Shown here piece by piece: positions 1 to 26,982 of a stretch of DNA of 26,982 bases. The position numbers and the translations under genes are program-made. The notes beneath the pieces were generated by a model that searched no databases, was not told where the DNA came from, and saw only the letters and a program-made list of their open reading frames with translations. Source of the DNA: a virus; the IMG/VR virus record IMGVR_UViG_3300031857_001132, positions 1-26,982 of that record; one strand, given 5' to 3'. Every line of letters begins with the position of its first letter. Within the stretch, counting starts at the first letter, position 1.

Positions 1-79
1 CAGCGAAGATCAAATCATGCTGTGGGAAGACAACATCGTCGACAGCTTCTTCGAGGACCCCGACGAGGTACAACCATGA
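1..79 (+). CDS. 3' end of a small unidentified protein (truncated at left edge)
   Basis: An open frame enters from the left edge (first whole codon at base 2) and stops at TGA 77-79. The visible tail is acidic and ends in DPDEVQP. The stop overlaps the ATG of the next gene (ATGA), as in the rest of this gene array, which supports it being a real gene end. An in-frame ATG at 17 would give only a 20-residue peptide, so the real start is probably outside the window. Function cannot be told. Confidence 0.5.
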   Translation, partial: SEDQIMLWEDNIVDSFFEDPDEVQP

Positions 80-267
80 GACTTGTCGACAGACTAAGGC
101 TTCTGGCCGAGGCGTTTGAGCACACCGGCCCGCTCTTGGAGGAGGCCGCTACGCGGCTCGAGGACCAGCGCATGTGGCGACACATGTGGCTGGATGCAGA
201 AAAACGTGTTGAGGAGTTGACAAGTGAACTAAATAAGGTAAGATCACAGCTCTCCAACAGAAAGTAG
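76..267 (+). CDS. Small charged helical protein, 63 aa, unknown function
   Basis: The start ATG at 76 overlaps the preceding stop. The product is almost wholly helical in appearance. Heptad-like leucines run from LVDRLRLLAEAF through VEELTSELNKVRSQL, suggesting a short coiled coil, and two Trp-Met-rich turns lie in the middle (RMWRHMWLDAEKR). Small coiled-coil proteins of this kind are common in early phage gene arrays, but I recognise no family. The longer frame opening at 22 is less likely because the ATGA coupling fits 76. Confidence 0.6.
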   Translation: MRLVDRLRLLAEAFEHTGPLLEEAATRLEDQRMWRHMWLDAEKRVEELTSELNKVRSQLSNRK

Positions 268-277
268 AAAGATTGCC

Positions 278-541
278 ATGGCAAAGAAACGAGAAACCAA
301 AGAGCAGCAGGTGTACAAACAGCTCGCTGCTTGCGGCAAGTACCACGACACCGGCAAGGTGCTCATTGGTCTTCAGTACCGGCCCACGAACCGCCACCTG
401 ATGGGCCCCGATGAGGTGCTCATCCAACGCGTATTGCTTGGAAAGCGGTTCTCCATCTGGCCCCACATCCAGTCCGTCTACGTGATGGGCCTCCTGTTGG
501 TGTTCATGCTGGCCGGTGCCCTTGAAGATCGCTTCAAATGA
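278..541 (+). CDS. Small basic protein with a C-terminal hydrophobic segment, 87 aa
   Basis: It starts at ATG 278, ten bases after the previous stop, with GAAAGATTG upstream as a weak ribosome site. The N-terminus is Lys/Glu-rich (MAKKRETKEQQ). Residues about 66-82 (SVYVMGLLLVFMLAGAL) form a plausible membrane helix, so it may be a tail-anchored inner-membrane protein; this is inferred from hydrophobicity only. Its last codons overlap the next gene by ATGA. No family recognised. Confidence 0.6.
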   Translation: MAKKRETKEQQVYKQLAACGKYHDTGKVLIGLQYRPTNRHLMGPDEVLIQRVLLGKRFSIWPHIQSVYVMGLLLVFMLAGALEDRFK

Positions 542-1023
542 AAAAGCGCAGCAAATACCGACCACGCACCGTGCTCCTGAACCCCATGGAGTACGTGCTC
601 TCCGGCATGCGCGCTGTTCGCGACCTGCCAGGCGTGTACCTCAATGTGCAGCTCAAGAACCGCGCAGCGCTGGAGCAAATCCGACTGGGCACCGCCACCC
701 GGGCCGACGTGGACATGCTCATCGGCGCGTTCAACATCACCGAAGCCCTGGCCATGAACGGCCACGGCAAAGATTGGATGCAAGAGATCAAACAAGGCCA
801 AGACGCGCTGCTGGAACTCTCCCGGCGGGGCGTGGCCCGAGGCATGCAATTCATCATGAAAGCCCAAGAGTGGGAAGCCCTCAAGGTCGTGATGGACCTG
901 CACGAAGAGCAGCTCGCGCACTGCACCGTGATGGATATCGAGCGCGCGCACGACGCTGTGCAAAAAGTAGTGGCGCAGGGTAAAGCCCGCGCCGTTGTTC
1001 AAACCAGAAAGGAAGAAGCATGA
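538..1023 (+). CDS. Conserved phage protein, 161 aa, helical, unknown function
   Basis: Translation is coupled to the previous gene by ATGA. The product is all-helical in appearance, with NPMEYVLSGM near the N-terminus, then FNITEALAMNGHGKDW and GQDALLELSRRG in the middle. I recall similar proteins in Burkholderiales phages and prophages, always as hypothetical; this is memory, not a search. There are no catalytic motifs. The basic N-terminus (MKKRSKYRPRT) could bind nucleic acid. The next gene also overlaps by ATGA. Confidence 0.75.
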   Translation: MKKRSKYRPRTVLLNPMEYVLSGMRAVRDLPGVYLNVQLKNRAALEQIRLGTATRADVDMLIGAFNITEALAMNGHGKDWMQEIKQGQDALLELSRRGVARGMQFIMKAQEWEALKVVMDLHEEQLAHCTVMDIERAHDAVQKVVAQGKARAVVQTRKEEA

Positions 1024-1583
1024 CCAAGTCCGACAAAATCCGAGAGTATTTCCGCAAGCACCCCAACGCTGATGTGGCCAAGGTGGCCGCCCGGTTCGAG
1101 GCCCCCAAGCCCATGACCTACAAGCTGCGCAAGCAGGTTCAAGAGTGGGACCAACTGATCACGACCTCCACGCCGTCCGGGCGCAAAGTCACCATCAGCG
1201 CATCACAACTGGCCATCGCAGACAAGCTGGGCATTGACCACAACACCTTCATTGAGCATGCACTCAAGGCCGGCGTGATCCAGTACGACGAGCCAGAAGC
1301 CGACGTCAATAACTTGCTCTACATAGACGCCCCCTGGAACCCGCCAGCGATTTTGCCAGTGCCTGAGGTCAACGCCCTTGAGGTTCAAGTGGCGGGCAGC
1401 CATTACAAAGACATGGCCATACAGCCTGTGGAATTTGTCCACGCCAACGGCATCGGATACTTTGAGGGTAACGTCATCAAGTACGTCACCCGGTGGCGAA
1501 ACAAGAACGGCATTGCCGACCTGGAGAAGGCCAAGCACTACATCGAGCTGCTGATTGAGCTGGAGACAAGGGGCACGAAATGA
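1020..1583 (+). CDS. DUF3310 (T7 gp1.7-type nucleotide kinase family) protein with an N-terminal HTH-like extension
   Basis: The C-terminal part, residues about 127-182, carries the DUF3310 signature: SHYK, IQPVEFVHANGIGYFEGN, VIKYVTRWRNKNG and a closing LEKAKHYIELLIE helix. The best known relative is T7 gp1.7, a nucleoside monophosphate kinase, so a role in phage nucleotide metabolism is reasonable. The first 85 residues are not part of that family. They look like one or two short helical DNA-binding units (DKIREYFRKHPNADVAKVAARF, then SASQLAIADKLGIDHNTF). The fusion is visible; whether the N-terminus binds DNA is inference. ATGA overlaps occur at both ends. Confidence 0.85.
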   Translation: MTKSDKIREYFRKHPNADVAKVAARFEAPKPMTYKLRKQVQEWDQLITTSTPSGRKVTISASQLAIADKLGIDHNTFIEHALKAGVIQYDEPEADVNNLLYIDAPWNPPAILPVPEVNALEVQVAGSHYKDMAIQPVEFVHANGIGYFEGNVIKYVTRWRNKNGIADLEKAKHYIELLIELETRGTK

Positions 1584-1708
1584 ACCACGCATGGCGGCAC
1601 ACGGACCCCTACCCGACCAACCCGTTCGAGCGGGTGGACGGCAAAGAACTGGAGCGGCTGCACAAGCTGCAACAACCCCAACCTGTCTTTGAAGAGGCCC
1701 TGCTATGA
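1580..1708 (+). CDS. Miniprotein, 42 aa, unknown function
   Basis: A short frame, ATG 1580 to TGA 1706-1708, is locked between two ATGA overlaps, which is the main evidence that it is translated. The peptide begins MNHAWRHTDPYPTNPFERVD and ends in an acidic LFxEEALL-like tail. It has no membrane segment and no metal motif. It may act only to pass ribosomes to the zinc-ribbon gene downstream. Confidence 0.5.
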   Translation: MNHAWRHTDPYPTNPFERVDGKELERLHKLQQPQPVFEEALL

Positions 1709-1866
1709 ACCACGATGAACACGAGACATGCCCCAAGTGCGGGTCCGAAGAATACGACACCATCAAGTGGTCATGGCAGCAGGGCATCACCCCGTACGCC
1801 GACTATTGCGTCTGTTGCTCCTGCGAGCACGAGTGGAGCGAAGACGATGTTGGAGCACGGACATGA
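1705..1866 (+). CDS. Zinc-ribbon miniprotein, 53 aa
   Basis: The frame starts at ATG 1705, overlapping the previous stop, and ends at 1866. Cysteines fall as CPKC (residues 9-12) and a cluster at 35, 37, 38 and 40 (CVCCSC), about 22 residues apart. This is the layout of a small zinc ribbon. Such ribbons bind nucleic acid or protein partners; the target here cannot be told. The C-terminus is acidic. Two extra Cys in the second knuckle are unusual. Confidence 0.65.
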   Translation: MNHDEHETCPKCGSEEYDTIKWSWQQGITPYADYCVCCSCEHEWSEDDVGART

Positions 1867-2099
1867 GCACCGCCATGAAATACGTCGCCGCAATCTGGGT
1901 GGTGCTGTCCATCGTGATTGGCTACGAACTGATGGGCATGTCCTTCCAAAAAGGCTTTGAGCAGGGCTACGTTGAGGGGCGCGAGAGAGCGCTCATGTCC
2001 CCGCAAGCCTTGGAGACATGCACCAAGTGGTGGTTCGACGGCAGTGAGCCACGGGCCAAGCAAGCAATGAATCAATACTGTGAACGGAGAAAGAAATGA
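1863..2099 (+). CDS. Single-pass membrane protein, 78 aa
   Basis: The start at 1863 (MSTAMKYVAA) overlaps the previous stop; ATG 1875 is an alternative. Residues about 7-26 (YVAAIWVVLSIVIGYELMGM) form a clear N-terminal transmembrane helix or uncleaved signal anchor. A soluble, charged domain of about 50 residues with two Cys follows (LETCTKWW and NQYCERRKK). With this topology the C-terminal part could lie in the periplasm with a disulfide. This is inferred; no family recognised. Confidence 0.6.
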   Translation: MSTAMKYVAAIWVVLSIVIGYELMGMSFQKGFEQGYVEGRERALMSPQALETCTKWWFDGSEPRAKQAMNQYCERRKK

Positions 2100-2389
2100 A
2101 CGCACAACACACACCGGGTCCGTGGAGGATGCGCGCCGCGATCAAGTCAGATGAGTTTGATATTCGGGACGAGGGGTCATCCGGCGGGTACGCGCCGATA
2201 GCAAAGGTCAAAGGCGACAAGCGGTCAACGATGGAACAAGCGGCTGCAAACGCCCGACTGATTGCTGCCGCACCTGATCTTTTGGACGCGCTTCAAACTA
2301 TGCCGCAAAGCATGTCCGCGACTGATGAAGAGTACTGGGCTTGGGTTGACAAAGCGCGTGCGGCGATCGACAAAGCAACAGGAGGCTAA
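2096..2389 (+). CDS. Widespread small phage protein of the HTPGPW...ANARLIAAAPDLL type, 97 aa
   Basis: The sequence begins MNAQHTPGPW and contains AANARLIAAAPDLLDALQ followed by AWVDKARAAIDKA. I know this arrangement from many phage and prophage proteins, all without an assigned function; this is family memory, not a search. The start overlaps the previous stop by ATGA. The N-terminal half is predicted to be a beta hairpin and the C-terminal half two helices. Confidence 0.8.
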   Translation: MNAQHTPGPWRMRAAIKSDEFDIRDEGSSGGYAPIAKVKGDKRSTMEQAAANARLIAAAPDLLDALQTMPQSMSATDEEYWAWVDKARAAIDKATGG

Positions 2390-2391
2390 TC

Positions 2392-2577
2392 ATGAGCAGC
2401 GTACACGCAGTGACACAAGACTTGGCGTTCACCTTGAAGGTGGCGTCGTTCTACCCGATACCCACGGACAAGCTGGTCAAAGAGTTCAGCGAGTGGGTGG
2501 CCGAGAAAGGCAAGGAGCACAACTTCATCACATGGAGAGTGTCGATTGAAGGCGCAGTTAAGGAGTACGGAGTATGA
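2392..2577 (+). CDS. Small protein, 61 aa, unknown function
   Basis: ATG 2392 follows the previous stop by two bases with AACAGGAGGC just upstream, a strong Shine-Dalgarno sequence that fixes the start. The product is mixed alpha/beta: FTLKVASFYPIPTDKLVKEF followed by HNFITWRVSIEGAVKEYGV. No family recognised. Its stop overlaps the next start. Confidence 0.6.
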   Translation: MSSVHAVTQDLAFTLKVASFYPIPTDKLVKEFSEWVAEKGKEHNFITWRVSIEGAVKEYGV

Positions 2578-2774
2578 GCCAAGCAGAGCGAGAAAAGATT
2601 GAGGCCGAGTATTTCGGCATGGGCAAGGTTGGGCAGAAGTACCACGCACCAGCGGCATGGGGGCCAAGCGCTTGGCGCAAGACGATGAAATATTGGGCGG
2701 CACTGGCCCTTGGTATTGTCCTCGGTGCGATTGCTGCTGGTGTGCTGGCTGTTGTTGTGGGGGTGGTGAGATGA
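2574..2774 (+). CDS. Tail-anchored membrane peptide, 66 aa
   Basis: An N-terminal soluble stretch of about 38 residues is followed by a strongly hydrophobic C-terminal helix (residues about 40-65, Ala/Leu/Ile/Val only) that ends in a single Arg. It looks like a tail-anchored inner-membrane protein. ATGA couples it to the genes on both sides. Holin-like or superinfection-exclusion roles are possible but unsupported. Confidence 0.55.
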   Translation: MSQAEREKIEAEYFGMGKVGQKYHAPAAWGPSAWRKTMKYWAALALGIVLGAIAAGVLAVVVGVVR

Positions 2775-2887
2775 GCAAGATCGACCAGTTCATTGATTGG
2801 TGGTTCTCGGGCCGCTGTTTAAAAAGCCCAGCTTTGTGGGTTGGCATTGTTGCCTATACCCTTGGCTATTTTGCGGGGAAGTCATGA
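2771..2887 (+). CDS. Membrane miniprotein, 38 aa
   Basis: The frame from ATG 2771 to TGA 2887 is flanked by ATGA overlaps. The peptide has an amphipathic start (MSKIDQFIDWWFSG) and one short hydrophobic segment (PALWVGIVAYTLGYFAG). It is too short to classify. Its position directly after another membrane peptide suggests the two could work together. Confidence 0.45.
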   Translation: MSKIDQFIDWWFSGRCLKSPALWVGIVAYTLGYFAGKS

Positions 2888-3174
2888 GCAAACAAACCGA
2901 AGCAATAAAGCTGGCGATAGAAGTATTTGACGGTAATTGGCATGATGAAATTGTCGATACAGAATGGGCTGACAAAGCAAACAACGCCATCACAGTCCTG
3001 CGTGAGGCTTTGGCAGAGCAGCCAGCCCCCGACTACGCATGGCCCACCGTGCAGGATTACGAAGCCGATGTTGGCTTCAAGGTGAACGATGCATTCCAGA
3101 TGGGCTGGGACATGGCGCGGACTACGAACGACCTTTTTAGACAGATGGGAGCGGCACATGACCACGCTGACTGA
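2884..3174 (+). CDS. Small acidic protein, 96 aa, unknown function
   Basis: The start ATG 2884 overlaps the previous stop. The first half is helical ([28 protein letters not shown]). The second half carries a motif around [16 protein letters not shown], of the kind seen in several small phage hypothetical proteins. The reading frame continues 17 bases into the next gene. No function can be assigned. Confidence 0.6.
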
Positions 3175-3412
3175 AATACTCAACAACCCGGATGAACACT
3201 ACCCCGGCAACTTCGACACACCCGAGAGAGCCAACGCTCTGCTGACTGGCCTGTGCCAAGACGCGGCAACCGAGATCGAGCGCCTGAACAAAGCCCTGCA
3301 CTGGGAACAGGACCGCTCAGAGCGCATCGGCACACACGGCCCCGGATGCCACACATGGGGGCCAAGACACTACGAGTGCCTGTTGCGGGAGTTCAACAAG
3401 GAGAACACATGA
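3158..3412 (+). CDS. Conserved small phage protein with [18 protein letters not shown] motif, 84 aa
   Basis: Start ATG 3158 has GGGAG seven bases upstream and lies inside the end of the previous gene. The C-terminal motif, from about residue 61, reads [21 protein letters not shown] recall this Cys/His-bearing segment at the ends of other small phage proteins of unknown function. The two Cys and three His could bind a metal. A helical region ([18 protein letters not shown]) precedes it. Confidence 0.65.
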
Positions 3413-3594
3413 TCAACCGCTTCATCACCTGGCTGCGCCGCGAAGATCAAGCGTTGGAGCCACTGCGCAAACAAATTGAACAACAGGAGAAACCCGTGGA
3501 ATGGGACCAACTGCAAACCATCTGCCTGTACGTGATCTACATCACCATCATCATGGGTTGCGGCCTGCTGGTGGCCTTTTGGATCATGGCATGA
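3409..3594 (+). CDS. Tail-anchored membrane protein, 61 aa
   Basis: ATG 3409 overlaps the preceding stop by ATGA. The N-terminal two thirds are charged and helical ([24 protein letters not shown]). Residues about 39-60 are a single hydrophobic segment that includes [20 protein letters not shown]. This is the third small membrane protein in the array. Topology is inferred from hydrophobicity alone. Confidence 0.55.
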
Positions 3595-3854
3595 GGGCCG
3601 CGAGCCACGCCACTGAGCTGCACCTGCGCGTGTGCGGCATTCCCTGCTTGGTCCGCGTCACGCACTGGGTGCCGTGGACCGCGAGCCGCGTCACCGCCGA
3701 AGCCGACGACAGCTACCCCGAAGACGGCGGCTATGGGGATTGGGAAATCCTCGACCTCAAATCCCGACCCGCCCCATGGCTGGCGCGTAAGATGACCGCC
3801 CACGACCGCACCGAGCTGGAACAAGAGATTTTTAACCACATGGAGAACCATTGA
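3591..3854 (+). CDS. Small protein, 87 aa, unknown function
   Basis: ATG 3591 overlaps the previous stop. The product is probably a compact beta-rich fold: LRVCGIPCLVRVTHWVPWTASR, an acidic stretch DDSYPEDGGYGDWEILDL, then a helix. I recall similar short proteins from phages, without function. Its last codons (FNHMENH then stop) fall in a 29-bp sequence repeated at 4074-4102, so the tail of this gene appears to be duplicated downstream of the next gene. Confidence 0.6.
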   Translation: MRAASHATELHLRVCGIPCLVRVTHWVPWTASRVTAEADDSYPEDGGYGDWEILDLKSRPAPWLARKMTAHDRTELEQEIFNHMENH

Positions 3855-3860
3855 AATGAC
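3832..3860 (+). repeat. 29-bp direct repeat, left copy
   Basis: This sequence (starts TTAACCACATGGAGAACC, ends TGAAATGAC) is repeated at 4074-4102 with one mismatch (T versus C). The left copy covers the end of the gene at 3591-3854 and the start codon of the gene at 3856. Confidence 0.9.
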
Positions 3861-4077
3861 CACTAAAAAATCCCGCTTAATATTGGACACGATTGAGCAG
3901 TATCCCCATCTCACTAAGGCGGACCTGCCTGGGGACTGGACCTGGCTTGAACATGACGTTCGCAATGAGACCCTAGAAGAGATCGCTTGCGTTATTGGGT
4001 CGTTACCGCTTGAAGGGGATTTGGCTGTAACAATTGCCGAGTGGATCAGACAACAAAAGGCAAAGCCTAGTTATTAA
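3856..4077 (+). CDS. Small acidic protein, 73 aa, probable inserted gene
   Basis: The gene begins at ATG 3856, one base after the previous stop, and ends at TAA 4075-4077. The product is a soluble mixed protein (MTTKKSRLILDTIEQYPHL ... EGDLAVTIAEWIRQQKAK) with no recognised family. It is visibly richer in A+T than its neighbours and lies exactly between two 29-bp direct repeats. It is also one of the few places where the ATGA coupling is broken. These facts suggest it was added to the array later, bringing a duplicated copy of the junction. Confidence 0.6.
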   Translation: MTTKKSRLILDTIEQYPHLTKADLPGDWTWLEHDVRNETLEEIACVIGSLPLEGDLAVTIAEWIRQQKAKPSY

Positions 4078-4102
4078 CCACATGGAGAACCACTGAAATG
4101 AC
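4074..4102 (+). repeat. 29-bp direct repeat, right copy
   Basis: 28 of 29 bases match 3832-3860. Here the segment that encodes NHMEN-stop in the left copy is non-coding, because the gene before it stops at 4077. It ends at the ATG of the next gene (4098), so both copies supply a start codon in the same position. Confidence 0.9.
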
Positions 4103-4331
4103 AACTATGACCACCACGACCAACACCCCACCCAAGAAGCGCACCGCGCAACGCCTCACCCACGCCGACATCATCCACGCCCAACAAGCCATCTACGAGC
4201 CCCAGCTCCAAACCCTGGCCGACGAGATCAACGCCCTGCGCGATGAACTGGACAATGCGCGCGCCACACTGGCCAAGGTCCGCGCATCGTGGGTCTACGC
4301 CGTCCAGTACTGGGCCACGGGGGAAATATGA
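4098..4331 (+). CDS. Coiled-coil protein, 77 aa
   Basis: ATG 4098 lies at the end of the right 29-bp repeat, with GGAGAACCACTGAA upstream as ribosome site. The Thr-rich basic N-terminus (MTTMTTTTNTPPKKRTAQR) is followed by a long heptad-patterned helix (LQTLADEINALRDELDNARATLAKV). Similar short phage proteins exist but have no known function. It overlaps the next gene by ATGA. Confidence 0.6.
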   Translation: MTTMTTTTNTPPKKRTAQRLTHADIIHAQQAIYEPQLQTLADEINALRDELDNARATLAKVRASWVYAVQYWATGEI

Positions 4332-4672
4332 CCTTCTCAGACTGGTGGCAACAAATGACCCCCGCCGAACAACGCACCCTCGGTGAAAACAACGCCCGCT
4401 TTGTCTGGGAAGAATGCCAAAAGCACACCCTCATGACCATTGAAGACGCCTGTAAAGCCCAGGTGGCCTACGACGAAGGGCACAAAGAGGGCCTCAAGGA
4501 AGGCCTGCGCCAAGGGCAAGAGGCCTTCAAGGTCCACATCGCCGGCTATCGCCTCACCCCCGGCGTGCAGCCCGGCATGATCTGGATCAGCAACGCCGCC
4601 GGCGAGGGCGGAGACTTCCGATTGGAAGAACTCGCCCAGGCCATCGACCAGTTCTTCAAGGACCGGTTCTGA
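4328..4672 (+). CDS. Small protein, 114 aa, unknown function
   Basis: The start at 4328 is coupled by ATGA to the previous gene. The N-terminal half is helical and begins MTFSDWWQQMTPAEQRTLGE; a charged turn with repeated HKEGLKEGLRQGQE follows. The last third (IAGYRLTPGVQPGMIWISN, then RLEELAQAIDQFF) looks like a separate beta-alpha unit. No family recognised. The stop TGA overlaps the following ATG by one base. Confidence 0.6.
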   Translation: MTFSDWWQQMTPAEQRTLGENNARFVWEECQKHTLMTIEDACKAQVAYDEGHKEGLKEGLRQGQEAFKVHIAGYRLTPGVQPGMIWISNAAGEGGDFRLEELAQAIDQFFKDRF

Positions 4673-4806
4673 TGACCTGCAAACACAACTGGATCCCCGC
4701 CGACTTCCCCAACGAACCCGCCAACTACCACCGCTTTGTCTGCAGCCGATGCCACCACTTGGCCACCGCGCTGCTCAAACCTCACCCCAAGGAGCCCCAA
4801 CCATGA
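4672..4806 (+). CDS. Zinc-binding miniprotein, 44 aa
   Basis: ATG 4672 overlaps the previous TGA and the frame stops at 4804-4806. Cys and His residues are arranged as CKH near residue 3 and CSRCHH at 24-29, a typical small zinc knuckle (C-x-H ... C-x2-C). A proline-rich tail follows. Miniproteins with CKHxW ... CxxC are common in phage early regions. Function unknown. Confidence 0.55.
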   Translation: MTCKHNWIPADFPNEPANYHRFVCSRCHHLATALLKPHPKEPQP

Positions 4807-5054
4807 GACCCGCCATCCCCTCCACCGACAGCCCACCCACCCCCATCCAAGACGTCGAGCTGGCCGAGTACGTCAAAGCCCTGCGCCGACGCATCGAAGT
4901 CGACCTCGACCAAATCACCGCCCTGGCCACACAGGTCTACGAGCTTAAGGGCGAGAACACCCGCCTGAAGTTCGAGGTGGAAATGCTGTCGCTGGACCTG
5001 AACCTCAAAGACAACCCCCAGGCGGCCTCACAGTGGACCAACGTCAAGCCATGA
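4803..5054 (+). CDS. Leucine-zipper-like protein, 83 aa
   Basis: ATG 4803 overlaps the previous stop. After a Pro-rich disordered start (PAIPSTDSPPTPIQD), residues about 20-72 form one amphipathic helix. Leucines and valines are spaced in heptads (VKALRRRIEVDLDQITALATQVYELKGE and onward). It should dimerise. DNA binding is not evident. Coupled to the next gene by ATGA. Confidence 0.6.
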   Translation: MRPAIPSTDSPPTPIQDVELAEYVKALRRRIEVDLDQITALATQVYELKGENTRLKFEVEMLSLDLNLKDNPQAASQWTNVKP

Positions 5055-5350
5055 GCCTCACCCCTCCACCCAGGTCCAAACGGGGCCCCAAGGGGGCTGT
5101 GGGCGGCTCAGAAGGCCTGGAGGCGCTCCAAGCACTTTGGATGGGCCTCGGATCGCGGCTCATGGTCCAAGTCATCTGCCTGACCATCGACGATAAACAA
5201 GTGATTTGCATCGCGCCCGTGGTCCACGCACCGGATCTGGGCATCTGCGCAGGAGAGATTCAAGCCATCGAGTTCGGAGAGCTGCTGCCCGCGTTCCTCG
5301 CCGCACAACTCCTCCAAGACCACGCACCGGACGAAGAAGACCGGCATTGA
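5051..5350 (+). CDS. Small protein, 99 aa, unknown function; last gene of the left array
   Basis: ATG 5051 overlaps the preceding stop. The first 25 residues are Pro/Lys/Gly-rich and probably disordered. The remainder looks like a beta-sandwich strand set (LMVQVICLTIDDKQVICIAPVV, LGICAGEIQAIEFGELLPAFL). No family recognised. The gene ends seven bases before a very tight G-quadruplex motif and meets a minus-strand gene head-on. Confidence 0.55.
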   Translation: MSLTPPPRSKRGPKGAVGGSEGLEALQALWMGLGSRLMVQVICLTIDDKQVICIAPVVHAPDLGICAGEIQAIEFGELLPAFLAAQLLQDHAPDEEDRH

Positions 5351-5357
5351 ACAAGAT

Positions 5358-5374
5358 GGGGTGGGGTGGGAGGG
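5358..5374 (+). promoter_or_regulatory. G-quadruplex motif with single-base loops, between convergent genes
   Basis: Four G-runs (4, 4, 3 and 3) are separated by single bases (T, T, A). This is the tightest and most stable class of quadruplex-forming sequence. It lies seven bases after the stop at 5350 and just beyond the 3' end of the minus-strand gene. Formation in vivo is inference. Confidence 0.7.
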
Positions 5375-5380
5375 AGATTG

Positions 5381-5692
5381 TCAGCGGCCCGGGCCGTCCA
5401 CACGCGCTGTTTCTTCCAGATTGTCTATCCGGATGTCCGTGCGGTCGCCGTTTAAGAAGCGCAAACGGTGGATGGGCCAATAGCCAAGGACCAAGAACCA
5501 CGCGACCTTGGCCGCCAAGTACGAAGTGCCCTCCAAGCGCACACGCAGCTCAGGAACAGCAGTCGAGGTCTCGCTCCCAGCAAACTCACCACGCAACCGA
5601 CCATGCCGCCAGATCAACGCGCCATTGCCACTGTCACAGTACTGGAGCATCTCACGCATGTACGTGAGAGTGTTAGGATCAGGTTTGCTCAT
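5381..5692 (-). CDS. Degenerate HNH-endonuclease-like protein, 103 aa
   Basis: This is the only convincing minus-strand gene. Upstream of its ATG, AAAGGAACG gives a good ribosome site. The fold pattern matches phage HNH proteins: TYMREMLQYCDSGNGALIWR at the start, then YLAAKVAWFLVLGYWP and FLNGDRTDIRIDNLEE. The residues expected to be catalytic are altered. The usual YxAHR is YLAAK, the usual DHINGD is RFLNGD, and the DN of the last element is DI. Cleavage activity is therefore doubtful. It may be a DNA-binding remnant or a repurposed regulator. Confidence 0.7.
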   Translation of the reverse strand: MSKPDPNTLTYMREMLQYCDSGNGALIWRHGRLRGEFAGSETSTAVPELRVRLEGTSYLAAKVAWFLVLGYWPIHRLRFLNGDRTDIRIDNLEETARVDGPGR

Positions 5693-5726
5693 CGCGTCGT
5701 TCCTTTAAAACGAGGGGTGGGAAGTG

Positions 5727-5755
5727 AAGCCCCAGTGTGTCGAGCACTGGGGCTT
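5727..5755. terminator. 11-bp perfect hairpin, possible terminator
   Basis: AAGCCCCAGTG (5727-5737) pairs perfectly with CACTGGGGCTT (5745-5755) around a 7-base loop. The T-run on the + strand is only three bases, so termination would be modest. It lies in the 5' leader of the minus-strand gene and at the far end of any + transcript reading through from the left array. Confidence 0.55.
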
Positions 5756-5780
5756 TGCGCATTGTAGCGCACGGGTGTAA

Positions 5781-5804
5781 GGGGAAAAAGGGGCAAGGGA
5801 AGGG
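5781..5804 (+). promoter_or_regulatory. Second G-quadruplex motif
   Basis: G-runs of 4, 4, 3 and 3 are separated by AAAAA, CAA and AA, which fits the standard G3+ with loops of up to 7. More G-runs follow at 5812 and 5836. Together with 5358-5374 it brackets the minus-strand gene. Confidence 0.6.
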
Positions 5805-5871
5805 TTTTATTGGGGTTTACCCTAGTAAAAAGGGGCAGGGAGCGCGGAACGCGGGTCAAATTTGCGCTTTT

Positions 5872-5898
5872 AGTAGGATTATTCTCAACTTCATTTAC
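5872..5898 (-). repeat. Inverted repeat, left arm core
   Basis: The reverse complement of this 27-base core matches 6048-6074 at 26 of 27 positions. Weaker identity extends over about 51 bases (41 match), from 5854-5904 against 6042-6092. Read as protein, both arms begin with nearly the same peptide (MNVNEVENNPT on the minus strand, MKVNEVENNPT on the plus strand). Confidence 0.85.
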
Positions 5899-5928
5899 GT
5901 TCATAGGCAGTAAATATTGGTGAACAAG

Positions 5929-6006
5929 GTGTAATAGTGTAATAACATAATGAAATCATAGGGTTAAGAGTGATTACAGTGTTTTGTACAAGTGTAATGG
6001 TGTAAT
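5929..6006 (+). repeat. Paired GTGTAAT repeats (iteron- or operator-like)
   Basis: GTGTAAT occurs at 5929-5935, 5937-5943, 5992-5998 and 6000-6006. That makes two tandem pairs with an 8-bp period, each followed by AAC or TAAC. An inverted near-copy (ATTACAG) lies between them at about 5973. Repeats of this density in an AT-rich gap between diverging genes suggest binding sites for a replication initiator or a regulator. Confidence 0.65.
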
Positions 6007-6041
6007 TAACCTAAAATGCGCGCGCGACAACTTTTGGGCTT

Positions 6042-6362
6042 GTGAAAGTAAATGAAGTTGAAAATAATCCTACTGAAACGATGAATTTGAACGGGGAGAG
6101 GCCAGTGGTTGCGTTAGCTGTGGATTTGTTGCACAATGTAGGTATGAAAATAGAAGCAAACATCCCCCTGCCCGGCGGCGTCGACCACCGAGAGCGCTAT
6201 CCCTTCCCAGACATGCTGGTGGGAGACAGCTTTTTGGTGCTGGACGCGACGTGGATCAAGAACTTGCGCAGCGCGGCGTACATGTACTCTCGCAGGCATC
6301 CCGGCACGCGGTTTACCTGCCGACGGTACGGCGAGGGCTGGCGGCTTTGGAGGGTTGCTTGA
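6042..6362 (+). CDS. Conserved small phage protein (RYPFPDMLVGDSFLV family), 106 aa
   Basis: The recognisable part begins at an internal ATG, 6144 (MKIEANIPLPGG). It contains YPFPDMLVGDSFLVLD, RSAAYMYSRRHPGTRFTCRR and a C-terminal EGWRLWRVA. I know this as a common small phage protein family of unknown function, mixed beta/alpha, perhaps DUF7303 (from memory). A GTG start at 6042 would add 34 residues, whose beginning lies in the inverted repeat; ATG 6144 gives 72 aa, the usual family length. GTGGATTTGTTGCAC upstream of 6144 is shared with the promoter at 8753, which may support the shorter form. Confidence 0.75.
   Translation: MKVNEVENNPTETMNLNGERPVVALAVDLLHNVGMKIEANIPLPGGVDHRERYPFPDMLVGDSFLVLDATWIKNLRSAAYMYSRRHPGTRFTCRRYGEGWRLWRVA
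6048..6074 (+). repeat. Inverted repeat, right arm core
   Basis: Partner of 5872-5898. It lies in the first codons of the gene at 6042, 137 bases from the other 51-base arm. Confidence 0.85.
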
Positions 6363-7078
6363 TGCCAAGGCTTAGGGGCAAGGACGCGGAGTTTATGGAC
6401 GGCAGGAAGCTGGGCGGCCGCCCGGCGGTCGTTGAAGAGCGGATCACCCGCCCGGTCAAGCCCCACAAGCCCAAGCTGCTGACGCCCCAGGAATGGAAGT
6501 TCGTGGAGGAGTTCGTGGCGGGCGACGGCCACGTGACGCTGAAAGAGGCGGCGATTCGCGCCGGTTACTCGGAGCAGTGGGCGCGTGGTCGGGCGCGTGA
6601 GCTAACCGATCCGGACAGGAACCCCCACATGGTGGCCGCGATCCAAGAGCGCCGACGCGAACTGGGCGAGAAGTACGCCACCACGTTCGAGCGCCACATG
6701 CGGGACCTGCAGATCATCAGGGACCAGGCTTTGACCGCTGGGGCCTATGGGGCTGCCGTACAGGCCGAATATCGCCGTGGACAGGCCCTAGGGACCATCT
6801 ACATCGATCGCAAGGAGATCAGGCACGGCACGATCGATAGCATGAGCAAAGAAGAGGTGCAGCGCAAGCTGGACGAGATCAGACGCCTGTACGGTGGCCA
6901 GGGTGGGCCGATTGTGGACATCACCCCCAAGCAGATCGAAGAAGAACCAGAAGAACCGGAAGACCAGCTGGCCGACCCACCCCCACCCGAGGACGAAGAA
7001 GATGGCACTGAAACCGGAAGCGACCCTGTACAAAAGGCTGAAAGAGAACGTCCCCGCCTGCCATTTCACCCGGATTGA
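6362..7078 (+). CDS. terS: Terminase small subunit
   Basis: This 238-residue protein would recognise the packaging site and load DNA on the large terminase. After a basic, disordered start it has the Terminase_2-type core: LTPQEWKFVEEFVAG, HVTLKEAAIRAGYSEQWARGRA (helix-turn-helix, about 57-80) and NPHMVAAIQERRREL. Helices for oligomerisation follow (EKYATTFERHMRDLQIIRDQAL, YGAAVQAEYRRGQALG). The C-terminus, from about 190, is strongly acidic and Pro-rich, plausibly the contact for TerL. The start ATG 6362 overlaps the previous stop and has GGAGGG eight bases upstream. The last 77 bases overlap the nuclease gene. terL lies 6 kb further on, not next to it. Confidence 0.9.
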   Translation: MPRLRGKDAEFMDGRKLGGRPAVVEERITRPVKPHKPKLLTPQEWKFVEEFVAGDGHVTLKEAAIRAGYSEQWARGRARELTDPDRNPHMVAAIQERRRELGEKYATTFERHMRDLQIIRDQALTAGAYGAAVQAEYRRGQALGTIYIDRKEIRHGTIDSMSKEEVQRKLDEIRRLYGGQGGPIVDITPKQIEEEPEEPEDQLADPPPPEDEEDGTETGSDPVQKAERERPRLPFHPD

Positions 7079-7421
7079 GTCGCGGGTCAACCTGGGCATC
7101 CCGGACTGCCTGCTGGCATTCCCCCATGGGCTTTTTGTCATGGTCGAGCTCAAAGTGGTCAAGCGTGGTCGAAAGGTCGCGCTTTCCCCCCACCAAGTGG
7201 CATTTCACGTCAAGCACGCCGACCTGAACTGCCCGACGTACATCTTGGTGCAGTATTTCCCGCCCGGGACCAATCACGCCAGCAAGTCCGAGCTGCTGTT
7301 GTACTGCGGCGAACAGGCTTTGGACGTGGCGCGGCTGGGCATCGACACCCCTGCTTTGGCCCGGTGGCCTTGGACTGGCATATCTTGGCCTGAGCTGCGA
7401 AAACATTTAGTTGACGGTTGA
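7002..7421 (+). CDS. VRR-NUC-like PD-(D/E)XK nuclease, 139 aa
   Basis: The protein begins MALKPEATLYKRLKE and shows the nuclease pattern: RIESRVNLGIPDCLL with E26 and D35, VMVELKV with E49 and K51, then LSPHQVAFH with Q65. This E..PD..ExK..Q order is that of VRR-NUC and related Holliday-junction-resolvase-type nucleases. It may resolve branched DNA before packaging; its place next to terS supports that. The start lies inside terS in another frame, which would be needed to keep E26 and D35; no later Met precedes the active site. Purine-rich GAGGACGAAGAAG lies upstream. Confidence 0.8.
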   Translation: MALKPEATLYKRLKENVPACHFTRIESRVNLGIPDCLLAFPHGLFVMVELKVVKRGRKVALSPHQVAFHVKHADLNCPTYILVQYFPPGTNHASKSELLLYCGEQALDVARLGIDTPALARWPWTGISWPELRKHLVDG

Positions 7422-7489
7422 TTTGTAGGCAAGAGTTGTGATAGCATGGCACCCGCCCAAACCGGGCTTTTTAAGAAAGAGAGAAAGAC
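7411..7489 (+). promoter_or_regulatory. Weak promoter and leader of cassette 1
   Basis: TTGACG at 7411-7416 overlaps the end of the nuclease gene. The -10 is unclear (TGTGATAGCAT region near 7440). A small hairpin follows (GCCC 7455-7458 with GGGC 7464-7467, then TTTTT). The leader AGAAAGAGAGAAAG at 7474-7487 ends two bases before the ATG. The last 19 bases up to the ATG are identical to those of cassette 2. Confidence 0.4.
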
Positions 7490-7657
7490 ATGACACAGAT
7501 ACAAGCCCTGACCCGAGCGCTGGCCCTGGCCGTATGCGCGCCCACGGATGCCCTGGCGCAGCAAGCTGCCGAACTGGCGGAGCGATTCGCGCAGGGGCTA
7601 AGCGAAGCGGACGTTGACCGATGCAAAGCCGATGCCCTCGACCAGGTGGGCATTTGA
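7490..7657 (+). CDS. Small Ala-rich protein, 55 aa, cassette 1
   Basis: ATG 7490 follows the shared purine leader directly, which is the main support for this start. The peptide is Ala/Leu-rich and helical (QALTRALALAVCAPTDALAQQAAELAERF). It ends in a charged turn (SEADVDRCKADALDQVGI). No family recognised. Its stop overlaps the next ATG by one base (TGATG). Confidence 0.6.
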   Translation: MTQIQALTRALALAVCAPTDALAQQAAELAERFAQGLSEADVDRCKADALDQVGI

Positions 7658-7800
7658 TGCGGCCAGCAGATCGCCGCGCGCTCAGGCGCGCCCAAGTACA
7701 ACCACCACCGGCCAAGCCTGATGAAAAGTCCAAGGGCGGGCTTATTGCCCGGCTTTTGGGGTTTTGGCTTTTTCACAAAATATTTAACGGAGGGGATTGA
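7657..7800 (+). CDS. Possible membrane miniprotein, 47 aa
   Basis: The frame is coupled by TGATG to the previous one. A basic, Pro-rich start (MRPADRRALRRAQVQPPPAK) is followed by an amphipathic hydrophobic end (LIARLLGFWLFHKIF). Its stop codon lies within the -35 of the next promoter. A GGGC-TTATT-GCCC hairpin within the frame resembles the other cassette terminators, so this stretch may instead be a 3' untranslated region. Confidence 0.35.
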   Translation: MRPADRRALRRAQVQPPPAKPDEKSKGGLIARLLGFWLFHKIFNGGD

Positions 7801-7879
7801 CAAGTTGATTTCAGTTGATCTAAACTGACCCCAGGCCGCGCAAACCGTGACGGCCGCAACCCTAGAAAGAGAGAAAGAC
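7797..7879 (+). promoter_or_regulatory. Promoter, 5' hairpin and leader of cassette 2
   Basis: TTGACA (7797-7802) and TAAACT (7821-7826) are 18 bases apart. GGCCG and CGGCC can pair around a 12-base loop in the leader. The purine leader AGAAAGAGAGAAAG is at 7864-7877, two bases before the ATG. Confidence 0.65.
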
Positions 7880-8251
7880 ATGGAAATAAACATCATCCTG
7901 CAGGCCCTGGTTAAAGACATCGCCGAGCAGCTGCGCCCCATGGTGGCGGATATGGTCCGCGAGGAATTGGCGAACGCGGATGGCGAGAACGCCATGGCAG
8001 GTATTGCCGCAAACGTCGACCTGGCCGCCTTGGCCGCTGAGATTGACATGTCCGCCCTGGCCGTTGAAATTGACGCCGCCGACGTGGTGGGCGAGCTGAC
8101 ACAATCCCAGCTGTCGGACATCGCCGCTGACGTCGACCTGGCCGACCTGGCCGGTAGAATTGACGTCGAGAAATTGACGCGTCACGTCGACGTCGGCCAG
8201 GTGATCCGCGACTGGCTGGGCGACCAGACGTTTTCCGTTCGACCATACTAA
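7880..8251 (+). CDS. Protein with 9-residue VDLAxLAxE repeats, 123 aa
   Basis: The start at 7880 follows the shared leader. After an N-terminal helix (INIILQALVKDIAEQLRPMV) the protein is a tandem array of 9-residue units: VDLAALAAE (46-54), IDMSALAVE, IDAADVVGE, an interrupted LTQSQLSDIAAD, VDLADLAGR, IDVEKLTRH and VDVGQVIRD (to 111). Each unit would be one short helix after a V/I-D cap, stacking as an acidic rod. Similar ID/VD repeat tails occur in some phage proteins. A protein- or DNA-mimic role is speculation. Confidence 0.75.
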   Translation: MEINIILQALVKDIAEQLRPMVADMVREELANADGENAMAGIAANVDLAALAAEIDMSALAVEIDAADVVGELTQSQLSDIAADVDLADLAGRIDVEKLTRHVDVGQVIRDWLGDQTFSVRPY

Positions 8252-8261
8252 GGGGCAAACC

Positions 8262-8486
8262 ATGGCAGCAAGAAAATCAAACCCCCAATTCATCGCCGAT
8301 CTCATGCGCTACGCCAGTGCCGGGCCGCTCATGCAGGCATTCGTGATCGAAGCCTTGGACCGCTACGCGGCCGACGTGCTTGCAACCGAAAAACCCGCGA
8401 ATGCCGAGAACGCCCTGGTTAGCTGGTCCGCCTGGTATGCATGCGCGGCCGAGACCGCCCAGGCCCTGGCCGACCGTCGGGCCTGA
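8262..8486 (+). CDS. Small conserved phage/plasmid protein (FIxDLMxxAxxGPLMQAFVIEAL type), 74 aa
   Basis: It begins ten bases after the previous stop with AGGGGC as ribosome site. The motif FIADLMRYASAGPLMQAFVIEALDRYA is one I know from small proteins in many phages and mobile elements, none with a known function. The C-terminal half has a Trp/Cys segment (LVSWSAWYACAAETAQAL). All-helical in appearance. Probably co-transcribed with its neighbours from 7797. Confidence 0.7.
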   Translation: MAARKSNPQFIADLMRYASAGPLMQAFVIEALDRYAADVLATEKPANAENALVSWSAWYACAAETAQALADRRA

Positions 8487-8504
8487 ACTTCACAGGGGAA
8501 ACAA

Positions 8505-8711
8505 ATGAATATTGATTTTGATAAACAGCTGGCGCAGGCCGATTTAAACCACCGCGCCGCCCAGGCCATGGAAAAATGGGGTGGCGGGTTTGCGTCGGCC
8601 CTGGCCGTGGCTTATTTTCGCGCCGATGCCGATAACCAGGCGCGCATGCTGGCCGCGTGGCCTGAACTGTTCGAACGCTACCGACAAATGGCCCGGGGCA
8701 TAACCACCTAA
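8505..8711 (+). CDS. Small conserved phage protein (FASALAVAYFRADADNQARMLAAWPELF type), 68 aa
   Basis: ATG 8505 has AGGGGAAAC upstream. The central GGGFASALAVAYFRADADNQ and following LAAWPELFERY are a recurring signature of a small, unassigned phage protein family; this is recognition from memory. Likely all-helical. It is the last gene of cassette 2, and a strong terminator starts six bases after its stop. Confidence 0.75.
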   Translation: MNIDFDKQLAQADLNHRAAQAMEKWGGGFASALAVAYFRADADNQARMLAAWPELFERYRQMARGITT

Positions 8712-8716
8712 ACCCG

Positions 8717-8742
8717 CCCGGCCGCTGTGCCGGGTTTTTTTT
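8717..8742 (+). terminator. Intrinsic terminator of cassette 2
   Basis: CCCGGC (8717-8722) pairs with GCCGGG (8729-8734) around CGCTGT and is followed by eight T. Confidence 0.9.
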
Positions 8743-8752
8743 GCCCAAGGGG

Positions 8753-8832
8753 TTGACAAGTGGATTTGTTGCACTAAAATAATTCTCAGGCCAGCAACCC
8801 GCCAGGCCGCAAACCTAGAAAGCGAGAAAGTT
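8753..8832 (+). promoter_or_regulatory. Promoter and leader of cassette 3
   Basis: TTGACA (8753-8758) and TAAAAT (8775-8780) are 16 bases apart, ten bases after a terminator. The 15-base spacer segment GTGGATTTGTTGCAC is repeated exactly at 6120-6134. Two GGCC blocks can pair in the leader. The purine leader AGAAAGCGAGAAAG is at 8817-8830. Confidence 0.75.
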
Positions 8833-9006
8833 ATGTGCCTTACAAAACCCCAACGCGTCGCCTTAAAACGGGTTTTTTCCCGTGATAACCAGGGCCTTTC
8901 CTACTTGGCTTTTCGCCGTGGCGTAGTGCCCGCGCACGGTTGCATCATGGTCAAGTGGTCCGGCATGTGGCTCGGAATTGAGCCCGACGGCTACACTCAC
9001 AGTTAA
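8833..9006 (+). CDS. Small conserved protein with CIMVKWSGMWLGIEPDGYTHS end, 57 aa
   Basis: ATG 8833 follows the shared leader by two bases. The peptide starts MCLTKPQRVALKRVFSRD, continues with LSYLAFRRGVVP and ends GCIMVKWSGMWLGIEPDG then YTHS. I recognise this C-terminal block from small phage and plasmid proteins without known function. Compact alpha/beta. Only 20 bases separate it from the next gene, which has its own copy of the purine leader. Confidence 0.75.
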   Translation: MCLTKPQRVALKRVFSRDNQGLSYLAFRRGVVPAHGCIMVKWSGMWLGIEPDGYTHS

Positions 9007-9026
9007 ATCAAGAAAGCGAGAGCCCC

Positions 9027-9716
9027 ATGCTTAAAACCGTTAAAAATTCGGCCAACAAAAAAACCGGCCCCATCGCGGTGACGTACCGGGCCGGCGGGCA
9101 TAATGTTTTTGGAACATGCCCGAAAACCTGCGCCCTAAACCCCCAGGGCGACTACGCGGCCGACCTGGTCGACGCCGATTATTTGCGGGCCGTTCGCCAG
9201 GCGGTCCCACGTAATGGCCAGGCCTGGACATATTCCCATTTTGCGCCCGAGCTGTTGCCGGTGCCGGCACCTGGCGAGACCGTGATTAATGCCAGCTGCG
9301 ACACAATCGACGACGCCCTGGTGGCCGTTCGCCTGGGCCGCCCGGCCGTGGTGGCCGCGCCGGCCGGTACGGTGTGGCCGTATACGGTTGACGGTGTGCG
9401 CTTTGTGCAGTGCCCGGCCGAGCTGGCCGATAATTTTAGCTGCGCCCAGTGCGGTAACGGCCGGCCATTGTGCGCACGTGGCGATCGCGATTACGTGGTG
9501 GTTTTTGTTGCCCACGGTAGCGGTGCGGCCCTGGTCGGATCGGACCAGGCCGGCGGCTGCTACGGTAATGGCGGCCCGGTCCGCCTGGCCTGGGAAAAAA
9601 CCAAAACCGGCGGCCACCTGGACGACGCGGCCGAGCTGGTGCGCTTCGCCCGCTCGCTGCCCCCGGGGTCTTTCCTGCGCCACCACGTGGTCGGCGACCT
9701 GGGCGCGGCAGCATAA
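9027..9716 (+). CDS. Cys-rich protein of a phage/plasmid family (possibly DUF7227), 229 aa
   Basis: It starts at 9027 after the leader AGAAAGCGAGAG (9011-9022). Features are KTGPIAVTYRAG, then TCPKTCAL with C31 and C35, a TYSHF segment, NASCDTIDDALVAV, CPAEL, a C-x2-C-x6-C cluster at 139-149, and RDYVVVFVAHG. The Cys set suggests a bound metal. I recall the family from phages and plasmids, often near DUF932 genes as here, with no proven function; the DUF number is from memory. The end (PPGSFLRHHVVGDLG) is also conserved in relatives I remember. Confidence 0.7.
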   Translation: MLKTVKNSANKKTGPIAVTYRAGGHNVFGTCPKTCALNPQGDYAADLVDADYLRAVRQAVPRNGQAWTYSHFAPELLPVPAPGETVINASCDTIDDALVAVRLGRPAVVAAPAGTVWPYTVDGVRFVQCPAELADNFSCAQCGNGRPLCARGDRDYVVVFVAHGSGAALVGSDQAGGCYGNGGPVRLAWEKTKTGGHLDDAAELVRFARSLPPGSFLRHHVVGDLGAAA

Positions 9717-9734
9717 AAATAATTTGTTGATTTG

Positions 9735-9817
9735 TTGACAAACCGAAAAACATTAGACTAAAATTCAGGCGTCGGGCGATTTTGCCCGGCGCAAACCTCA
9801 GAAAGCGAGAATTTAAA
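9735..9817 (+). promoter_or_regulatory. Promoter, 5' hairpin and leader of cassette 4
   Basis: TTGACA (9735-9740) and TAAAAT (9759-9764) are 18 bases apart. The -35 lies in the palindrome TTTGTTGACAAA (9731-9742). CGTCGGGC and GCCCGGCG then form an 8-bp stem around GATTTT. The purine leader AGAAAGCGAGAA is at 9800-9811, six bases before the ATG. Confidence 0.8.
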
Positions 9818-10840
9818 ATGGCTCATATGATCGACGAAACAACCGGCCGCGCTGCTATTGCATTCGCAGGGCAAACCCCTTGGCACGGCCTGGGCCAGGC
9901 CTTAACACCTGGCGCAAGCATTGAGACCTGGACCCGTGAGGCTGGCTTAGCTTATGACGTGCTCGAGAGCCCCGTTAAGTATTCGACACCGGCCGCGACC
10001 GACCTGCAAACCTGGCCAGCGCGAAAAGTATTGCACCGGTCCGACACCGGCGCGCCCTTGGCCGTGGTTTCTGATTCTTACAACGTCGTTCAACCGTCGC
10101 AGGTTATGGACTTTTTTCGCCAGCTGGTTGACCTGGGCGGGTTCGAGCTCGAGACCGCCGGCGCATTGTCGGACGGCCGCCGGGTGTGGGCCCTGGCCAG
10201 CGTGGGTGACGCTGCGCCGGTGGTGGCCGCCGACCTGGTGAAGCCTTATCTACTGCTCGGGACATCCTATGATGGAACCATGGCCACCGTCGCAAAATTT
10301 ACGGCGATCCGAGTCGTTTGCAATAACACAATAACGGCCGCCGTCGGTGGCTACAGTGGCGGCCGCGTGGTGAAGGGCGAGGGCGAGCAAAACATGGGCT
10401 ATTTAAAGTCGGCCGTTCGCGTGCTGCATTCCGAGCGGTTCGATCCTGAATCGGTTCGCCTGCAGCTGGGCATTGTGGCGAATGCATTCGAGGGTTTTCT
10501 GGTGCAGTCGCGCCAGCTGGCCGCCGCGCCTATGGACCAGGCCGCCGCCGACGATTTTGTGGCCGAGCTGCTGCGCCCTTATCACACGAGCGCCCGCCCA
10601 GTGAATGAATCGCGCGCTTACGTTCGCATCATGCAGTTATTCAACGGCCAGGCGATCGGGGCCGACTTGCCCGGCGTGGCCGGCACCCGGTGGGCCATGT
10701 TGAACGCGGTGACCGAGCTGGTCGATCATGAGCGCGGCCGCTCGAATAACACCCGCATGGAATCGGCCTGGTTTGGCGCCGGTGCAGCGCTTAAGGCGCG
10801 CGCCGTTGATTTGCTGGCCGCCGACGCGGTGGGGGTTTAA
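9818..10840 (+). CDS. DUF932 phage/plasmid-like protein (TIGR03299 type), 340 aa
   Basis: The start at 9818 follows the shared leader; the frame is open further upstream but through the promoter. The signature TPWHGLGQAL appears near residue 19, followed by VLHRSDTGAPLAVVSDSYNVVQPSQVMDFF. Later come FTAIRVVCNNTITAAVGG, GTRWAMLNAVTELVDHERGRS and a closing FGAGAALKARAVDLL. This is the DUF932 layout at normal length. Members are common on phages and large plasmids; their role is unknown, though anti-defence has been suspected by context. The acid Asp/Glu-rich surface is unremarkable. Confidence 0.9.
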   Translation: MAHMIDETTGRAAIAFAGQTPWHGLGQALTPGASIETWTREAGLAYDVLESPVKYSTPAATDLQTWPARKVLHRSDTGAPLAVVSDSYNVVQPSQVMDFFRQLVDLGGFELETAGALSDGRRVWALASVGDAAPVVAADLVKPYLLLGTSYDGTMATVAKFTAIRVVCNNTITAAVGGYSGGRVVKGEGEQNMGYLKSAVRVLHSERFDPESVRLQLGIVANAFEGFLVQSRQLAAAPMDQAAADDFVAELLRPYHTSARPVNESRAYVRIMQLFNGQAIGADLPGVAGTRWAMLNAVTELVDHERGRSNNTRMESAWFGAGAALKARAVDLLAADAVGV

Positions 10841-10844
10841 TCTT

Positions 10845-11054
10845 ATGACCACGCAGAAACAAATAAGGGCCGCATTTTGGGCAGCGCATCCGGCCGCCGA
10901 TCGCAAACGCTACCCGGCGCGCGATTGGACCCGCGAGGATAAAACCCAGCGCGACTATTGCACCGATACCCGGTGCGCGTTCGTGGATTATGTCGACCAG
11001 CTGCAGCGCGACGGCACTATTTCCGAAGCGCTCGCAAACCGCGCGACGTTGTAA
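10845..11054 (+). CDS. Small conserved protein (KQIRAAFWAAHP ... TRCAFVDYVDQL), 69 aa
   Basis: ATG 10845 is four bases after the DUF932 stop, with GGGGG upstream. The start TQKQIRAAFWAAHP and end RCAFVDYVDQLQRDGTISEALANRATL are familiar from small phage and mobile-element proteins of unknown function. It is all-helical apart from the middle. Shares a transcript with DUF932 and is closed by a terminator 21 bases on. Confidence 0.75.
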   Translation: MTTQKQIRAAFWAAHPAADRKRYPARDWTREDKTQRDYCTDTRCAFVDYVDQLQRDGTISEALANRATL

Positions 11055-11074
11055 GGGGCCGACCTGGCCACCGA

Positions 11075-11099
11075 GCCCGGCCGCGTGCCGGGCTTTTTT
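11075..11099 (+). terminator. Intrinsic terminator of cassette 4
   Basis: GCCCGGC (11075-11081) pairs with GCCGGGC (11087-11093) around CGCGT and is followed by six T. It closely resembles the terminator at 8717. Confidence 0.9.
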
Positions 11100-11110
11100 G
11101 TTTGTGTTTG

Positions 11111-11196
11111 TTGACGTGTTGCACAAAGTATATTTTTTAGACTAAAATAAAACCCCCGGCCACGGTGGCCGGGATAACCTAAGAAAGCGAGAAAGT
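11111..11196 (+). promoter_or_regulatory. Promoter, 5' hairpin and leader of cassette 5
   Basis: TTGCAC (11119-11124) and TAAAAT (11143-11148) are 18 bases apart; TTGACG at 11111 is an alternative -35 with poor spacing. CCCGGCC and GGCCGGG form a 7-bp stem around ACGGT. The purine leader AGAAAGCGAGAAAG is at 11182-11195, one base before the ATG. Confidence 0.75.
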
Positions 11197-11532
11197 ATGA
11201 CAACGAAAATTTTCGACCTGCGCGACCTGGACATGGCCAGCGCTTATGACTGGTCACAATGCGAAGCGATCCAGCACGGCGACGTGATGCTGGTCGCCGA
11301 CGGCGTGGCCGTATTGTGCGAAGCCTGGCCGACCATGGTCACCGGTGCGTCGTCCGTGTTTCACCGTGTCGCCGACGGCGTGACCTGGGAGCGCTTCGCC
11401 CTGGATTGTCCGAGCCCTGGCATGGCTGCCGACCTGCTGGCCGGCGTGGCCGTCGCCGGTCGCCCGGTCGCCGACCTGGTGGCCGCTGCCGTTACTTATT
11501 CCGAGCTGGCCGACCTGGCCGAGGGGGTTTGA
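11197..11532 (+). CDS. Protein of 111 aa, cassette 5, unknown function
   Basis: ATG 11197 follows the shared leader. The protein begins MTTKIFDLRDLDMASAYDWSQ. A beta-rich middle includes IQHGDVMLVADGVAVLCEAWPTMV and VFHRVADGVTWERFAL. It ends in an Ala/Val-rich helix (MAADLLAGVAVAGRPVADLV). The codon pattern is strongly repetitive (GCCGACCTGG). No family recognised. The next gene starts two bases after the stop. Confidence 0.65.
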   Translation: MTTKIFDLRDLDMASAYDWSQCEAIQHGDVMLVADGVAVLCEAWPTMVTGASSVFHRVADGVTWERFALDCPSPGMAADLLAGVAVAGRPVADLVAAAVTYSELADLAEGV

Positions 11533-11534
11533 TC

Positions 11535-12038
11535 ATGAGCTGCTTTGTTGTTTCCGATTATCACGTCTCCGCCCTGGTCGCCTGGGCTATCCGCGCCGGC
11601 GTGACGTTCGACGCGTCGCCCGACGCCCTGGCGCATGAGCTCGCGACTTCAAACCGGGCCGCGTTCGCCGAGCGCTACGCCGGCCGCTACCAGGATGAGG
11701 TCGCACCGTTTGGTGGCCTGGACTATTCGGCCGGCCTGGACCTGGCCCCGGTCGCCATTGTGAAAGCCTGCGATTGTCTGGCGTACCAGTGCAGCGATTG
11801 GTCGGCCTGGGAGCAGTCCGATGCGTGCCTGGACCTGGGCGAGATTCGCCAGGTCGCCATGCAGTTAACGCGCGGGCCCTGGTCGCCAGCTGAGCCCGAC
11901 GACGGCCGGCCGCTACCTGGTTATGACGCGGCCGCCTGGACCCTGGACGCGCCCGAGCCCGAGCCCGAGCCCGATCCGGCCGCCGAGCTGGCCCGGGTGC
12001 AGCGCATGGTCGGCGCCCTGGTGGGGGTGGCAGCATGA
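11535..12038 (+). CDS. Conserved mobile-element protein (MSCFVVSDYHVSALV ... CLAYQCSDWSAW), 167 aa
   Basis: ATG 11535 lies just after the previous stop. The start MSCFVVSDYHVSALVAWAI, the LATSNRAAFAERYAGRY segment and VAIVKACDCLAYQCSDWSAWEQS form a pattern I know from small phage, plasmid and ICE proteins, all hypothetical. The last 40 residues contain a Pro-Glu repeat (PEPEPEPDPAAEL) and are probably disordered. ATGA overlap couples it to the next gene. Confidence 0.7.
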   Translation: MSCFVVSDYHVSALVAWAIRAGVTFDASPDALAHELATSNRAAFAERYAGRYQDEVAPFGGLDYSAGLDLAPVAIVKACDCLAYQCSDWSAWEQSDACLDLGEIRQVAMQLTRGPWSPAEPDDGRPLPGYDAAAWTLDAPEPEPEPDPAAELARVQRMVGALVGVAA

Positions 12039-12253
12039 GCGCGCGCCTGCGCCTGGTGCAGCTGGTGCACCTGCCCGACGTCGGCCGGGTTCGTGTCGCC
12101 TGGTCGGCTACCTGGTCCGAGTACCAGGTGCGCGCCCTGGCCGCCGACGGCCAGCTGGCCGGCGAGTATTTCACGGCCGACCGGGCCGACGCCCTGGCGA
12201 CCGCCGACGTTATGCTGGCCGGCCTGGCCCTGGGGGCCGGTATGCCCGCCTGA
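12035..12253 (+). CDS. Small conserved protein (RVAWSATWSEYQVR), 72 aa
   Basis: ATG 12035 overlaps the previous stop by ATGA. A beta-rich first half (LRLVQLVHLPDVGRVRVAWSA, TWSEYQVRALAADGQLAGEYF) is followed by one helix (TADRADALATADVML). Similar short proteins with VxWSxxWSEYQVR accompany the MSCFVVS-type protein in other elements as I remember them. This is the last gene of the accessory block. Confidence 0.65.
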   Translation: MSARLRLVQLVHLPDVGRVRVAWSATWSEYQVRALAADGQLAGEYFTADRADALATADVMLAGLALGAGMPA

Positions 12254-12278
12254 GCTGCGCCCTATTCGTAATACACAA

Positions 12279-12303
12279 ACCCGCCCAGCTGGCGGGTTTT
12301 TTT
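12279..12303 (+). terminator. Intrinsic terminator of cassette 5
   Basis: ACCCGCC (12279-12285) pairs with GGCGGGT (12291-12297) around CAGCT, with a run of seven T ending at 12303. Confidence 0.9.
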
Positions 12304-12900
12304 ACGCCTGGACGCGTCGGGGCCTGCGCCCTGGGGGCACTAGGTATCACGCCCGGCCGCCCTATTCGGTGCCGACCTGGCCCGATCGCCCGCCCGGTCC
12401 GCCTGGCCAAACTAGGCACGTGGTCCGTGCCCGATCGGCCGCGCTACGGTGCGCGCGGTACCAGGGCGCGCCGGCCGTGGTCCGTGGGCCGATCCGCTCG
12501 CGCAGCTGGCGCCGGCCGTGGTCCGATCGGCTCGGACCGGCCGACCTGGTGGCGGGTTTCCCAGGTCAACGGCCCGCGACCTGGTGGCCGGTGTTTGTGT
12601 TTGCGTGGCCAGCTGGCCGGTGTTTGTGTGGCCGATCACAAACCCAGCTGGCCGCCGACCTGGTGCAGCTGGCCGCCGGCCGTTGACCTGGGAACCGTCG
12701 ACCAGGTGGCCGCCGGCCACGGTCCGAGCTGCGTCGACCTGGTGCAGCTGGCCACGGTCCGCGCGCCCAGCTGCGCGCCCTGGTGGCCATGGGCCGCGCT
12801 ACCTGGTGCGCGACCAGGTGGCCGCCCGACCAGGCACGCGGGCCGCCGACCAGGCACCGACGGCCAGGGTTCGCGCGCCCTGCAGCGTAAGTGAGTACCC
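12304..12900. other. GC-rich low-complexity tract without a credible gene
   Basis: About 600 bases are built from short recurring words: GGCCG, GACCTGGTG, CAGCTGGCC, CGATCGG, GGTCCG. Examples are the pair GGCCGGTGTTTGTGT near 12589 and 12616, and GGCCGTGGTCCG near 12472 and 12512. Several frames stay open only because stop codons are rare at this composition. None has a plausible start, ribosome site or protein-like sequence. It follows a terminator and may be expanded by slippage or be decayed cassette DNA. Confidence 0.6.
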
Positions 12901-12906
12901 ACTACC

Positions 12907-12931
12907 CCGGGGCCCAAAAAAACGGCCCCGG
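12907..12931. other. 8-bp GC hairpin with an A-rich loop
   Basis: CCGGGGCC (12907-12914) pairs with GGCCCCGG (12924-12931) around CAAAAAAAC. A second small hairpin (GGGC/GCCC near 12944-12953) follows. They may end transcription entering from the left, or form part of a packaging or partition region. Confidence 0.55.
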
Positions 12932-12969
12932 TCCGGCGGCCACGGGCTTTAGCCCTATTTCACACGGTC

Positions 12970-12985
12970 AGTTTCACGTGAAACA
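12970..12985. promoter_or_regulatory. parS: parS-like ParB binding site
   Basis: The palindrome GTTTCACGTGAAAC (12971-12984) plus the following A matches the bacterial chromosomal parS consensus TGTTTCACGTGAAACA at 15 of 16 positions; only the first base differs (A for T). No second copy was noticed, and no parA or parB gene is in the window. It is non-coding, 92 bases before terL. Host ParB binding is inferred from sequence only. Confidence 0.6.
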
Positions 12986-13015
12986 CTTTTCGGGCCCCAG
13001 CAATAAAAGGCCCCC

Positions 13016-13076
13016 TTTGTCAACAAAGTCAACTTGTGTCAAAATTTATGCAAATTTCAAACGAAACGGACTTCCC
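13016..13076 (+). promoter_or_regulatory. Probable terL promoter with overlapping palindrome
   Basis: TTGTCA (13017-13022) and CAAAAT (13040-13045) are 17 bases apart and 32 bases before the start codon. The -35 sits in the palindrome CTTTGTCAACAAAG (13015-13028), similar in form to TTTGTTGACAAA at the cassette 4 promoter. Unlike the cassette promoters, no AGAAAG leader follows. Confidence 0.6.
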
Positions 13077-14534
13077 ATGATCCCCGAAGACATCGACGCC
13101 GACCGACTGCGCCTTGAATACCGGCTCGCGCAGCTTGATTCTCAAGACAAGGCCCGTGGCTCGTTCATCGATTTCGTTCGATACGTCTGGCCCGGAGCCG
13201 TGCTCGGTGAGCACCACAACGTGATGGCTAATGCTTTTGACCGCATAGCCAACGGCACCTTGAAGCGCTTAATCATTAACATGCCCCCTCGGCACACGAA
13301 GTCCGAGTTCGCAAGCTACCTGCTGCCTGCGTATCTGATGGGCCGCGATCCGCGCACCAAGGCCATTGAAGCCACCCACAACAGCGAGTTGGCTGTGCGT
13401 TTTGGCAGGAAGGTGCGTGACCTGATGGACATGGAGACGTACAAGGAGGTGTTCCCGGATGTCAGTTTGAAGCAGGACTCGAAGGCGGCGGGTCGGTGGG
13501 ACACGAACATGGGCGGGGAGTATTTTGCTGTGGGTGTGGGCGGTGCGATGACGGGGCGTGGTGCGGATGTTTTGATCATTGATGACCCGCATTCGGAGCA
13601 GGATGCGATGAGTGAGTTGGCGTTGGACAATTGTTGGGAGTGGTACAGCTCGGGACCCAGGACGCGTTTGCAGCCTGGCGGGGCGGTGGTGATTGTGATG
13701 ACGCGTTGGGGGACGAAGGACTTGACGGCGCGCCTGATCAAGGCGCAGAACTCGAGGAACGCGGACCAGTGGGAGGTGATTGAGTTCCCGGCGATTTTGC
13801 CCAGTGGGCGTGCGTTGTGGCCGGAGTTTTGGAAGATTGAGGAGTTGGAGGGCGTGAAGGCCTCGTTGTCGGTGCAGAAGTGGAACGCGATGTACCAGCA
13901 GCAGCCCACGAATGATGAGGGTGCGATATTGAAGCGGGAGTGGTGGAAGGTGTGGCCACGGGACGATCCGCCGGAGGTGAATTACATCATCCAGTCGATG
14001 GACACGGCGTACTCGAAGAAGGAGACGGCTGACTTTTCTGTGATCACGACGTGGGGCGTGTTTTATTTGAACGAGGACTCGGGGGCGTCGATTATTTTGT
14101 TGAACGTCACGCGTGGGCGGTGGGACTTCCCGGAGCTCAAAAGGATTGCCAAGGAGCAGTACGACGAGTGGCAGCCGGACAATGTGTTGATTGAGGCGAA
14201 GGCCACGGGTACGCCGTTGCAGCAGGAACTGCGTCGGATGAGCATCCCGGTGACGATGTATTCGCCGGGTGGGCGGCGCGCGGGCCAGGACAAGGTGGCG
14301 CGCGCGAACTCGGTCTCGCCGATATTGGAGGCGGGTATGGTGTGGGCTCCGGACACGGAGTGGGCGGAGGAGCTTGTCGAGGAATGCGCGGCGTTTCCGC
14401 ATGGGGACAACGACGACATGGTGGACAGCACGATCATGGCGCTGGACCGGTTTCGTCGGGGCAACTTCATCAGTTTGCACACGGACGACAACGAGGAGGG
14501 CCCGGCTGGGGACCTTGTGCCGGAGTACTATTGA
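13077..14534 (+). CDS. terL: Terminase large subunit
   Basis: This 485-residue ATPase/nuclease drives DNA packaging. The ATPase has a deviant Walker A, MPPRHTKS (residues 69-76), and Walker B VLIIDDPHSE (D169, D170), followed by a coupling segment MTRWGTKDL (209-217). The nuclease shows SMDTAYSKKETADFSV (D309), LIEAKATGT (E373) and GDNDDMVDS (D447/D450). All expected catalytic residues are present and length is normal. ATG 13077 was chosen because IPEDIDADRLRL begins the conserved part; the open frame upstream runs through the promoter and parS-like site. The ribosome site is weak. Terminase and portal genes are split by one large gene. Confidence 0.95.
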   Translation: MIPEDIDADRLRLEYRLAQLDSQDKARGSFIDFVRYVWPGAVLGEHHNVMANAFDRIANGTLKRLIINMPPRHTKSEFASYLLPAYLMGRDPRTKAIEATHNSELAVRFGRKVRDLMDMETYKEVFPDVSLKQDSKAAGRWDTNMGGEYFAVGVGGAMTGRGADVLIIDDPHSEQDAMSELALDNCWEWYSSGPRTRLQPGGAVVIVMTRWGTKDLTARLIKAQNSRNADQWEVIEFPAILPSGRALWPEFWKIEELEGVKASLSVQKWNAMYQQQPTNDEGAILKREWWKVWPRDDPPEVNYIIQSMDTAYSKKETADFSVITTWGVFYLNEDSGASIILLNVTRGRWDFPELKRIAKEQYDEWQPDNVLIEAKATGTPLQQELRRMSIPVTMYSPGGRRAGQDKVARANSVSPILEAGMVWAPDTEWAEELVEECAAFPHGDNDDMVDSTIMALDRFRRGNFISLHTDDNEEGPAGDLVPEYY

Positions 14535-14573
14535 CGTTTAAAATGGGAGCACTCTTTTTGGGGCTGGGACACC

Positions 14574-17500
14574 ATGAACAAATCGTCTGCAAAGAAATCA
14601 ACATCTGGGGCCGAGGTCCGTGGGTACGCTGAGGGCGGCGAGGTGGACGAGGACGACGAAGCGGGCGTGGGCGAGGTAGGCTCGGCCAAGGCCTTGCTGG
14701 CGCAGTTGGAGGGCCAAGGGCCACGGTCCAAGAAGAAGGCGGCACCTGCGCTCAAGCGCATGGCCACGGGTGGGCGCGGTGGCTCGTCGATGCCCAAGGT
14801 GATGGACATGTCGCCGGAGTCTTTGGCCTCGACCCGTGAGTTGGTGGCCATGGCCCAGGACAAGGGCACGGCCAAGGAGCAGATGCAGGAGTTGGCGCGT
14901 TTGTACCAGCTGAGGGCGGCGACGTTTAGCCAGCCGACGCTCGCGGGCCAGACCTTCAACAAGAACACCTTGGCCACCAAGCGCTTTGCTGAGGGCGGCG
15001 AGGCGAAGAAGCGTGAGGAGGACCGTGCCCCTGAAGTCACGGGGATAAACCGCGTATTGGATTTCATAGCTCAACGGTTGCCGGCGGAGTCTTTTCCAAC
15101 ATCGGCTCGCACTTTATTGGAAACCGTACAGGGCAAAAAAGAGCCCATTACAGAGTCTAGTTTTTCTCCAAAAGAATTGGACATGATGCGCCAAATAATC
15201 ACGCTTAAGGGCGGAGATAAAGGCAATGTCCAGTACAGTGACTATGCGAAAGCAGCAAAGCAAATGGCCAGGCAAGGAAACCTTCCAACCTCTGTCACTC
15301 CCGGCTTGCTTTCGATGACTGATCCACTGGGAAATGTTCAAACAACTTTGGGTCGTTTCCGCTATGCCCGTGACCCAGAGGGCAACATGGTTGTTATGGA
15401 CACATACGACTTTAACCCTCCCGTTGACGGGCCTACGCAAGAAGCGAGAACGGGTGATTACGGAGCGTTTGGCCCCTACGGATTGATTCGTGATTACGCA
15501 GGACAAAAGATTCCAACAGGCAGCGGACGTGCGATTCGTATTAACCTTGGAAAACCAGTCGAGCGCGCCAAAGGCAGCCCTGAAGAGGGCGAGATGACGG
15601 ACCCCGAAGCGGCGTTGTTTGAGGGGCGGGAAGACGTGCCGGCCCCGGCAGGTCGTGACAAGGTGTTGGACCAGATTTTGGGTGCTGGCGAGACGGCGTT
15701 GACGCTGGGCACGGGCGCAGCGGCCAGCTTGGCCGGCATGCCGTACGGCTTGTACAAGGGACTGACCAGCGGGAAGTATTTGGAGGGCAAGGCAGCGGAC
15801 ATCGCGGGCAAGGAGGCGGCGGCGTTCATGGAGCGCAACACCTACCGGCCTCGCACGGAGTCGGCGCAGGAGAACTTAGCGGCGCTTGCCAAGATTGCGG
15901 ACAAGATGAAGTGGGCCCCCGCACCGGGTGGCGCGGCCATTGCGTCGATCCCGCGTACAGCGGTACTGGCGCAGGGCGAGCGCCTGGGCATGGCCGCAGA
16001 GAAGGCACTCGAGGGCCCCGTCACGCGGACCATGGAGCGCGGTGGCAAGGCCGCTGACCTGTTGTCGTCGTTTGGGACGCAGCCTTCGCGAGTGGTGCGC
16101 TCGGACAACCCGCAGTTCATTCCTACAACCATGATGGAAAGCATGATAAAACGACTGTCGCCTCCCGATCAGATGGGCGAGCGCCCCGGTGAGCGACTTC
16201 AGACGCTGCGTGACCACTTTGGCCCAGTGCTCGACACAGGAGAAGGCTTGTCCCCTGAGGAATTTACTCGTCTGCAGCGCAGCAGGGCGTCGCTTGAACA
16301 ACAAGCTGCATTGGACAAATGGGTCAACAGTACTCTTAAAAAGTATGTCACCCGGGACATGGCAACTCCTTCGGACCCCGTGCGTAAACTGGCGGAAGAC
16401 GGCATTACCATTAAAGCCTACGAGGTTGATCCCACGCTGGCAGCCAAGGCTCAATCACGGCGGGAAAAATCAAACAAACCGGACAGGCTGGGGCAGTCGG
16501 AAGCTGCCCAGATGTACGAGGACATAGGGGATGCCTCCTTCCGCATGAACACAGCGGGGTACCTTACGAGTGCAGGAACCGATAGTCGAATAGCTCGGGA
16601 AAATCCGTTTCTTTCCAAGCTAGATCCCGAGACCCCTGTCAGCCGCATGTCCACCTTTATGGCAGGCGAAGCGGAGGACAGCTTTCAACACTTGGTGGAT
16701 GTCATTGGGGAGGACATGGCAGCGGGCCGTTTGCGTCCCGAGGCCTTGAACAAGCTGAGCATGGCCGATGCCGTTAAGCGCGCCCACGCCTACAACCAAG
16801 AGATGGCCAAGCGCATGGAAACGGCTCGTGTTGATGCCATGCAAAGCCGTCCGGTCTACAAGCAGTATGACAGTGGATACAAGTGGATACAGCTGACAGA
16901 ACCCGGAGATTTTTCCGCTGAATCAGACAGCATGGGGCACTCGGTCCGAGGCTACGAGCCGCCTAAAGGAAGTCCCGATTGGAAACCTGCCTCAGGAACA
17001 TCCGGGTTTGATTCGTATGGCGTCGGGGGCTGGAACGCCATCAAAGAGGGCCGAGCAAAAATCTTTTCTCTCCGCGATGAAAAAGGACAGCCGCATGCTA
17101 CGGCTGAAGTGCAAATTGAGCCGGGATCGTTGTCCGATTGGATTGCCTACGGGGACGAGGACTTCCAAGGTACGGTCAGTCGTTTGATGCAGGAGTACCC
17201 AAGCATTCGCAATAACGAAATTTTATTTCGTAACAAGCTGACAGAGTCACCAGAGTTCCAAAAGTTTTCCCGTGACAATCAACAGGAATTTGTTTTGCAA
17301 GTCAAAGGCAAACAAAACGCCGCTGTTGCCCCCAAGTATCAAGAATTTGGCCAAGACTTTTTAAGAGGTAAATCGTGGGCTAGGGTCAATGATGCGGACA
17401 AGGTGGGGTTGGTTCAGACGCCTGAGGGGCTTATGACCAAAGGAGAGATAATCAACCTTTACGAGTCCTTACCGGATAATGTGAAAAACACAGGCTTTGT

Positions 17501-17618
17501 GCAGGAGAGACTTGAAAACCTTAGAAGTGGCGCTAATCCGGATTACGATTACTACGGTGGCTATGAATACGCTCGAGACGCATTTGGTGGCAGCAGCCCC
17601 CTCTTTCCGCAAGACTGA
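14574..17618 (+). CDS. Large polyvalent/virion-type protein with a PcfJ-like domain, 1014 aa
   Basis: It lies between terL and portal. Residues 1-160 are charged and disordered and carry RGYAEGGEVDEDDEAG and RFAEGGEAKK. The middle (about 370-560) is Ala/Gly-rich helix, and 640-760 is helical. Residues about 768-845 match the PcfJ-like pattern: YKWIQLTEPGDFSAESDSMG, then HSVRGY, a gap, and KIFSLRDEKGQPHATAEVQ; the usual HCV is HSV here. Multi-domain proteins at this position are often packaged and injected (polyvalent proteins), which is my inference. Codon use shifts towards A+T after about 15060, hinting at a composite gene. Confidence 0.7.
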   Translation: MNKSSAKKSTSGAEVRGYAEGGEVDEDDEAGVGEVGSAKALLAQLEGQGPRSKKKAAPALKRMATGGRGGSSMPKVMDMSPESLASTRELVAMAQDKGTAKEQMQELARLYQLRAATFSQPTLAGQTFNKNTLATKRFAEGGEAKKREEDRAPEVTGINRVLDFIAQRLPAESFPTSARTLLETVQGKKEPITESSFSPKELDMMRQIITLKGGDKGNVQYSDYAKAAKQMARQGNLPTSVTPGLLSMTDPLGNVQTTLGRFRYARDPEGNMVVMDTYDFNPPVDGPTQEARTGDYGAFGPYGLIRDYAGQKIPTGSGRAIRINLGKPVERAKGSPEEGEMTDPEAALFEGREDVPAPAGRDKVLDQILGAGETALTLGTGAAASLAGMPYGLYKGLTSGKYLEGKAADIAGKEAAAFMERNTYRPRTESAQENLAALAKIADKMKWAPAPGGAAIASIPRTAVLAQGERLGMAAEKALEGPVTRTMERGGKAADLLSSFGTQPSRVVRSDNPQFIPTTMMESMIKRLSPPDQMGERPGERLQTLRDHFGPVLDTGEGLSPEEFTRLQRSRASLEQQAALDKWVNSTLKKYVTRDMATPSDPVRKLAEDGITIKAYEVDPTLAAKAQSRREKSNKPDRLGQSEAAQMYEDIGDASFRMNTAGYLTSAGTDSRIARENPFLSKLDPETPVSRMSTFMAGEAEDSFQHLVDVIGEDMAAGRLRPEALNKLSMADAVKRAHAYNQEMAKRMETARVDAMQSRPVYKQYDSGYKWIQLTEPGDFSAESDSMGHSVRGYEPPKGSPDWKPASGTSGFDSYGVGGWNAIKEGRAKIFSLRDEKGQPHATAEVQIEPGSLSDWIAYGDEDFQGTVSRLMQEYPSIRNNEILFRNKLTESPEFQKFSRDNQQEFVLQVKGKQNAAVAPKYQEFGQDFLRGKSWARVNDADKVGLVQTPEGLMTKGEIINLYESLPDNVKNTGFVQERLENLRSGANPDYDYYGGYEYARDAFGGSSPLFPQD

Positions 17619-17633
17619 CGACAAGGAACACAC

Positions 17634-19964
17634 ATGGCAATCGAAAAAGCAATGAACCAAATGCCCTCCCTTGAGGTGGTGATTGGTGGCGCGGGCATCC
17701 CGGACATGGGCTCCGACATCGAAGTCATCATTGAAGAGGACGGCGGTGCCATTGTGGAGATGGGCGAGCAGGACGCCGAGGAGGTGGACTTCTACGCCAA
17801 CTTGGCAGCGGTCATTGATCCGGACGAATTGGCCCTTGTGGGCTTGGAAGTCTCGGCCATGTTTGAGGCGGACAAGGGCTCGCGCTCCGATTGGGAGGAG
17901 ATGTACGCCAAGGGCCTTGATCTGCTCGGCTTTCGCATGGAGGAGCGCACCAAGCCGTTCCGTGGTGCGGCCGGTGCAACGCACCCCATGCTCACCGAAG
18001 CCATCATCCAGTTCCAAGCGCAGGCATTCAAGGAGCTTATGCCTGCCGGCGGCCCTGTTCGCACGCAGATCATGGGCAAAGAGACGGTGGAAAAGTTCCA
18101 ACAGGCCGGCCGTGTGCAGGACTTCATGAACTACCAGATCACCACGGTGATGGAGGAGTACACGCCGGAGTTCGACCAGCAGCTTTTCTACACCGGATAC
18201 GGTGGTTCGACCTTCAAAAAGGTCTATTACGACTACCAACTCGGTCGCATGGTCTCCAAACTGTGCTTGGCCGACGACGTGTACATCCCCTACAGCGGCT
18301 CGAGCGTCGTGTCCCAGTGCCCGCGCCTGACCAACCGCATTGCCATGGACTCCAACGAGTACAAAAAGCGTGCTTTGGCGGGTGAATACTTGGATTTGGA
18401 CGCTGAGTTGTACGCCACGCCCTCTGCTGGCAACCAAATTCAGGACGCGGTGGACAAAATCACCGGCATTCAGCCCACCACGGACATTGGTGAGGTGTTT
18501 TTGCTTGAGCAATTGGTCGATTTGGACCTGCCGGGCTTTGAAGACGTGGGCGAGGACGGCGAACCAACGGGTGTGAAGCTGCCGTACGTGGTCACGATGA
18601 TCGAAGACAGCCAACGGGTGGTCGGAATCCGTCGAAATTGGAAAGAAGACGACAAAAAACACCTGCGCCGCAACTATTACGTGCACTATGTGCTCGTCGA
18701 GGGCCCCGGTGCGTACGGCTTGGGCTTTGTGCACCTGATTGGCGGCCTGGGCAAGGCCGCGACCAGCGCTTTGCGCCAATTGATCGACGCTGGAACGCTG
18801 GCCAACCTGCCTGCGGGCTTCAAGGCCAAGGGCGCGCGGATCGCGGACGACTCCAACCCTATCCAGCCCGGCGAATGGCGCGACATTGACGCCGGTGGCG
18901 CTGAGTTGGCGGCCTCGCTGCTGCCCCTGCCGTACAAAGAGCCCAGCCAGGTGCTGTTTGGCCTCTTGGGCTTCTTGGTGGACGCAGGCAAGCGCCTGTC
19001 CAGCACCGCCGACATGCAAGTGGGCGACGGCAACCAGTACGCGCAGGTGGGGACGACCTTGGCGCTGCTCGAGCGCGGCTCGATGGTTATGTCCAGCATC
19101 CACAAGCGCCTGCACTACGCCCAGACCCTGGAGTTCAGGCTCTTGTTTGAGGGCTTTGGCGAGTACATGCCCGATGAGTACCCGTACGAGGTCCCCGGTG
19201 CGAGCCGCAAGATCAAGAAGTCGGACTTCAACTCAATGGTGTCGGTGCAGCCGGTGGCCGACCCCAACATCTTCAGCTCTGCGCAGCGCATTCAGCTCGC
19301 GCAGATGCAGCTGCAGTTGGCGCAGAGTGCCCCGAACATGCACAACATGTACGAGGCGTATTACCGCATGTACGCAGCGCTGAACATCCGTGACATCGAC
19401 GGGGTGCTGCTGCCGCAGAACACGAACACGCCTCGCGACCCGGCGTCGGAGAACAGTGACGTGTTGAACGGCATGAAGCTCAAGGCGTTTGCTGGTCAGC
19501 AGCATGACGCGCACATCGCCGCGCACCTGTTGATGGGTCTGTCGGGTAATTTGCAAGCCAACCCTATGGCAGCGGCGGAATTGCAAAAGCACATCTTGGA
19601 TCACGTGCGCTTGAAGGCCGAAGAGGACGTGGAAGCCGATCTGTTCAAGGCCTACGGTACCGATCCAGACCGCATGGTCTCGTTGATCCAAAAAGAAGGC
19701 ATGATTGCCATCAAGATCGCGGTCTTCATGCAAGAGGTCAAAGCACTGCAAGAGGAGCTGTCCGGCACAGGCGAAGAGGGCCCCGATCCGTTGATCAAGC
19801 TGAAGGAAACCGAGATTCAGCAGCGCGCGCAGGCTGACCAGGCACGCATTGGCATTGACCAACAACGCCTGGCCTTGGACCAGCAAAAGCTGATGGAGAA
19901 CACGACCCTCAATCGCCAGAAGCTGCAGCTGCAGCAGCAAAAAGTCAACCAACCAGGAGGCTGA
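17634..19964 (+). CDS. Portal protein (P22-like size), 776 aa
   Basis: This would form the dodecameric ring through which DNA passes. Position after terL and before scaffold and capsid, the length, and the sequence fit. Features include KGSRSDWEEMYAKGLDLLGF, RTKPFRGAAGATHPMLTEAI (typical portal stem region), FDQQLFYTGYGGSTFKKVYYD, and a barrel-like Gln-rich coiled coil at the end (from about 720: QQRAQADQARIGIDQQRLAL). AAGGAACACAC gives a ribosome site before ATG 17634. The N-terminal 60 residues are acidic. A small basic gene follows after one base. Confidence 0.85.
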   Translation: MAIEKAMNQMPSLEVVIGGAGIPDMGSDIEVIIEEDGGAIVEMGEQDAEEVDFYANLAAVIDPDELALVGLEVSAMFEADKGSRSDWEEMYAKGLDLLGFRMEERTKPFRGAAGATHPMLTEAIIQFQAQAFKELMPAGGPVRTQIMGKETVEKFQQAGRVQDFMNYQITTVMEEYTPEFDQQLFYTGYGGSTFKKVYYDYQLGRMVSKLCLADDVYIPYSGSSVVSQCPRLTNRIAMDSNEYKKRALAGEYLDLDAELYATPSAGNQIQDAVDKITGIQPTTDIGEVFLLEQLVDLDLPGFEDVGEDGEPTGVKLPYVVTMIEDSQRVVGIRRNWKEDDKKHLRRNYYVHYVLVEGPGAYGLGFVHLIGGLGKAATSALRQLIDAGTLANLPAGFKAKGARIADDSNPIQPGEWRDIDAGGAELAASLLPLPYKEPSQVLFGLLGFLVDAGKRLSSTADMQVGDGNQYAQVGTTLALLERGSMVMSSIHKRLHYAQTLEFRLLFEGFGEYMPDEYPYEVPGASRKIKKSDFNSMVSVQPVADPNIFSSAQRIQLAQMQLQLAQSAPNMHNMYEAYYRMYAALNIRDIDGVLLPQNTNTPRDPASENSDVLNGMKLKAFAGQQHDAHIAAHLLMGLSGNLQANPMAAAELQKHILDHVRLKAEEDVEADLFKAYGTDPDRMVSLIQKEGMIAIKIAVFMQEVKALQEELSGTGEEGPDPLIKLKETEIQQRAQADQARIGIDQQRLALDQQKLMENTTLNRQKLQLQQQKVNQPGG

Positions 19965-19965
19965 T

Positions 19966-20106
19966 ATGCCGACCAAGAAGCCCGCAACCAAGAAGCCCGT
20001 TCAGTCCGCACCCAAGAGCGGCATGCCCAAGACGCCCAAGGGCGTGCAGGGGCCGTTCATGGTAGTGAAGAAAAAAGATGGCAATCGCCCGGTTAAGATA
20101 TACTGA
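19966..20106 (+). CDS. Small Lys/Pro-rich protein, 46 aa
   Basis: ATG 19966 is one base after the portal stop, with AGGAGG about six bases upstream inside the portal gene; this strong site supports translation. The peptide repeats KKPATKKPVQSAPKSG and ends with a short beta-like VVKKKDGNRPVKIY. Very basic and probably disordered; a DNA- or capsid-binding virion peptide is possible. A terminator-like hairpin follows. Confidence 0.65.
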   Translation: MPTKKPATKKPVQSAPKSGMPKTPKGVQGPFMVVKKKDGNRPVKIY

Positions 20107-20124
20107 CAAGTGAGTGAGCGCTAT

Positions 20125-20152
20125 CAGACGGGGCCTTGTGCCGTCTGCTTTT
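20125..20152 (+). terminator. Possible intrinsic terminator after portal
   Basis: CAGACGG (20125-20131) pairs with CCGTCTG (20141-20147) around a 9-base loop, followed by CTTTT. The T-run is short, so read-through is likely. Confidence 0.6.
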
Positions 20153-20165
20153 CATGGAATTCACC

Positions 20166-20366
20166 ATGCTCGAATTTGCAGAAGCAGTTCTGAAGGAAAT
20201 CAGGAAACTACAGGATCAATCCAAGCAGATTGTCCTGGCAGGCACCATCACAGACATGGAGCGTTATCGCTTCATGATGGGTCGCCTTGAGGGTTTGAGA
20301 ATGGTTGAAGACTCCGTGAAAGACTTGCTCAAGCAGTACACGGGCGACGACGATTTAACCACCTGA
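20166..20366 (+). CDS. Small coiled-coil protein, 66 aa
   Basis: ATG 20166 (MLEFAEAVLKEIRKL) is the likely start; ATG 20154 and a GTG further up are alternatives without better ribosome sites. The whole product is one or two amphipathic helices (LKEIRKLQDQSKQIVL and MGRLEGLRMVEDSVKDLL). Similar small proteins sit next to portal genes in related phages as I remember them; a structural or assembly role is inferred from position only. Confidence 0.65.
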   Translation: MLEFAEAVLKEIRKLQDQSKQIVLAGTITDMERYRFMMGRLEGLRMVEDSVKDLLKQYTGDDDLTT

Positions 20367-20376
20367 AAGGAAGACC

Positions 20377-20850
20377 ATGGAAGCCACCGCAGTTCCTGAT
20401 ATTGACATGACAGCCCTTGAGCGTAAGTGGGCCAATGAGGCGGCAAACAAGCCCCCTGCATTGGAGGACGCTTACACCGAGCTGGGGTTTGACCCCGAGA
20501 AGCTCGACCAGGCGGTTGTCGACACCATTCCCCAGCCTACCGGGTGGCGCATTGCCATCCTCCCCTACCGTGGTGCAGAGAAATCCAAGGGCGGCATTGT
20601 GCTGGCCGAGGAGACTCAGCGCCGCTCGCAGCTCGGCACCGTGTGCGGCTACGTGCTCAAGGTAGGGACGTTGGCCTATGCAGATGAATCCAAATTCCCC
20701 ACCGGCGCGTGGTGTAAGGCGGGCGACTGGATCATCTTTGGCCGGTATGCGGGCGCGCGAATCCCAATCGACGGTGGCGAGATTCGTCTCATCAACGACG
20801 ACGAGGTACTTGGAGTGGTGAACAGTCCCGAAGACATTTTGCACATGTAA
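20377..20850 (+). CDS. GroES-like co-chaperonin, 157 aa
   Basis: Residues about 51-148 follow the Cpn10 fold. They show IPQPTGWRIAILPYRG as first strands, a KSKGGIVLAEETQRRSQ mobile loop (69-85), GTVCGYVLKVG, and GDWIIFGRYAG (116-126), where GroES has GDxVxFxxxAG. About 50 extra residues precede the domain. It would cap host GroEL to fold phage proteins, as T4 gp31 does for its capsid protein. Its place before scaffold and major capsid supports that. AAAGGAAGACC is the ribosome site. Confidence 0.85.
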   Translation: MEATAVPDIDMTALERKWANEAANKPPALEDAYTELGFDPEKLDQAVVDTIPQPTGWRIAILPYRGAEKSKGGIVLAEETQRRSQLGTVCGYVLKVGTLAYADESKFPTGAWCKAGDWIIFGRYAGARIPIDGGEIRLINDDEVLGVVNSPEDILHM

Positions 20851-20862
20851 AGGAGCAATGGA

Positions 20863-21792
20863 ATGAACGAACAGTTGGAATTCAAGATCGGTGAGGACGA
20901 GAGTCCTGCTGCTGTGTCTATTGGGGAGGACGGCAACGCTGAGTTGCTGGACCAGCCCCAAGACCCGGTGGTGGAACAAACGCCTGCCCGTCAATCGCAA
21001 GAGCACGCTGGCGAGTTGGACCAGTACAGCGAGGGCGTGAAGAAGCGCATCGACAAGCTGACCGCTCGCTTGCGCGAGACCCAGCGCCGCGAGCAAGCCG
21101 CCTTGGAGTACGCCAAGAGTGTGCAGGCCCGGGCCACGCAGCTCGAGCAGCAGTACATGACGGTGGACAGCGAGCGCCTGGGCGAGGCCAACGGCCGCGT
21201 GCAGACGCAGGTTGTGGCGCTCAAACAGATCATCCGCAAGGCCCGCGAAGAGGGCGACATTGACACCGAGACCGAGGCCCAACAGCGTTTGACCACGCTG
21301 ACCATGGAGCAAAGTCAGATCAACGCCGCCACGCAGCAACGCGAGCAACAGCAGCAACAGTGGACGTACCAGCAGCAGGTTGCAGCACAACAGGCTGCCC
21401 AACAGCCTCCTCAACAGGTACAGCAAGAGATTGATCCTCGGGTGGAGGACTGGGCTGAGCGCAACCCTTGGTATGGCCGCGACACGGCCATGACGCATGC
21501 CGCGTGGGGCATCCACCGACAGTTGATTCAAGTTGAGGGGTTTGACCCCAACAGCGAAGCGTATTATGATGAGCTCGACACACGCTTGAAGCAGACCTTT
21601 CCCCAGAAATTGGGTAGAGGTCAGCAGACGCAAAACAGGGCCGCCAGGACCGTGCAAACGGTGGCTCCTGCATCCCGGTCTTCCGGTATAAACAACGCAC
21701 GCCGCACTGTCAAATTGACACCAAGTCAAGTTGCAATTGCCAAAAAGCTGGGCGTTCCTCTTGAGGAATACGCCAAGTACGTAAAGGAATAA
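20863..21792 (+). CDS. Capsid scaffolding protein, 309 aa
   Basis: It lies between the co-chaperonin and capsid genes and has scaffold composition. The N-terminus is acidic and disordered. A long coiled coil follows (about 50-150, KKRIDKLTARLRETQRREQA onward), then a Gln-rich linker with QQREQQQQQW. A folded segment comes next (DPRVEDWAERNPWYGRDTAM), and the basic C-terminus (SGINNARRTVKLTPSQVAIA ... LEEYAKYVKE) is the usual capsid-binding end. Scaffold would be removed on maturation; no protease is seen in the window. AAAGGAGCAATGGA precedes the start. Confidence 0.85.
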   Translation: MNEQLEFKIGEDESPAAVSIGEDGNAELLDQPQDPVVEQTPARQSQEHAGELDQYSEGVKKRIDKLTARLRETQRREQAALEYAKSVQARATQLEQQYMTVDSERLGEANGRVQTQVVALKQIIRKAREEGDIDTETEAQQRLTTLTMEQSQINAATQQREQQQQQWTYQQQVAAQQAAQQPPQQVQQEIDPRVEDWAERNPWYGRDTAMTHAAWGIHRQLIQVEGFDPNSEAYYDELDTRLKQTFPQKLGRGQQTQNRAARTVQTVAPASRSSGINNARRTVKLTPSQVAIAKKLGVPLEEYAKYVKE

Positions 21793-21795
21793 ACC

Positions 21796-22275
21796 ATGTC
21801 AGACGTCAAGTTACCTACCCTCAATCGCACTTCACGCGGCGTCGAAACCCGTGAGAAAGATGCGCGACGCAAGCCTTGGGCACCTCCTTCACGACTGGAC
21901 GCGCCTCCTGCGCCTTTTGGATACAAGCACCGTTGGATTCGGGCTGAAGCTGGTGGTATGGACGACCGCACGAACATTTCAGGCAAGCTCCGTGAGGGGT
22001 ATGAGCTGGTTCGTGGGGATGAGTACCCCGACTATCACGTCCCAACAGTAGAAGATGGCCGACATGCTGGCGTGATCAGCGTGGGAGGTCTTCTCCTAGC
22101 ACGTATCCCAGAGGAAACAGTTGCAGAGCGCAATGCGTATTACCGAGATCGAGCGAACGACCAATTGCAGGCAGCTGACAATGAGCTGTTGAAGGCCAAT
22201 GCACACAACAGCATGGTCATCGACCGCCCTACCCGTCGCTCCCGCGTATCCTTCGGTGGCTCTAACAAGGGCTGA
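21796..22275 (+). CDS. Head-module protein, 159 aa, unknown role
   Basis: Its start is three bases after the scaffold stop, with AAAGGAATAAACC upstream. Features are a basic N-terminal region (LNRTSRGVETREKDARRK), FGYKHRWIRAEAGGMDD, and YPDYHVPTVEDGRHAGVISV followed by LLLARIPEETVAERN. The C-terminus has a basic RPTRRSRVSFGG tail. I recall homologues between scaffold and capsid genes in podovirus-like metagenomic phages, always unnamed. A structural role follows from position. Confidence 0.7.
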   Translation: MSDVKLPTLNRTSRGVETREKDARRKPWAPPSRLDAPPAPFGYKHRWIRAEAGGMDDRTNISGKLREGYELVRGDEYPDYHVPTVEDGRHAGVISVGGLLLARIPEETVAERNAYYRDRANDQLQAADNELLKANAHNSMVIDRPTRRSRVSFGGSNKG

Positions 22276-22303
22276 CGGATCCAACTTTTTTAAGGAATGA
22301 CAA

Positions 22304-22885
22304 ATGGCTAACATCGACAAAGCCTTTGGTCTGCGTCCTCTCGGCAATCTCTCGGCCACTGGTGCACAAGCTCAGTACGGCTACGAGATTGAGGACAACC
22401 AGTCCGGAGCAATTTTCCAAGGCGACCTCGTCACCATTTATGATGGCTACTTGGTCAAGTTTGCACCCGCTTCGCACACCGCAGCTGTCGGCGTGTTCAA
22501 CGGTTGCCAATACATCGACCCCACCACAGGCAAGCCCACCTGGAAGAACTACTACCCTGGTTCGGTCAACATCACCGCTGGCAAGATCATTGCCGACGTG
22601 ATCGACGATCCAGCTCAGTTGTTCTTGATCCAAGCTGATGAAGACATCGTTCAGGCCGACATCGGCAAGAACGCTGACGTCGTCGGCACTGGCGGCAGCA
22701 CCACCACTGGTGTTTCCACCATGGAATTGGATTCGTCCACCGTCGCCAACACCGCCGCTCTGAACTTGAAGATCGTCGGCAAGTACGATGTCCCTGGCAA
22801 TGCCTTGGGCACCAACGCTGTGGTGGTTGTGAAAATTAACGAACACTTGTACGGCAGTGCCGGTGTTGCTGGTCAAGGAGCTTAA
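22304..22885 (+). CDS. Head decoration/stabilisation-type protein, 193 aa
   Basis: The gene directly precedes the major capsid gene. The protein starts MANIDKAFGLRPLGNLSATG, a beginning common to small capsid-associated proteins in this type of phage, and is beta-rich throughout with many Gly, Thr and Ser. TAAGGAATGACAA is the ribosome site. A function as an outer-capsid cement protein is inferred from position, size and composition. Confidence 0.75.
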   Translation: MANIDKAFGLRPLGNLSATGAQAQYGYEIEDNQSGAIFQGDLVTIYDGYLVKFAPASHTAAVGVFNGCQYIDPTTGKPTWKNYYPGSVNITAGKIIADVIDDPAQLFLIQADEDIVQADIGKNADVVGTGGSTTTGVSTMELDSSTVANTAALNLKIVGKYDVPGNALGTNAVVVVKINEHLYGSAGVAGQGA

Positions 22886-22887
22886 TC

Positions 22888-23796
22888 ATGGCAATCTCAC
22901 GCGCACAACTGGTCAAGGAACTTGAGCCCGGCCTGAACGCTTTGTTCGGTCTTGAGTACAAGAACTACGAAAACCAACACACCCAGATTTACACCATCGA
23001 ATCTTCAGACCGCGCGTTTGAAGAAGAGGTGATGGAATCGGGTTTTGGTGAAGCCCCTGTGAAGACTGAAGGCGCTGGCGTCTCGTACGACCAAGCACAA
23101 GAAGTCTACACAGCGCGCTACACCCACGAGACCATCGCTTTGGCGTTCTCGCTGACCGAAGAAGCCGTTGAGGACAACCTCTACGACCGTCTGTCGGCCC
23201 GCTACACCAAGGCATTGGCCCGCTCGATGGCTCAGACCAAGCAGATCAAGGCTGCGGCCGTGCTCAACGGCGCTTTCACCACCTCCGTTGGTGGCGACGG
23301 CGTTGTTCTGTGCGCAACCAACCACCCCACCCTGTCTGGTCCTAACCTGTCCAACACCCTGGCAACCGCCGCCGACTTGTCCGAGACCTCCTTGGAACAA
23401 GCTCTGATCGACATCGCTGCGTTCACCGACGAACGTGGCTTGAAGATCGCGGTTCAGGGCCTGAAGCTCATCATCCCGAAAGAGTTGATGTTCACGGCCG
23501 ACCGTATCCTGAAGTCCACTTTGCGTGTGGGCACTGCTGACAACGACATCAACGCTGTCCGCAACATGGGTATGGTTCCACAGGGCTACACCGTCAACAA
23601 CTTCTTGACCGACCCCGATGCGTTCTTCATCAAGACCGACGCACCTAACGGCATGAAGATGTTCGAGCGCGTGTCGTTGAAGACTGGTTTTGAAGGCGAC
23701 TTCGACACCGGCAACGTCCGCTACAAGGCTCGTGAACGCTACAGCTTCGGCTTCAGCGATCCACGCGGCTTGTTTGGCTCGCCCGGCGCAGCCTAA
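22888..23796 (+). CDS. Major capsid protein, 302 aa
   Basis: It has the features of an HK97-fold capsid of the Mu-like group: an N-terminal helical arm (ISRAQLVKELEPGLNALFGLE), an E-loop region (MESGFGEAPVKTEGAGVSYD), a spine helix (LYDRLSARYTKALARSMAQT), ATNHPTLSG, and LIIPKELMFTADRILKSTLR. The end (FSDPRGLFGSPGA) is typical. Codons are highly biased to a few choices, as expected for an abundant protein. A strong terminator begins seven bases after the stop. Confidence 0.9.
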   Translation: MAISRAQLVKELEPGLNALFGLEYKNYENQHTQIYTIESSDRAFEEEVMESGFGEAPVKTEGAGVSYDQAQEVYTARYTHETIALAFSLTEEAVEDNLYDRLSARYTKALARSMAQTKQIKAAAVLNGAFTTSVGGDGVVLCATNHPTLSGPNLSNTLATAADLSETSLEQALIDIAAFTDERGLKIAVQGLKLIIPKELMFTADRILKSTLRVGTADNDINAVRNMGMVPQGYTVNNFLTDPDAFFIKTDAPNGMKMFERVSLKTGFEGDFDTGNVRYKARERYSFGFSDPRGLFGSPGAA

Positions 23797-23802
23797 GCAG
23801 CA

Positions 23803-23830
23803 AGAAAAAGGGGCTTCGGCCCCTTTTTCT
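23803..23830. terminator. Strong bidirectional terminator after the capsid gene
   Basis: AGAAAAAGGGGC (23803-23814) pairs perfectly with GCCCCTTTTTCT (23819-23830) around a TTCG tetraloop. The stem is symmetric, with A-run and T-run, so it can work in both directions. It would define the 3' end of the capsid mRNA. Confidence 0.95.
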
Positions 23831-23942
23831 TTTGTTGGGTTTGAGGTATATTGGACCCACTCCGGGCTTCCCCGGCACATCCGACAGTCCCGGCTGACGA
23901 CATGCAGACTGATGTGCCATAACTCGCATGTGAGGAATCATC

Positions 23943-24281
23943 ATGGCTTTGTCCACCTTCTCCGGCCCAGTCAAATCTGACAACGGCTTTATCGCTGGCA
24001 CTGGCACGACAGTCACTTCCATTTTGGCTGCAACCGCCACTATCAACTTTGCCAGCATCTCTGCAAACACCACCACTGACTCTTCGGCCATTACCGTGAC
24101 CGGTGCGGCTGTGGGCGACGCTGTTTTTGTAGGCGCTCCTGCCGCAATTGAATCGGGGCTGGTTATTACCGGCTTTGTTTCCGCTGCCAACGCCGTCAAG
24201 GTCCGCGCAGCAAACGTCACTGCGGCGGCGATAGACCCTGCTTCTGGTGCCTTTAAGGTCGTTGTCATCAAGACCGTTTGA
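23943..24281 (+). CDS. Beta-rich virion protein, 112 aa
   Basis: The product is rich in Ala, Thr, Val and Gly, with alternating hydrophobics (TVTSILAATATINFASISAN, SSAITVTGAAVGDAVFVGAP, VSAANAVKVRAANVTAAAID). This is the pattern of small head-fibre or decoration proteins found after the capsid gene in many phages. TGTGAGGAATCATC gives the ribosome site at ATG 23943. The 146-base gap before it holds the terminator and a possible TATATT -10 (23847-23852). Precise role unknown. Confidence 0.7.
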   Translation: MALSTFSGPVKSDNGFIAGTGTTVTSILAATATINFASISANTTTDSSAITVTGAAVGDAVFVGAPAAIESGLVITGFVSAANAVKVRAANVTAAAIDPASGAFKVVVIKTV

Positions 24282-24293
24282 TAGGAGCTCGCC

Positions 24294-24593
24294 ATGAGCA
24301 ACAGCAACATTCAATCGGTACAGAAGACGACCACTGCGCAGGCCGTCAACGGCCGGGCACGGTTGCTGGGGGTGTACTTCACCGGCACGGCTACTCCCGC
24401 TACCCTGACGCTCAAGAGCGGCGGGGCCAGCGGCACGGCCAAGCTGACGCTTACTACCCCGGCAGCTGCTGGCTCGCAAGACCTGATCATCCCTGACGCG
24501 GGCATTTTGTTTGAGGACGGCATTCACATTGGCGTGAGCTCTGCGGAGATCACCAGTGTGACCTTGCTGTTCGAGGGCGGGGCAGCTGCGTAA
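24294..24593 (+). CDS. Beta-rich small virion-type protein, 99 aa
   Basis: ATG 24294 follows ATAGGAGCTCGCC, a good ribosome site. The sequence is a beta sandwich pattern (RARLLGVYFTGTATPATLTL, GTAKLTLTTPAAAGSQDLII, GIHIGVSSAEITSVTLLFEG). No family named. It resembles small head or tail-completion proteins by composition and place. The TAA stop shares its last base with the next ATG. Confidence 0.65.
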   Translation: MSNSNIQSVQKTTTAQAVNGRARLLGVYFTGTATPATLTLKSGGASGTAKLTLTTPAAAGSQDLIIPDAGILFEDGIHIGVSSAEITSVTLLFEGGAAA

Positions 24594-24880
24594 TGGCCAC
24601 CAAAAAGGGCATGGGCATCAAAACTTCGGTCAAGAGCGGTAATTTCCGCCCGACCAAGGCAGGTGCCGGCATGACCGAAAAGGGCGTCAAGGCGTATCGC
24701 AAAGCCAATCCTGGCAGCAAGCTCAAGACGGCGGTGACCACCGCCAAGCCTTCTGCGGCCGAGGCCAAGCGACGTGCGTCGTTTTGCGCCCGGTCGGAGG
24801 GGCAGATGAAGAAGTTTCCAGAGGCCGCCAAGGACCCTGACAGCCGTTTGCGGCAAGCGCGCAAGCGCTGGAGGTGCTGA
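24593..24880 (+). CDS. Basic conserved phage protein (DUF6321-like), 95 aa
   Basis: The protein carries MGIKTSVKSGNFRPTKAGAG, MTEKGVKAYRKANPGSKLKT, RRASFCARSEGQMKKFPEA and LRQARKRWRC. I recall this pattern from cyanophage and other aquatic phage proteins under DUF6321; the number is from memory. It is strongly basic with two conserved Cys. Its position between head and neck genes suggests a virion or DNA-bound protein, but function is unknown. Confidence 0.7.
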   Translation: MATKKGMGIKTSVKSGNFRPTKAGAGMTEKGVKAYRKANPGSKLKTAVTTAKPSAAEAKRRASFCARSEGQMKKFPEAAKDPDSRLRQARKRWRC

Positions 24881-24883
24881 GCG

Positions 24884-25129
24884 ATGGAGATGATGGTATG
24901 GAACGTGGTTTTGACGGCCGTGGTGGGGCTTATGGGATTTTTGCTTAAAAGCAAGTTCGATGAGCTCTCGCGCATCAGCATCCTGCTAAATCGCACCCGC
25001 GAAGAGGTTGCTCGAGATCACATTACGCGCAAGGAAGTGGACGATCGGGTTGAAAAACTCGTTGTTCACATGGATCAGAGGTTCAACCGAATTGAGCAAA
25101 AGCTCGATGACATGCGAAAGGCAGTTTGA
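24884..25129 (+). CDS. Membrane-anchored coiled-coil protein, 81 aa (holin-like?)
   Basis: The start at 24884 (MEMMVWNVV) has alternatives at 24890 and 24893. Residues about 5-22 (VWNVVLTAVVGLMGFLLKSK) form one membrane helix. The rest is a charged coiled coil (LSRISILLNRTREEVARDHI ... RVEKLVVHMDQRFNRIEQKL). This architecture recalls XhlA-like or small holin-type proteins, but no lysin is in the window, so the lysis role is a guess. Confidence 0.6.
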   Translation: MEMMVWNVVLTAVVGLMGFLLKSKFDELSRISILLNRTREEVARDHITRKEVDDRVEKLVVHMDQRFNRIEQKLDDMRKAV

Positions 25130-25130
25130 T

Positions 25131-25286
25131 ATGGCAACCGCAAAGAAACCCGCAAAGAAAGACGGCAAAATGCCGGCTTTCCTGATGGAAAAGTTCAAGA
25201 AGGGCGACATGGCCGATAAGACCGGTCGCGCTGTGAAACGTAAAACGGCCGACGTCAAGGGCCGTGCAATGAAGAAAGGAGCCTGA
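25131..25286 (+). CDS. Lys-rich small protein, 51 aa
   Basis: ATG 25131 is one base after the previous stop (TTTGATATG). The peptide is almost entirely Lys/Ala/Gly with short helical parts (KMPAFLMEKFKKGDMADKTG and KTADVKGRAMKKGA). Very basic and probably disordered or DNA-bound. Located between other basic small genes in the neck region; could be packaged with the genome. No family recognised. Confidence 0.6.
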   Translation: MATAKKPAKKDGKMPAFLMEKFKKGDMADKTGRAVKRKTADVKGRAMKKGA

Positions 25287-25288
25287 TC

Positions 25289-25528
25289 ATGGCTGGTAAA
25301 GGTATGGGTTGCGCCACTCGTGGCGGCGGTGCCGTTGAAAGCGGTCCAAAAAACAAAGTTCTGTCCAAGACCAGTCAAACGACCGGTCCTGTGATGATGG
25401 CCAAGGGTGGCGCCGCCAAAAAAGGCGGCATCAACCAGCACAAGCGCATGGCCATGGGCAAGCCCGTTGGCAAAATGGGCGGTGGCATGATGGCCAAGGG
25501 CTACAAAAAGGGCGGAGCGGCCTGCTAA
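25289..25528 (+). CDS. Gly/Lys/Met-rich small protein with GYKKGG tail, 79 aa
   Basis: ATG 25289 has AAAGGAGCCTGATC upstream, a strong ribosome site. The sequence is low complexity: GKGMGCATRGGGA, VMMAKGGAAKKGGINQHK, KMGGGMMAKGYKKGGAAC. The KGYKKGG end resembles the RGYAEGG motif near the start of the large protein at 14574. Such motifs recur in unrelated aquatic phage proteins as I remember them. Basic, disordered, role unknown. Its TAA ends one base before the next ATG. Confidence 0.65.
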   Translation: MAGKGMGCATRGGGAVESGPKNKVLSKTSQTTGPVMMAKGGAAKKGGINQHKRMAMGKPVGKMGGGMMAKGYKKGGAAC

Positions 25529-26194
25529 ATGGCAACCTCCGGCACAACCACCTTCAACCTGTCGATTGACGACTTGGTTGAGGAAGCGTTTGAGCGCTGC
25601 GGCATGCGTCCGACCAGCGGGTACCAACTCGCCTCGGCGCGCCGCTCGCTCAACCTGCTGTTCCTTGATTGGGCCAACCGTGGGTTGAATCTGTGGACGA
25701 TTGAGCAGGCCACCTTTGCGTTGACCGCAGGTGTCAACGAGATTGCGCTGGATGCTTCGGTGGTTAACGTGCTCGAGGCGGTCATCCGCCAAAACAGCCA
25801 AGGCATCAACACCGACGTCTACATTGAGCGCATCAGTCGAGAGGACTGGCTCAACGTGCCGGACAAGACCACGCAGGCACGTCCTGCGCAGTTTTATGTT
25901 GAGCGCACCAACATTCCCAAGGTGTATTTCTATCCGGCAGCGGACCAGAACTACACCTTCGTGTATTACCGCATCCGTCGCATCCAAGACGCTGGTGACT
26001 ACACCAACACCTCGGACGTGAACTTCCGCTTCCTGCCGTGCTTGGCCTCTGGCCTGGCATACCACCTGTCGCTGAAGTTTGCCGCTGACCGTGCGGGCGC
26101 TTTGAAGGCGCTCTACGAAGAGGATTTCCAGCGCGCGGCGCTTGAGGACCGAGACACCGCCAGCGTGCAGTTCGTACCGGACCTGGGGGTATGA
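25529..26194 (+). CDS. Neck/adaptor protein, 221 aa
   Basis: The protein begins with a helical segment (SIDDLVEEAFERCGMRPTSG, then LASARRSLNLLFLDWANRGL) and a beta domain follows (TFALTAGVNEIALDASVVNV, RPAQFYVERTNIPKVYFYPA, TFVYYRIRRIQ). It closes with a helix rich in Leu/Ala. This is how head-to-tail adaptor proteins of podoviruses such as SU10 look. It would bind under the portal. ATG 25529 immediately follows the previous stop. Confidence 0.8.
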   Translation: MATSGTTTFNLSIDDLVEEAFERCGMRPTSGYQLASARRSLNLLFLDWANRGLNLWTIEQATFALTAGVNEIALDASVVNVLEAVIRQNSQGINTDVYIERISREDWLNVPDKTTQARPAQFYVERTNIPKVYFYPAADQNYTFVYYRIRRIQDAGDYTNTSDVNFRFLPCLASGLAYHLSLKFAADRAGALKALYEEDFQRAALEDRDTASVQFVPDLGV

Positions 26195-26195
26195 C

Positions 26196-26546
26196 ATGGC
26201 CTTCGCGTCTGGCAAGTTCTCCAACGCGCTGTGCGACTACTGTGGCCAGCGCTACCCCTACACCGTTCTTAAAAAGAACTGGCGCGGGTTCATGGTGTGC
26301 CCGGACGATTACGAGCCCAAAGAGCCCCAGCTCGAGCCGCTGCGGTACCGAGGGGACGCCATCGCGCTGCGCGATCCGCGTCCCGATCGCATTGAGCCGG
26401 TGTCGGTCTTCGTGGGTGCTCCAGGCTTTACCGCCTTCCAAAGCTACGGCAGCGTCCAAGGCGGCACCAACATGCAGCCCTACCTTCAGGGTCAAGCGCT
26501 CATTGCGCAGGGCTCTGTTGGAACAGTGACAGTGAGCACCTCATGA
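26196..26546 (+). CDS. Zinc-knuckle-containing phage protein, 116 aa
   Basis: ATG 26196 is one base after the previous stop. Residues 13-38 (CDYCGQRYPYTVLKKNWRGF, then MVCPDD) resemble a zinc ribbon found in small phage structural genes. Three Cys remain (13, 16, 35), but the fourth position (38) is Asp. The rest is beta-rich and unassigned, ending in a Gly/Gln/Ser-rich segment. It lies between two adaptor-type genes, so a neck role is plausible. ATGA overlap with the next gene. Confidence 0.7.
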   Translation: MAFASGKFSNALCDYCGQRYPYTVLKKNWRGFMVCPDDYEPKEPQLEPLRYRGDAIALRDPRPDRIEPVSVFVGAPGFTAFQSYGSVQGGTNMQPYLQGQALIAQGSVGTVTVSTS

Positions 26547-26982
26547 CCTACGACGAACTTGTCACCAACATCCGCAACTACACCGAGGTGGGCAGCAACG
26601 TCTTCACCGCGCCGGTGATCAACACGTTCATCACTTTGGCGGAAAACCAAATTCTTCGCGAGATTGATTTGGACGTGTTCAAGCTCGAGGCCACGGGCAC
26701 GATGACCCAGGGCAACAAGTTCTTGACCGCCCCGTCCGACCTGCTCACGCACCGTTACATGATCCTGACGCCGGCCAGTGGTGACCAGCTGTTCTTGGAC
26801 TTCCGGGACACCTCCTTCATGAAGGAGTACTGGGACAACGGCACGGTACAGGGCACGCCGAAGTATTATTCGGTGTGGGACCAGAACACGTTCTACATTG
26901 CGCCCACGCCGAACCAGAATTACAGCGTGGAGCTGGGCTACATCTACCGCCCAACGCAGCTGTCGTCCGGCAATCCGACCAC
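26543..26982 (+). CDS. Second neck/adaptor protein, 5' part (cut at right edge)
   Basis: The frame is open from ATG 26543 to the window end (146 codons plus two bases). It begins MTYDELVTNIRNYTEVGSNV. The helical start (INTFITLAENQILREIDLDV), then FLTAPSDLLTHRYMILTP, PKYYSVWDQNTFYIAPTPNQ and YSVELGYIYRP match the fold of SU10-type adaptor or tail-ring proteins. It differs from the gene at 25529 but shares the general layout. The stop is not visible. Confidence 0.75.
   Translation, partial: MTYDELVTNIRNYTEVGSNVFTAPVINTFITLAENQILREIDLDVFKLEATGTMTQGNKFLTAPSDLLTHRYMILTPASGDQLFLDFRDTSFMKEYWDNGTVQGTPKYYSVWDQNTFYIAPTPNQNYSVELGYIYRPTQLSSGNPT

Follow-up and report, generated by a model that had tools for sequence, protein, structure and literature searches.

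A long inverted repeat of a lake phage, located in a 26,982-bp IMG/VR virus record that as a whole constitutes the window analysed here, borders a conserved non-coding element of ~240 bp. Judged by comparison of related sequences, the repeat probably borders an iteron-type replication origin served by the phage AEP primase; we infer initiator binding, origin activity and a role for the arms. Pelagiphages and their freshwater relatives are among the most abundant viruses. How they start replication is not described in the literature we found, and neither is the element itself.

An inverted repeat flanks the AT-richest part of the window

The two arms of the repeat are 81% complementary and separated by a spacer of 129 nt. 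They contain 27-base cores, AGTAGGATTATTCTCAACTTCATTTAC at 5872-5898 and GTAAATGAAGTTGAAAATAATCCTACT at 6048-6074, which differ at a single, synonymous position (GAG/GAA). Local alignment of the arms gave a score of 57, compared to a maximum of 28 among 1000 dinucleotide-preserving shuffles of the region 5700-6250, 0/1000 coming close, and in a scan of the whole window the arm pair was the top inverted repeat of its geometry. The centre of the element has an AT content of 66.5%, higher than any other 200-bp stretch of the window (window mean 41%, runner-up outside the element 58%). Copies of TGTAAT are found in the centre at 5930 (+), 5938 (+), 5973 (-, inverted), 5993 (+) and 6001 (+), and the remainder of the 27 kb holds 4 more. 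The near-identical cores with their synonymous difference, the AT-rich centre with repeats and a peptide M(N/K)VNEVENNPT readable outward on both strands had all been described in a sequence-only reading of this DNA and were confirmed. The element and its flanking genes consist of the following parts:

5381..5692, minus strand: HNH endonuclease gene (PF13392 E 2.9e-7; phrog_99 E 5e-13), flanking the element on the left
5735..5763, no strand: terminator-like hairpin AAGCCCCAGTG...CACTGGGGCTT, left of the element, read directly
5838..5855, no strand: left-border motif with a period of ~7, GGGAGCGCGGAACGCGGG in the window, GGAYCACGGAYCACGG and GGAYCACGGAYC-type in relatives
5856-5908, no strand: left arm of the inverted repeat, 53 nt
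5929..5943, plus strand: left iteron pair GTGTAAT-A-GTGTAAT, spacing 8, conserved in relatives
5954..5966, plus strand: IHF-like site AATCATAGGGTTA, one mismatch to WATCAANNNNTTR
5973..5978, minus strand: lone inverted iteron ATTACA, read in the sequence
5992..6007, plus strand: right iteron pair GTGTAAT-G-GTGTAATT, starting 63 bp (6 helical turns) from the left pair
6012..6027, plus strand: AT/GC box TAAAAT-GCGCGCGCGA, conserved more strongly than any other block of the element
6038-6090, no strand: right arm of the inverted repeat, 53 nt
6144..6362, plus strand: small conserved downstream ORF, start ATG 6144
6362..7078, plus strand: terminase small subunit gene (phrog_51 E 3e-9)

The inverted repeat ranked second in the window (12538-12712, score 47) lies within a GC-rich repetitive stretch at ~11900-12890, 5' of the terminase large-subunit gene; the same stretch contains tandem repeats at 12745-12865.

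The element is conserved among relatives and marine phages

The IMG/VR contigs carrying the element number well over 100; it is also present in DSL-LC04, for which the family 'Dishuiviridae' has been proposed (PMC10611076), and in marine HTVC023P/HTVC027P-like phages. Scanning IMG/VR with the downstream ORF yielded 80 relatives, and a second scan with the exact core pattern yielded 79 stretches. In phage 023Pt_psg01 the element is the top inverted repeat in 29 kb. The order of its parts is conserved: left-border motif, left arm, GTGTAATrGTGTAAT, AATCAATrGGTTA, inverted ATTACA, further iterons, TAAAATGCGCGCG, right arm. The left-border motif belongs to the most conserved columns in an alignment of 55 non-redundant elements and occupies the same side in HTVC023P, HTVC027P and DSL-like loci. 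GCGCGCGCGA is shared with DSL-LC04 and psg01, and many relatives have a similar hairpin left of the element. A pattern scan of a plasmid collection and of genome contigs gave no match. In Pbunavirus KPP22, which shares a Pam3_gp34-like protein, the 50 kb scanned held no matching inverted repeat, which does not imply its absence.

The letters of arms and iterons vary between clades, and within each phage the arms stay mutual inverted repeats. Among 36 representatives the mean score of a phage's own arms was 36.5, compared to 23.4 for permuted arms (z = 9.6). The match was significant for DSL-LC04, psg01 and HTVC023P taken alone and not significant for HTVC027P alone; some loci have mosaic arms that match each other poorly. 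The arms co-evolve, whether by selection on base pairs or by gene conversion between them. Relatives with one arm only, named beforehand as evidence against the sequence-only interpretation of the repeat, were not seen, as relatives keep both arms. An invertible centre, also considered in the sequence-only reading, found no support either, since the orientation of the core relative to the downstream genes is constant in every relative read.

Two side observations concern the left flank. In the window and its relatives the left border is a period-7 array (GGAYCAC)n with up to ~five copies in locus L233, and DSL-LC04 has an HNH endonuclease gene in the matching position left of the element.

Iterons, IHF-type sites and DnaA boxes in or beside the element

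The iterons follow a layout of two to three direct copies, then one to two inverted and then one to three direct copies, in steps of 8-9 bp. The TGTAAT copies of the window are arranged in this way, as are those of GGCACA in psg01 at 13693 (+), 13702 (+), 13752 (-), 13776 (+) and 13785 (+). Across phages the iteron letters change (GTGTAAT, CGTAAT, GTTACAA, GTCTCAA, GGCACA, CTAGGAAA and others), but their arrangement as direct, centre, inverted and direct is kept. Mean best 6-mer counts ranged between 3.0 and 4.6 in five groups, compared to 2.1-2.3 in shuffles; the counts in DSL-LC04 and HTVC027P themselves were not significant. In a 60.8-kb relative the iteron pair was found only in the element. 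Clusters of at least two repeats in non-coding DNA, as expected of an iteron-type origin, are thus present, and the clustered repeats would be candidate initiator sites.

A perfect IHF consensus was found in 49/55 cores of the window clade, 11/16 DSL-like and 4/10 HTVC027P-like cores, where shuffles predict 1.8, 0.24 and 0.18, respectively. None of the HTVC023P-like and psg01-like cores has a perfect site, and that of the window itself carries one mismatch. In two lineages perfect DnaA boxes form clusters of two or four to the left of the element, within ~220 bp of it (L409 1631-1735, L411 1843-1947, L357 1920-1941 and L358 796-817); no such cluster was found elsewhere in 418 loci (2.7 Mb). 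Boxes with one mismatch are enriched 2.1-2.6-fold left of the element. Sites for IHF and/or DnaA, which are common though not universal in iteron origins, therefore accompany the repeats.

The AT richness of the element places it in the top 1% of windows in DSL-LC04 and in the top 5% in HTVC023P; in the AT-rich psg01 and HTVC027P its AT content is not unusual. GC skew did not flip at the element in four complete genomes, where it follows the gene strand and is uninformative.

The same layout is found upstream of AEP primase genes

An AEP primase is encoded in 13/14 contigs carrying the window-type or marine element, so that a replication module is linked to it, a further feature of iteron-type origins. 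The AEP (PrimPol-like) primase of DSL-LC04 corresponds to PF22548 and has homologues in phages of Acinetobacter, Providencia, Salmonella, Klebsiella and Pseudomonas. In six unrelated phages, JeffCo, Kokobel2, PMBT28, PSA28, SH-Ab 15497 and K21lambda1, we read the gap immediately 5' of the primase gene. All six contain 4-6 iterons of one motif in the layout of the element (p <= 0.004 each). In PMBT28 ATGGAACG occurs as three direct, two inverted and one direct copies, in SH-Ab 15497 GAGCAACC as two direct, one inverted and three direct copies. Clear inverted arms accompany the iterons in JeffCo and Kokobel2; in PMBT28-like phages the arms are short, weak by eye and below the threshold of the scan. 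In MW202510, which has an AEP primase, such an inverted repeat was not found.

We also examined a modelled structure of the primase, in which pLDDT averages 64 and is mostly 80-90 in the C-terminal part. The N-terminus adopts an AEP fold with Z 13.7 to CAPP. Residues 394-498 are modelled as a winged helix, for which the matches were SCCmec Cch (Z 7.1) and SaPIBov1 Rep (Z 6.0), both of them replication proteins of mobile elements. The primase would thus end in a predicted winged helix, a lead resting on modest matches, as such Z values may reflect a common fold. Solved structures searched with a profile built from the primase alignment returned nothing significant. In contig G013 (62,993 bp), otherwise a near-full-length HTVC027P-like contig, the AEP primase is split over two matches (L519/L520), one of them with an internal TAA.

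Alternative explanations of the element

The element could also be a packaging initiation site (pac/cosB-like), with the repeats as binding sites of the terminase small subunit, a centre bent by IHF and cleavage by the terminase nearby. The terminase small-subunit gene is indeed near the element in all window-type and marine groups, only 22 bp downstream of it in HTVC023P-like phages; a position beside or inside this gene would be typical of an SPP1-type pac. In lambda cosB, too, repeated terminase sites are arranged around a bend made by IHF, close to the terminase genes (PMC4856287). However, in HTVC027P-like phages whose terminase small subunits have a near-identical HTH the iterons switch among GTTACAA, GTCTCAA, GCTACAA and GTGTTACA. 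We consider a packaging site unlikely on the indirect evidence that the iterons turn over fast beside a nearly unchanged terminase HTH, which, in contrast to cosB, does not track the repeat letters. Also unlike cosB, the layout adjoins primase genes: JeffCo and Kokobel2 carry it upstream of the primase, with the terminases ~18-21 kb away. Since the iterons lie directly upstream of the AEP primase and far from the terminase in these whole genomes, an origin is favored.

Genome ends were considered as well. Within 300 bp upstream of the element 11 contig ends were observed, compared to 3.1 expected, at scattered positions. As scattered ends more likely represent assembly breaks, we rejected them as physical genome ends. 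Among 83 contigs most run through the element, and ends inside it are scattered without a sharp shared end. DSL-LC04 and psg01 were deposited as circular. Scattered ends and circular deposits speak against cos or fixed terminal repeats, as opposed to headful pac, and the fixed ends of a cosB-type site were not seen.

It is very unlikely that the arms form the long stem of a structured leader RNA of the late operon around a protein-binding core. Such a stem would be very stable (-82 kcal/mol, z = -8.2), but the fold score is accounted for by the inverted repeat alone. On the late-coding strand G-U mismatches exceed A-C mismatches in three groups (118:77, 35:22 and 30:22), yet C-to-T mutation bias affecting the coding strand would be expected to produce such a small surplus too. 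Tandem iterons, IHF and DnaA boxes, moreover, are DNA-type motifs, and a search of Rfam gave a sub-threshold match only.

We give very little credence to a late-promoter or enhancer region, in which the iterons would be operators of a phage activator looped by IHF. The element has a terminator-like hairpin on one side and the late gene block on the other, a position that would suit this explanation; a promoter or enhancer, however, leaves the co-evolving arms, the DnaA boxes and the copies upstream of primase genes unexplained.

The sequence-only reading had proposed that the start of a gene was copied in inverted orientation. In 79/80 relatives the alignment of the downstream ORF begins at ATG 6144, and in most of them a stop codon between this ATG and the position of the peptide breaks the frame. 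Only the nearest relatives of the window retain the peptide, which elsewhere is interrupted or without a start; a reading frame conserved in both arms, as expected of an inverted gene duplication, was not found. The shared peptide is a by-product. An inverted duplication of the gene start is almost certainly wrong: in the window, as in its nearest relatives, either arm can be read as the peptide, but neither frame nor start is conserved, the true start is ATG 6144, and the arms of other clades are unrelated in sequence and nevertheless inverted. The other proposal, a bipartite regulatory site in the leaders of two genes, was right as to a bipartite cis-acting site and wrong as to the two leaders, as the arms border an iteron element, most likely an origin of replication.

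Proposed mechanism and significance

At such an origin a phage initiator, perhaps the AEP primase via its C-terminal winged helix, would bind the iterons. IHF would bend the centre so that the iteron groups face each other, and the AT-rich DNA would open. The arms, one sequence on opposite strands, could then form a pair of sites at which two opposite forks start or primase is loaded; alternatively, they might fold into hairpins once single-stranded. A farther-reaching version, which we regard as possible and rather doubtful, holds that the primase itself is the initiator, that its winged helix reads the rapidly diversifying iterons, that the two co-evolving inverted arms are a pair of start sites for opposite forks, and that all this defines a widespread class of origins in AEP-primase phages. 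If true, an architecture kept while every recognition letter is replaced would be the viral counterpart of plasmid incompatibility groups, and the class would include relatives of the abundant pelagiphages.

The element provides precise coordinates for an origin test in culturable hosts. Direct/inverted/direct iterons, an IHF-type site and inverted arms may serve as a signature for origins in uncultured phages, and an origin architecture that outlives its recognition sequences would be a case for studying the co-evolution of initiator and iterons.

Comparison with known systems

Iterons, DnaA boxes and an IHF site are shared with iteron plasmid origins such as those of P1, R6K and pSC101 (PMC4980987); these also have an AT-rich unwinding region, to which the AT-rich DNA of the element may correspond in the window, DSL-LC04 and HTVC023P. 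In contrast to these, the core iteron of the phage element has ~6-9 bp, occurs in mixed orientation and lies between long inverted arms, and its initiator is possibly an AEP primase. PrimPol of phage NrS-1 is an AEP-family phage primase with a recognition site on each strand of a proposed origin (PMC7102993); these are single 8-nt sites, whereas the phage element has long arms and iterons. The origin of the Vibrio satellite PLE likewise belongs to a replicon related to phages and has iterons to which a dedicated initiator binds, but this is a RepA_N protein and the repeats follow another plan (PMC7145576).

The origins oriL/oriR of the lytic phage SPP1 (PMC6316719) resemble the element in having direct repeats together with an AT-rich unwinding region, for which the AT-rich DNA of the window would be the counterpart, and differ in the use of gp38 with a DnaB-type helicase; in the text consulted, long flanking inverted arms, a central IHF-type site or a direct/inverted/direct layout are not described. 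SPP1 has two origins, with oriR in the late gene region (PMC6316719). A second cluster of identical iterons away from the primase gene is present in JeffCo (L420, 42775-43064) and Kokobel2 (L422, ~14124-14300), which suggests two origins per genome in these phages, as in SPP1.
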